Shown: in pieces, positions 1 to 64,000 of the stretch
Layout of the letters: each line of letters begins with the position of its first letter
Position numbering within the stretch: position 1 is the stretch's first letter
From: Parelaphostrongylus tenuis
Lineage: Eukaryota > Nematoda > Chromadorea > Rhabditida > Metastrongylidae
Direction: 5' to 3'
Assembly (NCBI GenBank): GCA_019055375.1
Contig: JAHQIW010007302.1
Location: forward strand, 1-64,000
DNA length: 64,000 nt
Program-made: the position numbers and the translations under genes
Notes under the pieces: model-generated
Told to the model about the DNA's origin: nothing
Seen by the model: the letters and a program-made list of their open reading frames with translations, nothing else
The model's database searches: none

Positions 1-356
1 ACCTCATCGTCGTGGAAACACTAAGGAAAACTTATCGTCTAAGAGTTGTGAATTCACTGCTTGCATTACAAGACGTGATGCAGATAAGGTAGCGGCCTCC
101 TAAGACGATTCAAAATCATGGACCTCTAAAGGAGCACTAGGTGATTAGTGAAAATCATAGCCTTTGGCAAGGTTAAACCGGTGGTGCTGATTCTGCTGCT
201 CTATAAGAAAATTACGTAGCCTTGTTTTGCGTTATTAAAAAACCAAATCAGTCTGTCGATTGACGAGTGTTTCATTTCTGCAATTTCTTCCCTTCTTCTT
301 CAAACTTCCGAAATCTTTGTTGAGGAATGTTAAGAAACTTGACGCTCGTCTTTAGA

Positions 357-566
357 CAATCCTCTCGGAGAGCTCCAGTCCACTTACTTAGAGTAAGTAG
401 GCTACGACAAGCGATCTACACAGTTGCCATCAAGTGAAAAAAATTACTAGATCGGCGGTATGGTACACTCGATTGCTCTTGCCTGGTATTTTTGAAACAT
501 TATAACGTTTGATTTGATTGTTCGTCGTCGCCTAAGCAAGGGGACTGGAGCATTCCGAGAGGATTG
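357..566. mobile_element. Short terminal-inverted-repeat element (MITE-like)
   Basis: The ends are inverted copies of about 25 bp. The left end starts CAATCCTCTCGG and runs into GCTCCAGTCC. The right end is GGACTGGAGC followed by CCGAGAGGATTG. About 160 bp lies between them with no open frame of note. The duplicated block at 42,159-42,364 carries the same structure with the arms slightly diverged. A clean target-site duplication was not evident, so the exact ends and superfamily are uncertain. Confidence 0.5.
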
Positions 567-1022
567 AATTGAGAGGGATTTACGCCATTTCTCGCATTCT
601 CCTCATGCATGTAAGGTTATATGTGCTGCTGATCTCCAATAAAAACTGAAAGACTCGCAAAGTACGAAACAGTGAGTAGAAATAAAACTTCACCTTCTGT
701 TTAATGTTTGTTTCATTCCACATCATGTGCCATGTGAATTACAACCACTAGAATGATGTGATAAAGCGGCGAGTATTCAAACGAAAATGTTCTCCATGCA
801 AACGAATTTTTTGCATCAGTTACACTCTGCTGAAAATATGAAAGTGTTTTACTGAGTGAATTCCGTGACAATTTGAGTGGTCCAAGCTGTGAAAAAAGCG
901 AAAACCAAATATGAACCAATAGCTTAAGGAATAGATCTTCTTCATAAGTTCTTCACAACCTCATGTCTAATTTCAAGATTAGAGAGAACACCTTACATGA
1001 AGAAAAAAGAGTTTATTCTGTA

Positions 1023-1215
1023 TACTGTGTTACGGAAACAACGCCCTATGGAACGCCACAGCTAGGATATCCTCGTGACTGCAAAGAGACTCGCTCAGTC
1101 ACCATTCTATGACGTTCAAGAAGAAGGCGAAAAACGAATCGAATGCTAGAAGTACTGTGATCCGCACAACGAGAAAATACTGTGGTGACGTTTCAAATAA
1201 ATGGTTAGATGACTG
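1023..1215 (+). repeat. SINE-like dispersed repeat (family S), partial copy
   Basis: This is one of six related sequences in the window; the others are near 13,520, 32,570, 42,825, 49,330 and 50,935. Shared landmarks in order are a block reading CGCCCTATGG with GCCACAGCT, a TTCAAGAAGAAGGCGAA block, then AATGCTAGAAGTACT and ATCCGCACAA near the 3' end. This copy lacks the box-A-like start seen at 49,330. A Pol III origin is inferred from the fuller copies. Confidence 0.55.
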
Positions 1216-2704
1216 TGTTACAGCTAATTCTAGGCCTTAGAGTATATCAGTTTCTTATCTAAAACATTTCTTTAACGCATACTACTGGCTAATGTTCAAC
1301 ATATCAACAACAGACGTGTCTCCTTATTGGAAAATGTCTTTCAAGAGCGATTCTTATCGGCACAGATATGTTGTATCTGTGAAGTATTTAGCAAACAGTA
1401 AAGGGCACGGTGAGTTAGTTTCTTGAGATGCTCGCATTACTAATAGGTTCGTTTTTTCTTTTGTTTGAAAAGGAGAATTTTACCAAAGGTGGACTTGGAA
1501 AGACGAAATTTCAAGCTGAGTATCTGATTATGCATCGACACGTGTACGTAGAAGACGAAATATGCAAAATGCACGTGACCGCTACCAATCTCATTCGTCA
1601 CTGCTTTTTTCAAGAGAAAGTACAAGGGAAATACTAAGCTTTACAATGAATACTGCTTTCTTGATCAGCAAAGCACGAGGATCTTGATGTACAACCTATC
1701 CCAATGGCTGGTGAATCTCAGCTATTCCAGAGTTCGGAGTAACCAAGTTGACTGCAACCAAATCAGCTAAAGCCTCCACAGTCCCAACAGAAAATCGCAA
1801 ATCCTAAATTTCAACTGCACTTGAGTCAGACGTTACTTTTCTGCACACTCACCACTTTCGAGGAGTCTTCCACTGAATGCTTTACATAAAGGGCAAAGAT
1901 GTCAATTTGCCAACTGCCCAGATTGCTAGTTCAGCAGTTTGTCATTTTCGAAATTAATTTTGCTAGTAGATGTAGGACTCATTCTATATTGGGTTTTAGC
2001 TTTCTGCAACAGTATTGTTTTATTAAGTTTCTTTTTTCATTTCAAATCGAGTAATTTCTGAAAACATGTTTAGATTCAAATGAAATGGACTACCGCAAAG
2101 TGATGTTTTGATTCGACTCTCCACTTTTTAGAAACTGGATCGGACCACAATACCACACCCACCGAATATTCCTGATGTTGCTTCATAGTGTTTTTATCTT
2201 TCCCTCACCCTAATGGAGCATATACGCAAAAAGGCATTCGAAGACAACCAGCTCAAAGGTGACCCAGGCGACTTTTTTTCTCACCATCAGCTTCAATCTG
2301 TATAGGCCTGAGGTATACATATTTTTCCAACAACTGGTTGCATAACATTGATCATGTCGGTGATTATACTGTTAATCAAGTGTTTTCCAATATAGTTGGA
2401 CAAGAGTGTCGAATTACGAAAGTAATCAAGCGCCAGCGCAATAGTCAACAGAACTGTTCGTCATATGACGATGATCAGAGCATGCTTTCGAAAAATATAT
2501 TGTTCATGTATTTACGAGAAGTAAAGGATATGGATTTTTTATGAACGCTGTATGAAGCTAAGCAAAAATTTCCGTGTTGTTGAAGATCGTGTTGTTTCAT
2601 CACTAGCTAAAAAGTGAATATCTTTGCCACAGCATTCTTCTCAACTTTCGAACTGATTGTGCCTAGTTGGCAGTTTCCTGTCAATGCAGAAAAAATACGC
2701 GAAT

Positions 2705-3025
2705 ATACCCAATGATAAGAAGTGATGTTCAAAAACATTTGCGTCAGCTGGAATTCGAGCCCACATCTCACCTTTTCCGGGTGCGCGTGCTGAACCGTTC
2801 ACCATCGAGGCCCGTTTTGCACAACACTCTTTCCACGCTACAATGCGTTATCTGTTATTTGTTATCCGTTATCAACACGTGATCTGTGGTAACGTATAAA
2901 GAGTAGTGTCAAAACAGGCGTCGGTAGTACAACGGTTGAGCATGCGCCCCCGGATGGGGTGAAATGTGGGCTCGAATCCCACCTGATGCAAACGTTTTTT
3001 GCACATCACTCTTTATCACTGAGTA
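2705..3025. repeat. Palindrome of two head-to-head tRNA-derived SINEs, copy 1
   Basis: The two arms are inverted copies of one sequence. Each arm holds a tRNA-like unit. In the right arm (about 2,918-2,990) a 7-bp acceptor stem with two G-U pairs, an anticodon-like hairpin and a perfect 5-bp T stem (GTGGG/CCCAC) around a 7-nt loop CTCGAAT can be drawn. The left arm carries the same on the minus strand. Outer ends read AAGTGATGTTCAAAAA and its complement. The D stem is imperfect and base 33 is not T, so this is a tRNA-derived repeat rather than a working tRNA gene. A second palindrome lies at 21,641 and a half copy at 44,511. Confidence 0.75.
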
Positions 3026-3544
3026 TATTATGGGATCTTTCCACCGCTAAGTCAGCCAAATAAAAAGCATCAAAGTCGTGCAAACACTTGATGTTCTCTC
3101 GACTGAGTGAAGCTCAAAACCGTGCAGATTATTGCTTTAATCCAGACTAAGTGATTTTTCGCTTTTTCTTTTCAATGCAGATTCAAAAGACATGGCGCGG
3201 TTTCATAAAAATCGCTCATTCACAATTCAAGCGTCTCTCATTTTTTTTTAACTAATCGACTCCTACAGCGGTTAGGGTAACATCTTTCAGTTGTTCCTCA
3301 TGATGTAATACCACTGAGAGCCATGAATACTTGAATGTTTTCATTACTATTTGAGCCAACTTGTCATGTGGTCTGTTAAGGGCTCTTGTACGGCCTGATG
3401 CACGTGTTTCGTCCTTACAGACTCATATGCAACAATATTTACTGGCAAACTTAGCGGAAAGCATAACGATCCCTCAGTTTCGAATCACGTGAAGAATCTA
3501 AGAGAACTTTCAGTCGACTATTTTGATACTTCTTTAAGAACAGT

Positions 3545-3865
3545 ATAATCTGACATTGTATTCTGAGCCTTTCATGAGGTGTTCTACGGGCAGTTAAACA
3601 ATGCAAGGTACGTGTTTTGGCTTTTACAGTCTCCTCAGTTGCACGGTGCATTTCAGGGGTAGATAGGAACTTCAAAAAAATTATCTTTTTCTACATGAAA
3701 CTTATAGAAATTTTTAGATCTTCCAGAAACTGACTCAACCAAAAGACACCGTGCAACTGACGAGGCCGTATAATCGAAACACATGTCTTGTCTAAATGTG
3801 CAGTAATAGACCTCATGAAAGGCCCAAAATAAATTGTCACATGTGAAGATTAGTTAATGAAGTAG
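3545..3865. repeat. Fold-back repeat (family F)
   Basis: The left arm, with GAGCCTTTCATGAGGTGT and CAGTTGCACGGTGCATTT, returns inverted in the right arm as CACCGTGCAACTGACGAGG and GACCTCATGAAAGGC. The arms are about 115 bp long around a spacer of about 80 bp. A second copy lies in y2 at 22,785-23,075 and a single arm near 62,868-62,975. It has no coding capacity. It is probably a non-autonomous inverted-repeat element. Confidence 0.55.
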
Positions 3866-4428
3866 AGTTCCCCTCATATTTTGAGTCCTCGAAAGATACA
3901 TATAGGTATTCGCTCAGCAAAAAGTTCAGCCAATGCGATAATTTCATGGATGCAACAGACTACCACTGTTATGTCTTGCACCACGAAATACTGTTTTTTC
4001 CACATGTGAGAAACCTTGAATGGCACAGAGCGCCGTTGTTACACCATCCACTTTTGGGCATAGAAGATCGAAATTATGTAACTGATTGAAAATTCAATCT
4101 TGTTCTTTTGCCAGAATCTTATCAGCTAAAGTCACACTTATTTAGCTCTACAATGTTTTACTGATGAAGGCAGTATAGTATCAGGTCAAATGTATATGCT
4201 CAGTTTCATTGGAGGACTCAGATACCGTGACTGAAATCGTTGCTTTAGAAACTACCACTGGCGTGTAAGCGGTAGGAATGCCTAGCCTGTGCATTTGGAA
4301 TACGATGAAAGTCTATTGAAATGTTTAAGATAAGGGAACATACTTCTGCTATCGACTGCTTTTTTACAGACCCGCTCAAAATGATTTAATCTGATAAGGA
4401 TATTACTTGTTTTGAGCCGATAGGTCTA

Positions 4429-4477
4429 GTGCTATATAGGGCGCCTATTTCGTCCTATTGGGACTCATCAGTAGCAC
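4429..4477 (-). ncRNA. Hammerhead ribozyme, type I, minus strand
   Basis: Read on the minus strand, stem I is GTGCTA (4,477-4,472) pairing with TAGCAC (4,434-4,429). The core CTGATGA (4,471-4,465) follows, then stem II GTCC/GGAC with loop CAATA, then GAAA (4,451-4,448). Stem III is ATAGG/CCTAT with a CGC loop, one base longer than in the two plus-strand copies. The cleavage-site base is A at 4,435, preceded by T as the NUH rule requires. All core positions expected for an active ribozyme are present. Self-cleavage itself is predicted, not shown. Confidence 0.85.
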
Positions 4478-5465
4478 CCTCCCTCGGTTCCGTCGATCCC
4501 TTGAGGTGAAATAATCCGCTAAAGGAACCGACGCCGAGTAAAATTAAGCACCCAAAGTAGGATGATGGTATTACCTGACTTTGTGGTGACCGGTGAAATG
4601 TATACGACACGGACAACGTACTTGTAGTGATGCTGCTTTAAATGATTACAGCTGTTCTGTGATCACGTTACAGAGTTACTAGTACTGACATTGGTCTAAA
4701 AACTGGTGTCGGACTCGTATAGGATTGACCAAATTTCCCCATTTGAAATGCCTTAGTACGGCTACCCTCGAAATTCATATCGCACTGAATCGATCATTAT
4801 TCAAGGGCATTGCAAGAGCAGCACATTATCTCACCGTGTAAAGTAATGTTCAAAAAATCGCCAAATAGTTGCACCCTTAAAACTTTTCATTTTCTAATGC
4901 TTGAATATTTTTTGCCTTTTACTACTTCATTTTTCGCTTTTTTGGCTCAATTATCTTTTGTATTCAAGTTTTTATAGCACAGTCATAGGATTTACTCATT
5001 AAGACTTGTTAACTGATCGTGTTTCAAATATTTTCAGTTGACAGCTAATTATGGTAGCTCATACAGCCAGTTATCATTTGCTATGAGCGGTTCAAATTCT
5101 CTCTATAACAACGACTGTTCGGCACCTTTTATCTGCGGAAAATGGCCGTGCTCCAAAATTTATTGTTTAACAGGCGATTATGCAGTTAGAGCTTCAAAAC
5201 AATCCAAAAAGATAACTCAAAAAGAAGTATACTTCTGCTATCGACTGCTTTTTTTTTGCTGCTTTTTTTTTGCTTTTTGCTTTTTTTTTCTGTAAAAAAG
5301 CAGTCGATAGCAGAAGTATAGTTCATTTTAAAAGCCGTAAGCTCGACTGCCGGTCACCACAAAGTCAGGTAATACCATCATCCTACTTTGGGTGCTTAAT
5401 TTTACTCGGCGTCGGTTCCTTTAGAGGATTATTTCACCTCAAGGGATCGACGGAACCGAGGGAGG

Positions 5466-5513
5466 GTGCTACTGATGAGTCCCAATAGGACGAAATAGGC
5501 GCCTATATAGCAC
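5466..5513 (+). ncRNA. Hammerhead ribozyme, type I, first tandem unit
   Basis: Stem I GTGCTA (5,466-5,471) pairs perfectly with TAGCAC (5,508-5,513). Between them are CTGATGA (5,472-5,478), stem II GTCC (5,479-5,482) with GGAC (5,488-5,491) closed by CAATA, GAAA (5,492-5,495) and a short stem III ATAG/CTAT with a GCGC loop. Predicted cleavage is after A5507. A very short stem III is typical of hammerheads in metazoan retroelements, which often work best as dimers. The stem III arm here is itself palindromic (TAGGCGCCTA), which would favour dimer formation. Confidence 0.9.
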
Positions 5514-5746
5514 TAGACCTATCGGCTCAAAACAAGTAATATCCTTATCAGATTAAATCATTTTGAGCGGGTCTGTAAAAAGCAGTCGATAGCAGAAGTA
5601 TAGTTCATTTTAAAAGCCGTAAGCTCGACTGCCGGTCACCACAAAGTCAGGTAATACATCATCCTACTTTGGGTGCTTAATTTTACTCGGCGTCGATTCC
5701 TTTAGAGGATTATTTCACCTCAAGGGATCGACGGAACCGAGGGAGG

Positions 5747-5794
5747 GTGCTACTGATGAGTCCCAATAGGACGAAATAGGCGCCTATATAGCAC
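5747..5794 (+). ncRNA. Hammerhead ribozyme, type I, second tandem unit
   Basis: The sequence is identical in the ribozyme region to the copy 281 bases upstream. Stem I is 5,747-5,752 with 5,789-5,794, the core CTGATGA is 5,753-5,759, GAAA is 5,773-5,776, and predicted cleavage is after A5788. Two same-sense ribozymes one unit apart would release a unit-length RNA of about 281 nt if both cleaved. That is the processing scheme known for retrozymes. Confidence 0.9.
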
Positions 5795-5879
5795 TAGACC
5801 TATCGGCTCAAAACAAGTAATATCCTTAAGATTAAGGGAACATACTTTGAATCGTTTAGAGTGACGCTACTCTGCTTCT

Positions 5880-8690
5880 TCCTTTTCCAGCTCTAGAACG
5901 TTGAAAATTTTCAAACGCATATGTTTACAATACTTCGTATGAGTTTTCCTATTTCTGTTTCGCATGAAGAGAAAACAAAATTCTTCACTGAGCAGTTTTA
6001 TAAGTCGAAGCGATGATTTACTGTGAAAAATAAACGTAGAGAAGTCGGACAGCTTATTCGTATAGTACTGCTAGGTATGAGCACAGTGTTTGCGCTCCCA
6101 TATTCCGGGCAAACTAAGTCCGGTTCCCACCCAAATCTATAAAGGATCCGCCATAATTCTCAAATTGTTGGTGCCGTTACGGTTATCCACGGAAATCACA
6201 TTGCATTGGCTCGATCACTATTCAAAGACATTACTGGAAACAGTACACTGTTTTGTGGTGTGAAAAATTATGCAGAAAAGTGAGCAGATTGTTGCATTTT
6301 TTCGAAAGGCTTTTATAATTTACACGTTCTCAGTTTTTATTAACTAATTTGTCCGTTTTTGTTTGAAAAGTCATCTCCTTGCTTAGCAAATTGTTAGCTC
6401 AGTTTTAATGCGATTTATATCTATTTCGCTGAATAATAGTATTTCAAATGTTTCTAGTTGGCAGCTCGTTAAGCTAGATAATTCAGTGATGAACCATTGC
6501 CGTTAATGATATGTAATGCTTCTGTACCGAGGAGTGTTCAACACATTCCAATTATAGTCTACCAGGCGAGAACTCGCGTTGTTTTCAAAACAGCTCAAAA
6601 GGATGACATCTGAACCAGAGTACTTGAAGGTTTTCTAAAAGATATTTGCGTCACCCTAATCGTTGCCTTGAGATAGTGATCAGATCAGTGAATTTCCCAG
6701 TCGACTCCACTGTAATGGAATTTTTCCACAAGCTTTCTACCAAATACTTGCACACGCATCTCAAAGGGAAAGCTCAGTACTGTCGAATCATCAGCTTTTT
6801 TCGAGATTATCTGTGAACGTGACTAAAATTGAATAAGCAGCTTCATGCTGCATTAGTTGAAGTACTACTCATCGAAGTTTCGGCACAACATTCTCCTTGC
6901 ACTTTCCACACGCCATCATATCTAGGAAGTGAAGATTTTTGAAGGAAATCACACTGCTGCAAGTCCTCACTCCAGCAGTGATGCAGTATTTCATCGTTTA
7001 TTTTATTTTCTTCGAGAACGCTATCTTCTTCACGACCGAAAATGTCAGACCTTCTCCTCGAACTTTTGGAGCTATTAGGCGGGCTGGAGACTCAATGGTA
7101 GTAAAAACACGGCAGTGATGATCGAAGTAGAGAAAACTCTCATTCATTCTTCGAAAAGGTGCTTCTGCGGAACATAATGATGTGATGGGATTGTTGACAT
7201 TGTTGAAGGTATATGTAGAAAAAGAGAATCAAACGGTATGCCAAAGTCCACTCTCACAAGGGAGTTGATTACACGCCTCACCTATATACATCACCAGCGA
7301 TGCTTACACAACTCTTTTTTTTTGAGATATCTCATCGTAGCTGTCAGTAGCCCACCTTCAGCAGGTTTTGTCGGGTCAGCATATATCTCATTAAACACAG
7401 TTAAGTTGATAACCGTAGTATATGGAACTCTTGCACATTCTTCGTTATTAGTGCTTTCCTCGGTGCTGTGATGTTACGTCGGTGGTGTAATGATGGCATG
7501 TACCTTCGATATGAATGAAATACGGGCTCAGCTCCCGTCTGAGGTCATATACGAATCACGAATGTTGTGTACGAAATGTCGTCTATGTCTCTACAATTCT
7601 CTTTGGCGTGCAAATTAAATAAAATTCGTCATGGGGCAGTTTGAATAACGAAGCAGTGGTTTTTTTTCGGATAAAAATGTAAATGACACTGGAAACGTAC
7701 TTATAGTGATGCTTCTTTAAATGATTACAGCTGTTCTGTGATCACGTTACAGAGTTATTAGTACTCACATTCGTCTAAAAATTGGTGTCGAACTCGTATA
7801 GGATTGGCCAAATTTCCCCATTTGAAATGCCTTAGTACGGCTAAACTCGAATCATATCACACTGAATCGATCATTATTCAAGGGCATTGCAAGAACAGCA
7901 CATTATCTGACCGTGTAAAGTAATTTTCAAAAAATCACCATAAAATTGCACCCTTAAAACTTTCTATTTTCTAATGCTTGAATATTTTTTGCCTTTTACT
8001 ACTTCATTCTTCGCTTTTTTGCTTAATTATCTTTTATAAGCAAGTTGTTATAGCACAGTTATAGGATTTATTCATAAAGACTTGTTGATTGATCGTGTTT
8101 CAAGTATTTTCAATTTCACAGCTAATTAAGGTTGCTTATTACGTGAGTAATCATTTGATGTGAGCGGTTCAAATTTCTTCTGTAACAACGACTGTTCGAC
8201 ACTTTTTATCTGCGGAAAATGGCCGTGCTCCAAAATGTATTGTTTACCAGGCGATTATTTTGATTAAGTTTCAAAACAATCCAAAAAGACAACTCAAGAA
8301 AAATATGGAAAGTTCTCTGAAATCATCTCTGCAACCATGTGCATTGCCTAAAAATAATGATCAAATCATTGAATCATCTAATCTGTTCCAGTGCAGTGAG
8401 AATGCTCTTTTCAGACTTTTTACAAATTATTTGCTCGTGAGTGACATATGTAAAACGTAATCGTCACTGTGGAATCATCAGTCCCTTGATGGGTTTTTTA
8501 TGAAAGTGAATAATGGTGAACAAACACCTTCGTAGCGCATAAGTGGAATTGCCAAGCGACGAGCGTTTCCCCACAATTTCTCCTTGCACTTTCCACACGC
8601 CGTCATAACCAGGAAGTGAACGCTTTCGGAAAAAAATTTCACTGCTGGAAAGTTATTACTTCAGCAGTCATATGAGATTTCATCTTTTTT
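5880..8690. repeat. Diverged ~1-kb repeats in tandem (family Y)
   Basis: The stretches at about 6,170-7,000 and 7,850-8,690 share ordered landmarks. These are a TCGATCA-TATTCAA block, a TTTCAA-rich segment, AAACAGCTCAAAA versus AAACAATCCAAAA, and CTCCTTGCACTTTCCACACGCC followed by GGAAGTGA. A third, closer match to 7,690-8,290 lies inside the hammerhead element at 4,597-5,217. The unit has no coding potential. It may be an old non-autonomous element or LTR-like pair. Confidence 0.45.
7470..7550 (+). repeat. tRNA-like sequence (SINE-derived)
   Basis: A box-A-like GGTGTAATGATGG and a T-arm-like hairpin ACGGG-CTCAGCT-CCCGT are spaced as in a tRNA. No good anticodon arm is seen and the acceptor pairing is poor. 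The same sequence is at about 24,984-25,062 in y2. It is more likely a tRNA-derived repeat than a gene. Confidence 0.4.
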
Positions 8691-9734
8691 CCATAGTCGC
8701 ATATCAATCAGGCACTGTTACCTCTAAGCTACTATAGGACTACTACATTGAAAACTTGTTGTAGTCGAATTACTTAGGAGACATCAGGTGATGAATAATT
8801 TTTTGTAGTTTAAATACAAAACATGTATTGAATAAAAGGTATGCGACAAAATAAGGAGACGGTACGAATAAGTTTGTATCAGCGCATGTGGTCACTTATT
8901 TCTTAAGCAGTCAGGACTTCCTGAAACGTTAAAAATCATGAAACAAATGTTATTCGTCAATAGGCTTTATGATCAATAAGAATACTACATGAAGTCAATC
9001 AATGTGGAGGCCAGAAAAACACAATTACATCTCATTTTTGTTGTGAACAACTAATGGGCAGATAAGTATCAAATAATCCACAGTCAAACAGTGTTTATTA
9101 CATTATACTTAGAAGACAATAGTGAAACACATATTTAATCTCTCTCCTACAGCGCCATCGAAAAAGCTTCTCCAAAATCTGATAATATTTTGGAAGTTCA
9201 AGGGGCGCGTATTGTCTAACGAAATATAAACGAAATAAAAAAAACGCATGGCCATGTGAAACATGATCTTATTTTGAATTTCACATAGTCATAGAAGAAG
9301 GCTTTGAGAAAACGCGACGTAGAGCTCCAGCCAAAGATTCGACTCTTTGAGAGCTGTGTGGGATGTTTCGCCCCAAACCTTGCGACATTAAATCTTCCCA
9401 GTTACTGTAAAGGCGGCGCGGCGACCAGTGAGAAAGGCGACGCATCTCGTAGGAAGACACAGCTCAGACAGCATGATGGATGTGAAGAGACTAATCAGGT
9501 TTGCGGGGCCATTTCCAATATAAAATAATGAAATTTCCTAGGATAATGGAAAGGTAATGGAAAATGGATGAAGCCGTTAAGACTGCCGTAAGCGACTGCA
9601 CGACTCCACCAGCCTATCACGGTTGTCTTCAAAGGGTTAAAGAGAACTTGTAGCCAGTCGGCGAGACGGTCAACGTCAAGTGTTACTTGAAGCACCAAGG
9701 CCGCTGCAGCCAAGCCCTATCATGTTGAGTCGGC

Positions 9735-10040
9735 GCTATCCCATCTTGTTTCAAGACAACGCTAGGCTACATGTCGCCGAATTGACAAAGAGGAAGTTGA
9801 CTAAACTGGACTGAGAGTTCCTGGACCATCCACCGTGCAGTACTGACTTTTCGCCGTTCGACTATCTCAGTCGAATGCTGAAGCATCCTGAGTAAGACTA
9901 TATCATGAGACATCAATCATTTGCTTTGAAGATTGACAAGTTTCCTTGAATCCAAAGATGACGAATTCAGCGGCAATGAGTGCTCACTACTGCCTGCAGG
10001 ATGACATAAATGTGGTCACGCTGATGATGCATACTTTGAA
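9735..10040 (+). pseudogene. mariner-family transposase C-terminal relic, copy 1
   Basis: The frame reads FQDNARLHVAELTKRKL and, after a stop, continues to DHPPCSTDFSPFDY. This matches the QDNARPH and PPYSPDLAPSDY motifs of mariner transposases. The spacing between the Asp of QDN and the Asp of FDY is 34 residues, as in the D,D34D catalytic triad. There are at least three in-frame stops, the first Asp and the DNA-binding domain are not recognisable, and no terminal inverted repeats were found. The same relic is in z2 and z3, so it inserted before the triplication. Confidence 0.8.
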
Positions 10041-12039
10041 TAGTGTTGTTAAGCAATTTAAATTACGTCTGATTGATAAATCTGATGTCTATTGCTTTAA
10101 TATCAAAATTTATAAGGAAACCTGATATTGCGTGGACTAGATCTTGATCTTAGACTATTGAGAGCCATTCAATAGCGTAAATCTCGAAGATAACAGAAAA
10201 TCTCGGCGTTTCCAGAGCTTTGTTTGCTCTCTGGAGAGGCCGTCTTGATGAACTGTAAGAAAAAAAAAATAAGAATGGGACGCAAGCACTACTCATTGCT
10301 TGTCGGCTGAGGGGTGGGTTGTTGTGAATAGATAGACCGAGCAGCTGCGATCCTTATGATAAATAAGATTTTTCGAGATTTTTGTCTGGATTAAAGAAAA
10401 TTCTAGATAAAAATTACGACCGTGGTACTTCAAGAATTCCTTTGCACATGTATGCACTTTTCGTAATAAATTCAAGCTGTTCATGAGCCTTGGATTACTG
10501 ACGAGTTTCATTTGGCAAAATTCCATTGCGAACTTGTTTCTCGCTCAGCAATTAATTTGAGGCGACACGGAACTTCTCAATCGGTTCTTATAAAAAAAAT
10601 TAGTGCCGGTAAATTTACATCTTTGATGAAAATCTCGATTTGTTATCTACAAAGAAGAGTTAGGCGGAACTTTCTTGAAGGCATAGTCTGTCTAGAAAGA
10701 AGTGGGAAAACTTCAAACAGACAGACAAATAATTTGTGTTGTCTTCTTGCTATAAGACAATAAATTCTTGACTAAAACAAACAACCCCTTGCAAATTCTG
10801 CAGAATCTAGGAGCATTAGTAGAAAACTTGCAGTCGTTAAACAAATGATGTAAGAATTAGTCGCTATATAAAAAATACAAGGGCAATGTTTATTTCTCCG
10901 GATATAGCAGGAAAATTGCAAAAATCAACGGCGCTTTATAAATACCTGGCCTTGTTAACTTGAAGCAAACTTAACAAAAGCTGCAGCTCATATTTGTCTC
11001 GATCACGTTCTCAGGAACATACGCTTCATTTTCTCATCTTAGTATATTGGCAACTCCAGTAGAATAAAGGATTGTTCTCCTTTGAAACAGAACTCCTTGC
11101 TTCCTAAAAGTGTATTTTCTATTATTTGATGCGCTACTCCATATTTCGTTCCTTCTATGAGTAGAGCTCTATAACCATCTTATATTTCTTCGGTTTCTGA
11201 TTCCTTTCACAAAATTCAGCAGATGTTGTTCCTTTTACCATTATTCACCTTCGCTTACAGAAAAAGAATTGGTAGTTATCATATTTTATGGATTAATAGT
11301 ACTATCATAGTGGTGAGGGGAGACACCACTGGGAACACCAAAGTCACTTCGCAACGTTTCGTTTTTGTCAATCGATTTCTCCTTTAGTAAAGTTGTTTCG
11401 AAAGTGCATTCCTAACGGTGTTTCTTTCAGTGCGAATTCCCCTATTCTTGGGAAAGTCAGAATTTGTGACGCATCAACACAAATAAATGGTGGAAGGCGA
11501 ATCTGAGACACGCTCTAAGGTGGTTCACGCAGCGAAGTGTTTTCTCAGAAAACACTTACACATACGTCGCCCTTGTTCATAATTTGACATTAATTTCTCC
11601 ACTAACTAGTACTGTGCGCTGTTAAAAATGAAGTCTCTTACAAATATCGAACTTGACGAATTTTGTTTAGAATCTATTCCAAGTAATGTCTAAATGGTGG
11701 AGCAATCAAAAAACTGCTAGAACGTCTGCCAAACCACTTCAGTGACATTGTGCTTAGCACCGAATCCGTTGTTGCCATAAAAGTAATATGTTGCAAAAAG
11801 CCGTTTACGAATGAATAAAAGTTGAAGGCTTGAATTAACTTCAAACCGTTGATTAACCCTACTGGGTGCTGTCATGTTATACACATCACCATCGACGCCT
11901 TTGCTCTGTGTTACTACCAGCCGCATTCGAATCCTTTTTTTTTTTTACTATAGTTGGTCATCCCTCAATGGTACTCACTCAGAAAACACAAAGTCTGATC
12001 ATTGGTTAGGCTAAAGAAATGGTCTGAATCGAAGATAAT

Positions 12040-12107
12040 TTTTCTTCAGTCGTGTGTACACCATTTGCTAGATTTTATAGAAGCTGGAAGTGAGCAGTCC
12101 CAAAAAC
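12040..12107 (+). promoter_or_regulatory. Predicted splice-leader acceptor and 5' UTR
   Basis: A strong acceptor, TTTTTCTTCAG ending at 12,049, lies 58 bases before the start codon of the secreted-protein gene with no upstream exon of it in sight. The site is kept in both other copies. In nematodes such an orphan acceptor just upstream of the ATG usually marks spliced-leader trans-splicing. This is inferred, not demonstrated. Confidence 0.45.
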
Positions 12108-14362
12108 ATGGACAGACTTGCTACCGACTTCCTTGCAATTCAGATGTTAACCATTGGGACTATGTTGGGATGTGGAGTGATGCCACCAGGTCTAGGTAAT
12201 GAATAGTGCAAATTTATTTTATTATTTATCACTATTTACTATTTGTTATTATATTTACTAGTTACTAGTGCAAATCACACTACTAAATAGGTGTGGTGAG
12301 TTGAAGCTTCAAATGAAAGGGTCTTGCAATTTTAACACAAAAAGAGACTACAAAATCATTTACTGAACGGATACAAGTTTCCATGCTCAACACAAAGACA
12401 AACAATTTTTTTCAGCGAGAACTGTTGGTTTCAACGTCACCGGCTTTACTTTGCCTGTTTCTATGGTTTACACTGGGAATCCTACTCTTCCTGCTAGGTT
12501 TCCCAGCATTCACACAACCAGTGGAGCGGTACAAGCATTTCTAACACGTATTGTGATGCAAACAGTGAGTTGGTAACTCTTGGATCTCACTTTCTTGCAA
12601 ATTTTTAAAAGTTGCAGTAGGTGAGCTCCACTTTCTGAGAAATTTCTGGTGTACGAGTATCAGTGTTGCTTGCTTCATTACATTTTACTCGAGACAACTT
12701 TTGAAGGATTTCTAAAACGTGGAAACTTCACAGGTCTATGATGTTCTCCAACAGCAAGGTCGCGTCGTTCTTCTTCCTGATGCAATGATCTCTTTTATTC
12801 TGGATCAACTTAATGTTAGGATCAGCTACAACCCACTTGAATGCAAGGCAATTGAAGCTAATCCAATGGGCCCGTGTAAGTGTTCAACATTCAAAACTAC
12901 GTGAGGATATTACACTGCTAACGCATAAGAACACATGTAAAAACTGAATTTTCTCAATGTTGTTGCGAAAATCATCTCACATTGAAAATGGGAAAACGCC
13001 TCAGATGTAGAAGGAGACTAAAATTAGTTTGTTTTCCGAAGCCTCTTCGAATGCTTTGAGGCTAACGCCCTTCTACTTTAATACTTAGATGACCCTTATT
13101 CACAAGTGGTGCGGGCTTAGCTCAAATTTCTTTCCTTTCTCACTCGGGCAGATGTCGTTAATTGCGGTGGCCTGTTTCAAACCTGGTGACGTTCAGAGCA
13201 ATTCGTTGTCTTGATTGTTTTTTGAAGAATAGTATTCCTGATCAAGTTGTCCTTAATCAGTATGTTATTTTCGTGAGAGGTGTTTTGTAGATAGACCTTT
13301 TTCAACGCGGTTCTTATTTTTTTTTTTCTTTCTTCTGATTCGATAATTGCAACTCTGCGTTCGCATTCGTTAGACTTTTCAGTTTCAATCTATACTTTTC
13401 GGAGATTAATCATTGTGTACAGAGGACATTAAGGGCCTAATTCTTTTCTTGTAAAGTGGAACACTCCTGCTTCTTTCCTGTCTGCACAATTTGAGCAATT
13501 TCACAAACATTGAACTTCTGGGGGCACCGCGGCCTAGTGGTTGTGATGTTGCCGAGGACGCGCATGAACGATTCGAATGCTAGAAGTACTGGGATCCGCA
13601 CAATAAAAATTTTGATGACGGGTAGCGTAAAAATATAGATAAATAAATAAATAAATAGGTAAATGGATAGAATTTCTATTTGCAGTGGAAATTTTAGCAC
13701 TTCTTTTTCAAACATTAACAGAATGATAAACGTTTCGATTGTCCTACATATTTTCTTACTGTATTCTTAAAGTCGTTGTAAAGTTAACTTAGAGATTTAT
13801 CGCACACACTGTGACAAATTGTTACGACTGCGAAAGAACAAAAACCGCTACTGAGAAATCTAATCTTTGTTTTAATGAATACACATAATTTTTTATATAA
13901 GTATTTTTAGTTCAATAAAATAAATGCAAAGCGCTGGATTTAGTGTGAAAAAAAACTAGTTTCTGCATGTACCATATTTCACAGTGAGAGCAAATGTTTG
14001 AATAACGAAATTGCTTGCAGTTCGACATGCTATGAATCCACACTGCATCGTCTTCCGCAACGCAGTGACTGGCTTATGCCTTATGGGTGGAGGAGGAGGA
14101 GCTATGTGTGGATTGAGCCCGATTATGAATATTGGTGCCATTGCCGGCACTCACAAGTCAATCTCAGGAACTCTCACGGTTTGCAAATTTTCATTTTGTT
14201 TAACTTTGTTAGCAAAAGAAATCTTTCGTGTAGACTACAAATGTCATCATGGCGTTTTGGTCAAGAGAGATGTGGCAGAGTGTGGTGGACAGAGCAATGG
14301 AAATATTAGCATCGGGCCAGTTAGGACTGTACTTCTACACGGCATTTGCGACCGTCACCTAG
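12108..14362 (+). CDS. Small secreted nematode-specific protein, five exons, intact copy
   Basis: Exons are 12,108-12,195, 12,416-12,564, 12,734-12,875, 14,021-14,178 and 14,234-14,362, giving 221 residues. All introns are GT-AG and all phases agree. Residues 1-22 are hydrophobic and look like a signal peptide ending near Cys22. The mature part has FNVTGFTLPV (sequon at Asn36), VLQQQGRVVLLPDA, YNPLECK, NPHCIVF, and a conserved end with MWQSVVDRAMEILASG. Cysteines are at 22, 116, 135, 146 and 156, so disulphides are likely. I recognise the pattern as a family of uncharacterised secreted proteins in clade V nematodes and know no function for it. The start codon is the first ATG after the predicted trans-splice acceptor. 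Intron 3 (1.1 kb) contains a SINE. Two other copies in the window are broken, so this is probably the working gene. Confidence 0.85.
13520..13665 (+). repeat. SINE-like repeat (family S), internally deleted, in intron 3
   Basis: It starts with a box-A-like GGCCTAGTGGTTGTGATG and then jumps to GATTCGAATGCTAGAAGTACT and ATCCGCACAATA, losing about 130 bp that the z2 and z3 copies keep. It ends in an (AAAT)n-type tail near 13,640-13,660. Being at the same place in all three gene copies, it predates the triplication. Confidence 0.55.
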
Positions 14363-14389
14363 AGCGTAAATTTGGCAGTGAATGTACAA

Positions 14390-14395
14390 AATAAA
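14390..14395 (+). terminator. Polyadenylation signal AATAAA
   Basis: A canonical AATAAA lies 28 bases after the stop codon of the secreted-protein gene, a normal distance in nematodes. The equivalent AATAAA is conserved after copy 2 at 33,558-33,563. Confidence 0.6.
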
Positions 14396-15124
14396 CGTTA
14401 CACCTTTAGATTTTCTGTTTACTTTTTCTTCACAGAGGTGTCAACATATTACTCCACAGTAAATGCATTCATGCAAAATTTCAGTGTTGAATTAAAATGC
14501 GTTTTTTCGGATGTGTCATCTTTAGCAATAACTAAAAATTTTTTTCTCATTAAATGATAAAAAAATTTCTCACGTTTATGAATATAAAGGAAACTGCATA
14601 TCCGTAGAGAAATACTGTAAGAGCTTTTTACAAATGCACTCGCTCATCATCGAAGAGATTTCATTTAAAACATTGATTAGATAACGAGATTAATAGGCAA
14701 TAAGTTCTCATAACATCTTCGATTAGATTTCGAAATCTCACTTTTCACCATCGCCCCGTTTTGGCCTTCCATCAGTTTCATCAAATCAACTTTCTTTAGT
14801 ATAACACTTGAATGCTAAGGATTCTGACGATGTAGAAAGTTATAGGAAGCTTTAGGAGGTTATTAGGAAGTCCAATAAATATTCAGGGAAATTTCTAATG
14901 TTATTGTCTTATCTGGGTGAAATCCTGTGCCAAGTGGCTAAACGTGAATTTCTTTTGAACTATGCCATTGAGAGAGCACCTTTCAAGGGAAAAGTCTTCA
15001 AAAGATTGATTATCAATACCCAATATCAGCATAAGTGGGTTCCATATCGATAGGGACTTGTCACGCCAAGCCGTTGACGGTTGGATGTTGACAGACAACA
15101 CGCTGCAGCGTAGAAAAAAGAGGT

Positions 15125-15232
15125 GTCGAAACGAGTGTCGATAGTGCAATGGTTCAGCAAGCGCCCACGTACAGGGTGAAATGGAGTTCGAATTGAAGCT
15201 GACGCGAAAGTTTTGTACACCACTTACCATCT
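15125..15232 (+). repeat. tRNA-like SINE unit, single
   Basis: It contains a diverged form of the unit found in the palindromes: GTCGATAGTGCAATGGTTCAG, then GGGTGAAATG and GTTCGAATT, and a 3' GACGCGAAAGTTTTGTACACC. The anticodon and D arms are degraded. The same insertion is in z2 at about 34,382-34,483. It is not a functional tRNA. Confidence 0.55.
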
Positions 15233-17400
15233 TTCGGCTTATTGTTACGTCATACCACCGCAAAAGGTGGTCAAATAGGATGAATTCTAATTCATTATCA
15301 AAGTCTTCGTCTTCGAGCTAACCATCACGAAAGTTTTATTCTGCTCTTTGATGCTGGACGTTCCTTAACAAAACAGATTAAGAAGGGGTCAGATCAGTCA
15401 GTCAATTAGAAACGAATGCACAAACGCGTGTAAAGGAGATCTGGTAAGCGAGGGAAAACGTTATTCAGGCATAATTTCACTCTACTGAGCTGGAATCGAT
15501 GTGACTGTAAAGGTCTAGATCACCAAAATGCATGACGTAGACAAGGGACACGTTCAATCGAGCACTGAATAGGCGAAGACGCTGAAGGGCTAGCAGAACA
15601 AATTCCCTTTCTAATAAGTTTATTTTAACCTGGTCATCCGAGAAAATATTGATTGGGCATGCCGTATGTAAAGAAACGCGGTATTCTAAACACACCATAT
15701 TGAATGCTGTTGATTAGGTCTGCTGCATGAAACGTCATTAGAATTTGATTTGATTAAAACACTCACACCACTGCCAGCTGAATACTTAGGAATTGCAGTG
15801 ATTTTTCTCATTGGCAGAGATTTACCGACGTGGTTCGATATTATAGTGAATGTGCAAGGGAAATGCCGTTGCGGAATTGTTCGTGGCTTAGCAGTTCAGC
15901 AAAATAGAATTGTTTAATATTAGGTCTTCAGCTAAGTTTCCAAACTTCATTCAAAATCAAAAAATTTATTGTTCCAAGTTGATGAAAGTGTCAAGTAACA
16001 TAAACTGAAGTTTTCTCCGTCTGCCTGGATGCAATTCTTCCAACGCTCCTGCAAAAAATCAGTTCCGAGCTTAATATATTGCACTCACTTGTCTCTCTAT
16101 GGAGCCGTCACGGGAAGTCGTTTGTAACTTACTGCTTTACAAGTTTTAAATGTCAAAGTTTCAAACTTCAAGTTTTTGCAAATCGGCAGCCCTTGAGTAG
16201 GTTACTCTTTCAAGACGCTATGGTCGTCTTCGTACTATGATCATTTACAGGCAATTTTTGTTGAAAAGAGCTTTTCCACTATAATTTCCATAATCATTTT
16301 ATAGCATGAGGAGCGGCTATTTAATTCTGTGCTTGGTTTCTGAAAAATCGATCGCCGCGCTGTAGCCGCTTATAGAGAAAATTACGTTTCACACTTGAAG
16401 TTTTCTTCGCACATGAGGGTTATATATGCAGCAGAAGTTTATAAGCGGTATAGAGGAAATCGTTGACTGTCGGAAATCACGACAAATCTAGAGAATTCTT
16501 CTGAAACGGAGAGAAGTTTTTCTAATTAAGTGGCTAATATCTCATTCCTTTGGAGCGAATTTGAATTCGGTGCGCTCAGCACAATACAATAGGCACGCGA
16601 TATTCGTCATTTGAATAGATATTTTCCCTTTCTTTCGGAAAGTTCTCAGGTTTCTCGTATCACTTTGACCTCCAGTACTTTTTTATACACTCTACCATTT
16701 TTCTTCTTATGTAACTCTTATATGAGAAGAAGATTGAAAACAGTAGAACGTATGTCGAGAGTGATAGTGTGGCCTGCATAATATGTCACCTTATTGGTAT
16801 CTTTCAATAGTTTTTGATTGTTTGCATGCTTCACGCCTTGGGGCCTCCATATAGTCATAGTAGGGACTTTGTTCTATCGTTCTAATTGAGATCAGCTCTT
16901 TTTCTATCTTTATAACGTAATTAATCCTATGAAAATCAAAAGCGAAGGTTTAAGTACTTGGGGACAAACGTAATCTTCTTTTCCCCACTACAGTACACTG
17001 AAGTCTTTAAAGACATGCCACCTACTGTGGTACTTTTCCTCCTTTAAGTTAGCAGATGACTACTAAATTCTAGCGTTTCTCTTGGCTCTACAACGCATCA
17101 GGAATAAGGCGTTTGAGAAATCAAATACATTATTGAATCGCCAAAATCTAGGATATCAAATGTCTATTATAAGTCAGTGAAAAATCTTTGTCCATCGAAA
17201 GTGGAAAAAGTGTTAAAATGGCCCAAGCCGTCAAAAAGATCAATTTGTCAATTGATAATTGTAATGCACTTACATGAAAACAACTGTCGTAGAATAGCTT
17301 CCCCATGTGAAGAACTGCTACACCTATGAAGTATTGTCTCAGTATAATTTCCAGTTTCTGATCCATTCATTGTTTGCTTACTTTTGCTCATCGCTATCAG

Positions 17401-20400
17401 ACCTGATCTGTCGTCAACATCTCATCGGCGGGCGGTCTACAGTATACCTTCAATGTTCCGTACGGTGTTGGAAAAACGGCGGTGCGCCGTTTACTCAAGC
17501 ATTTGAACAGCGTTATGATACAAATCCTCAAGCAACAGCCTGTAATCAAATCAACACCTAATCAAATAACAAAAGTCGCCTTTCACTTAGGCGCCATAAA
17601 TCGATGGTCGCGTTAACCCGTTCCTCCTCTCCTGCCGCTCCAGCCCTCGGCCCGTGAAATGGCCAATGTGTCGTTGCTCACATGTTTCAATCAATTTTGT
17701 TTTCCCTACTACACTGCGTAGAACCGTTCTTCCCAGAAAATAGGCACTCCGTTGGAGTTACTAAATATTACGCTGTCGAATGATTACTGACAATTCAAAG
17801 AAAGAGCTACGCCTTGCGAGAAAAACACGTGTGCGAAACACGAGTGTTTTTCTTCTATTGAAGCATTATGATGAAAAATTTTCAAAAAACGGCCGTGCAC
17901 CGCGCTAACGAGAGATTTAAGCTTTCAAGTCATTGCTAGCACTTTTATGAAAGTTCTTGTTCGGCGAAAGGGATCAGTTTTTGATTCCGTGGCGTCTAAC
18001 GGAGAAGTATCTCATTTTTCTGGCTTACACTTGCCCAACTGAACGTGCATGTTGTCCAGCTTGAATAGAGGAGACGCAAGAAATGAACGCATTCTGTTCT
18101 TCGGTATTTCGCGAACCCTTTCTGATAGATGACAGAAATTCGAAGACTTTTTTTTTGCTTTACAAAGTTTGAGAGGATAATATGCAACACAACGGCGGAG
18201 AAAACTTGGCGTTTGTCGTTTATGGAAAATATATCGTATTAGTTCTAAAATCAACCAAATACCCTACTAGGCTCGCGTAAGGCGCAAACACATAACGTGG
18301 AAGATTTTACCGGTGAGTGACATTCTGTGAAAAAAGGTGTCACATAATTTGTTGAGGTGCAGGGCACTGGCTTTATTATCACCTTTCCCATTCAAATCTT
18401 CCTCCTTTTTGTTATTGAAGGAAGTTACGTATTGCGGTGAGAAAACTTTTGGAATGCGTTGAATTCTATACCTACATCATGGCGTACTTGTGATGATTTG
18501 TTGGGAAACCCTCCTACACATTATAGCGTACGGGTGGTGCGCTTTAGGTTGGGTGTTACTGGTTACGAGTTTAAGTTTTTTTTTTGTAGATAGATCGAAT
18601 GTCTGCTGATATGGCGGTTGAGTTAAAGCAATACGGTGTTTCTATAGTGTCACTATGGCCTGGTATGGTCAAAACTGAACTCTCTGAGATGCTGCGTGAT
18701 GAAAACAAATTAGAAAAAATGGTCCAGCAGTCGAGGGTATTCTTTATCATTGATTTTTTTATTGTTAATTTTTTTTTAAATTCCGTATACAGACAGTTTA
18801 TTATTTTCAACATGCTTATTTCAAACCATTTTGTTTACGATCCTCGTAGGGAAGAAAACATTTTTGGTGTGCATAATTGTCATGAGTTCAAATCGTTAAC
18901 AGCTGTAAGATAACGGTGTTTCTGCAGAACCTGCATGACTAGGTGGAGCCTGCGTTGTCAGCTAACGATGGTTGCATCAACGTAGAAGCTTTTCAATTTA
19001 ATCAACGCAAACCAGCATCAATTTGTGCAGTTCCTTTTTTTTTGACATACGCGATAGGTTAGCAATCAGTTCCGCTCACTCAGGGGACTCGATAAATACT
19101 ATGCTTTATAGTTCTACGACCACTACAACAGATATTATGTTATGATCCATCCGTCACAATTCAAAGGATACGTCGTGCATTCGACATCCCTAAGCATCTT
19201 AAAGGTGGTTGAATGCATATATGATTTTTCTAATAACTTAGGTAGCCTATCAATGTATCTAGTCAGTGCTGCTATCCTCCCAGGTAGGTCTGGTTGTGGT
19301 TGGTGAATCCGAGAGGGTTATGTTGATGTGTGGGACGTGAGATCGAGTTAATGACCACAAGTCTATGGCAGAGCAGTTCTAACCATCGCGACATACGAGT
19401 AACAATTAGAGAATAATCGTTGTCAGCTATAACGCTCAATAGTTGCCCATGGAATTTTGTTGCAGCATCGGCTAATTGAAAGGTGATAGTATGTAGGCGT
19501 TATCAATGAACAGTCCTTTTATAAATCCGTTGCACATATCCGCCTTATGACGCTGAATATGCCCATAACATATACATAAGTTTCGGATAATCGAACGTTC
19601 ATTTGTGATTAATACCCTTTGACAAATACACAGTACGAAGAGCAACCCCTTAGAAATCAACCATCAAGTGTTGCACAGGCTGTTACAGTTTACATGCTGG
19701 ATAGAACACTTTACTTATTTTTTGAGAGAGCTTGACTGTTATTTCATCAGCACTGAGCGTAACGTGAATTAGAAGCCGACTTTTTGCATTGTACCTGAGC
19801 TTGACAGCTCAATAAGTATTTTTCTAACTCATGACTATCACGCGATCGTGAAAAAGCTTTGTTTGAGATGTCAACTTTGATTAAAGTGTTACATTTTTCG
19901 GCTAACGTTTTGTTGTTCCTCAGAGTCGGTGATCCGGCTCGACAGTCACTGTTATATCCTCCGATAAGAGTAGTAATCGCATCGAGTCGAATTCGTGGAG
20001 CATTACTTTGTATAATCACATCATCCGGCGTTTTCTTCCATGCAGAACGGTTCTTATGGTGCTTCTTCGCTGGTAGTCATTTGTTTTTTCCCCAAAAAAA
20101 TTCCCTCTTCAACATTTGTATCATTATCACGTTGGATTTGAAACGTAACATGAAAGATGAAAATCACCTATTGAGTTAATGAATTACGAATAAATAGATA
20201 GCTTATCTATGGAAGAATACGTCTATTTATTTGGACATATTCTTCATTGCATTTTTGAGCAAACACGAGGCCCTCGATAAAATTTTATTCAGCTCACGTT
20301 TTGAAGTCTTCGTATTGTTTGAATCGAGTCTGATACGAGGTTGATGGTTTGGGAGGTGGTTGTTCTCACGTTGTAGCTGTTCTCGTTTTTGAAGTCAAAT

Positions 20401-21116
20401 TCATTGAAGTGGAACACCATTCTATTGAAAGATCTTACCCAGCACTGCTCTTTTTACAGAACATATGTTTACCAAAGGCTGCCGTACATTTGATCCGCTT
20501 TTTTTTTTTGAAGGCGCTTTCGGCAGAAGTTGATGTCATACTGGCTGTTTACATAGTATAGCGATATATTTCTGAAAACCGACTTTTATTCAACCACGTC
20601 ATAAGTAATCAATGTTTTCGTTGGTTGCCAATCACACACTCCATCAAAAATCACTTTAATCACGTGAACTTGAACGTTTCAGTCTTTATCTTCGTGTGTG
20701 ATTTGCTTATTTGAGATGCAGCATCTTTTCAAGAGGATCTACAGGTTTATGTTAAAAAATCTTTGTAGAGAGGGAGTAATTCAGCATAATTAGTTATAGG
20801 AGTGGCAACATGTTATATTACTCTTTTGTTCGCAGGTCTCAGTCCAAAAATGAGAAATCTGTGGCAGTCATAGAGGACCGTAGTTGAGTTATTGGTCTTG
20901 TATTGATGTGTTATATTTTAACAATTCATTAAAAGTCATTATGCAGACTTTATTTTAGAACCAGTTGGATAGGGCTTTCAAGCAAAGCGAGTCCTACCGA
21001 ATCTGTCGGTAAAGCCATTGTGGCGTTAGCTGCAGATGCAAAAGTGCAAAAAGAGTCAGGAAAAGTTTTGATGACTGATGACCTTGCTAACGAATATGGT
21101 TTTAAGGACATTGATG
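17401..21116 (+). pseudogene. DHRS1-like short-chain dehydrogenase relic, copy 1
   Basis: Three exons remain. The first, 17,401-17,481, has NISSAGG and YxxxK (YGVGK), hence the catalytic Ser, Tyr and Lys. The second, 18,590-18,736, has DRMSADMAVELK and WPGMVKTELSEML. The third, 20,959-21,116, has QLDRAFKQSES, VALAADAKVQ and DLANEYGFKDIDG. These match the C-terminal half of animal DHRS1-type SDRs, NAD(P)-dependent oxidoreductases. No exon for the Rossmann TGxxxGxG part was found upstream, and the last exon present in z2 is missing here because the block is truncated. One base is lost in exon 1 (near 17,411) and one gained in exon 3 (near 20,993), each breaking the frame. Either indel could be a read error, but the missing exons make this copy non-functional as it stands. 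Confidence 0.8.
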
Positions 21117-21240
21117 GTGAGGAGATGACGTGTGACTGTCTCGTAAATTGGAGGCCGCACTCCAATTTCCGGCAAAAAATTCGATTTTCTTTACGTTTCG
21201 AAAGAACTTTTTTGTTAGTACAGTTTTTTCTTTAGATATT

Positions 21241-21640
21241 CGTTAATACACTTTTTTTCACTTTCACTTAATCAAATGTTTTCCAGTATAAGTGAGCAAG
21301 AGTGTTGAATTACGAAAGAAATCATGCGACAGCACAACAGTTTTACAGAACTGTTCGCCATAAGACGATGATCAGACCATTTTTTTGAAAAATATATTGT
21401 TCACGTACTTACGAAAAGAAAAGGGATATGAATTTTCTATGAACGCTGTATGAAGTTAAGCAAAAAGTTCCGTGTTGTTAAAGATTGTGTTGTTTCATCA
21501 CTAGCTGAAAATTGAATACCTTCGCCACAGCATTCTTCTCAAACTTTCGAACTGATGGTGCTTAGTTAGCGGTTTCCTGTCAATGCAGAAAAAATACCCT
21601 GGCATCAAGTTTTCAGTTGGGAGTTGTGCAAATATACCCA
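21241..21640. repeat. Tail of block x, partial copy
   Basis: About 21,290-21,600 matches 2,380-2,690 of block x. The rest of x is absent, so z1 joins x within this stretch. The junction removed the last SDR exon and more than 2 kb of x compared with the z2-x2 arrangement. Confidence 0.75.
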
Positions 21641-21948
21641 ATGATAAAGAGTGATGTTCAAAAACATATGCGTCAGCTGGGATTCGAGCCCACATCTCAC
21701 CGTTTCCGGGTGCGCGTGCTGACCGTTACACTACCGCGACCCGTTTTGCACAGCACTCTTTCCACGCTACAATGCGTTATCAGCTATCTGTTATCCGTTG
21801 TCAACACGTTATCTGTGGTAGCGTAGAAAGATTGATGTCAGAACAGGCGTCGGTAGTACAACGGATGAGCATCCGCCCCCGGATAGGGTGAAATGTGGCT
21901 CGAATCCATCTGACGCAAATATTTTTTACACATCACTCTTTATCACTG
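21641..21948. repeat. Palindrome of two tRNA-derived SINEs, copy 2
   Basis: The organisation is the same as at 2,705-3,025. The left arm is on the minus strand (GCGTCAGCTGGGATTCGAGC) and the right arm on the plus strand (about 21,845-21,920, ending CTGACGCAAATA). It is flanked by AAAGAGTGATGTTCAAAAA and the inverted ACACATCACTCTTT. The right T arm has lost a few bases relative to copy 1. Confidence 0.75.
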
Positions 21949-22344
21949 AGTATATTATAGGATCTTTCCACCGCTAAAGTCAGCCAAATAAAAAGCATCC
22001 AAGTTGTGCAAACACTTGATGTTCTCTCGACTGAGTAAAGCATAAAACCGTGCAGATTATTGTTTTAATTCAGACTTAGTAATTTTTCGCTTTTTCTTTT
22101 CAATGCAGATTCAAAAGACATGGCGCGGTTTCTTAAAAATCGCTCATTCACAATTCAAGCGTCTCTCATTTATTTTATAACCAATCGACTCCCACAGCTG
22201 ATATGGGTAACATCTCTCAGCTGTTCCTCATGATGTACCACTGAAAGCCATGAATACTTGAATGTTTTCATTATCATTTGAGCCAACTTGTGGTCTGGCA
22301 AGGGCTCTTGTACAGCCCGATACACGTGTTTCGTCCTTATAGAC

Positions 22345-22450
22345 TCGCAAGTCGGGCAGAACCCGTCGTCTTTCGTTTTATAGTCAGTTCTCTTGGTAGC
22401 TCTGCTCCCTCACAGAGAATCATCGCAGACGAACGTTTTACACTCTATGT
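22345..22450 (+). repeat. Repeat E, plus-strand copy
   Basis: A segment with GTCGGGCAGAACCCG and TATAGTCAGTTCTCT recurs inverted at about 26,780-26,890, so block y2 is bracketed by inverted copies 4.4 kb apart. y1 lacks it at the matching position. No coding content. Confidence 0.5.
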
Positions 22451-22784
22451 CAAGTGAGATTTTTACCTAACACAGAGTGTTTGCGCACTCGATTGCTCTT
22501 TGGGTGGTATTTTTACCATATCACACCTTTATTTCGAGTGCTTTGTTGAGACCACGCTTAAACTTTATCAAATCCTTTCATTATTATTTGAACAAACTTG
22601 TCATGTGGTTTGGTAAGGGCTCTTGCACAGCGCGATACGCGTGTTTCTCCTTACAGACTCATATATAACAACATTTACTGGCAAACTTAGCGGAAAGCAT
22701 AACGATCTCGCTGTTTCAAATCATGAAGGTTTTGAGAAATCCTTCAGTCGACTATTTTGATGCCTCTTTAAGAACAGTATAATC

Positions 22785-23075
22785 TGACAGTGTACTTTGA
22801 GCCTTTCATGAGGTGTTTTACGGGCAGTTAAACAGTACAGGGTACGTGTTTTGGCTTTACAGTCTCCTCAGTTGCACGGTGCATTTTAGGGGTAGAAAGA
22901 TACTTCGAAAAAAAATCTTTTTCTCAAACATGACACTTACAAAAATTTCCAGATCTTCCAGAAACTGACTAACCAGAAAACACCTGTGCAACTGACGAGG
23001 CCGTAAAGTCGAAACACGTGTCTTGTCTAAATGTGCAGTAATAGACCTCATGAAAGGCCCAAAATAAATTGTCAC
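22785..23075. repeat. Fold-back repeat (family F), copy in y2
   Basis: The inverted arms are the same as at 3,545-3,865, with TTGCACGGTGCATTTTAGG on the left and CCTGTGCAACTGACGAGG on the right. They are slightly more diverged from each other than in y1. Confidence 0.5.
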
Positions 23076-26000
23076 ATGTGAAGATTAGTTAATGAAGTAC
23101 AGTTTTCTCTCAAATTTTGAGTCATCGAAATATACATATAGGTATTCGCTCAGCAAAAAGTTCAGCCAATGCGATAATTTCACGGATGCAATAGACTATC
23201 TCTGTTATGTCGTTGCAGCATGAAATACTGTTTTTTCCACATGTGAGAAACCTTGAATGGCACAGAGCGCCGTCGTTACACGATCCACTTTTGAGCATAA
23301 AAGATCGAAATTATGTAATCGATTGGAAATTCAATCTTATTCTTTTGCCAGAATCTTATCAGCAAAAGTCGCACTTATTTAGCTCTACAATTTTTTGCTG
23401 ATGAAGGCAGTATAGTATCAGGTCAAATGTATATGCTCAGTTTCATCGGAGGACTTAGATACCGTAACTGAGATCGCTGCTTTGTAAAACTACCATTGGC
23501 GTGTAAGCGGTAGGAATGCCTAGCTTTTGCTATTTCGAATACGATGAAAGTTCATTAGAGTGTTTAAGATAAGAGAACATACCTTGAAACGACTAGAGTG
23601 ACGCTATTCTGCTTCTTCCTTTGCCAGCTCTAGAACGTTGAAAATTCCCAAACCCATATGTTTACAATACTTTGGTTTTTATATTTCTGTTTTGTGAAAA
23701 GAGAAAACAAATATCTTCACTTAGCGATTTACAAGTCGAAGCGATGATTACTTCTGAATAATAAATGTAGAGAAGCGGACAGCTATTGGTATGGTACTGT
23801 TAGGTATGAGCAAAGTGTTTGCTCGACCATATTCCGGACAAACTAAGTCCGATTTCCACCTAAATCTAAAAAGGATCCGCTATAATTCCCAAATTTTTGG
23901 GCCGTAGCGCGGTTATCCACGGAAATCACATTGCATTGGCTCGATCACTAATAAAGACATTGCTGGGAAACAGTACACTGTTTTGTGGTGGGAAGAATTA
24001 TGCACAAAAATCAGCAGAAAGTTGCATTTTTTCGAAGGCTCTTACAACTAATTAACTAATTTGTCCGTTTTTGTTTGAAAAACTTGCGTTGCTTTCAAAA
24101 CAGCTCAAAAGATGACTTTTGAACCAGAGTACTTGAAGGTTTTCTAAAAATATTTGCGTCACCATAATCTTTGCCTTAAGATAGTGATCAAATCAGTGGT
24201 ACTTCCAGTCGACTCCACTGTAATGAAATTTTTCCATAAGCTTTTTACCGAATACTTGCACACTCATCTCAAAGGGAAAGCTCAGTACTGTCGAATCATC
24301 AGCTTTTTTCGAGATTATCTGTGAACGTGACTAAAATTGAATAAGCAGCTTCATGCTGCATTAGTTGAAGTACTACTCATCGAAGTTTCGGCACAACATT
24401 CTCCTTGCACTTTCCACACGCCATCATATCTAGGAAGTGAGATTTTTGAAGGAAATCACACTGCTGCAAGTCCTCACTCCAGCAGTGATGCAGTATTTCA
24501 TCGTTTATTTATTTTCTTCGAGAACGCTATCTTCTTCACGACGAAAATGTCAGACCTTCTCCTCGAACTTTTGGAGCTATTAGGCGGGCTGGAGACTCAA
24601 TGGTAGTAAAAACACGGCAGTGATGAATCGAAGTAGAGAAAAACTCTCATTCATTCTTCGAAAAGGTGCTTCTGCGGAACATAATGATGTGATGGGATTG
24701 TTGACATTGTTGAAGGTATATGTAGCAAAAAGAGAATCAAACGGTATGCCAAAGTCCACTCTCACAAGGGAGTTGATTACACGCCTCACTATATACATCA
24801 CCAGCGATGCTTACACAACTCTTTTTTTTTGAGATATCTCATCGTAGCTGTCAGTAGCCCACCTTCAGCAGGTTTTGTCGGGTCAGCATATATCTCATTA
24901 AACACAGTTAAGTTGATAACCGTAGTATATGGAACTCTTGCACATTCTTCGTTATTAGTGCTTTCCTCGGTGCTGTGATGTTACGTCGGTGGTGTAATGA
25001 TGGCATGTACCTTCGATATGAATGAAATACGGGCTCAGCTCCCGTCTGAGGTCATATACGAATCACGAATGTTGTGTACGAAATGTCGTCTATGTCTCTA
25101 CAATTCTCTTTTGCGTGCAAATTAAATAAAATTCGTCATGGGGCAGTTTGAATAACGAAGCAGTGGTTTTTTTCGGATCAAAAAATGTAATGGACACTGG
25201 AAAGCGTACTTGTAGTGATGCTGCTTTAAATGATTACAGCTGTTCTGTGATCACGTTACAGAGTTATCTAGTACTCACATTCGTCTAAAAATTGGTGTCG
25301 AACTTGTACAGGATTGGCCAAATTTCCCCATTTGAAATGCCTTAGTACGGCTAACCTCGAAATCATATCACACTGAATCGATCATTATTCAAGGGACATT
25401 GCAAGAACAGCACATTATCTGACCGGTGTAAAGTAATGTTCAAAAAATCACCATAAAATTGCACCCTTAAAACTTTCTATTTTCTAATGCTTGAATATTT
25501 TTTGCCTTTTACTACTTCATTCTTCGCTTTTTTGCTTAATTATCTTTTATAAGCAAGTTGTTATAGCACAGTTATAGGATTTATTCATAAAGACTTGTTG
25601 ATTGATCGTGTTTCAAGTATTTTCAATTTCACAGCTAATTAAGGTGCTTATTACAGTGAGTAATCATTTGATGTGAGCGGTTCAAATTTCTCTCTGTAAC
25701 AACGACTGTTCGACACTTTTTATCTGCGGAAAATGCCGTGCTCCAAAATGTATTGTTTACCAGGCGATTATTTTGATTAAGTTTCAAAACAATCCAAAAA
25801 GACAACTCAAGAAAAATATGGAAAGTTTCTCTGAAAATCATCTCTGCAACCATGTGCATTGCCTCAAAATAATGATCAAATCATTGAATCATCTAATCTG
25901 TTCCAGTGCAGTGAGAATGCTCTTTCAGACTTTTTACAAATTATTTGCTTCGTGAGTGACATATGTAAAACGTAATCGTCACTGTGGAATCATCAGTCCC

Positions 26001-26630
26001 TTGATGGGTTTTTTATGAAAGTGAATAATGGTGAACAAACACCTTCGTAGCGCATAAGTGGAATTGCCAAGCGACGAGCGTTTCCCCACAATTTCTCCTT
26101 GCACTTTCCACACGCCCGTCATAACCAGGAAGTGAACGCTTTCGGAAAAAAATTTCACTGCTGGAAAGTTATTACTTCAGCAGTCATATGAGATTTCATC
26201 TTTTTTCCATAGTCGCATATCAATCAGGCACTGTTACCTCTAAGCTACTATAGGACTACTACATTGAAAACTTGTTGTAGTCGAATTACTTAGGAGACAT
26301 CAGGTGATGAATAATTTTTGTAGTTTAAATACAAAACATGTATTGAATAAAAGGTATGCGACAAAATAAGGAGACGGTACGAATAAGTTGTATCAGCGCA
26401 TGTGGTCACTTATTTCTTAAGCAGTCAGGACTTCCTGAAACGTTTAAAAATCATGAAACAAATGTTATTCGTCAATAGGCTTTATGATCAATAAGAATAC
26501 TACATGAAGTCAATCAATGTGGAGGCCAGAAAAACACAATTACATCTCATTTTTGTTGTGAACAACTATGGGCAGATAGGTATCAAAAATCCACAGTCAA
26601 ACAGTGTTTATTACATTATACTTAGCAGAC

Positions 26631-28235
26631 ATAATGCTATATGATATAAGTATACTTTTTTGTGGTGGCTGACATAAAATAAATACAATGATCGGATCGA
26701 AGATCATTTAGCGAAAAGAAACTGAAAATTCTTCGAATACTAGACGAAGAGTTTGCCATTTTGTAAAATCAAGCTGCTTATGTAAAACGTTAGTCTTTGA
26801 TGACTCTGTGTAAGGACGCAGAGCTCCCGAGAGAACTGACTATAAAATTATCGAAAGGACGGCGGGTTCTGCCCGACTGACGAAGTCTAATAAGCACTCG
26901 AAATCAAGGTAAAATACTTGAATGATTCCAACTCTTCTACTGATTTAATCTTTGCATTCCTTTTCCAACTAGTTATTATATGACTATATTATGCCGTAAT
27001 AGTAATTAAAAGTCATTCCATACTCAAGCATTTTTCGCTGGACACATCTCTTCATTCAGACTTCCAAAACCATTCGATAGCATAAATCTGAAAGATTCTA
27101 ACGATATGCTTGGTTTTCAGAAAAATTTCTCTCTCCGCTGTTACGATTAGAAAAAAGTCAAGTGTCACAGCCGTCACCGTGTCGATCATGCAGCACAATT
27201 CACATGTGGCGTGCGATGGCGGCCGAATGCGAACCTCAGCATTTTTTTGGCTGGACAACACAAAAATAAGCTCTTCTGGAAATCAGGCACATCATTGAAA
27301 TTGTTGAGATCGTGTTATCAAATGGTAATAAGGCTTAAATGGAAGGCTGTGTCAAGTAGAAGCTTTTGAATGTGCGATAGTTTCATTCTTAATGCTATAG
27401 CACATTGAGATATTTCTTTTCAAGAAGCTAGCGCCATTGAAACTCTCGAAATTAAAACTATCGATTGGGTAATAAAAGTTGATGGCTTGATGTGTTGCGA
27501 AATACATCCACATACAGGTGCGAGCGCTGCGCGCCGTATGTGAAATGCAATCTTAATTTCGGTGTTGAAGCACAATGAAAGTTTATTTAGAAATCCAAGA
27601 AGCAGTTAAATTTGGCAGGATTTGTGCTTTGAATAGTTACTAGACTTTTCTTGAATCTGTCTAGTTGAAAATGCTCACGTGTAAAGAAAAATCTATGTTC
27701 TTTTCTGCCAGACGGCGACAAATGAATATTCGACCACATCTGCTGGACATGAATTTTGCATAGAAGTTTCAATACGCATTCTGAAGCGTAACTCTCTGGC
27801 TAGAGTGATGAATCGCCGGCTCTTCAAGACACACTCTTATGACGGACGTAAAATCGAAAATAAAATCATGTTCTGCACCCGCCGCCTGCCTTCATTTCAA
27901 TCATGCGTATAGTCCGCTGACAGCACGGAAAACATGTGAAGGTGTAGAGGGAATTTCGTAGTATCCGAGCTGATTGTTTCATTTAGAGTGTCTTCCGAAG
28001 TAGAGAAAAAATTCTAAAAAATAACAAATTACATTCCACATGTCTGACACTTTAGACCACTGATCGGTAAGCAATCTAGCAGAATATGTGAAACTTGATC
28101 ATATTTCATCATATTTTCCCTGCTACACTGCAGTGAAAAGATCTTTCCCAGAAAATGACACAGCGCTGGAATTATTGAAAGTCGCCCCACCAAATGATTA
28201 CCAGTAGTTAGAAAAGGAGTTATGCCCAACAAGCT
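26631..28235. repeat. Segment w, copy 1
   Basis: Part of it (27,050-27,970) aligns with w2 at 44,635-45,560, and it is missing between y1 and z1. It contains the inverted copy of repeat E, a piece related to the fold-back element at 58,160, and a piece of dispersed family R near 27,885-27,965. I see no gene in it. Confidence 0.7.
26780..26890 (-). repeat. Repeat E, minus-strand copy
   Basis: It is the inverted counterpart of 22,345-22,450. Read on the minus strand it gives GTCGGGCAGAACCCGCC and TATAGTCAGTTCTC. Confidence 0.5.
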
Positions 28236-28814
28236 TTGAAACACATTTTTTTCTCTCTCCTGCAGCGCCATCGAAAAAAACTTTTCCAAAATCTAAACAT
28301 ATTTTAGCAGTTTAAGGAGCGCGTAATGTCTAACGAAATATAAGCGAAATAAAAAAACACGCATGGCCATGTGAAGCAAGATCTTATTTTGAATTTTACA
28401 CAGTCATAGAAGAAGACTTTGAGAAAACGACGACTTAGGGCTCCAGCCAGAGATTCGACTCTTTGAGAGCCTTGTGGGATGTTTCGTCCCACACCTCGCG
28501 ACGTTAAATCTTTTGAGCTACTGTAATGGCCGCGCATCTCGTAAGAAGACAGAAGTCAGACAGCATGATGGATGCGAAGAGCCTAATCAGGTTATGCGGG
28601 CCATTTACAATATAAAATAATGGAATCTTCAAGGGTAATGGAAAGATAATGGAAAAGGATGAAGCCGTTGAAGACTGCCGTAAGCGACTGCGCGACTCCT
28701 CGAGCCTATCAGTGGTTGTCTTCAAAGGGTCAAAAAGAACTTGTAGTCAGCCGGCGAGACGGTCAACGGCAAGTGTCACTTTTAGCACTGGGGCCGCTGC
28801 AGCCAAGCCCTGTT

Positions 28815-29120
28815 GAGTCGGCGCTATCCCACCTTGCTTCATAACAACGCAAGGCTACATGTCGCCGAATTGACAAAGAGGAAGTTAACCGAAATGGACT
28901 GAGAGTTCCTGGATCATCCACAGTGCAGTACTGACATTTCGCCGGTTGACTATCTCTTTCGAATGCTGAAGCATCCTAAGCAAGACTATATTAGAAGACA
29001 TCAATCATTTGCTCCGAAGATTGATAAGTTTCCTTGAATCCAAGGATGACGAATTCAGCGGCACTGAGTGCTCACTACTGCCTACAAGATGACAGAAATG
29101 TGTTCACGCTGATGATGCAT
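28815..29120 (+). pseudogene. mariner-family transposase relic, copy 2
   Basis: It has the same reading pattern as at 9,735, with NARLHVAELTKRKL and FDYLFRMLKHP. The Asp of QDN is replaced here because CAAGAC has become AACAAC in a stretch reading TTGCTTCATAACAACGCA. It contains several stops and is a duplicated relic, not an independent insertion. Confidence 0.75.
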
Positions 29121-31192
29121 ACTTTAAATAGTGTTGTTAAGCAACTTTAATTACGTATGGTTAATAAATATGGTGCCTATTGCTCTAATATCAAAATTTA
29201 TGAGATCTGATATTGCGTGGGCTACAGCTCGATCTTAAACTATTGGTAGCCATTTGATAGCGTGAATTTCGAAGATATAAAGCAAATTTCGGCGATTCCA
29301 GAGCTTTGCTTGCTCTTTGAAGAGGACGTCTTATTGAACTGTAGCAAGAAAAACGAGAAAGGGGCGCGAACGCGACGAGCATTGCCTGTCGGCTGAGGTA
29401 TGGGTTGGTGTGAATCGATAGACCGAGCAGCTGCGATCCTCACATTAGAGAAATTTTTTTGAGATTTTTCTCCGGATTAATAAGAAATGTCTAGATAAGA
29501 ATTATGACTCTGATTGTGCAAATTTCCTTTGCACGTGCATGCACTTTGCGTAATAAATTCAAGTTGTTGAAAAGCCTCGGCTTACTGACGAGTTTCATTA
29601 GACAAAATTCTATTGCGAACTTGTTTCTCGCTCAGCAATTCATTTGAGGCTACACGGAACTTCTCATTCGGCCGTTATAAAAAAAATTGCCGATAATTCT
29701 ACATCTTTGATGACACTCTCGATTTGCCATCTACAAAGAAGAGTTATGCGGAACTTTCTTGAAGGCATAGTCGGTCTAGAAAGAAGTCGGAAAACTTCAA
29801 ACACACGGACAAATGATTTGTGCTGTCTTCTTCCTATAAGATAATAAATTCTTGACTTTTTCAGACAGCCCCTTCCAAATTCTGCAAAATCCAGGAGCAT
29901 TAGTAGAAAGCTTGCAGTCGTTAAACAAATGATGTAAGAATTAGTCGCTATATAAAATATACAAGGACAATGTTTATTTCTTGGATATAGCAAAATAATT
30001 GCAAAAATCAACGGGGCTTTATAAATACCTGGCCTTGTCAACTTGAAGCAAACCTAACAAAAGCTGCAGCTCATAGTTGTTCGATCACGTTCTTCAGGAA
30101 CATAAGCTTCATTTTCCATCTTTGTATATTGGCCACTCCAGCAGAATAAAGGATTGTTCTCTTTTAAATGGAACTCCGTGCTTCTCAAAAGTCTATTTTC
30201 TATGATTTAAAGCGCTGCTTTCATAATTCGTTCCTTATATGAGTGGAGTTCTATAACCATCTTGTCCTTCTTCGGTTTCTGATTTCTATCAAGAAATCCA
30301 ACAGGTATTGTTCCTTTTACCATTATTCACTGAGCTTGCAGAAAGAGTTGATAGCTATCATGTTTTATGGATTAATAATACTATCATAGTGCTGAGGGGA
30401 GACACCAATGGGAACACCAATGTCATTTCGCAACGTTTCGTTTTTGTCAATCGATTTCTCCTCCAATAAAGTTGTTCTAAAAGTGCATTCATAACGGGGT
30501 GCTTCTTTTCAGCGCGAATTCCCTTATTCTTGGGAAGGCCATAATTTATGACGCATCAAAGCAATAAATGGTGAAAAGCGAATTTGAGACACGCTCTAAA
30601 TTCGTTCACGCAACGAAGTGTTTTTCTCAGAAAACACATATACCTCGCCCTTGTTCATAATTTGACATTAATTCTTCTACTAACTAGTATTACGAGCTTT
30701 TAATTATGAAATCGCTTATAAATATCAGATTTGACGGATTTTATTTAGAATATGTTGCAAGAAAATGTCTAAAAATAGTGGAACAATCAGAAAACTGCTA
30801 GAAACGCCTGCCATCCTCCTTCGGTGACATTGTAATTAGCTCCGAATCCGTTGTTGCCACCAAAATGATATGTAGCAATAAGATGTTTACAAATGAACAA
30901 AAGTTGAAGGCTTGAATTAACTTCAAACCGTTGATTAACCCGCTGGGTGGTGGCATGTTATCCACATTTCCATCGACGCCCTTGCTCTGTGTTACTACCA
31001 ACCGCATTCGAATCCTTTTTTTGTTTTTTTACTATAGTTGGTCATCCGTCAATGGCACTCACTCAGAAAACACAAAGGCTTAAACATTTGTTAGGCTAAA
31101 GAAGTAGTTTGAATCGAAGATAATTTTTCTTCAGCCGAGTCTACACCATTTGCTAGGTTTTATTGGAACTGGAAGTGAGCAGTTCCAAAAAC

Positions 31193-33529
31193 ATGGACAG
31201 ACTTGCTACCGACTTCCTTGTAATTCCGATTTTAACCATTGGGACAGTGTTAGGATGTGGAGTGCTGCCACCAGGTCTAGGTAATGAACAGAAAAAATGT
31301 TATTTTAGTGCAAATCACAACTACTAAATAACTGTGGTGATTTAAAGTTTCGAATGAAAGAGTCTTGCAATTTTAGCACAAAAAGAGACTCCTAAAAGCA
31401 TTTACTAAACGGAAACAGTTTTCCATGCTCAACAAAAAGGCAAAAAAAAAATTTTGTTTCAGCGAGGACTGTTGGTTTCAACGTCACCGGCTTCACTTTG
31501 CCTGTTTCCATGGTTTACACTAGAACTCCCACTCTTCCTGCTAGGTTCCGAGCATTCATACAACCAGTGGAGCGGTGCAAGCATTTTTAACACGCATTGT
31601 GATGCAAACAGTAAGTTGGAAACCCTTGAATCTCTATTTTCTGCAAATTTTCGAAAGTTGTAGTAGGTGGGCTCCGCTTTCTGACAAATTTCTGGTCTAC
31701 AAGTATCAGTGTTGCTTTCTTCATTATATTTTACTCGAGACAACTTTTGAAGAATTTCTAAAACGTGGAAATTTTACTTCTAGATCTATGATGTTCTCCA
31801 ACAGCAAGGTCGCGTCGTTCTTCTTCCTGATGCAATAATCTCTGCTATTTTGGATCAACTTAGTGTTAGGATCAGCTACAACCCACTTGAATGCAAGGCA
31901 ATTGAAGCTAATCCAACGGGCAACTGTGAGTTTTCAACACTTAGCTACTGAAGAGATTACACTGCTAACGCACAGAAGCACACAGAGAAAACCGTATTTT
32001 CTTAAATGCTGTTGCAAAAACCATTTCATATTGAAAATGGGAAAACGGATCAGGTGTGAAAAGAGACTGAAAATTGGTTTGTTTTGCGAAGCCTCTTCGA
32101 ATGCTCCGAGAACAACGCCCTTCTACTCGGATAGTTAGATGACCCTTATTCACAAGGGATGCGGGGCTTAGCTCAATTTTCTTTCTTTTTTCTCTCGGTC
32201 AAATGTCGTTCATTGCGGTGGTCTGTAAAAACCTGATGACCTCCGCAGCAATTCGTTGTCTTGATTGTATTCTAAAAAATAATATTCCTGGTCAAGTTGT
32301 CCTTAATCAGTAGGTCATTTTTGTGAGAGATGTATTGTAGATAGACCTTTTTCAACGCGGTTTTTATTTTCTCTTCTTTCTTTTGATTCAATAACTGCAA
32401 CTTTGCATTCGCATTCGTTAGACTTTTCAGTTTCAATCTATACTTTTCGAGGATTACTCATTGTGTACAGAAGACAGTAAACGCCTCAATTTCTTTCGTG
32501 TAAAGTTGAACACTCCTGCTTCCTTTCTGTCTGCACAATTTGAGCAATTTCACAAATAAATGAATCTCTTATGGCACCGGGGCAGAGTGGTTGTGATGTT
32601 GGACAGGACGCGCATGAAGCTAAGCTCCACTCCCAACACTATCCGCCAGTGAACAAGAACGCCGTATGGAGCCACAGCTGAGCTATCCTCGAGACTACTA
32701 GGAGACATGCTCGACCAGTCTCTAAGCCATTCAACAAGAAGGCGAACAACGATTCGAATGCTAGAAGTACTCAGATCCGCACAATAGAAATTGTGATGAC
32801 GGGTAGTGTAAAAAGTAGATAAATAAATTAATAAATAAGTAAATGGATAGAATTTCTATTTGCAGTGAAGATTTTAGCCCTTGTATTCCAAACATTAGCA
32901 AAATGATAAACGTTTCGATTGTCCTACATATTTTCTTACTGTATTCTTGAAACCGCTGTAAAGGTTAATTGCAGTTTTATCGCACACACTGTGACAAATT
33001 ATTACGACTCCGAAAGAACAGACGCTTCTGAGAAATCTAATCTTTGTTTCAATGAATAGGCATCGTTTTTCTATCTAAGCATTTTTAGTTCGATAAGACA
33101 AATGGAAAGCGCTGGATTTAGTGTGAAAAAACTAGTATCTGCATATACCATATTTCTTAGTGTAGAGGAAATGTTTGAATGAAGACATTGCTTGCAGTTG
33201 CACATATGGTGGACCCACACTGCATCGTCTTCCGCAACGCAGTGACTGGCCTATGCCTTAAAGGTGTAGGGGATTGTGGATTGAGCCCGATTACGAATAT
33301 TGGTGCCATTGCCGGCACTCACAAGTCAATCTCAGGAACTCTCACGGTTTGCAAACTTTTATTTTGTTTAACCTTGCTTAGCATAGAAAACTTCGATGTA
33401 GACTACAAATATCATCATGGCGTATTGGACAAGAGAGATGTGGCAAGTGTATTGGACAGAGCAATGGAAATATTAGCATCGGGACAGTTAGGACTGTACT
33501 TCTACACGGCATTTGCGACCGTCACCTAG
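31193..33529 (+). pseudogene. Secreted nematode-specific protein, copy 2, frameshifted
   Basis: All five exons are present with intact GT-AG sites: 31,193-31,280, 31,463-31,610, 31,784-31,925, 33,198-33,346 and 33,402-33,529. Exon 2 is one base short near 31,548, so the frame leaves ARF and reaches TAA at 31,588-31,590. Exon 5 is also one base short near 33,443 (GGCAAGTG against GGCAGAGTG). Exon 4 has a clean 9-base deletion in the glycine run. The signal-peptide exon and the AATAAA at 33,558 are kept. Two single-base losses could be sequencing errors. If both were, this would be a second working gene, so the pseudogene call is provisional. Confidence 0.7.
32570..32850 (+). repeat. SINE-like repeat (family S), near full length
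   Basis: It runs from a box-A-like GGCAGAGTGGTTGTGATG through CGCGCATGAAGCTAAGCTCC and the shared blocks to GAATGCTAGAAGTACTC and ATCCGCACAATAG, and it ends in an AAAT-rich tail. The copy sits in intron 3 of the secreted-protein pseudogene. Confidence 0.6.
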
Positions 33530-34381
33530 AGCGTGAAAGTTGGCAGTGAATGTTCAAAATAAACCTTACAGCACTGTATTTTTTGTTTACTTTCTTCTTC
33601 ACAGAGGTATCAAGATTTTACTCCACAGTAAATGCATTCATTCAAAGTTTCAGTGTTGAGTTTAGAATGCGTTTTTTCGGATGTGTCATCTTTAGCAATC
33701 ACTAAAAATTTTTTCTCATGAAATGGTAAAAAATTTCTCACGTTTATAAATAAGAAGAAAACTACATATCCGTACGAGAAATATTGTAAGAGCTTTTACA
33801 AATACACTTGCTCATTATCGAAGAGATGTCATTTGAAACATTGATAAGATAAAGCGATTAAAAGGCAATAGCTTCTCAGAACATCTTCGATTAGATTTCG
33901 ATATCTCACTTTTCACCATCGCTCCGTTTTGGCCATCGTCAGTTTCATCAAGTTAACATTCTTTACTTTTCAACACTTGAATGCTAAGGAATTTTTACCA
34001 ATACATCTGTTTTCCATAGAGGCATTTTTTACTTTCGCCGTTAGAACGATCCGCAAAATGAAATTGAAGAGGAATCGATTTTCTTCTGAAGATCGAAAGT
34101 TATGGGAAGCTTTAGGTGGTTATTAGGAAGTACATAATTATTCAGGGAAATTTCTAATGTTATTGCGATATTTAGGTGGATGCTTGCTGCCAAATGGCTA
34201 GACGTGAGTTTCTTTCAAACTATGTCATTGAGAGAACACCTTTTATTGGAAAAGCCTTCAAAAGATTTATTATCAATACCCAACATCTGTCCAGCATAAG
34301 TGGGTTCCATATCGATAGGACTACTCACGCCAAACCGTTTACGGTCGGCGGTTTACGACAACACGTTGCAGCGTAGAAATA

Positions 34382-34485
34382 GTGGTGTCGAAACGGGCGT
34401 CGATAGAGCAATGGTTCAGCAAGCGCCCCGGATAGGGTGAAATGGGGTTCGAATTAGAACTGACACGAAAGTTTTGTACACCACT
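34382..34485 (+). repeat. tRNA-like SINE unit in z2
   Basis: It is the counterpart of 15,125-15,232, with GGCGTCGATAGAGCAATGG, GGGGTTCGAATTAG and a 3' GACACGAAAGTTTTG. The T arm is degraded. Confidence 0.5.
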
Positions 34486-36646
34486 CAACATCTTTCGGTT
34501 AATTATTACGTCATACCACTGCAAATGGTGGTCAATTAAAATGAATTCTGATTCGTTAACAAGGTCTTCGTCCTCGAGTCAACATCACGAAAGTTTTTAT
34601 TCCGCTCTTTGGTGCTGGACGGTCTTTAACAAAACAGATTACCAAGGAGTCAAGTTCAGTCAATCGGTTAGAAACGAACGCGCGAACGCGTGCAGAGGAG
34701 AGCTGGTAAGCGAGAAAACGTTATTCAGACAAAATTCCACTCTACTGAGTTGAAATCGATGTGATCTGAAAGGTCAACATCACCAAAATGCATGACGTAG
34801 ACAAGGACACGATCAATCGAGCAGTGAATAGGCGAAGACGCTGAAGCGCTAGCAGAACGGATTCGCCCTCTAATAAGCTTATTTCAGTCTGGCTATCTGA
34901 GAAAATATTGATTGAGCATGCCATATGTTAAGAAAGGCGGTATTCAAAATACACCAGATTGAATGCTGTTTATTAGGTCTGCTGCATAAAATGTCATTGG
35001 AATTTGATTTGATCAAAACACTCGTACCACTGCCAGCTGAAGTCTTAGAAATTGCAGTGCTTTTTCTCATTGGCAGAGATTTATTGACGTAGTGCGATAT
35101 CATAGTGAATGTGCAAGGGAAATGCCATAGCGGAATCGTTCGTGGCTTAACAGTTCAGCAAAATAAAATTGCTCAATTAGGTCTCCAACTAAGTTGCAGA
35201 ACTTCATTCAAAGCAAAAATTTTTTTTCCAAGTTGTCGAAAGTATCAAGTAACATGAACTGAAGTAATCTCCGTCTGTGTAGATGCAATTCTGCCAACGC
35301 TCCTGCAAAAAATCACTTCCGCGCTTAATATATTTTTGCACTCACTTGTCTCTCAATGGAGTCGTCACGGGAAGTCGTTTGCAACTTACTGCTCTACAAG
35401 TTTCAAATGTCAAAGTTTCAAATTTCAAGTTTTCGCAAATCGGCAGCCTGTGAGTGGGTTACTCTTTCGGGACTCTATGGTCGCCTTCGTACTATGATCA
35501 TTTACAGGCCATTTTGTTGAAAAGAGCTTTTCCACTACAATTCTCATATTCATTCTATAGCATGAAGAGCTGCTATTTCAATTCTGTGCTTGGTTTCTGA
35601 AAAAAGCGAGTTTCGCCGCGCTGTAGCCGCCTAGAGAAAATTACTTTTCACACTTGAAGTTTTCTTGGCACATGAGGGTCATATATGCAGTAGAAGTTTA
35701 TAAGCGGTATAGAGGAAATCGTTGACTGTCGGAAATCAGGACAAATCGAGAAAATTTTCTGAAACGGAGAGAAAGTTTTTCTAATTGTGTGGCTAACATC
35801 GCATTTCCTTTGGAGCGCCAGTTGAATTCGGCGCGCTTAACACAATACAAGAGGCACGCGATATTTGTCATTTGATTAGATATTTCCCCTTTGTTTCGAA
35901 AAGTTCTGAGGTTTCTCGTATCAGTTTGACCTCCAGTACTTTTTTATACACTCTCCCATTTTTCTTCTTATGTAACTCTTATATGCGAAAAGATTGAAAG
36001 CAGTGGAACGTATGTCGAGAGTGATAGTGTGGATTGCATGATATGTCACCTATTGGTATCTTTCAATAGTTTTTGGTTATTTGCATGCTTCATGCCTAGG
36101 GACCTCCATATAGTCATAGTAGGGACTTTGTTCTATCGTTCTAATTGGGTTCAGCTCTTTTTCTATCTTTTATTACGTAATTAATCCAACAAAAATCAAA
36201 AGCGAAGGTTTAAGCACTCGGGGATAAACGTAATCTTCTTTTATGCACTGAAGTCTTCAAAGACAAGCCGCCTTCTGAAGTAATTGTCCTTCTTTGAGTT
36301 AGGAGATGACTAATTAAATTCTAGCGTTTTTCTTGGCTGCTACAGCGCATCAAGAATAAGGCTTTTGAGAAACCAAATACAGAGATCAAATCGCCAACAT
36401 CTAGGATATCAAATGTCTATATGAGACAGTGAGAAATCTCTGTCCATTGAAAGTGGAAAAAAGTGATAAAACAGGTCCAAGTCGTCTCATTTGTCAGTTG
36501 ATAAATGCAATGCATTTACATGACAACAACTGTCGTGGAAAGGTTTCCACATGTGAAGAACTGCTACAACTATGAAGTATTGTCTGAATATAATTTCCAA
36601 TTTCTGATCCATCTATTGTGTGCTTACTTTTGCTCACCGCTATCAG

Positions 36647-39600
36647 ACCTGATCTGATCGTCAACATCTCATCGGCGGGCGGTCTACAGTATACCTTCAA
36701 TGTTCCTTACGATGTTGGAAAAGCGGCGGTGCGTCGTTTACTTAAGCATTTGAACAGCGTTATGCTACAAATTCTCAAGCAACAGCGCGTAATCAAATCA
36801 GCACCTAATCAAATAACAAAATGGCCCTTCACTTAGGCTCCATAAATCGATGGTCGCGCCAATCCCCTCCTCCCCTCCTGCCGGCCCAGCCCTCGGCCCG
36901 TGAATTGGCCAATGTGTCGTTGCTCACGTGTTTCAATCAACTTTGTCTTCCCTGCTACACTGCGTAGAACCGTTCTTCCCAGACAATAGGCACTCCTTTG
37001 GAATTATTGAATATCACGCTGTCGAATGATTACCGGCAATCCAAAGAAAGAGCTATGTCTTGCGAGAAAAACACGTGAGCAGAACACGAGTGTTTTCCTT
37101 CTATTGAAGCGTTAGAATGAAAAATTTTCAAAAAACGGCCGTGCCCCGCGCTAAAGAGAGATTCACGCTTTGAGTCATTGCTAGCACTCCTATGAAAAGT
37201 TCTTGTTCGGCGAAAGGGATCAGTTTTGATTCCGTGGCGTCTAACGGAGAAGTTTCTCATTTTTCTGGCTGACACTTGCCCAGCTGAACGTGCATGTTGT
37301 CCAGCTTGAATAGAGAGACTCACGAAGTGAACACTTTCTGATCTTTGGTATTTCGTGATCGCTTTGTGATAGACGGCAGAAATTCGAAGACTTTTTCTTT
37401 TTTTGCTTTGCGAAGTCTAGAGGATAATGTGCGACACAACGGTGGAGAAAACTTGCCGTCTGGCGTGTATGGAAAATATATCGTATAAATTCTGAAATCA
37501 ACCAGATACCCCTACTAGGCTCGCATAAGGCGCAAACACATAACGTGGAAGATTTTACCGGTCAGTGATCTTTTGAGAAAAGAGGTGTCTCATGAATTGC
37601 TGAGGTACAGGCTACTTACTATCATCTTTCCCGTTCAAATCTTCCTTCGTTTTGTTATCGAAGGAATTTGCGTATCGTGGTGAGAAAAGTTTTGGAATAC
37701 GTTTGAATTCTACACTTACATCATGGCGTACCTGTGATGATTTGCTAGGAAAGCCTCGAACAGATTATAGCGTACGGGTGGTGCGTTTTAGGTTTGGTGT
37801 TACTGGTCACGAGTTTAAGTTATATTTTGTAGTTAGATCGAATGTCTGCTGATATGGCGGTTGAGTTGAAACCATATGGAGCTTCTGTAGTGTCACCATG
37901 ACCTGGTATAATCAGAACTGAACTCTCTGAGATGCTGCGTGATGAAAGCAAATTAGAAAAAATGGTCTAGCAGTCGAAGGTAGGCTTTATCATTGATTTT
38001 TTATTGTTAATTTTTCAAAATTCCGACTATACGGACAGTTTATTATTTCAACATGCTTATTTCAAATCAATTTGCTTGACGATCCTCGCAGGGAAGAAAA
38101 CATTTTCAGTGCTCATAATTGTCATGAGTTCAAATCGTGAACAACTGTAAGGGAACGGTGTTTCTGCAGAACCTGCATGACTAGATGGAACCTGCGTTGT
38201 CATCTAAGGATGGTTACATCAACGTAGAAGCGTTTTCATTTTATTCAACACGAACCGTCATCAAATTCTGTGGTTCCTTATTTTTTGACACTCGCGGCGG
38301 GTTAGCAATCAGTTCCGCTCACTCAGGGGACTCGAAAAATAATATGCTTTGTAGTGCTAGAAGCACTACAGCAGATATCATGTTGTGATCCATTCGTCGC
38401 AGTTCTAAAGGATACGCCATGTATTCGACTTCCCTAAGCATCGTTAGAGGTGGCTGAATGCATGTATGGTTTTTCTAATGACTTAGGTAGCCTATCAGTG
38501 TATCTACTCAGTGCTGCTGTCCTCCCAGGCGAGTCTGGTTGCGATTTGCTGGATCCGAGAGGGTTATCTTAATGTGTGGTCACATGAGATCTAATATTGA
38601 CCACAGGCCAATGTCAGAGCAGTTCTTACCATCGCGATATACGAGTAACATTCAGAGAATAATTGTTGTCAGTTACAATGTTTAATAGTTGTTTATGGAA
38701 TTTTGTTGCAGCATTGAATAGTTGGAAGGTGATAGTAAGTAGGCGTTATCAATGAGCGCTCCACCTACAAACCCGTTGCACATATCTGCCTTATGACGCT
38801 GAATATATTCATAACATATGCATCATATTTGGATAATCGAACGTTCATTTGCATTAATACCCGTTGACAAATTCACAGTACGAATAGCAACCCCTCAGAA
38901 ATCAACTATCAAGTGTTGCACAGCTGTGACAGTTTACGTGCTAGTTAGAAGTGCTTTACTTATAGTTTGAGAAAGTTCAATTGTGATTTCATTAGTAGAG
39001 AGCGTGACGTGGTCACAAAAGCCGACTTTTTGCATCTAAGCTCAGCTTGACAGCGCAATAATTATTTTTTTAACTCGTGAGCAATCACACGGTCGTGAAA
39101 AACTTTGTGCGGCTAACGTATTGTCGCCTTCGCCTTTCTCAGAGTCGGTGATCCGGGTCGATAGTCCGCTGTTATGTCCTCTCATGAGAGTCGTAATCGC
39201 ATCGAGTCGAAATCGGTATAGTATCACTCAAATGAAGTACATCAATCGGCGTTGCGCTTTCATACAGAACGGTTCTCAATAGTGTTTCTTCGTTGGTAGT
39301 CATTTATTTTTATCCGAACAGTTCACTCTTCAAACAAACGATGAAAGACGAAAATTAGCTATTGAGTCGATTAATTACCATCAATATTTAGTTTGTTTGT
39401 TAGAGAATGCGTTTATTAATATGTTCATTCTTTATTGTATTTTTGAGCAAGCACGAGGCCGTCGATAAGTTTTGTTCGGCTCTCGTTTCAAAGTTTTCGT
39501 CTTCTTTGAAGCGAGACTGATCCACGTTGATGGTTTACAGGTGGTTATTCTAACGATGTGGCTGTTCCCTCTCATAAAATCGAATCCAATGCAGTGGAAC

Positions 39601-40917
39601 ACCGTTTGATTGAAAGATCTTACCCACAGTGCCCTTTCAACAGGACATATGTTTACCAAAGGCCGGCATTCAATGTGACCTGAAGTTTTTGACGACACTT
39701 CGTTCGGCAGAAGGTGATGTCATTCTAGCTGCCACATAGCATAGTAATATGATTCTGACTTGTATATCTTTTATTCAACCTCGGCATAAGTAATCAATAT
39801 TTTCGTTGACCGTCAATCGTACACTGCATTAGAAATCAGTTTCATCGCGTGGACGTCTCAACGTTTTAGTCTTTTTCTTCGTGTGTAATTTGTTTATCGA
39901 GATACACCATTTTCCCAAAGTAGGATTCTCAAATTTATGTGGAAATCTTTGTAGAGAGGAAGGATCCAGCATAATTAAGGTATAAAAGTAGAAACATGTA
40001 TATTCCTTCTCTTCGCAGGTCAATCCAAAAATAAGAAATTTATGTCGTCTTAGAGACCGTAGTTGAATCATGGTCCGGTATTGATCGGTTTTGTGTTGAA
40101 ATTCATTAAAATTCATTGTATAGACATTTATTTCAGGATCAGCTGGATAAGGCTTTCAAGCAGAGCGAGTCTACCGAATTCGTAGGTAAGGCCGTTGTGG
40201 CGTTAGCTGCAGATGCAAAAGTACAAAAAAGTCAGGAAAACTTTGATGACTTACGACCTTGCTAACGAATATGGTTTCAAGGACATTGACGATGAGTCAA
40301 TTTTATATGAACTAATCGAAAATTTTTATTCTGAAAATCCTATTTCTAAGTATTCCAACCTTATGAGATGACGTGCGATTGTCTCGTAACTTGGAAACCG
40401 CCCTTCCATTTCCGGCAAAAAAATCCAATTTTTTTTGTTTCGTAAGAACTTTTGAGTTAATACAGTTTTTTTTCGTAAAGTTGTGGTTTTTTCCTTCGAA
40501 AAAAGCGAGGTTTTAGGAATCATTAGCGTTAATCTTGCTAAAGTTAATCATATAGGAGTTTCATCAGTGATATTTTTTCATGGTTCTTCGATGATAATGT
40601 TTTCTGAAACTTGATCACCTGAATTTCTATTGGATCACTCACCAATCTGCGTAACCGTCGGAACGGCCTGCTGACGGTCATAATAACCCTCATGGTCCGC
40701 AAACGGTTTGTATAATTTACTTCCTATACCGTTTTTTTTCATCGCTTAAACATTCTTCCATATTTTAGGTAGCTTACCAATGGATAATCGTCGCGTCTCG
40801 AAGGCTCTTGAATTCTTCGGATTCAGTAGAATTGCCTCCATCATTCCCACCTTCCTCAGAATTCCTCTGTGGGGCATGCATTTTTCCTCGTATAAATTCC
40901 CTTATAGGATATGGTAG
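36647..40917 (+). pseudogene. DHRS1-like short-chain dehydrogenase relic, copy 2
   Basis: Four exons are present. 36,647-36,728 has NISSAGG and YDVGK, with its frame intact. 37,833-37,979 has DRMSADMAVELKPYG. 40,137-40,291 has DQLDKAFKQSESTEFVGKAV. 40,769-40,917 is the C-terminal exon, with SLPMDNRRV, FLRIPLWGMH and a TAG stop. Exon 2 has Trp changed to TGA at 37,899-37,901 and a TAG at 37,968-37,970. Exon 3 has lost one base near 40,230, and its donor reads ATGAGT where copy 1 has GTGAGG. The N-terminal cofactor-binding exons were not found. Two nonsense substitutions plus a dead donor make this a true pseudogene whatever the indel quality. The phases of exons 3 and 4 still match (GAC-G/GT). 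Confidence 0.85.
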
Positions 40918-42158
40918 ATTTCATATCACTGTAATTTGTAGATTTTTTTAGTTAAAGCGTTTAGAGTTTTTTGCAGCACTATGCAACAAACCACGCCTTT
41001 TTATACTCACAAAAGTGCTGTAGTCTTTTCTACCTCGTGTTTATACTTATTTAGTGTTTTGCATCGTTTAACTTTCAATCGCCGACATCAAAAAAATGTT
41101 CCAGTCTGCAAAAGTCATCTTTTTTTTTTGTTCTCTGCTCTACTGTTTTGCAATTTGATCTGAGTGTAATAATAAAGTTTTCAGAGCTCCAGGTAGCTAT
41201 TTTGTTATTTACTGCTTGTTTACATAGTTGCATAGCACTATATGAATCACGAAAATGCATTCACAATTACCGTTAGGTCTGTGTCTTCTTCATCGAGGAA
41301 ATTCTTGTGCTTACGGAATTCCAAGATAGTTGACTAGAATGGTCCTCGAGGACATTGGCGCCTAGTTACTGAATTCACTTCTAGCTAAACTTCAGGATGT
41401 TTGTCAATACTGTTATCGTCGTCGCTAATATTTATCATAGTTTGATTTATGTCTTAACGTTTCCTTAACCATATGAAGCCTTACACTTCATATTTCCCTA
41501 ACCGAAGTACAACGCTTGGGACCCACTCATTCTCGTCATTGGTCTAGTTTTTACGAATACGTGTACTAAATTGGTGTATACTTTATCTAAACAGTGAGCT
41601 GACTAGAAAGTATTGCGATTAGAGCATCAGATAGATTAGTGCTACAATGATTCTGTTCGAGGCTATCATAGACCTGGGAATAAAGCTTCTCACCTGCTGC
41701 AACAGTTTCTATTGAACTGTTTTCAGTCAAGCTGTTTTGGACCATATATTTGTTTTAAAGCTACTAAGTGTGACAGTTGTCACATAACGAATCTCACCTC
41801 GTCCTCTTAGAAACACAAGGAAAAATCTAGCGTCTAAGAGTTGTAAATCACTGCTTGCATTACAAGACGTGATGCAGATAGGTAGCAGCTTCCTAAGACG
41901 ATTCAAAATCATGGACCTTCAAAGGAGCATTAGGTGAATAGTCAAAATCATGGCCTTTGGCAAGGTAAAACTGGTGCGTGGTGATTCTGGTGCTCTCTGC
42001 AACAAAACTACACTAGCCTTGTTTTGCGTTACTAAAAAACCAAATCAGTCTGTCGAACGACGAATGTTCTTGTTTCTAGGATTTTTTCCCTTCTTCTTCA
42101 AAACTCCTTCCAAAATCCTTATGAAATATTGCTAAGATAGTTGACGTTCGTGTTTAGC

Positions 42159-42364
42159 CAATCCTCTCGGGGTGCTGCAGTCCACCCACTTAAAGTAGGC
42201 ATCGACGAACGATTTACGCAATTGCCGTCAAGTGAAAAAAATCACTGGATCCGCGGTGTGGTACACTCGATTGCTCTTGTCTGGTATTTTCGAAACATTA
42301 TAACGTTTGATTTGGAAGTTCGTCGTCGCATAAGTAAGGGGACTGGAGCACTTCGAGAGGATTG
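42159..42364. mobile_element. Short terminal-inverted-repeat element in x2
   Basis: It is the counterpart of 357-566. The left end is CAATCCTCTCGGGGTGC and the right end GGGGACTGGAGCACTTCG with GAGAGGATTG. It was duplicated with the block rather than inserted independently. Confidence 0.5.
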
Positions 42365-42824
42365 GGTTAAAAGGATCTACGCCATATCTCGCATTCTGTT
42401 CATGCATGCGAGATTATATGTGCTGCTGATCTGCAATAAAAACTGAAAGACTCGCAAAGCACTAAACAGTGAACAGAAATAATACTTCACCTTCTGCTTA
42501 CTTTTTGTTTCATTCCACATCAGTGTGCCATGTGAATTACAACCACTAGAATGCTCTGATAAAGCGGCGAGTACTCAAGCGAAAGTATTCTCCATGCAAA
42601 AGAATTTTATACTACGTTACCATCTGCTGAAGTTATGAAAGTGTTCCACTGAGTGAATTTCGTGACAATTTGAGTACTCTAGGCTGTGAAAAAAGCGAAA
42701 ACCAAAATATGAACGAATAGCTCAAGGAATAGATCTTCTTCATAAGTTCATTACAATCTCGTGCCTAATTTCTAGATCAAAGAGAGCACCTTACGTGAAG
42801 AAAAAGAGTATTCTGCATACTGCG

Positions 42825-43010
42825 TAACAGAAACAACGCCCTATTGAACTCCACAGCTAGGCTATCATCGTGACTGCCAGGATACTCGCTCAATCACTAT
42901 TCTACGACGTTCAAGAAGAAGACGAAAAACGAAGTGAATGCTACAAGTACTGGAATCGGCACAACGAGAAAAAAATACTGTGATGACGTTTTAAATATAT
43001 AAATAGATAA
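42825..43010 (+). repeat. SINE-like repeat (family S), partial copy in x2
   Basis: It is the counterpart of 1,023-1,215, with CAACGCCCTATTGAAC, TTCAAGAAGAAGACGAA and GAATGCTACAAGTACTGG. Confidence 0.5.
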
Positions 43011-44510
43011 CTGTGTTACAGGTAATTCTAGACTTTAAAGTATAACAGTTTCTTTTCCAGAACATTTCTTTAACGCATACTAATGGCTAATGCTCAACAC
43101 ATCAACAATGGACGCGTCCTTTATTGGAAAATGTCTTTTGAAAGCGATTCTTATTGTCACAGATATGTTGTATCAAATTTAGTATCTATTTGAAGTATTC
43201 AACAAACAGTAAAAGCACGGTGAGTTAGTTTCTTGTAATCGATTCGTCTTTCTTTTTGTTTGAGAAAGAGAATTTCACCAAAGGTGGACTTGAAAAGATA
43301 AAGTTTCAAGCTAAGTAATTGACTATGCATCGACACGTGTACATACGAGACGAATTATGCAAAATGCACGTGACCTCTACGAATCTCATTCGTTACTGGC
43401 CTTTTCAAGAGAAAATACTAAGCCTTAGAATAAATACTGCCTTCTTTTTCAACAAGGCTCGAGGATTGTAATATACAATCTATCCCAATAGCTGGTGGAT
43501 TTCAGCTATTCCAGAGCTCTGAGTAATCAAGTTGCTTAGTCGGCCAAAGCCTCCACAGTCTCAACAGAAAAGTCCGAATTCCTAAATTACAACTGCACTT
43601 GAGTCAGACGTTACTTTTCTGCACACTCACCACTTTTTAGGTGTATTCCTCTGAATACTTCACACAGAGGACAAAGATGTTAATTTGCCAACTACCAGTT
43701 TGCTAGTTCAACCGTCTGTCATTTTCGAAATTATTTTTGCTAGTAGATGTAGGACTCTTTCTGTATTGGGTTGTTGCTTTCTGCAACACTATTGCTTCAT
43801 TAAGTTTTTTTTTTTCCTAATTCAAACCGAGTAATTTATATTAAAACAAGTCTGGATTAAAATGAAATGGACTACCGCAAAGTGATGTTTTGATTCGAAT
43901 CGTCACTTTTTTAAAAACTGTATTGGACCACAGTATCACACCCACCGCATAATCCTGGTGTTGCTTCATAGATTATCTTTTCCTCACCCTAATGGAGCAT
44001 ATACGGAAAAAGGCATTCGAAGACAACCAGCTCAAAAGTGACCCCAGCGACTTTTTCTACTATCAGCCCCAATCTGTTTGGGCCCAAAGTAGATAATTGT
44101 TTCCAACAAATGCTTCCCTAACATTGATCATGTTGGTGATTATACTGTTAACTAAGTGTTTTCCAATATAAGGGCGAGAGTGTCGAATTACGAAAGACAT
44201 CATGCGACAGCACAATAGTTCACAGAACATGAGACAATGTTCGGAGCAGGTATTCGAAGATATATTGTTCATGTTCTTACCAGTAGAAAAGAGGTATGAA
44301 TTTTCTATGAACGCTGGATAAAGCTAAATAAAAAGTTTCATGTTGTTGCAGATCGTGTCGTTTCATCACTAGCTCAAGAATGAATATCTTCGCTACAGCA
44401 TTCTTCTCAAACTTTCGTACTGATGGTCTGCTTAGTTGGCGGTTTCCCGTCAGTGCACAGAAAATACCACTGGCATCGAGTTTTCACATGAGAGTTGTGC
44501 AGATATACCC

Positions 44511-44634
44511 AATGATAAGGAGTGATGTTCAAAACATTTGCGTCAGCTGGGATTCGAGCCCACATCTCACCGTTTCCGGGTGCGCGTGCTAAACCGTTAC
44601 ACTACCGAGGCCCGTTTTGCACAACACTCTTTCC
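44511..44634 (-). repeat. Half of the tRNA-SINE palindrome
   Basis: Only the left (minus-strand) arm is present, from AATGATAAGGAGTGATG to GTTTTGCACAACACTCTTTCC. At this point, the centre of the palindrome in the two full copies, the sequence switches to segment w2. Read on the minus strand, a T stem and loop with CTCGAATCCC and an acceptor pairing GCGTCAGC can still be drawn. Confidence 0.7.
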
Positions 44635-45570
44635 ATTCATTCAGGCTTCCAATAACCATTCGATAACACAATTATGAAAGATTCTGACGATATGCTTGGT
44701 TTTCAAAAAATTTCTCTCTACGCTGTTACGGTTTTAAAAAAGTCAAGTGTCACAGTCGTCACTGTGTCGATCGTGCAGCGCAATTCACATGTGGAGGGCG
44801 ATGCAGGCCGAATGCGAAATCCAGCATTTTTTTGGCTGGGACAACACAAAAAGAAGTTTTTTTGAAAACCAGGCACATCATTGAAATTGTTGAGATTGTG
44901 TTATCAAATGGTAATTGGGCTTGGATGGAAGGCTGTGTTCAGTGGAAAACACTTGAATGTGCGATAGTTTCATTCTTAATGCTATAGCACATTGAGAAAT
45001 TTTTTTCAGGAAGCAAGCGCCATTGAAACTCTCGAAATCTAAACTATAGATTGGATAATAGAAGCTGATGGCTTGATGCCAATGTTGCGAAATGCATTCA
45101 CATACCGGTGCGAGCTCTGCACGCCGTATGTGAAATACAATCTTGATTTCAGTGTTGAAGCACAACAAAAGTTTATTTAGTAATCCAAGAAGCAGTTAAA
45201 TTTGGCAGGATTTGTGCTTTGAATAATTACTAAATTTTTTTGGAAAGCTTTGCCTAGTTGAAAGAATCTAGGCTTACGTGTCAAGAAAATTCTAGGTTCT
45301 TTTTTGCCAGACGGCGACAAATAAATATTCGACCCCATTTGCTGGACATGAACTTTGCATAAAAGTTTCACTAGGCATTGGAAAGCGTAACTCTCTGGCT
45401 AAAGTGATAAGTAGCCGGCTCTTCAAGGCACACTCTTATGACGCCGTAAAATCGAAAATAAAATCATGTTCTTCACCCGTCGCTTGTCTTCATTTGAATC
45501 TCGCACATAGTCCGCTGATAGCACGAAAAACATGTGAACGTGCACAGAAAACTTCGTGGTATCTGGCCGA
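44635..45570. repeat. Segment w, copy 2
   Basis: It aligns with 27,050-27,970 and then jumps to the part of z corresponding to about 28,810, so about 0.8 kb present in w1/z2 is deleted. It carries a family R piece near 45,475-45,555. No gene is seen. Confidence 0.7.
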
Positions 45571-45584
45571 TTGTTTCTGAGTCG

Positions 45585-45880
45585 GCGCTATCCCATCTTG
45601 CTTCAAGACGACGCAAGGCTACATGTCGCCGAATTGACAAAGAGGAGGTTGAAAACTGGGCTGAGAGTTCCTGGATCATCCACCGTGCAGTACTGACTTT
45701 TCGTCGTTTGACTATCTCATTCGAATGCTGAAGCATCCTGAGCAAGACTATATTATAGGGCATCAATCATTTGTTTTGAAAATTGACAAGTTTCCTTGAA
45801 TCCAAGGATGGCGAATTCAGCAGCACTGAGTACTTACTACTGCCTACAAGATGACAGAAATGTGTTCACGCTGATAACGC
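45585..45880 (+). pseudogene. mariner-family transposase relic, copy 3
   Basis: It reads LLQDDARLHVAELTKRRL with the DNA motif changed to DDA, followed by a frame change and MLKHPEQDYII. Of the three relics it lies closest to the truncated start of its block. It contains frameshifts and stops. Confidence 0.7.
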
Positions 45881-47959
45881 ATAGTTTGAATAGTGTTGTT
45901 AAGCAATTTCAATCACGTCTAGTTGATAAATCTGGTGTCTATTGCTCTAATATCAAAACTTATGAGGAGACCTGATATTGCGTGGGCTAGAGCTTGATCT
46001 CAGAATATTGGTAGCCATTTGATAGCGTGAATTTCGAAGATATAAAGCAAATTTCGGCGATTCCAGAGCTTTATTCGTTCTCTGGAGAGGCCGTCTTAAT
46101 GAACAGTAGCAAGAAAAACAAGAATGGGACGCAAACAAGACGAGCATTGCTTGTCGGCTGACGTGGGTTGTTGTGAATCGATAAACCGAGCAGCTGCGAT
46201 CCTCACGTTAGAGAAAGTTTTTTGCGATTTTTCTCCGGATTAATGAGAAAGGTCTAGATAAAAATTATGACTCTGATAAAGCAAGATTTCCTTTGCACCT
46301 GCATGCATTTTGCGTAATAGGTTTAAGCTGTTCAAAGCCTCGGCTTACTGACGAGTTCCATTTGACAAAATTCTACTGCGAACTTGTTCTTCTCGCTCAG
46401 AAATTCATTTGAGGCAACACGGAACTTCTCATTCGGTTTAAAAAAAATAGTGCCGATAATTCTACGTCTTTGATGACACTCTCGATTTGTCATCTACAAA
46501 GAAGAGTTATGCGGAACTTTTTTGTAGGCATGGTCTGTCTAGAAAGAAGTTGGAAACTTCAAACACACTGACAGATGATTTGTATTGACTTCCTGCTATA
46601 TGATAATAGATCCTTGACTTTTCCAAAAAACCCTTTTCCAAAAAACCCCTCCCAAATTCTACAGAATCCAAGAGCATTAGTAGAAAGTTTGCAGTTGTTA
46701 AAAAAATGATGTAAAATTTAGTCGCCATATAACATATACAAGGACAAAGTTTATTTCTGTGGATTTAGCAGAAAAATTGCAAAAATCAACAGCGCTTCAT
46801 AAATACCTGGCCTTGTCAACTTGAAGCAAACTTAACAAAAGCTGCAGCTCATAATTGTCTCGATCACGTTCTTAGGAACATCAGCTTCATTTTCTCATCT
46901 TAGTGTATTGGCAACTTCAGCAGAATCAAGGATTGTTCTCCTTTGAAACAGAACTCCGTGCTTCTCAAAACTATAATTTCTATTATTCAAAGCGCTACTT
47001 CATATTTCGTTCCTTCTATGAGTAGAGCTCTATAACCATCTTGTCCTTTCTTCGGTTTCTGATTTCTATCAAGAAATCCAACAGATATTGTTCCTTTTAC
47101 CATTATTCACTGAGCTTACAGAAAGAGTTGATAGCTATCATGTTTTTATGGATTAATAATACTATCATAGTGCTGAGGGCAGACACCAATGGAAACACCA
47201 ATGTCACTTCGCAACGTTTCGCTTTTGTCAATCGATTTCTCCTTCAATAAAGTTGTTTCGAAAGTTCATTCCTAACGGGGTGTTTCTTTTAGTGCGAATT
47301 ACCTTATTCTTAGGAAAGTCAGAATTTATGACGCATCAAAGCAATAAATGGTGAAAAGCGAATTTGAGACACGCTCTAAATTGGTTCACGCAACGAAGTG
47401 TTTTTCTCAGGAAACACATATAACTCGCTCTTGTTCATAATTTGACAATTTTTTACTAACTAGTGTTATGCGCTTTTAATTAAGAAATCGCCTATAATGT
47501 CACACTTGACGGATTTTGTTTAGAATATATTGCAATAAAAAGTATAAGAATCTTGAAACTCTTAGAAAACTGCTAGAACGTCTGCCATCCCACTTTAGCG
47601 ACATTGTGTTTAGCTCTGAATCGTTCTTTGCCGTAAAAGCGATATGTAGCAAAAAGTTGTTGACAAATGAATTAAAGTTGAAGGCTTGAATCAACTTCAA
47701 ACCTTTGATTAACTATACTAGGCGCTGCATGTTATCCACTACATAGGCCCTTGCTCTGTGTTCCTACCAACCGCATTCGAATTCTTTTTTTTTTTCTGCT
47801 ATAGTTAATCATCCGTCAACGGTATTCACACAGAGAGCATAAAGGCATAAACTTCGGTTAGGCTGAAGAAATGGTTTTGAATCGAAGATGGTTTTTCTTC
47901 AGCCGAGTGTACACCATTTGCTAGATTTATAGGAACTGGAAATGAGCAGTTCCAAAATT

Positions 47960-50100
47960 ATGGACAGACTTCACTCCGACTTAGTTGTGATTTCAATGTT
48001 TACCATTGGGACGGTGTTGGGATGTGGAGTAATGCCACCAGGTCTAGGCAATGAATAGAAAGTTATCATAGTGCAAATCACACTACTAAGTAGCTGTGGT
48101 GAGTTTAAAGTTTCAAATGAAAAGGTCTTGCAATTTTAACACAAAAGGAGATTCCAAAAATCATTTACTGAATGGATATAAGTTTCCATGCTCAACACAA
48201 AGGCAGAAAAATTTTGTTTCAGCGAGGACTGTTGGTTTCCACGTCACCGGCTTCACTTTACCTGTTTCCATGGTTTACACTGGAACTCCCACTCTTCCTG
48301 CTATGTTTCCTGGCATTCATACAAGCAGTGGAGCAGTATAAGCATTTTTAACACGTATTGTGATGCAAACAGTGAGTTGGAAACTCTTGGTTCTCACTTT
48401 TTTTTGCAATTTCTAAAAGTTGTAGTAGGTGAGCTCCGCTTTCTGACAAATTTCTGGTCTACAAGTATCAGTGTTGCTTGCTTCATTATATTTTACTCAA
48501 GACAACTTTTAAAGAATTTCTAAACGTGGAAATTTTACTTCTAGATCTATGATGTTCTCCAACAGCAAGGTCGCGTCGTTCTTCTTCCTGATGCAATAAT
48601 CTCTGCTATTTTGGATCAACTTAGTGTTAGGATCAGCTACAACCCACTTGAATGCAAGGCGATTCAAGCTAATCCAACGATGATGTGTAAGTTTCCAGCA
48701 TTCAAAATGACGTGAGGAGATTACACTGCTAACGCATAAGAACACATGGAAGAACTGGATTTTCTCAATGCTGTTGCAAAAATCATCTCACATTGAAAAT
48801 GGGAAAACGCCTCAGATGTGAAAGGAGACTAAAATTAGTTTGCTTTTCGAAGCCTCTTCGATACTCAGAGACTAATGCCCTTTTACTTGGATACTTAGAT
48901 GACCCTTATTCACTAGTGGCGCAGGCCTTTAGCTCAATTTTCTTTCCTTTCTCTCTCGGGCAAATGTCATTCATTGTGGTGGTCTGTTTCAAACCTGATG
49001 ACGTCCGGAGTAATTCGTTGCCTTGATTGTCTTCTGAAAAGTAATATTCCTGGTCAAGATGTTTTTAATCAGTAAGTAATTTTTGTGGAAGATGTATCAT
49101 AGATAGACCTTTTTCAACGCGGTTTTTCTTTCTTTTCTTTCTTTTGATTCAATAACTGCAACTTTGCATTCGCATTCGTTAGAGTTTTCAGCTTCAATCT
49201 ATACATTTCGAGGTTTGATCATTGTGTACAGAGAACAGTGAGAGCCTTAATTTCTTTCTTCTTAAGTGGAATACTCCTGCTTCTTTTCTGTTGGCGCATT
49301 TGGAGCAATTTCACAGATAGTTGAATCTCTGATGGCACTGGAGCCTAGTGGTGTGATGTTGGACAGGATGCGCATGAAGCTAAGCTCCATCCCCAACACT
49401 ATCCCGGCAGTGAACAAGAACGCCCTATGGTATGCCACAGCTGGGCCATCCTCGAGATTGCAAGGAGAATTGCTAGACCAGTATTCTACTCCATTCAAGA
49501 GGAAGGCGAACAACGAATCGAATGCTAGAAGTACTCGGATCCGCACAATAAAAAGTGTGATGAAGGGTTGTGTAAAAAAAGATAAATAATGAATAAATAA
49601 ATAACTAGATAAATAAACAGGATTTCTATACGTAGTAAAATCGCAGCCCTTGTATTTCAAGCATTAGCAGAATGATAAACGTTTCGATTGTCATACAAAT
49701 TTTCTTACTATATTCTTAAAGCCGTTGTGAAGTTTGATTAGAGTTCCATCGCACACGCTGTGACAAATCATTACGACAGCGAAAGAACAAAAAACCATCA
49801 CTGAGAAATCTAGTATTCGTTTCAATGAATACGCATTATTTTTTCAACTAAGCATTTTTTGTTCAATAAGACAAATGGGAAACGGTGCATTCACTGTAAA
49901 AAGAAACTAGTCCCAGCATTTGCCAGATTTCTTAGCGAGAACAAATGTTTGACAAAGGAGATTGCTTGCAGTTCAACATGCTATGCATCCACACTGCATC
50001 GTCTTCAGCAACGCAGTGACTGGCCTATGCGAATCCTATTTTAGAATCCGCGGCTTATGTAGCATAGTCTATTTGAATGATTCGAATGTTCTAATTTAAA
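47960..50100 (+). pseudogene. Secreted nematode-specific protein, copy 3, nonsense and truncated
   Basis: Exons 47,960-48,047, 48,223-48,371 and 48,545-48,686 are complete in length, and exon 4 starts at 49,972. Exon 2 has a nonsense codon, TAA at 48,339-48,341, where copy 1 has CAA (Gln). The first donor reads GC instead of GT (TCTAG/GCAATG). Exon 4 breaks after about 20 codons at about 50,030, and the frame runs into foreign DNA. Exon 5 is missing. The signal-peptide exon and the predicted trans-splice acceptor upstream are still present, so a short aberrant transcript is possible. Confidence 0.85.
49330..49618 (+). repeat. SINE-like repeat (family S), full-length copy
   Basis: Box-A-like GGAGCCTAGTGGTGTGATG is followed by GCGCATGAAGCTAAGCTCC and CAGTGAACAAGAACGCCC, then AATGCTAGAAGTACTCGG and ATCCGCACAATA, and a long AAAT-rich tail. 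This is the best copy for judging the family's structure. A B box is not clear. Confidence 0.6.
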
Positions 50101-50690
50101 GCTGCCTAGGTCAACTTAGAAGATTCGAACGAAGGAAGGGCGCGAGATCTCGTGTGATGGTGACGCACCTCGTCCTTCCGGTTCATTTCGGGATTTTGGG
50201 CGTTATCCGAAATGCCCCAAGAGTCTTGCGCGTGGATGTTTTTGATTCCTGCGGCTGGAATTATGACAGTCACATCAAAATCCTACATATATACACACAG
50301 TAAAGTAACGGCCGTAGATCGATTATTGGGGCCTCCACTTTGGATATAAAAGCGATAGAAGGTCGTAGCTAGTCGTTGTCGCCATTGCTAGGCCCTCTAA
50401 TCTGCGCATAATCATTCCCAGACCATCTAAAGAATAAAGCAGCATAGGCACTCTTTTAAGGAGCCATGACCTGCCGAATGGAATATGGAAATGAATATTC
50501 CCGATGCCAGACGCAGTCTCACTTAAGCACAGACTCCAAGTGGCAGGTCTTCAATGATTAATTGAATGACCTAAAACATCTAACCGGTGAGTGTTTTTTG
50601 ACATGAAGCTTTTCCTATGCGACCCAAAAAATTTATTTCTTAATTTCTTACGCTTTCTGCTGCGGTTATGAAGGCCTTTGATTTAATAAT
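50031..50690 (+). mobile_element. Candidate solo LTR or promoter-bearing repeat
   Basis: This is single-copy within the window and richer in GC than its surroundings. A TATA-type box GGATATAAAAGCG at about 50,341 is followed about 80-90 bases later by AAAGAATAAAGCAGC, a polyadenylation-like signal, the order expected of a U3-R-U5 unit. It begins where block z3 is cut. I could not define matching ends or a target-site duplication, so this is only a candidate. Confidence 0.3.
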
Positions 50691-50925
50691 TTGCGAAACA
50701 ATTTGACCTTTCTAGGCTCTGAAAATGGCGAACCTTACCGAAACGTAAGCCACCACGACTGTTGTAATAATCATGCCTGCCTTATTAACTGTATTGTTAT
50801 ATGCTTCGTTGATATTCAATAAATTACTTCAATAACACCTCAAAGCGGCTATACAGAAGAAGATACTCATTTCAAACTATGTCAAGGTTGATAGATAGTC
50901 GGTCCTGGGATTTACTGCAAAATAC
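50690..50925 (+). mobile_element. Penelope-like element 3' tail, truncated copy
   Basis: It shares GGCTCTGAAAATGGCGAACC and CCGAAACG with 60,825-60,860. It also shares the later GATAGATAGTCGGTCCTGGG with the minus strand at 56,235-56,275. It lacks the coding part. It defines, with the other two copies, a common 3' untranslated end. Confidence 0.55.
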
Positions 50926-50934
50926 GATAGTGTC

Positions 50935-51210
50935 GGAACTGCGGGGGAGTTGTAAGCGAATGCTTGTGATACTCGTCGCAGCGCTCGTGAAGACGAGCTC
51001 CACCACCCTTACCCATCCCTCAGGCAGTTAACAACAAAGCCGTATGGAGCGCCACGGTCGCATTATCCTCCGAGATTTCAAAGATATTCTCTGAACAAAT
51101 GTTCTACGACGGTTATGAAGAGGATGAAAAACGAATTGAATGCAGAAGTACTGGTATGCACACAGTGAATAAAGAACACTGCGAAGACGGAACAATAAAG
51201 CGTCAAAATT
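50935..51210 (+). repeat. SINE-like repeat (family S), outside the triplication
   Basis: Contains AAGCCGTATGGAGCGCCAC, TTATGAAGAGGATGAAAAACG and GAATGCAGAAGTACTGG. It is the only family S copy in the non-duplicated part, showing the family is dispersed in its own right. Confidence 0.5.
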
Positions 51211-53539
51211 TATGCCACATCTTCTGCCTAGGTATCATTACGTCATTGGACTGAAGAACGGCGAAAAATTCTTCCTGAGTTTTTCACACCACCAAGTTTT
51301 TCAATTCCTCTTCGGAAAAAGCACAAATTAAAATTGATCACATAGCACAGTTTGATGCAGTTTATTACATTTCATGATAAGCCAACGCCCGCGTGATTTG
51401 CCAATATATTGATATTGTAGTTTAACGACAAATCCGGGTAATCAAAAGTTGTTTCAAATCCATCACAGTCTAATTTCAGTTTTAGCCGACAGTGGCAACT
51501 GCCCAGAAGAAGTGCGATCCAAACGGACCCGATGCCAATATTCGAACTGCTTTGTTCGTAACATTTTGCAACACCTCTTTCGGCTAACTGACCAATTCGC
51601 CGTTCGTGATCTATGCAGGCTTATTTATTTTCAGAACGGTAATGGGTATGTGCCAAAATTGTCAACTGTTCCGGAGGTAACGAGTGTATGTCCACCAAGA
51701 CAGTATCGCATTTCGTTGGTATAGATAGAGCTTGAAGAGTACAAAATCCGGTCACCGTGTTTCCGACGATGATACGGCCTCAACCCATCGCCGGGTCAAC
51801 TGAAATAAACTAATGATTTATTGAAAGGTTCGTTCTTTTTATTACGATTATTAAGTGGAAGGGTTAGAAATAGTTTCAAACACGGAATTATTTCAATATT
51901 GAAAATTTTCTTCTTCGTCTCTCACAATTAATTTCTTCTCGAAAACTTCCAATTTCATTGCTATCATGATAGTTTTTTCACACTCCAGGTCAACCAGCGA
52001 TTCTTTGGATGCTATTTTTTTTTCGATTTACAGAATCAAAACGTTTTTTTTGCTTCTTTAACTACTATTATGCTTCTATCTGCAATCTTGTGATGGTCAT
52101 TCAATGTTGACGCCCTACGGTCCAACATCTATTTGGCAATTTAGTGGTTTGTAGTTGATCTTATCAACAAGTTGGTTCAAAAGAGCTGAATCAAGTAGGT
52201 GTGTGCTATGATCTTGGAGTTCCACAGCATCACAGACTTGAAGAATAAATTTTTTTCAGTGTTTGATAGAGTTTATTTGTACGAGTCTCAAATTAAAGTG
52301 CATGAAGTGATAGAAGCAACAGTGTCTCAGATCAAATCGTGTGAAGTGATGGAGAGCAGCAAAAGCTTAGAGAATTATGGAGAATTGCAATTGGATTACT
52401 CTCTTCCTTAGATATTGCCAAAAAAATTTGAACTCTATAAACTGCAAGTAACTGCTTGCATTACATGACGCTCTGCAGATCCTTTATATCCGCCTCGCTT
52501 GATGCAATACCAGGAAACGGGCCTGGGTATTGGGTGCTGAAGAGTAAATCATCGTAACAGGCAAAGTTGTAAGGCTAGTGACGGCGACGGGCCTGGTACT
52601 CATGTAAGGAAATTCCGTACAATTTGCAAGGATTTAGGAAGTCAAGCTTAATGAGAATGACTTTTTATTACCTTCTCTTGCTTACAGTTCATAATCCTTC
52701 TATCAAAATTATTAGCTGCACTCCAGGGCTTTGATGAGGTATCAAGTACTTCTAATCTATTCAATCACTTTAACCATTTCGAAACCACCACTTACAATTG
52801 CGCAACAAACGCGGGTTTTTTGTTATTTGATTAGAATTTTCCCACCGTTTTTGAAGATAATTTCGGGTTTCTGTAACAGTTCGATAAAGCATGATTTTTG
52901 TATACGCACTCGTATGCTTTTGACGCGGATATATTGATGTTTAATTGAAAAGCTCTCTTTCACTACGCAATCACATCGACGCTGCATACGGTCAATTGTA
53001 ACACCTTGTACAAAGAGTACAATGGCTTAAATGTACTAGTTTTGATATATTTCATTATGCACAATGCTTAAAAGTTACAATAATGATTGAAAACCAGAAA
53101 ATACAGTGAATATCTTGTCAAAAAAGATATTGCGCAGCTCAGGCGATGCCAATTCATCGATAATGAAACGTAAAAAACTCTTTTGGGACAAGGCTTTCTT
53201 CGGTGGAGAAAACTTTTTTCTCTATACTCTCAGTAGTCATTCAATAGCTTGAATTCTGGCCATTAAGATTCTTAGATGGTTTTTAAAACAGTGCATTGCA
53301 ACAGCGAAAACAAAGTTATGTTTCAAGTTCGGTTTCTTTGATCGCTCGGTGATGGTCTGCGAATACATTTGCTATCAAATTTCAGCAGCCGTATGGTTTT
53401 GAGTTCTGCAGCAATAACTAATGCATCTCTAAAGCAATCCAGAAAGTAATTTCTTGTTGCGAAGGATTTTTGCAGGAGTTGTGAGAACAAAAAACATTAC
53501 GTTTCGCGTTCAAAGTTTTCTTTGCACATACGGCATATA

Positions 53540-53587
<48 letters not shown>

Positions 53588-53797
53588 TCAAAATCATATA
53601 AGCATGTGGAATAATCGTTCTGGATAACATTTTTCTCGCGACAGAATGAATATTTACGAACAAATAACCAAAATCGGGTCAACTCTTATGGTGCTGCGCG
53701 CAGAGATTTCAGTTGCAGCTTCGAAGAGCCCGCTTTTGTTATTTATTTAGAAAATTTCCCTCCGTTTCAAAAAAATTTTTCAGTTTGACGTAATTAA
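51211..53797. other. Stretch without recognised gene
   Basis: There are several short open frames, the longest at 51,449-51,724, but none shows a family I recognise or clear splice structure. About 52,440-52,480 has a short match to the start of block x (CTGCTTGCATTACATGACG). A (TA)n microsatellite is near the right end. Otherwise it is AT-rich and featureless. Confidence 0.5.
53544..53584. repeat. (TA)n microsatellite
   Basis: About 20 perfect TA dinucleotides. Confidence 0.95.
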
Positions 53798-54295
53798 CGT
53801 CGCAGCAAAAGGCACAAATACGGGATCAAATGGTTCAAACTGTGTAGTTTAGGAGAACACACGCACAACACGTTCCCATACGCAAGTATAGGCGCAACTT
53901 CCATGTGCGCCGGACCAATCTCAAGTATTGTGATGGACACAATGGATGGTTTACTAGATGAGGGTCGACGCGTCTACACCGTCAGTGGGTATACTAGTGT
54001 TGGACTTGACGTGGGTCTGTTGCAGGAAAAAACGCACTTGCTCGGGACGTGCAGAAAGAATAGGCGAGAATTACCTAATGAATTTATGCAACATCAACTG
54101 GAGAAGGGGCACGCAGTGGCCGTACAGAATAAGAAAGGCGTAATGGTGCTCAGATTGAATGATAAGAAAGATGTTGTGATAATTTCTACAACACGCGGCC
54201 CCAAAATCGACCCAACAACTAAGAAATTTGAGGTCGCTCTTAGTTACAGTGAGCAAAACTTTCTTGTAGATTTCATGCATCAGGAAGGCTTATAA
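53798..54295 (+). pseudogene. piggyBac-like transposase fragment
   Basis: The frame is open from 53,798 (after a TAA at 53,795-53,797) to the TAA at 54,296-54,298. A likely acceptor GTCGCAG ends at 53,805, and the first Met is at 53,903. Early residues HKYGIKWFKLC match the piggyBac RNase H-like core (HKYGIKLFKLC), and later ones LLQEKTHLLGTCRKNRRELP match the KRKTHLxGTxRxNRxGLP block. The second catalytic Asp lies in a DNFYTS motif in the family. Here the position reads SGYTS, so the Asp is lost. The end VALSYSEQNFLVDFMHQ replaces the expected VDxxDQ. No upstream exon or terminal repeats were found. It is a fragment, but it is uninterrupted for about 165 codons, so an exapted role cannot be excluded. 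Confidence 0.75.
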
Positions 54296-54298
54296 ATG

Positions 54299-54970
54299 GG
54301 AGTGCACATCGTTGCGATATTATTCTGCGATAGTTAATTTCACAATTCACATACATCTGCCTGTTCTTTAACCTGGAGACGCAGATGTGCCTGATGTTTA
54401 CAACGAATGAACGAAAATTGATTGATTACTAAATTTCGTTCACAAATTTCCTCAAAGAATCACAAGATATATCTCTCAACTGCCGACATCCAGGCGCATT
54501 CTTGAAGCTGCTTATCACGTCGTGGACTTTGTATTGCATGCTATAGAAATTTGGTATTACGTGTAAGCACTGCTTATGCTTGAAACAGAGCTAAAAGAGT
54601 AAGCACGAGGTGCAGTAGATCTAAGCAGTATCTATGTTTACCTTGCTTCAAAACTGCTCATCAAAAATGGGTTCTTAAGCGTTATAGCGTTCGACAAGTT
54701 GTACAGTTTGGGCCGGAAATTAATATTGTATGATAGCGCAGAGAGTAATGAGGAGAGAACTGATTATCTAGAATTTAGTGTTTGTTGTCCTAGAGCGCAT
54801 GAAGTGTTGAGTGTAACAAGCAAAACTCTATGCAACGCGAGTAAATGTTGACCGGTTTTGATATCTAGCGTGAACTGCTCATGATCGATGCATATTCTAT
54901 AAATATTCGTTGCTGAATAAATATTTTGAACAAAGGATTAACAGCATCATTAGAAGGCTTGCAAAATTTG
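54299..54970. other. Stretch without recognised gene
   Basis: AT-rich DNA. Near 54,400-54,445 it holds AACGAAAATTGATTGATTAC, which recurs at about 55,998-56,035 on the other side of the RTE relic. Nothing else is recognised. Confidence 0.5.
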
Positions 54971-54972
54971 GG

Positions 54973-55930
54973 TTAGAAATATCCAAGTTCTCCAAAGAAG
55001 TGCTCTGCAAACTGATGATTGTGGGATCTATGAAGGTTTATTGATGACTGCGTGCTAAAAGTCACGCCATATAAGGTTCTTGAGAATGTTATACATTTGA
55101 GAGAATGTGTTTCTGAATTAAGCCTCTGCATATTGTCAGAAAACATTGCTTCTCTGCAGCGTTTCAAAAGTTCGGACGTGAGGTTTCTGTTGTTTGTAGC
55201 TTGTACGATTCCACGTTGACGTATCAGCTCGAGTGTCTGCGGAGACAAGCGCCTCTTCATGACTTTGGGACTCTCGCCTTTCATAGCGCTAGCGTGAAGA
55301 TATTCTAAGGGCCGGTCGTATTCTTTGTCGATGTAGTCGACAACGGTGTCTCTCAAAAAGTTGACTATTGATTTGAATACAGTCATGTTTATGGTAGTTC
55401 TGGGACTCCGTTGTTTGAATTTAGCAGCTTTCTCGCCTTTCCGCGAAAAACGGAACGTTGTGCGAAGGAGGCAATGGTCCGATACCGTGTAGAACTTAGG
55501 AAAAACAGCGAAATCGGTCAGGAAAAATTCTCGATTTACTAAAATAAGGTCTATTTCATCATAATACTCTCCATTGGGAGAATCCCACGTCCATCGTTCA
55601 AAGTGAGGCTTTTAGAATTGTAGGTTACCATGGATGGTTTGGGTCGTCATGATAAACTCAAAAAGCCTCTCACCCTATTCACTCCATTCTAGTCCATGGA
55701 TCCCAATATGGCGTTCTTCAGACATTCTTCTAGGTAGAATTCTTCATTAATATCTCCAAAAATGACCTTGAAGAATGTATGATCTTCTCTAAAGAATTTT
55801 TCGAGGTCCATATAAACGCTTCGACTCCCTATTCGTCATAGCTTGATGTTGGTGCGAATGCAATGAAGATGGTCAAAGCCGGCACTCATCCACATCGTTT
55901 CAATCGGAGTGGTTCGATATGAGTTGTTTA
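54973..55930 (-). pseudogene. RTE-type non-LTR retrotransposon relic (endonuclease end and linker)
   Basis: On the minus strand, in order, are YMDLEKFFREDHTFFKVIFG, RWTWDSPNGEYYDEIDLILV, the endonuclease motif SDHCLLRTTFRFSRKGEKAA (about 55,480-55,420), then RSPRTTIN, KRRLSPQTLELIRQRG and NRNLTSELLKRCREAM. These are the end of the apurinic-type endonuclease domain and the linker to the reverse transcriptase of RTE elements, which are common in strongylid nematodes. Two frameshifts and several stops lie before 55,600, and from about 55,390 a 137-codon frame is open. No reverse transcriptase motif follows, so the copy is truncated. The His of SDH is kept. Confidence 0.85.
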
Positions 55931-56234
55931 TTGTTCAAATAAATCGATGCTCACGGCCGATTTCGACTTGAATGCCTGATAAATGCGTGGATAACTTACA
56001 ACGAACAAACGAAATTGATTGATTACTAATAATTTAGTGAAAATACTCTTCTGGGCAAAAAAGGAAACGAAAAACGAGCACATTTCACTAGTGACTGCAA
56101 GTTTGCACAAATCATAATGAAAAGTAGGAACATTTTGGACAAATAAACACTTTTTTTGCAGAACAACAAATCTATAGAAATCTCTCCAGTAATATTCATT
56201 GCTCTATAGCGGCAAAGTATCTTTTAAGTCAAAA

Positions 56235-57065
56235 TTTAACGTCCCAGAACCGACTATCTGTCAATCTCGGCATGCTTCAGTTATGATTCCTTATCTTCTT
56301 CTCAAACTAAACATAAGGTATTCTAGTAATCTTTATTCAAACAGCTAACGTTCCGGTAGTTTTACGCTCTTCAAAGCCTGGTAAGATCAAGTCGTCTGCA
56401 ATCCAATTGGTCAAACACCTCTATTACTCTTTCAGAAATAAATCACCAAACCCAGATTTTGATCGCATCAAGCACAAAATCAACTTTCAACATGCCCATC
56501 GCTTTTTATATGTCCTTCACTGATCACCTGGCGGAGATCATATGGACTCATAGTGCGCCTCACCCATCAAAGCAACAATCTTATGCTCTTGTTCATATCA
56601 GAAGTGATTACGAGGCATTCTTAATTGCGGCTTATAGTTAGATTGGAGATATTGATCTAAACACTTCTACAATCTTTCGCGCTGATGTTATTTTCCTGCG
56701 CAAGTATGATGAATTTCATCACATAATCCATTCCGATATGCCTCTGTGCTCTGTACGTGCGTAGCAGGGTATTCGTTTCAGTGTTATGTTTGTCAGCTGA
56801 ATGTCTTCTATGCGAACACATAGTAGTATACCTGTCTCGTCAATATAAATTTCACTGCAAGTTCTTTCAAAAGATTAGGCTAACTGTGCCTACGCTCATG
56901 AAGTTGCCACCTCTGTCGCTAGGGAATATTTGGTAATGCTTCTTTATGCAGAGACGATCAAGTAAGTAGTTGCAAAGTAGTTGACGCCTTAGAGTATTCG
57001 GTGGATTTTCACTGTCGTTACCATATCTGAACCAGCTCTTTTCGAACAACGTTTTACAGTATGAT
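56235..57065 (-). pseudogene. Penelope-like element, GIY-YIG endonuclease end, decayed
   Basis: Read on the minus strand from about 57,060, the translation gives NPPNTLRRQLLCNYLLDRLC and GGNFMSVGTVSLI, then across breaks YIDETGILLCVRIEDIQ (the YIGETGRPLxxRxxEH motif), FIILAQENNISARKIVEVF and ECLVITSD. These are the connector and GIY-YIG (Uri-type) endonuclease of Penelope-like elements, in the right order. It is followed by the shared 3' tail (CCAATTGGATTGCAGACG, CCGGAACGTTAGCTG, AATAAA). Several stops and frameshifts are present and the reverse transcriptase is missing. Such 5' truncation is usual for these elements. Confidence 0.75.
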
Positions 57066-58155
57066 TATCTCACTTGAAGAGAAAAGGAGGACTAACGGGA
57101 CTTTACTGTGTTGTTTATTCTAAACCTAAGCCGAAGAGCTACAAAATTGTAGCCATTAGAAATGGCTATCTCCCGAGCCAGTTTCGCGGATTCTACTCTC
57201 TGCTTTTCCCTAATACACACACCTACGGCCAATCAAAACTTGTTCTTATACTGTCGCTTTCTAGTGTTTGAGAGATGAGAAGAGAGAGAGGTAGTGAACC
57301 AGCGTAACCTTATCACTCGGCTTTCAATCCCACTTGCCATATAGCCGCTATTGGCTAAGTTTATTTGTACGTTCAAAATTCCAAAGTACCATCATACAAA
57401 GTTGCAAAATCCCTTGTACAGTTGGAAATATAATTCAGTCTGAAAAATGTTATCTTTCTATAGATGAATTTTCAAAGTATTCACACAAAGCACATTATGT
57501 GTGGAAATCGGTATTTTTCGAGTAATCGATTCATTACAAAAGCGTAGATGAAAAAAAGGATAAGCGAATATTATACGACAGTTAGAAATATGTTCCCGTT
57601 TACAACAATGTGGTTTTTTCGTCGGAACACACATAGTTTTCCAGCACATAGGGAGTTCTCTCACTGCAAAATTGTTTATAAAAGCCTCTTTTGCAATATT
57701 TATTATCAGATAAAAGTCTGCTCAGATCAAAATCCTATGACATAATCTTAAAATTAATTGTGAAGTTGGGTCAACTCACTTCGAAAACAAAGCGCAATTC
57801 CTTTTTTAGTTATCAATTCATACTCTGAGAAACAAGCTTATTACTACAATCGCCACTTCTCAAGCTACCGATTGCTTAGTATTAGTCAGGTGAAATGGTT
57901 TTTTTTTAGGGAAGGAAGAAAACAAGAGCCTTTTTTCATACAATGCGACAGCATTATACGCAATTCGTGATGAAAAGTGAGGACTTTTGAGACTCATTGA
58001 GTGTTATGTTTACTGAAATCGCGCTTATAGAGTTCATCCAACGATAGTCTACTTTTTTCCAAAAAAAAGTTCACATAGCCTAAAATTTCATCATATTTAC
58101 TTTATCTTTTGAAATGTCTCTGTATTGCAGTGTCACATGTAAACGAATATGTCAT
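57066..58155. other. Stretch without recognised gene
   Basis: AT-rich with short open frames only. No repeat shared with the rest of the window was noticed, apart from generic poly-T runs. Confidence 0.5.
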
Positions 58156-58159
58156 TTAA

Positions 58160-58540
58160 GACTTGGGCATCTTTCGCTGACGATGAGCAACGCCTTTCCT
58201 CAAAAAATTCGGCAGTTCGCCGACAACACAAATCTCGGCAAATTTAACTTAGAAATTTTAAGGATACGCTTGGTTTTTGAGGGAGACTTCATGGTTCGTT
58301 GTTACAGCTAAAAGAACATCGAGCTTCACACTAGGCGCACCGGGCGGCACATGTAATTACGCTGCGCGGCCGACAAGGCGTCAAGTGTGAAATTCAATAA
58401 TCTTTTGGCTGTAACAAAACATTAAAACGTCGTTCTCAAAAACCAAGCTTATAGATGAGATAGTTTAGATTTGTGCTATCGAACGGCTACTAAAAATCTG
58501 GATGGGAACCTCTGTTCGGCGAAAGATGGTTGAGTGTGAA
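58160..58540. mobile_element. Long-armed fold-back element
   Basis: Two inverted arms of about 170 bp surround a short GC-rich centre (about 58,335-58,380). Paired landmarks are ATCTTTCGCTGA with TTCGGCGAAAGAT, CGCTTGGTTTTTGAG with CTCAAAAACCAAGC, GTTACAGCTAAAAG with CTTTTGGCTGTAAC, and TTCACACT with AGTGTGAA. Related single arms lie in w1 (about 27,060-27,180) and w2 (about 44,640-44,760). No open frame. It is probably a MITE-type element, and its superfamily is unknown. Confidence 0.6.
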
Positions 58541-58714
58541 AGAAAAATTGGTGCTTGTATGTTGAGCGGTAACAAATTTATAAGCCACTCTCATTCCCTA
58601 AACAGGTAATTTTTGAAATGAAAGAGTTTCTGTAATTATTCGAAAGCTTAAATTTCTGCCTTCAAATATACGTCGCTTGTTTTTTGAAACCCCTTTTTTA
58701 ATCCTGTAGCATCA

Positions 58715-59020
58715 AGAAAAAGATTTATTTCTCACTCGCATTTGGCCTTCAATTTTAGCACGAGTATAAATTGCTAAAAGCACGAAAAGCATGTCAGCAA
58801 GTACAGAATTTTTAGATGTGTCAAAATCACGCGTTTTATATCTAAAGTTTCTGTCAATACGGTTAAAAAAATCCCCAATAAAATAATAATAGTTGCTGCC
58901 GTTGTAACGCATAATGCTGCAGATCACTGTTGAGCTACGCGATAGATTGGGCGAATATCTTACTAACAAGCCGTTGATGTGACTTGTCTTCACATTTTAC
59001 TCAGCTCTGAGCCGTTTCAA
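58715..59020 (+). repeat. Dispersed repeat family R, long copy
   Basis: It matches 63,560-63,850 over about 290 bp, with shared AAAGTTTCTGTC, TAACGCATA and CTTCACATTTTACTCAGCTC. The first 90 bp recur inverted at 59,130-59,275 and in shorter pieces at about 27,885, 45,475 and 62,650. No coding content. Confidence 0.6.
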
Positions 59021-59129
59021 CAATTTTGCTTACCAGCCAACCCAAGGAGCGGAGGAACGGGGCCGGGTGGAACGACCGATAGCATTTGAACTATTGTTAT
59101 TCAGTTCAGTATTTAGCACCACATTGACT

Positions 59130-59275
59130 GAGACTCCAGATATAAATGTAGATTCTGATGCTACGAAAAATTGTCTACACGCTGATATGCTTTTCGTGCT
59201 TCCATCGATTTATACGCTTGGTAAAAGCGAAGGCGAAAGACGAATGAGAAACGAAATTTGATTCTGTATGCTACA
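59130..59275 (-). repeat. Dispersed repeat family R, inverted piece
   Basis: Read on the minus strand it gives TCTTTCGCCTTCGCTTTTAC and AGCACGAAAAGCATATCAGC, as at 58,730-58,810. Together with that copy it forms an inverted pair about 330 bp apart. Confidence 0.5.
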
Positions 59276-60319
59276 ACGATAGAAAAGGGACGAAAAACCG
59301 ACAAAGCATAGTTGTAGCTAGAGATCTGACATTTTACTAATGATTACTAACATCTCTAAGAATAGATGCTGACTAGCGATTAAGATCGACTCAAAAATTT
59401 GTCGCCGTCTAACACATAAGTACCAAATAGCTTACTTCACATTCAAAGCATAGTATAGAAACCATTTGAAAATAAAGCACACCCCTCAGACTCTCATTAT
59501 CCAAGCTGTCCAGTAATTAATGAAACCTCGGAAAGGAGTAGAAAATACTTCATTTGAATATGGGTGAGAATGGGATTGAAGCACCAAAAATACTTTTCTG
59601 GGGACACATATTTCTGACCAAAATTTGCATAATGGCGATGATCTAGGCCTTTTATTCAAGCACGGCTGTCCCTTCCCGCTCAGAATTTTTCCACTGTCTA
59701 TAAGTAGTGATCCTTTTCTCGCTTCTCTCAACTCTGAATAGTTGTAAATAAACGAATTATTGATATGAACACTCATTCACTGCAGCAGGCATAATAATTT
59801 TTGATAACTTGCTAGCTATCTCCAATTTTTACTTCCTGTGATGACTCTTTGGTCTTGCATAATACCAGGGAAGAGCAAAGCTGAAAATTTTACTTGTGAT
59901 CCTCTTTGTGCAATGCAGCACAGTTGATTGAATGCCATATTCAGTACGATTGTCTAGTAAACGAGAGCTTTTCTCTGCAGAAGATACGTATAGCTAAACC
60001 AAAAGCATAGGAGCGAGTAGAAAAAATCTTCCTCTGTCAAAGTAATACAGAATTCCGAAAATTTTACCTAATGAAGAAAAAAAACCTTCATCTATCAACG
60101 GCAATAGCGGAATTCGCGCGGCGTACATTGTTTCCATGGCCGTCCGCAAGGGGTTAAGGGAGGAATGGAGGGGTGTGGCTGGGAGTGAAAGGCGGGACGC
60201 GTTAACACGATTTCTCCGCGGTAATCGGTACATCAAATATGGGCGATAGGAGAAGGCTGTGGTCTCGCCAGTTTTTTCAAACCTAGCCTAAGCGTGCTCT
60301 CGTGATTTCTTATTTGCAG
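59276..60319. other. Stretch without recognised gene
   Basis: Mostly AT-rich, with one GC-rich patch at about 60,110-60,240. No gene recognised. Confidence 0.5.
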
Positions 60320-60930
60320 AAAAGCGTGCAGGATGAATATACTGACAAAACGGGTAGGGCGCTTTATGCTCGCATAGAAGACCACGTAGCTGTCAAGCGT
60401 CATAGCAGCCGGAACACTCCACTAAGGACACATAGAGTACAAAAGCACGACGAGTAGATTTTGATATCGAAATCACCATCCTTGCGCCAGGAACAAGAAC
60501 CTAGCCCGAAAGGTTTTAGAAGCGTTTTGGATTAGTATGATCAATCCAACCATAAACCACAGGGAGGAATGCCTCGTTATCAAACGTGATTTGAGGATCT
60601 ATATAAGAATGTTGTTTTGATGGATAAGGTATCTTGCGAGCCTAAGTGATTTCCTTTCGGTCACGTCCACTTGAATCATCTCATTGGAACACATATAGAA
60701 AGCGGTGAGATGTTGAGAGCTGATTTTGGGCTTGATGCGATTGAGATCTAAGCATGGTGATTTTTTCTAAGGGGGTAAGAAAGTGCACTAATTGGATTGC
60801 AGGCGATTTCACCTTTCCAGGCTCTGAAGAAGGCGAACTGCCGAAACTTCAGCTGCTGGATGAATAAAGAAATTATATAACACCTCGTATTTGGCTTAAA
60901 GAAGGAAATCAGGATAACATTTCATTATTG
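60320..60930 (+). pseudogene. Penelope-like element, GIY-YIG endonuclease end with 3' tail
   Basis: After a splice-acceptor-like TATTTGCAG (ends 60,319), the frame reads DEYTDKTGRALYARIEDHVA and NTPLRTHRVQKHD. Then, across frameshifts, it gives VDFDIEITILAPG and LARKVLEAFWISMINPTINH with REECLVIK. This is the C-terminal half of the GIY-YIG endonuclease of Penelope-like elements, with the conserved Arg (LYARIEDH) and Glu (LEAF) visible. A stop at 60,620 is followed by about 300 bp of tail shared with the other two copies (GGCTCTGAAGAAGGCGAAC). At least two frameshifts. The reverse transcriptase part is absent. Confidence 0.8.
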
Positions 60931-62635
60931 TCTCCTTAGTGGCCATAGGGGACTAGTTGTCGAGGGACCACATGAATGAAAGCAGTAAAAATATAATAAT
61001 AATAAGCAATGAATAGTATGTAATGCAATTTAATATATGGAAGCAAAAAAAAATTATTAAAAAAATTAGTAGTGCACAATACGGATATATGCAGAACAAT
61101 AAACAGTATGTGAGCAATAAAAATGTGTTGTAAATAACAATCATTGTAACGGATACATACAGATTTAAAGTAAGTGTTTAGACTCTCAGAAACAATTGTT
61201 TTCGTATAAAACTGCTTTCGTATGCGCCTATAAAACCGACTAGATAAAGTAGAATCAAAATTATTTAATTGTGTAAAGTGGCTATATTTTGTGAAGCTGC
61301 CGCATATCACAGAAGCGACATTTGATAAGATAAATAAGAAAGCGCTAATCGGTTCTTTCTGATCATAAGGGAACAAATGAAAAAACCGATCTCATTCACC
61401 GGAGAGGAACTTTTGATGGGAGTGTTAATGTATTGGTTGTTCAATAGATAAGTTCGGGTTAGTCTTTAGCACCGAAAAGTTACTGACTCCAAGTTGAATG
61501 CTCGACTTTGCTCGAGTTTTGCCACGCGGAACTTTTACGAAGAGTAACTGACGTTTGGATCATTACAATTTGTAGCAATAGTGACTTTTTCCAATAATGC
61601 AGAATATGATTTCTGTGACTATTCATTTCTGCAAACATGACATCACTAAGCTGACTGGTATTAGTATACCTGTTATCATTTCTATCGAGTCCCATGGGAA
61701 ACAGACTAAATGTTACAAAGGTGCTCTGGTAGACATTATGTTTAAACATCATTCCATCGGCAACACTCATCTGTAAATCTCATGGCTTGGGCATACGCTT
61801 ATCTGTACATCCCAGACCTTGGGAATTTCCTGCTGTAGAGAAAGAACACTTCACCGGACAAAATTCCTTTTTCTCAAGTCCTTACAATACTATTAAGAGT
61901 CCTATCCACGCCCTTATCAAGAGTCCTTTCCAACACCTTTAACCTGCCATTTTTCGCTCCTATATTCTTTTTCTTTGTCATTACATTTCATTGCATAATC
62001 TATCTTCATAGATTGTGTTCTAGGTCTAGAGACAACTATTCAGAGTCAATCTCAATCAGTGACAAAAAAACGGTATAGGCAAGGTGATAATATATAGTTG
62101 AGGGTGTAGATACGTAGTTGTACGATTAGCTGGAATACTGGACGATACGGAATCAAACTAGACAAAGCAGCGGCCCACTGGACAGACGAACATCAGTAGG
62201 CATTGTCCAGAGGAAGTCAGCATCGTCTGAACCGTTGACTCAATTATACACGGATCGCCAACAAATGAGAGCATTAAAAATCGCCGCAAAACAATCGATG
62301 GTAAGAAGCATAAGAAGTTGCAAAACAGACGCTACTAGGGAAATGCAACAAAGGAGCTTCTACATGTTTACTTGGAAGCAGCGTTATCATGGCTAAGAGT
62401 AGCATACAGTATAACTTGATAAAAAATCTCAAATTGCTTGTTTGAGAGGACTCAATTGAGATAACAACAATTACAGGTGAGAGTTGATGCTGGAAATGCA
62501 CATTAATAAAGATATAGCAACTTTTCGAAAATAATTACTATAGTTAGTGACCATTTCGAAAGCTGACACTTGCGGCTATTGCTCCATGCCTCCGGTTTTC
62601 TGAAACGCCCTTTTATGACGCCGTAGTAACCAGAA
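60931..62635. other. Stretch without recognised gene
   Basis: Very AT-rich, especially 60,960-61,270. The longer open frames on the minus strand are low-complexity hydrophobic translations of AT-rich DNA and are not credible genes. No repeat seen elsewhere in the window was recognised. Confidence 0.5.
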
Positions 62636-62639
62636 AAAA

Positions 62640-62735
62640 ATTATATCTCATACCTGCCGTGCGCCTTCATTTCGATACGCATTGGTAGCACAAAAAAAAA
62701 TCAGTGTGTAGAGATTTTTGAGCCCTAGAATAGAG
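62640..62735 (+). repeat. Dispersed repeat family R, short piece
   Basis: Contains GTGCGCCTTCATTTCGATAC and GGTAGCACAAAAA, like the start of the copies in w1, w2 and at 58,715. Confidence 0.4.
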
Positions 62736-62867
62736 AGAGCCCTAGCCAAAAGTATGAGGCTTGCAATTGATTGCTAATACTCCTATAAAATTCCTCGCCA
62801 GCAAATGAGGCTGCTTTTTACAATCTTAGTTTATAGTGGCCTGTTAGAGAATTGAAATGCTTTCATT

Positions 62868-62975
62868 GTGTTACTGAGCCTTTATAAGATCTTTTATGTG
62901 CACAAATACAGTGCAATACACGAGTATCGGTTTTCCAACCTCGTCAGTTGCACGACGCCTTACGTCTGAGATAAT
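62868..62975 (+). repeat. Fold-back family F, single arm
   Basis: Contains GAGCCTTTATAAGATC, TATCGGTTTTCCAACC and CCTCGTCAGTTGCACG, in the order of the left arm at 3,565-3,660. No inverted partner was found nearby. Confidence 0.45.
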
Positions 62976-63559
62976 TCTTTCAGAGAGAAAGCCTTTACAC
63001 ATCATACATGGACGACGTACGTGTTGCACTGCCGCGTGTCAAGTGAAATTTCACTTCATACGCTTCAGATATCTTCAATTACAAAAGTGTTTTCATGACA
63101 ACCTCGAAACTATTTAGTTAAGCGATTAGCTTTTGGTATATTGATTTTGACTTGAGGGAGAAAGGTATTGAAACGAAAATGATCACTGAAAGTTAGACTA
63201 TTTTTTTACTTGAGAGAGACTGTTCTTTAAAAATTCATGTAGTCGAGAATGTTTAAACTGTCTAGAAATTCTCACGGCAGATGTTTTGTTTCATGGGAAT
63301 CTTTTATATGCTTCTGGAGTGGCGGATATAGTCTCTATAAGAGTGACTTTTTCGCCGAGCGTTATTTTCATGCATAAAAAGATCACTTTCTTGCATTCAG
63401 TCAATTCCTATTCAGCGCAGACTGTGGAGTGGTCCGATGGATTCACGACCAGAATTTTCCAGAATGACCTATTATGCATGAGTTTTTTTCGCAGGCGTGA
63501 GCTATGCATGACACGGTTACTTTAACAGTTGTTTTCTCCAAGTGATTTGATAATTATAT

Positions 63560-63855
63560 TTCACACTCGCCTTTCACCTTTAGTTTATCACCCATATAAA
63601 TCGCTTTAACCACGAAAAGCGTATCAACGCGTAGAGAGTTTTCCGTAGTATCAGAAACGTACGTTTTTATCCAAAGTTTCTGTCTATGTGGTGAAAAAAA
63701 TCCTCATTACAATAACATTGGTTTGTCGCTGTTCTAACGCATAGTGCGGCAGATCATTATCGAGTTACGCATTAAATCAGGCAATTATCTCATTAACAAG
63801 TCGACGCTGTGGTTTGCCTTCACATTTTACTCAGCTCTAAACCTTTTTTACTTTG
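63560..63855 (+). repeat. Dispersed repeat family R, long copy 2
   Basis: It is a direct repeat of 58,715-59,020 at roughly 75-80 percent identity by eye, ending in CTTCACATTTTACTCAGCTC. The remaining sequence to the window end shows nothing recognised. Confidence 0.6.
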
Positions 63856-64000
63856 CAACAGACTGAAGAAGAAGTAACTTGGGGAAATTTATGTGGCGCC
63901 AGATGATCGCGAGTAACAACTTTTTGACTTCCAGCGTCATAGTTTCAATGTAATTTCTATTTATCATTAAAAAGAAGATTCTATTAAATGAGTATTGGAA

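Follow-up and report, generated by a model that had tools for sequence, protein, structure and literature searches.

Head-to-head insertions of a hammerhead retrozyme in the nematode Parelaphostrongylus tenuis suggest probable mobilisation by Penelope-like machinery

Introduction

Metazoan non-LTR retrozymes carry a type I hammerhead in tandem units of about 170–400 nt and encode no protein (PMC7229834). The enzyme that mobilises them was left open, with Penelope-like elements (PLEs) named as a strong candidate because the two have type I hammerheads, tandem copies and hosts in common (PMC7229834). Plant LTR retrozymes are also non-autonomous, with a hammerhead and dimeric units (PMC4918200, PMC7761336, PMC7229834). 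In A. vaga, Penelope insertions hold host DNA captured between one inverted and two direct pLTRs, and for a captured NRPS gene an 8-bp duplication is described, together with an allelic site that is empty (PMC3846280). The protein of an Anolis PLE (Poseidon, PAc) cuts and extends both target strands, and it starts internally at two sites, located in a stem-loop, that define the tail (PMC11167929). Its targets are AT-rich, hammerhead cleavage is dispensable for its insertion in vitro, and it starts without homology to the cut DNA and at the same sites on both strands (PMC11167929). The main text of PMC7229834 makes no mention of nematodes or of inverted layouts, and a limited search of open-licence PubMed Central papers returned no report of retrozymes in nematodes.

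Here, we analyse a 64,000-nt stretch of Parelaphostrongylus tenuis DNA (contig JAHQIW010007302.1, assembly GCA_019055375.1; hereafter the window), in which an earlier note had proposed a non-autonomous hammerhead element that mixes retrozyme-type tandem units with Penelope-type inverted units. The reading we prefer, at a probability of roughly three in four, is that the window copy is one insertion of a high-copy strongylid retrozyme mobilised in trans by PLE machinery (reverse transcriptase (RT) and GIY-YIG).

Methods

The genome searched was the P. tenuis assembly (481.5 Mb, 5,105 contigs). With the unit as query, 40 scored of 2,201 candidates gave 147 matches, which were grouped into 39 places as the discovery set; this set is biased to near-identical units because it was drawn from those 40. 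Two insertions were represented more than once (five of the 39 are further copies of the window's insertion and four share one other insertion), and removal of seven redundant loci left 32 insertions. The held-out set consists of one locus, the first by contig number, from each of 20 clusters among 30 loci, a 21st being left out as already used, and its loci reach 1.5 kb to each side. Scoring rules were fixed before the 20 held-out insertions were read, and the independence of insertions rests on their differing junction contexts.

RNA positions are numbered from the first base after the predicted hammerhead cut (nt 1, window position 5508). Two end windows, A (nt 36–52) and B (nt 84–104), were set by eye on the discovery data and then frozen. 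The right end of L070 is unscored, as a separate fragment follows it.

Results

The window's insertion lies in a locus, y1, and is flanked by exact 15-nt direct repeats (Table 1), whereas none of 5,000 random pairs at the same distance shared such a repeat and the longest common run among them was 11. The direct repeats of 19/20 bp described earlier are recovered with one gap allowed (about 19/20), the exact stretch being 15 nt. The paralogous locus y2 carries a single copy of the repeat and no insertion, in agreement with the empty site that had been placed near 23,574. The element-derived limits of the insertion are about 4340–5831; the longest frame over this interval is 92 aa and a Pfam scan of its two longest frames gave no match above cut-off, as expected from the proposal that the insertion encodes no protein. 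The tandem period of the unit is 281 nt, with a GC content of 43%, and the three units of the insertion differ pairwise by 1–2 substitutions and two gap columns per 197–257 aligned nt. In the interval 4,344–5,825, earlier taken as the element, the insertion itself, its inverted left unit and its sense tandem on the right all hold, but the middle is host DNA.

Near-identical copies of the locus are present in five further places on four contigs (99.4–99.9% over 6.5 kb), which makes an artefact of a single contig unlikely. The insertion-bearing locus is accordingly found in six near-identical places (window 2000–9000 and L009–L013). Three of the copies differ from the window by gaps alone, with zero substitutions; this hints at recent segmental duplication or at haplotigs, with indel errors added in either case.

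Table 1 Features of the insertion and of its paralogous sites, in window coordinates
Feature	Position	Strand	Remarks
Left target-site duplication TAAGGGAACATACTT	4331-4345		last 6 nt match the unit too
Antisense retrozyme unit, 254 nt	4340-4593	-	outer end phase 88-94 (site B), inner end phase 124-125
Hammerhead core of antisense unit	4448-4471	-	predicted cut after 4435 on - strand
Captured host DNA, ~630 bp	4596-5226	+	89% identity to 7675-8303 and 25183-25816; right junction ambiguous, ~5219-5230
Short second antisense piece, ~36 nt, 94%	5219-5254	-	start near the left end's RNA point
T-rich stutter, CTGCTTTTTTTTTG-like repeats	5245-5288		looks like repeated copying of the unit's AAAAAAGCAG
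Tandem sense array, 1.9 copies of the 281-nt unit	5289-5831	+	outer end phase 40-49 (site A)
8-bp hairpin GCAGTCGA...TCGACTGC	5300-5350	+	site B in loop; from folding, no covariation
Type I hammerhead, first sense unit	5466-5513	+	core 5472-5495; predicted cut after 5507
Type I hammerhead, second sense unit	5747-5794	+	core 5753-5776; predicted cut after 5788
Right target-site duplication TAAGGGAACATACTT	5833-5847
Resident paralog of captured segment, same locus	7675-8303	+
Empty site in y2	23570-23584		13/15 identical to duplication
Resident paralog of captured segment in y2	25183-25816	+

The hammerhead core CTGATGAGTCCCAATAGGACGAAA occurs in all three units and in none of 100 shuffles. A strict type I structural descriptor, applied to both strands of the window, finds exactly three hammerheads, matching the three complete ones claimed before, and none in 60 Markov resamples; chance hammerheads are ruled out by these two controls. 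In the covariance-model scan that had been proposed as a check, an Rfam search of 1.6 kb lists the two sense hammerheads at 29.5 bits (E 8.6e-5) against a gathering cut-off of 34, and the left one solely as a 23-bit HH9 match (E 0.008); the hammerheads are unreported in an Rfam scan of the window at gathering score. Helix III is 4–5 bp long with a loop of 3–4 nt, whereas the minimal PLE hammerhead lacks helix III or loop-loop contacts. For a 77-nt piece, folding places the hammerhead structure 3.6 kcal/mol higher than the minimum-energy prediction. Folded as a circle, the unit reaches −83.0 kcal/mol against −61.0 ± 5.3 in 200 shuffles, none of which was as low, and stem-loops are predicted around site A (nt 18–25 with 54–61) and site B (nt 75–82 with 118–125), where the alignment columns are too nearly invariant for covariation to be seen. 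Divergence along the unit is lowest in the hammerhead stretch (0.6%), followed by the A–B stretch (1.5%), nt 125–230 (2.7%) and nt 1–40 (7.4%), and the fetched loci hold 96 core motifs in 102 unit equivalents.

Genome-wide, the core pattern was found 1,459 times (705 forward, 754 reverse) and its reversed control not once on either strand (0 + 0), which bears out the many copies predicted earlier. The predicted inverted-plus-tandem layout recurs as well, with an antisense piece first and sense units after it (head-to-head) in 27/32 discovery and 15/20 held-out insertions, 42/52 in total; the remaining 10/52 are without an antisense part. Shared runs of at least 8 nt at the two ends are present in 29/32 discovery and 15/20 held-out insertions (44/52 in total; 8/52 are without one), compared with 48 of 1,000 mismatched pairs. 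Independent target-site duplications are therefore a property of the family, but they are shorter than the 15–20 bp anticipated, with a median of 12 in the discovery set. With both layout and duplications recurring, the earlier proposal of a non-autonomous hammerhead element of mixed retrozyme and Penelope character in a nematode is supported, although host DNA in the middle and two-point ends had been overlooked. Exact-match searches of public viral contigs with two patterns and of prokaryote genomes with one pattern found none. A large head-to-head array at L027 (1660–4786) holds the equivalent of about 4.5 antisense and 6.7 sense units and has a duplication of 12 nt.

Near-identical units in tandem and inverted order are prone to both recombination and mis-assembly, and contigs that differ from one another by gaps alone are a sign of indel errors, so that a satellite-like array rearranged in either way, instead of an insertion, might be considered. 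At the window locus this is at odds with the empty site and the 15-nt duplication, and all six places concur on the junction of the insertion; across the sample, shared runs of at least 8 nt occur at 44/52 loci, whose junction contexts differ. The array reading is largely contradicted by these independent duplications and we consider it highly improbable.

The outer ends of the insertions cluster at two points on the RNA, about 50 nt apart. Right ends fall in A or B in 31/32 discovery and 17/19 scored held-out insertions, and left antisense ends in 23/27 and 12/15, respectively; against a uniform distribution over the RNA, the held-out ends give p 2e-13 (right) and 1e-8 (left). Moreover, the two ends of an insertion use opposite points in 19/22 discovery and 10/10 held-out cases, that is, in 29/32 of scorable insertions (Fisher 0.0023 and 0.0079; combined 6.6e-6). 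In the window's own insertion, read from its sister L009, the left end uses B and the right end uses A. The left ends of L017, L036, L038, L039, L053, L056 and L057 fall in neither A nor B, and the same is true of the right ends of L020 (59, or 44 once the duplication is trimmed), L054 and L074. Same-site pairs are found in L018, L019 and L029, of which L018 and L029 are without a clear duplication and L029 looks nested. In the discovery set, the duplications are AT-rich (26% GC against 39% in the left flanks) and overlap the element by a mean of 2.6 nt per end, a value inflated by L020 (15 and 13 nt), against about 0.4 expected by rough calculation. That the two ends use opposite points may reflect a paired complex assembled on a single RNA; such opposite use is undescribed in the PLE work compared here.

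The middle block of the window's insertion makes up about 43% of it and is 89% identical to the two resident copies (Table 1); from end to end it is also homologous, at 57%, to 6032–6619, which adjoins the insertion. Homology among the resident copies runs past the borders of the block (7600–8320 with 5956–6638, and 8308–8698 with 6626–7010), its scores exceeding those of block shuffles by more than 16 standard deviations, which argues that the block is host-locus DNA whose cut ends abut retrozyme pieces. By these alignments, the middle of the window's insertion is captured host DNA, a point missed in the earlier note. A mobile-element body was tried as an explanation of the block and rejected, given that its whole length is homologous to resident locus DNA and that the resident homology exceeds its borders. 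Divergence between the block and the two resident copies is 10.8% and 10.7%, compared with 2.5% between the copies themselves, so the block would come from a third copy or be older than a conversion. Capture from 7675–8303 itself is unlikely at a divergence of 10.8%, compared with 0.4–1.0% among the units, unless gene conversion intervened.

The gap between antisense and sense parts of the discovery insertions ranges from −6 to +36 nt; the window's insertion and L034 (209 nt) are the exceptions. Held-out exceptions are L051 (152 nt) and L075 (144 nt), the distance being 46 nt in L065 and 31 nt in L053, and inserted stretches of more than 100 nt are present in 4/42 head-to-head insertions. A host origin is seen for the stretch in the window's insertion and for part of that in L034, which is a repeat present at 95% in the flank of L026. 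In L075 the spacer resembles an AT repeat; that of L051 gave no match to the window or the fetched loci. GCAG/CTGC-poly(A) stutters, A-rich or T-rich, adjoin captured sequence in L034 (1429–1637) and in the window (5245–5288), as if the polymerase had slipped and then switched template.

The block lies directly upstream of the short antisense piece and the sense units and, being 89% identical to each of the two resident paralogs, seems to derive from a diverged third source. Both observations would suit transduction, in which the block was already joined to a retrozyme at the source locus, was co-transcribed with it and was inserted as its 5′ flank, the left inverted unit alone having arisen at this insertion. 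This reading bears on the capture step alone and we find it rather doubtful: spacers of more than 100 nt are present in L034, L051 and L075 too, so bridging by other sequence occurs in the family. For the window copy we prefer a join bridged at the time of insertion, as set out below.

GIY-YIG (PF01541) is above cut-off in all 150 scored of 1,723 candidates, in open frames of up to 902 aa. Neighbouring pairs within 6 kb among these 150 are arranged head-to-head, as "− then +", in 20 cases, as "+ then −" in none and on the same strand in 2. The one frame with both RVT_1 and GIY-YIG that was read, at locus L078, is 893 aa long, and the locus holds an inverted copy of 1,957 bp at 100% identity. 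Over 4.9 kb, short of its outer ends, this locus has no hammerhead motif and shares nothing longer than 10-nt words with the retrozyme unit, so that no common recognition site emerged. A search with the 893-aa protein gave 103 relatives among 7,992 candidates scored; the best species-named ones are from Necator, Ancylostoma and Haemonchus (48–63%), and weaker ones from these and other nematodes. Judged by these frames, autonomous PLEs appear to exist in the same genome as the retrozyme.

Frames of at least 140 aa in the fetched retrozyme loci, judged by eye, include no PLE, just other RT frames; one in L047 we take, by eye, to be such a frame. In the window, a 212-aa frame that is presumably RTE-like is closest to Parelaphostrongylus tenuis (76%), a species placed in Metastrongylidae, followed by Angiostrongylus, Ancylostoma, Necator and Heligmosomoides. 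With such frames at hand, a LINE (for example RTE) could move the retrozyme by ordinary target-primed reverse transcription with twin priming, giving an inverted left part, a direct right part and duplications; duplications of about 12 nt and terminal microhomology are compatible with twin priming. However, a LINE normally starts at just one tailed 3′ end of its RNA, whereas here both ends start inside the repeat and at two points in opposite pairing, the inverted part is the rule (42/52) and no poly(A) tail was seen by eye at the right ends inspected. We therefore regard a LINE as an unlikely mover and continue with PLE machinery as the favoured one.

Discussion

Like metazoan non-LTR retrozymes, the element has a type I hammerhead, a unit within about 170–400 nt, a GC content below 50%, duplications of more than 4 bp and numerous copies, from dimers to long arrays, and it encodes no protein (PMC7229834). 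By the features tested, namely hammerhead, tandem units, GC, lack of protein, duplications and dispersed copies, the window element is a retrozyme on sequence criteria. Metazoan retrozymes as described in the main text of PMC7229834 are tandem repeats only, whereas head-to-head layout, two-point ends and captured host DNA are found here; circular RNA has been demonstrated for them and would be one possible form of the RNA here. Plant LTR retrozymes are likewise non-autonomous, with a hammerhead and dimeric units, but their hammerhead is type III and their duplication 4 bp, as opposed to type I and 15 nt here, and they have PBS and PPT and a length of about 700 bp (PMC7761336, PMC7229834).

The A. 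vaga Penelope insertions share with the window's insertion the inverted and direct terminal repeats, the target-site duplication, the empty site and host DNA, non-coding too, between the repeats (PMC3846280). There the repeats are pLTRs of an element with RT and GIY-YIG, whereas here a 281-nt unit without a long frame stands free and head-to-tail; duplications are 8–10 bp where given for Penelope (PMC3846280), against the median of 12 here. The likeness to PAc lies in two-strand extension, two internal points, a stem-loop (predicted here) and AT-rich targets (PMC11167929). However, PAc is a cis element with a tail of 30–40 nt, compared with an A–B distance of about 50 nt, and its starts showed neither homology to the cut DNA nor a difference between top and bottom strands (PMC11167929), in contrast to the overlap of 2–3 nt and the opposite use seen here. 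Without RT or nuclease and with a longest frame of 92 aa, the window element is not itself an autonomous PLE. The PLE insertion signature is nevertheless present, with inverted and direct repeats, a target-site duplication and two end points (starts deduced from ends), and by analogy the element seems to behave like a PLE substrate.

From this we infer the action of the PLE on the retrozyme, the priming steps, the form of the RNA and the route of capture as follows. Tandem retrozyme copies would be transcribed, with a multimer or a circle as template, given that the cDNAs run across the predicted hammerhead cut sites. The endonuclease would make cuts staggered by about 8–16 nt in the two strands of an AT-rich target, and each target 3′ end, annealed over 2–3 nt, would prime reverse transcription inside the RNA, one end starting at site A (about nt 39–51) and the other at site B (about nt 84–104), each in the loop of a predicted stem-loop. 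As they are extended, the two cDNAs would converge around the repeat, and their joining would produce the order duplication, antisense part, sense tandem, duplication. In the window copy, the join would be bridged by about 630 bp from a local host-repeat paralog, through a template switch or patch repair. Three features argue for a PLE protein acting in trans on the retrozyme RNA: head-to-head extension, the pair of end points, and cDNAs running across the predicted cut.

A wider proposal, which we hold with about equal belief and doubt, is that Penelope-type insertion proceeds by two-stranded target-primed reverse transcription, with a different start site given to each target end, either way round, and that the retrozyme is its minimal natural substrate, consisting of two stem-loops and a hammerhead and able to paste host DNA into the join. 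If true, a single rule would account at once for the duplications, the tail at one side and the head-to-head layout, and the footprint suggests how the inverted repeats and tails of PLE insertions originate. The footprint of retrozyme insertion is given here at the nucleotide level from dozens of insertions in a single genome, a held-out test included, and a candidate mobilising enzyme is encoded in that same genome. The enzyme question may thereby be reduced to one experiment, and the spread of self-cutting RNA elements in animals becomes testable. Host DNA is also seen here to be captured by an element that encodes nothing.

Other features of the window

Identity between y1 and y2 leaps from 83% to 97.6% at a sharp border (6571–9118 against 24081–26631), and the 2,565 aligned columns contain 30 gap openings; either gene conversion or assembly indel errors may explain this. 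A weak hammerhead-like motif at 22989–23025 (20.9 bits against the cut-off of 34) lies inside a palindromic repeat of about 295 bp that is common to y1 and y2, and its y1 copy (3757–3779) looks decayed. Another palindromic repeat (2702–3029), with diverged copies elsewhere in the window, contains a tRNA-Ser(GGA) predicted by Rfam and ARAGORN at 2918–2990. A frame at 53798–54292 matches DDE_Tnp_1_7 (E 5.7e-16) and is presumably piggyBac-like.
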